From: a bacterium
GTDB taxonomy: Bacteria; UBP15; UBA6099; DSWB01
Direction: 5' to 3'
Assembly: GCA_020061125.1 (NCBI GenBank)
Contig: JAGUYV010000258.1
Coordinates: 1-5,431, forward strand
DNA length: 5,431 nucleotides
Part shown: one piece after another, positions 1-5,431 of the stretch
Layout of the letters: every line of letters starts with the position of its first letter
Numbering within the stretch: the first letter of the stretch is position 1
Translations under genes and position numbers: made by a program
Notes under the pieces: model-generated
Told to the model about the DNA's origin: nothing
Databases searched by the model: none
What the model saw: the letters and a program-made list of their open reading frames with translations, nothing else

Positions 1-208
1 GCAGGACCGTGCCCACGATGGCGGGCCAGATGCCGCCCTCGGCGCCGCCCTTGCGCGGCATTTCAAACAGGAACTCACGGCTGATGGCCGGTGCGCCGTG
101 AATGACGATGTCGAAAATGACGTATCCCACCACAAGAACCATGAAGTACATCACGGCCCTCATGGCCCACGGTGTTGCGGTTTCAATCATGCGGCGTTTT
201 GCGGTCAT
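1..208 (-). CDS. pstA: Phosphate ABC transporter permease PstA (N-terminal part; runs off left edge)
   Basis: PstA is one of the two inner-membrane permease subunits of the high-affinity PstSCAB phosphate importer. Only the first 69 codons are in the window and the frame is open to base 1. The protein starts MTAKRRMIETATPWAMR and has one hydrophobic segment at about residues 17-37 (MYFMVLVVGYVIFDIVI). A periplasmic stretch follows, with the MPRKGGAEGGIWPAIVGT region typical of PstA (family pattern: a Pro, then GGI, then a GT leading into the next membrane segment). The ATG overlaps the pstC stop in an ATGA tetranucleotide, so translation is probably coupled to pstC. A second in-frame ATG lies at codon 7, but the overlap favours the first. 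Identification rests on the N-terminal sequence plus its position directly after pstS and pstC. The core EAA loop that contacts PstB is outside the window. Confidence 0.9.
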   Translation of the reverse strand, partial: MTAKRRMIETATPWAMRAVMYFMVLVVGYVIFDIVIHGAPAISREFLFEMPRKGGAEGGIWPAIVGTVL

Positions 209-1131
209 GCGCGGAACATCCTGTATTTCGCCAGCACGCGTTGCGCGGCGATGTTCAGTACGAAGGTAAAAAGCAACAGCACGATGCCGACCCAGAACAG
301 GGCGCGGTAGTGCGCGCTGCCAAACGCCACCTCGCCCATTTCACCGGCGATGGTGGCGGTCATGGTGCGCACGGACTCGAACGGGGACAGAGTCACAAGC
401 GCGGCATTGCCCGTAACCATCATCACGGCCATGGTCTCGCCCACCACGCGGCCGATGCCGAGCATGACCGCGGCCACGATGCCGCTCAAAGCCGCGGGCA
501 CGATCACTTTCCAGATGGTCTGCACACGGCTGGCCCCGAGCGCAAGGGACGCCTGTTTATACGACTCCGGCACGCTGCGTATCGCATCCTCGGAAATCGT
601 CACGATTGTGGGCACGGCCATGAGCGCCAGCACGATTGCGCCCGTGAGCGCCACCAGGCCGCTGTTCAACCCGAACAGGCTCTTGAGGCGCGGCGCAATC
701 ACAATCAATCCGAAAAACCCGATCACCACCGAGGGAATGCCCGCCAGCAGTTCTATGAACGGCTTGAAAAACGCGCGCTCGGGGTCCGCGGCGATTTCGG
801 ACAGGTAAACAGCTCCGCACACGCCGAACGGCACGGCGATGATCGTGGCGAGAATGGTGACGAGCAGCGACCCGGTGACGAGCGGCAGGAGACCGAACAC
901 CTGCTCCTGAAACGAAACCGGGGACCAGCGCTGCGCCGCAAGCGCGCCCAGGCCCGGTTCCGCGGCAAAGGGCGCGGCTTCCTTGGCGTTGAACAGAAAG
1001 ATCAGAACCACTATCAGGATGCAGGTTGACGCCGCGCCCGTGAGCAGAACCTGCACGGCTTTTTCTCCCCAGCGGCGTTTCCCGCGTTTATTTGCCGTCA
1101 TGTTACCGTTTCCCGCTTTGTTCCGGTTCAC
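205..1131 (-). CDS. pstC: Phosphate ABC transporter permease PstC
   Basis: PstC is the partner permease of PstA in the phosphate importer. From the GTG at 1131 it is 308 residues, the normal PstC size. Hydrophobic segments lie near residues 27-47, 79-101, 121-147, 156-178, 212-238 and 278-298, giving the expected six-helix layout. The cytoplasmic EAA-type loop that docks on the ATPase PstB is at about 181-218 (EDAIRSVPESYKQASLALGA, then a basic stretch ending in VPAALSGI). It is followed by the conserved GRVVGETMAVMMVTGN region. The start is uncertain. The GTG overlaps the pstS stop in a GTGA tetranucleotide and implies coupling. An ATG at 1101 would give 298 residues beginning MTANKRGKRRWGEK, with only a weak purine stretch (GCGGGAAA) upstream. 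Either way the basic N-terminus precedes helix 1. The downstream end overlaps pstA by 4 bp. Confidence 0.95.
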   Translation of the reverse strand: MNRNKAGNGNMTANKRGKRRWGEKAVQVLLTGAASTCILIVVLIFLFNAKEAAPFAAEPGLGALAAQRWSPVSFQEQVFGLLPLVTGSLLVTILATIIAVPFGVCGAVYLSEIAADPERAFFKPFIELLAGIPSVVIGFFGLIVIAPRLKSLFGLNSGLVALTGAIVLALMAVPTIVTISEDAIRSVPESYKQASLALGASRVQTIWKVIVPAALSGIVAAVMLGIGRVVGETMAVMMVTGNAALVTLSPFESVRTMTATIAGEMGEVAFGSAHYRALFWVGIVLLLFTFVLNIAAQRVLAKYRMFRA

Positions 1132-1988
1132 TTAAGCGTCACATAGCCCTGCTCACGAACAATGGCCTGCCCTTTTTCTCCAAGACAGAAATCAACGAAC
1201 TTTTTAACATTGCCCTGCGGCTCCCCGTTGGTGTACAGATGCAGAGGCCTCGCGATGGGATAGGAACCGTCAAGCACATTGGCCTCGTTTGCTTCCACAC
1301 CGTCCACGCGCAGAACTTTCACCTTGCCGCCAGCCTGTTCCGCATACCCCAGGCCCACATAGCCGACGGCCCATTCGTCCTGCGACACGGACTGGATGAT
1401 GCCGCTGGTGGCGGGCATGAGGCGCACGCTCGCCGCGTAATCCTGTTTGTCCAGCACATGTTCCTGGAAAAACACATAGGTGCCGGAGCTGGACTCGCGT
1501 GACAGAACCGTGATCTTCGCATCCGGGCCTCCCACCTGGTTCCAGTTGGTTGCTTCTCCAGTGTAAATTTGGCGGAGTTGTTCGGTGGTCAAATCTTCAA
1601 TCGGGCTTTGAGGATTTATGACGATGGCGATGCCGTCGCGCGCCACCGTGAATTCTTTGGGTTCAACGCCCTTGGCTTTGGCCTGCTCGATTTCCTCGGG
1701 CTTGATGTCGCGGGACGAAGCGCAGATGTCCGTGGTTCCGTTGATGAGTGCTGCAATGCCGGTGCCCGAGCCGCCGCCGGTCACGGCTGTTTGCACGCCC
1801 TTGTTTTCCTTCATGAACTCCTCGGCCCAGGAGCTTGCCAGATGCACCATGGTGTCCGAGCCTTTAATCTGAATGATGGATTTGTCCGCGCCCCCGGCGC
1901 CTTTGTTCCCTCGGGAACACCCCGCGAAAGCCGCCGCAAACAGCACAACCGCCAGCATGCTCCATGCCCCCGTTTTTCCGCCAGCCAT
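1128..1988 (-). CDS. pstS: Phosphate-binding lipoprotein PstS
   Basis: PstS captures inorganic phosphate outside the inner membrane and delivers it to PstC/PstA. From the ATG at 1988 the protein is 286 residues. It has a short basic N-terminus, a hydrophobic core (residues 9-22) and a lipobox FAGC with the lipidated cysteine at residue 24, followed by a Gly/Lys-rich linker, so it is probably membrane-anchored. PstS-type ligand-binding motifs are in order: GSDTM (43-47), the glycine loop TGGGSGTGIA (70-79), SSRDI (91-95), ARDGIAIV (116-123) and the Ser-rich SRESSSGTY (163-171). An ATG two codons upstream (1994) is only 1 nt from the AAGGAG site. The ATG at 1988 has a 7-nt spacer and is preferred. 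This is the first gene of the minus-strand operon, and its stop overlaps the pstC GTG. Phosphate-starvation control by PhoB/PhoR would be usual for the family; a candidate operator lies upstream. Confidence 0.96.
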   Translation of the reverse strand: MAGGKTGAWSMLAVVLFAAAFAGCSRGNKGAGGADKSIIQIKGSDTMVHLASSWAEEFMKENKGVQTAVTGGGSGTGIAALINGTTDICASSRDIKPEEIEQAKAKGVEPKEFTVARDGIAIVINPQSPIEDLTTEQLRQIYTGEATNWNQVGGPDAKITVLSRESSSGTYVFFQEHVLDKQDYAASVRLMPATSGIIQSVSQDEWAVGYVGLGYAEQAGGKVKVLRVDGVEANEANVLDGSYPIARPLHLYTNGEPQGNVKKFVDFCLGEKGQAIVREQGYVTLK

Positions 1989-1995
1989 TTTCATG

Positions 1996-2001
1996 CTCCT
2001 T
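1996..2001 (-). promoter_or_regulatory. Ribosome binding site of pstS (decides the start)
   Basis: On the minus strand AAGGAG sits 7 nt before the ATG at 1988 but only 1 nt before the ATG at 1994. A 1-nt spacer is too short for normal initiation, so the second ATG is the likelier start. The protein then begins MAGGKTGAW, shortening the leader by two residues without affecting the signal peptide. Confidence 0.75.
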
Positions 2002-2225
2002 TTTGAATGGAATTTTTCGGATCCTCAATAGCGCTGTATATTCAGCCGCACGCAATGTTCATGTTTTCTGTAATTGTTCTGCTCATTTCTTTGCTCAAAT
2101 TGATTATCAAAAACGATTGTTAAATGATTATTAGTTCACAGTGAGTATCAGGTAATTTATTTTGCGCATTCGATTGCCCATGCTGTCTGCATGCGCAGGT
2201 TCGATGTACTATTTTGAAGCGGCGC
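2002..2225. other. AT-rich divergent intergenic region between pstS and tetR
   Basis: This stretch separates the minus-strand pst operon from the plus-strand tetR unit and is markedly richer in A/T than the flanking genes. The tetR frame stays open back to a TTG at 2162. The residues encoded there lie ahead of the normal TetR N-terminus, and the tetR promoter lies downstream of that TTG, so I read it as non-coding. It holds the candidate Pho-box array at 2102-2141. On the minus strand a weak TTGCGT (2055-2050) and GCTATT (2032-2027) lie 17 bp apart and could be a basal pstS promoter, but the match is poor. I see no RNA gene or terminator hairpin here. Confidence 0.5.
2102..2141 (-). promoter_or_regulatory. 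Candidate degenerate Pho-box (PhoB operator) array upstream of pstS
   Basis: Read on the minus strand towards pstS, four heptamers follow each other at an exact 11-bp period: CTGTGAA, TAATCAT, CAATCGT and GATAATC. The 4-bp spacers CTAA, TTAA and TTTT are all A/T. The known PhoB box is a direct repeat of CTGTCAT-like heptamers with 4-bp A/T spacers, so period, spacer composition and location match. The heptamers themselves are degenerate: the first matches 5 of 7 positions, the next two about 4 of 7, and the fourth hardly at all. A GATAAT (2108-2103, minus strand) inside the array could serve as a -10 element, but its distance from the heptamers is not the textbook one. Regulation by PhoB is an inference from these features and from the gene downstream. 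Confidence 0.35.
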
Positions 2226-2254
2226 TTGACAAAAGTCCGATTATCCATTATTTT
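2226..2254 (+). promoter_or_regulatory. Sigma70-type promoter of the tetR-aminotransferase unit
   Basis: A perfect -35 hexamer TTGACA (2226-2231) is followed after a 17-bp spacer by TATTTT (2249-2254, 4 of 6 matches to TATAAT). Transcription would start at about 2260-2263, immediately before the ATG at 2264. The tetR message would then be leaderless or nearly so. The -10 is overlapped by the left arm of the palindrome at 2252-2277, so a bound repressor would directly block RNA polymerase. Confidence 0.65.
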
Positions 2255-2277
2255 TGGACTGATATGTCAGTCCAAAA
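2252..2277. promoter_or_regulatory. Perfect 11-bp palindrome, probable TetR autoregulatory operator spanning the start codon
   Basis: The left arm TTTTGGACTGA (2252-2262) and right arm TCAGTCCAAAA (2267-2277) are exact inverse complements, separated by the 4-bp spacer TATG. The spacer contains the tetR initiation codon (ATG 2264-2266). The left arm overlaps the -10 hexamer and the predicted transcription start. TetR-family dimers typically bind inverted repeats of about this size within their own promoter, so autorepression is the simplest reading. If transcription instead began further upstream, the same bases would form an mRNA hairpin with the AUG in a 4-nt loop, hiding the start. I saw no second full copy of the palindrome in the window, only isolated GGACTG half-sites inside genes. 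Confidence 0.75.
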
Positions 2278-2923
2278 TGGCGCGAACAAAAAGGATCAGA
2301 AAAGAAAGGCTTTTCTGGAAGCCGCGAGAAAAATATTTTCCGAAAAAGGCTTCCAGTCGGCCAATGTCACCGACATTGTGTCCGAGGTGAGGTCCGGGCA
2401 GGGAACTTTCTATTACCATTTCAAGGACAAACAGGCAATCTTCGACGAACTGATGATCGGGTTTGTGGACAAGCTGCTCACGGCTCTGGCCGAGAATCAG
2501 GCGCGCTCGGCCGGGCGTCTGGCCCTGGCGAACCGGGAACTGGCCATCGAAAACGCGCGCCGCATCGCCGCCGTGTACATGGAAAACATGGATCTGGCCA
2601 CCCTCTTCTTCAGGGAATCGCGATATGTGGGCGGAACCGCCATGCAGCGCATCGAGCAGTTGTACACCATCATTTTTTCACAAATCGAGGCGGGACTGGC
2701 CGAGGGCCAGGCGCTTGGACTGGTGCGCGCGGACCTGGACCCGCGCATCGCGGCCCGGTGCTTTGCGGGAGCGGCCGAATGCGTAATTCAGCAGGAACTG
2801 CGCGCCGACGGCCCCCGGGACCTGGATCATATCGCCACGCAAATCGTGGATTTCCAGTCGCTTGGCGTTCTGGCCCCCGCGCCGCGCGAAGCGCACGCTG
2901 AAAAACATGTGTCCGGTTCCTGA
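2264..2923 (+). CDS. TetR/AcrR-family transcriptional regulator
   Basis: This is a 219-residue one-component repressor of normal TetR length. The N-terminal DNA-binding domain covers about residues 11-60. Helix 1 is at KDQKRKAFLEAARKIFSEKG, and the helix-turn-helix at about 33-52 (ANVTDIVSEVRSGQGTFYYH) ends in the hallmark TFYYHFKDKQAIFDEL. The remaining residues form a mostly helical ligand/dimer domain that I cannot assign to a known inducer class. The start at 2264 is chosen because the promoter and palindrome sit right there and helix 1 begins about 10 residues later, as is usual for the family. Longer frames from 2204 or 2162 would add a non-family N-terminus and lie upstream of the promoter. 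There is no strong SD (only GGA 5 nt upstream), consistent with a leaderless message. The aminotransferase follows after 47 bp with no terminator between, so it is a likely co-transcribed target. Confidence 0.93.
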   Translation: MSVQNGANKKDQKRKAFLEAARKIFSEKGFQSANVTDIVSEVRSGQGTFYYHFKDKQAIFDELMIGFVDKLLTALAENQARSAGRLALANRELAIENARRIAAVYMENMDLATLFFRESRYVGGTAMQRIEQLYTIIFSQIEAGLAEGQALGLVRADLDPRIAARCFAGAAECVIQQELRADGPRDLDHIATQIVDFQSLGVLAPAPREAHAEKHVSGS

Positions 2924-2958
2924 CGCATGAGAGCATATTTCAGAACCATAAAACAGAC

Positions 2959-2965
2959 GAGGTGA
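2959..2965 (+). promoter_or_regulatory. Strong ribosome binding site of the aminotransferase (decides the start)
   Basis: GAGGTGA is a 7-base perfect complement to the 16S anti-SD core and lies 5 nt before the ATG at 2971. An in-frame GTG at 2962 falls inside this site and would have no SD of its own, so the ATG at 2971 is the start. The strong site contrasts with the near absence of an SD for tetR upstream, suggesting more enzyme than repressor is made per transcript. Confidence 0.85.
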
Positions 2966-2970
2966 GCGTA

Positions 2971-4266
2971 ATGCCCAGCACAGCGAAAACCGTACCCGAT
3001 GGCATCCACACCATGTGGCCCATCATTACGGAAGATGACAAAAAGCAGGTTATGGAAAGCCTGGAGTCGCGGATACTCACCGGCCCCTACGGGCCGCAGC
3101 TCCGGGGCGCGGAAACCGAATTCGCGCAATGGGTGGGCGCAAAGCACTGCCTCATGACCAACAGCGGCACCGCGGCCCTGCACATGGCGGTCGAGGCCGC
3201 GCAGGTCGGACCGGGAGACGAGGTCATCCTGCCCTCGTTCACCTTCCTGGCCACGGCCTTGGCCGTGCTGCACAACAACGCCGTACCCGTGTTCGTGGAC
3301 ATAGACCCGGACACATTCAATATTGACCCCTCCAAAATCAAAGCGAAAATCACGCCCCGGACCAAAGCGGTCATCGCCGTACACCTTCACGGCCTGTGCG
3401 CGGACATAGATCCCATCAAGGAAATCTGCGCCAGACACAATCTGCTGCTCATCGAGGACGCGGCCCAGGCCCACGGCGCCACCTACAAGGGGCGCAAGGC
3501 GGGCACGCTCGGGGACATGGCCATCTTCAGCGTGCAGGCCAGTAAGAACCTGCCCTGCGGCGAGGGAGGCTTTTTCGTGACCAGCAACGACGCCCTGGCG
3601 GACCGCGCCAATAAAATGCGATTGTTCGGCCAGGACGCCAGCTTCGAGGATGAAAAACTCATCAACCTCAATTGGCCCATTGACCGGTTCCGCGGGTTCG
3701 AGTCCATCATGGGCGGCTGGCAGTATCTGCCCGGGGAGCTGCCCGCGGCGCTCACGCGCTCACAGTTGCGCGCCCTGGACGCGCACAATGAAAACGCGCG
3801 CCGAAACGGCCGTTTTCTCACGGAACAGCTCAAGGATGTGCCCGGCCTGATCCCGCCGCGCATCCCCGCGGACCGCGAGACCGTGTACCACAAGTTTCGT
3901 CTGCGTCTGGACCCCGCCGCGGCGGGCGTGGATGCGCCGCCCGCGGTGTTTCGCGACAAAGTGCTGGCCGCGCTCCAGGCAGAGGGCGTGGAGTGCTGCC
4001 TCTGGGAGACCAAGCCCCTGCCCCTTCAGAAATACTTCGCCGAGCAGACCGGCTACGGCCGCGGGTGTCCTTACAACTGCGCGCACAGAAGCGAACCCGC
4101 GCCCAAGCCGCAGCCCGAAGATTACGCAAACGCCAAATCTCTTCTCGACTCCTCCCTGGTGCTCGGCTCCCATTCCTACCCCATCATCGCGCAGAGCATC
4201 GAAGTCATGGAATACTATGTCAAAGCCATCAAAAAGGTGTTTTCGGGAGTCAAAAACCTGTTCTGA
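2971..4266 (+). CDS. DegT/DnrJ/EryC1/StrS-family PLP-dependent aminotransferase
   Basis: This is a 431-residue fold-type I PLP enzyme of the sugar/cyclitol aminotransferase family. Members transfer an amino group, usually from glutamate or glutamine, to keto-sugars or cyclic ketones. Motifs in order: TGPYGPQLRGAE (37-48), the PLP-phosphate loop MTNSGTAALHMA (62-73), PSFTFLATA (88-96), PVFVDIDPDTFNID (106-119), EDAAQAHGA (162-170; Asp163 for the pyridine nitrogen, Gln166 over the ring) and FSVQASKNLPCGEGG (186-200) with the Schiff-base lysine Lys192. A Gln rather than His at 166, the GEGG and a C-terminal GCPYNC (365-370) recall the AHBA synthase/scyllo-inosose aminotransferase branch more than ArnB-type enzymes; this is a motif impression only. 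No sugar-nucleotide or antibiotic biosynthesis genes are nearby, so the substrate is unknown. The gene follows tetR by 47 bp and ends at a terminator 34 bp downstream. Confidence 0.92.
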   Translation: MPSTAKTVPDGIHTMWPIITEDDKKQVMESLESRILTGPYGPQLRGAETEFAQWVGAKHCLMTNSGTAALHMAVEAAQVGPGDEVILPSFTFLATALAVLHNNAVPVFVDIDPDTFNIDPSKIKAKITPRTKAVIAVHLHGLCADIDPIKEICARHNLLLIEDAAQAHGATYKGRKAGTLGDMAIFSVQASKNLPCGEGGFFVTSNDALADRANKMRLFGQDASFEDEKLINLNWPIDRFRGFESIMGGWQYLPGELPAALTRSQLRALDAHNENARRNGRFLTEQLKDVPGLIPPRIPADRETVYHKFRLRLDPAAAGVDAPPAVFRDKVLAALQAEGVECCLWETKPLPLQKYFAEQTGYGRGCPYNCAHRSEPAPKPQPEDYANAKSLLDSSLVLGSHSYPIIAQSIEVMEYYVKAIKKVFSGVKNLF

Positions 4267-4300
4267 AGCCAGCTCATAGTTCCATTAACTTTGCGAAAGC

Positions 4301-4336
4301 GCGGCGGTCCCTCACGGGGCCGCCGCTGTTTTCTTT
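4301..4336 (+). terminator. Rho-independent terminator after the tetR-aminotransferase unit
   Basis: GCGGCGGTCCC (4301-4311) pairs with GGGGCCGCCGC (4316-4326) in an 11-bp, very GC-rich stem with one G-T wobble and a TCAC loop. It is followed by the T-rich tail TGTTTTCTTT. It lies 34 bp after the aminotransferase stop, and no comparable A-rich run precedes the stem, so it acts mainly on rightward transcripts. It separates the repressor/aminotransferase unit from the peroxiredoxin/antiporter unit. Confidence 0.9.
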
Positions 4337-4365
4337 GCCCTGAAATCCCACGGCGCTCCGCACGG

Positions 4366-4371
4366 TATAAA
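4366..4371 (+). promoter_or_regulatory. Possible -10 element for the peroxiredoxin-antiporter unit
   Basis: TATAAA sits in the AT-rich run TATAAAATATT between the terminator and the peroxiredoxin start. It would give a leader of about 33 nt containing the good SD. At a 17-bp spacing I find no recognisable -35 (the bases are AAATCC). The nearest TTGCCC (4335-4340) is 25 bp away, so a promoter is expected here but only half of it is visible. An activator-dependent or non-sigma70 promoter is possible. Confidence 0.35.
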
Positions 4372-4396
4372 ATATTGAAAGACCAAAATTCTGCAC

Positions 4397-4402
4397 GGGA
4401 GG
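4397..4402 (+). promoter_or_regulatory. Ribosome binding site of the peroxiredoxin-like gene
   Basis: GGGAGG lies 8 nt before the ATG at 4411. It fixes the start there rather than at the in-frame TTG at 4291, which lies before the terminator hairpin and would translate through it. Confidence 0.85.
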
Positions 4403-4410
4403 CATTCGTC

Positions 4411-4953
4411 ATGTCCTCGAAAACAAAACTCAAGGCCGGCATGCAGGCGCCGGATTTCACGGTCGCGGACGCAAACGGACGGGAATACAGCCTTGGACAA
4501 CTGCGCGGCAGCAAGAGCGCGGTGCTGGTGTTTCTGCGCTACGCGGGCTGTCCCATCTGCCAGTTGTCGCTTCAGCAACTCAAGAACGCGCATGCGGAAT
4601 TCGAGGCGCGCAACGCGCAGGTCATGGCGTTCGTGCAGAGTCCGGCGCAGACCGTGCTCCAGAGCGGCGATGTGAGCGCGTTTCCATTTCCCATCATTCC
4701 GGATCCGGACGAGCGCATCTACAAGCTGTTCGGAGTGGGCAGCGGCGGACTGGGCGCGCTGCTCGCGCCCCGCACCCTGCAACGCGGCATTCAGGCCACT
4801 CTCAAAGGCCACAGGCAGGGCAAAATGGAAGGCAACACCTGGCAGCTTCCCGGCGATTTCATCGTGGACCCGCAGGGCGTTCTCAAACTCGCCCGCATGG
4901 GCCGGGACATGGGCGACAATTTGAGTCCGGACAAGCTGCTCTCCTATCTCTGA
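4411..4953 (+). CDS. Peroxiredoxin-like protein (AhpC/TSA family, CPxC type)
   Basis: This is a 180-residue thioredoxin-fold protein, predicted cytoplasmic (no signal peptide). The N-terminus has the typical peroxiredoxin entry, KAGMQAPDFTVADANGREYSL (8-28). The beta strand AVLVFLRYAGCPICQLSLQQL (38-58) follows, with the redox pair Cys47 and Cys50, and the C-terminal half has the conserved LPGDFIVDPQGVL turn. A canonical peroxiredoxin has Thr or Ser three residues before the peroxidatic Cys; here the position is Tyr44. The centre is a CPxC pair, as in the AhpC-TSA_2/PRXL2-like group, so it may be a thiol peroxidase or a thiol-disulfide oxidoreductase. A segment at about 104-135 (KLFGVGSGGLGALLAP onward) is longer than in small peroxiredoxins. 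It is probably the first gene of a transcript continuing into the antiporter 21 bp downstream. Confidence 0.85.
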   Translation: MSSKTKLKAGMQAPDFTVADANGREYSLGQLRGSKSAVLVFLRYAGCPICQLSLQQLKNAHAEFEARNAQVMAFVQSPAQTVLQSGDVSAFPFPIIPDPDERIYKLFGVGSGGLGALLAPRTLQRGIQATLKGHRQGKMEGNTWQLPGDFIVDPQGVLKLARMGRDMGDNLSPDKLLSYL

Positions 4954-4974
4954 AGATTCGGACATCCGTATTCA

Positions 4975-5431
4975 ATGGACGCATGGGGAATCCTTCTTGA
5001 GCTGCTGATCCTGCTGGGTGCGGCGTTTGTTCTGGGAGCAACCGCCGAGCGGTTGCGGCAGAATGCGATCATCGGCTACCTGATCGCGGGCGCTCTGGCC
5101 GGCCCGCACGCGCTGAATCTAATCACGGGCGCGAAGCAACTCGGCTACATATCGGAGCTTGGCGTTTCTCTACTGCTATTCAGCATCGGACTGGAGTTCT
5201 CGTTTTCGCGCCTCAAGCGGCTCGGACCGGCCGCGCTGGGAGGTGGCGCGGTGCAGGTGTGCGCCACCATGGCAGCGGGAACCGCGCTGGCCCTGGCGTT
5301 CGGAACCAGGCTGCCCGCGGCGCTTACTCTCGGCGCTATGGCCGCCTTGAGTTCCACGGCATGCGTGCTGCGCGTGCTTGCGGACCGCGCGGAAATTGAT
5401 TCCGTGCACGGCCGTTACGCGCTCGGAATCC
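4975..5431 (+). CDS. Kef-type (CPA2) monovalent cation:proton antiporter, N-terminal part
   Basis: This is the membrane domain of a Na+/H+-exchanger-family (CPA2) protein, the group that includes KefB/KefC potassium efflux and related cation:proton antiporters. The 152 codons present are an uninterrupted run of hydrophobic helices: about residues 5-22, a re-entrant-like QNAIIGYLIAGALAGPHAL (32-50), GVSLLLFSIGLEFSFSRL (61-78), a helix around 82-102, and GAMAALSSTACVLRVLADR (115-133). The GYLIAGxLAGP, GLEFSFSRLK and SSTAxVLRxLADRxEIDSxHGRxALGI stretches are family signatures. The ATG at 4975 begins MDAWGILLELL, as is common for Kef proteins; its SD is weak, so coupling to the peroxiredoxin 21 bp upstream is plausible. 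Any C-terminal RCK/TrkA-N nucleotide-binding domain, which would separate gated Kef-type from simple exchangers, lies beyond the window. Confidence 0.9.
   Translation, partial: MDAWGILLELLILLGAAFVLGATAERLRQNAIIGYLIAGALAGPHALNLITGAKQLGYISELGVSLLLFSIGLEFSFSRLKRLGPAALGGGAVQVCATMAAGTALALAFGTRLPAALTLGAMAALSSTACVLRVLADRAEIDSVHGRYALGI

Follow-up and report, generated by a model that had tools for sequence, protein, structure and literature searches.

What does a perfect palindrome do when the start codon of a regulatory gene lies at its centre? The question is raised by a 5,431-nt stretch of bacterial DNA (the window), in which a tetR gene begins inside such a repeat. Its product is a TetR-family protein by domain score, with 48.9 bits for PF00440 (cut-off 24) and 37.4 bits for the C-terminal PF17932 (cut-off 26.4). 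The divergent strand to the left of tetR carries pstS and pstC, and to the right, on the same strand, are found genes for a DegT-type aminotransferase and an AhpC/TSA-type redox protein and the start of a KefB/C-type antiporter gene. An earlier interpretation of this DNA from its letters (the sequence-only reading) had described 11-bp arms around a TATG containing the tetR ATG, and direct inspection bears this out: TTTTGGACTGA (2252-2262) and TCAGTCCAAAA (2267-2277) are fully complementary and enclose TATG (2263-2266), with the initiation codon at 2264-2266. Among the short-loop inverted repeats of the window this one ranks first, the runners-up having 8-bp arms. In first-order Markov simulations, arms of at least 11 bp arose in 5 of 300 replicates of the whole window and, when the local 406 bp were simulated, in 12 of 3000, and a chance origin is thus unlikely already for the single sequence. 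The features discussed here are collected in Table 1.

Table 1. Coordinates of the promoter, palindrome and gene features in the window
Feature	Position	Strand	Basis
-35 hexamer TTGACA of the tetR promoter	2226..2231	+	Consensus scan; kept in all six orthologues
-10 hexamer TATTTT	2249..2254	+	Consensus scan; TATATT or TATTTT in orthologues
Perfect palindrome, 11-bp arms, centre TATG	2252..2277	.	Sequence reading and inverted-repeat ranking
Operator core TGGACTGATATGTCAGTCCA, proposed TetR dimer site	2255..2274	.	Invariant in six orthologues
Predicted transcription start zone, leader 0-3 nt	2261..2264	+	Spacing from the -10 box
tetR, 219 aa, TetR_N (PF00440) and TetR_C_24 (PF17932)	2264..2923	+	ORF, domain search, start in orthologue L011
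DegT/DnrJ/EryC1-type aminotransferase gene, probable co-transcribed partner	2971..4266	+	Begins 47 nt past the tetR stop

We compared the locus to its orthologues. A genome scan recovered five, with 57-63% protein identity and alignment from residue 1, in hosts that are unclassified bacteria (ADurb.Bin236, UBP15_UBA6099 and others). By whole-genome search these hosts share an order with the window's genome, and the six together span three families of this uncultured order; four of the six sequences come from one genus, so that the independent lineages number three, and all genomes are metagenome assemblies, 67-97% complete. The core palindrome sits on the start codon in the window and in all five orthologues, and a 23-nt run, TGGACTGATATGTCAGTCCAAAA, is invariant in the six sequences. 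The outer arm bases are broken in one orthologue (L013), and the operator-like conserved part comprises the 20 bases TGGACTGA-NNNN-TCAGTCCA. The coding part opens with 14 invariant nucleotides; the next-longest invariant run is 9 nt among the three lineages or 5 nt among all six sequences. Codons 2-4 are identical including their synonymous positions, a result with a chance probability of about 0.008 given that, past codon 6, three lineage representatives use the same codon at only 17 of 86 positions with a shared residue. The non-coding left half of the operator is conserved as strongly as the coding right half. The conserved left arm and the fixed synonymous positions together indicate that selection acts on the DNA, and the conservation of the repeat also excludes its chance origin. 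The alignment of orthologues, which the sequence-only reading had named as a test of its proposal, thus finds both arms and their position on the ATG conserved beyond coding constraint. The gene has what is expected of an autoregulated one, a palindrome in its own promoter that is conserved among orthologues.

These data bear directly on the view that the repeat is incidental, either because the residues MSVQ are kept for protein reasons or because the stem is a terminator-type hairpin. The five simulated windows with an 11-bp palindrome are in keeping with such a coincidence; the conserved left arm and fixed synonymous sites, and the same palindrome type at non-coding positions before other tetR genes (see below), refute coincidence or coding constraint alone, and we give the whole view almost no credence. 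An intrinsic terminator was rejected too, as no T-run follows the stem on either strand and the repeat is absent from the terminator list.

We next consider where the tetR transcript would begin. The promoter assumed by the sequence-only reading exists: the two hexamers are separated by 17 nt and match the consensus at 10 of 12 positions. In all six orthologues TTGACA is followed, after 17 nt, by a -10 box that ends 9-10 nt before the ATG, and from this spacing the RNA is expected to start 0-3 nt before the AUG. The tetR transcript should therefore be leaderless or carry a leader of 1-3 nt. The two marks of an AcuR-like leaderless operon, a -10 box some 10 nt ahead of the ATG and no Shine-Dalgarno sequence in a transcribed leader, are present in the six orthologues. 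The initiation codon itself is fixed by the orthologue L011, in which the reading frame is closed by a stop 33 nt ahead of the ATG and the interval holds no start codon; no other ATG, GTG or TTG was found before the HTH domain in the orthologues. A start elsewhere can thus be rejected, and the ATG at the palindrome centre, as previously proposed, is the sole possible start in L011. The repeat takes in the border of the -10 box, the predicted +1 and the start codon together, a geometry kept in the orthologues. The earlier statement that the left arm overlaps the -10 box holds for its outer 3 bp, which lie inside the hexamer, and not for the rest of the arm.

Upstream of the main tetR promoter, the window has another promoter-like match, a weaker one (2135-2163, + strand; TTCACA, 17 nt, TATTTT; 9 of 12 matches). 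It could give rise to a leadered tetR transcript, on which a GGA located within the left arm, at a distance of 5 nt from the ATG, could serve as a weak Shine-Dalgarno sequence.

It is highly likely that the palindrome serves the tetR product as a DNA operator for repression of the tetR promoter and, with it, of the probable tetR-degT operon. The repeat, its conservation, the promoter geometry, the sole possible start codon of L011 and the recurrence of the operator type at other tetR promoters are observed; that the protein binds and represses here, that the mRNA is leaderless and that degT is co-transcribed are inferred. A TetR dimer on the core would abut the -10 box on its downstream side and cover the DNA from +1 to approximately +12, so preventing either the formation of an open complex or escape from the promoter; release from the operator would be brought about by a ligand of the C-terminal domain. 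With transcription beginning no more than about 3 nt from the AUG, the start codon would come to lie at the operator centre, and codons 2-4 (S-V-Q) would represent operator sequence read as protein.

The sequence-only reading had gone further and proposed dual autocontrol from this one site, in which a DNA operator is combined with an 11-bp hairpin in longer transcripts that presents the AUG in its loop and limits tetR translation. RNA of the palindrome does fold, at -13.4 kcal/mol, a value beaten by 1 of 200 shuffles, and the weak upstream match described above might supply a suitable transcript. However, any DNA palindrome folds as RNA, so that the fold is no independent evidence, and the invariant core pairs leave no covariation to test. 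The hairpin can form only in RNA that starts further upstream than the conserved promoter start: transcripts of the conserved promoter would be without the left arm, and no hairpin appears in a fold computed from 2261. Both in the window and in L013 the upstream neighbour is transcribed divergently, and read-through from a neighbour is therefore not a conserved possibility. The relatives offer no support for the hairpin either. In addition, the palindrome is retained in paralogues ahead of the ribosome site, with no start codon inside, which points to a role at the level of the DNA. Because the translated RNA would carry the right arm only, control is expected at transcription. Of the proposed dual control, the transcriptional half is thus supported by a conserved operator-type palindrome, and the translational half fares poorly, with almost none of the left arm in the predicted transcript; we regard the combined scheme as improbable. 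A version in which the site is an operator and also hides the start codon in transcripts from the upstream promoter, such that only the short leaderless RNA is well translated, appears improbable as well.

If the palindrome is an operator for the tetR product, related regulators might use related sites. Indeed, in a paralogue from the window's genome (32% identity) TGACTGACTAATCAGTCA immediately follows the -10 box; a Shine-Dalgarno sequence comes next, and the ATG lies approximately 30 nt downstream. The counterpart of this paralogue in four related genomes has TTGACTGACTAGTCAGTC in the same arrangement. Overall, the paralogues carry TTGACTGAC-TA-GTCAGTC, or the closely similar TGACTGACTAATCAGTCA, at a near-identical place relative to the -10 box and then a leader with a Shine-Dalgarno sequence. 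The recognition helices are near-identical as well (QGTFYYHFKDK in the window protein, QGTFYYHFQDK or QGTFYYHFKDK in the paralogues). In unrelated genomes of other phyla, GACTGAC-NN-GTCAGTC again occurs in tetR promoters, 22-40 nt before the starts. The sequence GACTGACATGTCAGTC was found seven times in 386 genomes, and four of the seven occurrences lie directly before tetR-like genes (L143, L144, L145 and L148). The GACTGAC-NN-GTCAGTC palindrome is thus very probably a TetR operator type. The paralogues of the order (L134-L137, L141) and the tetR genes of other phyla (L143-L145, L148, L105, L115) share with our locus this palindrome near the -10 box and, in most cases, a GTFY-type recognition helix; they differ in having a normal, mostly Shine-Dalgarno-led leader, with the start 22-40 nt past the operator centre. 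As the operator type recurs at these promoters with no start codon inside, the peculiarity of the window's tetR is the start codon lying within its putative operator.

Among 637 unique ORFs of at least 150 aa in the fetched loci, a count that is rough since it takes longest-ORF starts, a palindrome of at least 8 bp centred on the ATG was confined to these orthologues and a single ORF that runs antisense to a tetR gene. The latter, on the minus strand of L138, was rejected on account of its antisense position. A candidate second case, L097/L148, was rejected because its reading frame ends right after MSV, the true start being further downstream and preceded by a Shine-Dalgarno sequence.

A shared operator type also raises the possibility that the site serves a different regulator, whether a TetR paralogue or some unrelated dimeric factor, and not the tetR product itself. 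Cross-binding by the same-genome paralogue is conceivable, given the similar operator in its own promoter. The site is, however, exclusive to this gene, occurring once per genome in all six gene-bearing genomes, and its outer bases are unlike those of the paralogue's site (TGGACTGA versus TTGACTGA or ATGACTGA). Self-control is, moreover, the usual case among TetR proteins. We therefore consider a foreign regulator unlikely and retain autorepression by the tetR product. In the genomes searched, the perfect core has one copy in each of the six that contain the gene and none in the other 380, and no second site with fewer than three mismatches was found in the six. A wider regulon was rejected on this basis, and the regulator encoded by tetR appears to be local in action.

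Further candidate sites were seen elsewhere. In L138 (genome G002), ACTGACATGTCAGT flanks another tetR gene (1260-1892), at 1240-1253 just before the start and at 1942-1955, approximately 50 nt past the stop; the same pair is found in G006 (L139). This suggests two operators for one regulator. The GACTGACATGTCAGTC site of L142 (1501-1516, minus strand) lies upstream of an ORF that is not obviously a tetR gene, and that of L147 (1501-1516, minus strand) follows a TTGACA-type promoter-like sequence with no long ORF close behind. Both may be further targets of such regulators. The occurrence of GACTGAC-NN-GTCAGTC in tetR promoters of unrelated phyla, mostly together with GTFY-type helices, may reflect a widespread TetR operator class.

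Which genes would be controlled from this site? The order and strand of tetR and degT are kept in four orthologous loci (L010, L011, L012 and L014), with 70% identity for degT, and in these four the pst genes are absent beside tetR; in L013 the contig ends just past tetR. As the tetR-degT pairing is retained and the pst genes are not, tetR-degT is the natural unit. Control of the divergent pst genes is unsupported, these genes not being adjacent to the orthologues.

The nearest functional parallel is AcuR of Rhodobacter sphaeroides, a TetR autorepressor that heads the acuR-acuI-dddL operon and whose mRNA was mapped to start at the AUG (PMC3017554). Its operator, TAATAGAC-n6-GTCTATTA, lies within the 36 bp upstream of the ATG and overlaps the promoter (PMC3017554). 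Both systems have a TetR-family gene in first position of an autoregulated operon (predicted in the window) with other genes downstream, a start at the AUG with no Shine-Dalgarno sequence, and an inverted-repeat operator overlapping the promoter; the 5' end is here deduced from promoter spacing. The AcuR operator is upstream of the ATG, whereas the site described here is ATG-centred and reaches into codon 4. The window protein is not itself AcuR, scoring 31.9 bits against the NCBIfam NF051457 equivalog cut-off of 247. In transposon Tn1721, the operators precede the gene, within the tetR/tetA promoter region. Tn1721 tetR is an earlier example of a TetR repressor with a leaderless mRNA, as cited in PMC3017554, a property predicted for the window gene. 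For the TetR-family protein TTHB023 of Thermus thermophilus, the published work describes palindromic sites that encompass mapped transcription starts, one listed at -7 from its own translation start and a second at -153 (PMC7022988). As given there, the palindrome is related to ours, with CTGACCG-type half-sites, but has ACCG in place of ACTG and the additional site at -153. Our literature search, mostly of papers outside subscription, returned nothing specific on this exact operator or on operators overlapping a start codon. As far as that search extends, an operator centred on a start codon, and the conservation of this centring, are new.

The mechanism proposed here, self-repression at a promoter, is an ordinary one, of which this locus would represent a tight and unusual version. 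One compact stretch of DNA would act as operator, transcription start and coding sequence at the same time, an arrangement kept across three families of an uncultured order. The paralogues, with the same operator type and an ordinary leader, provide a natural comparison for the merging of a start codon into an operator. The first residues of some repressors, here MSVQ, may be dictated by the operator and not by protein function.
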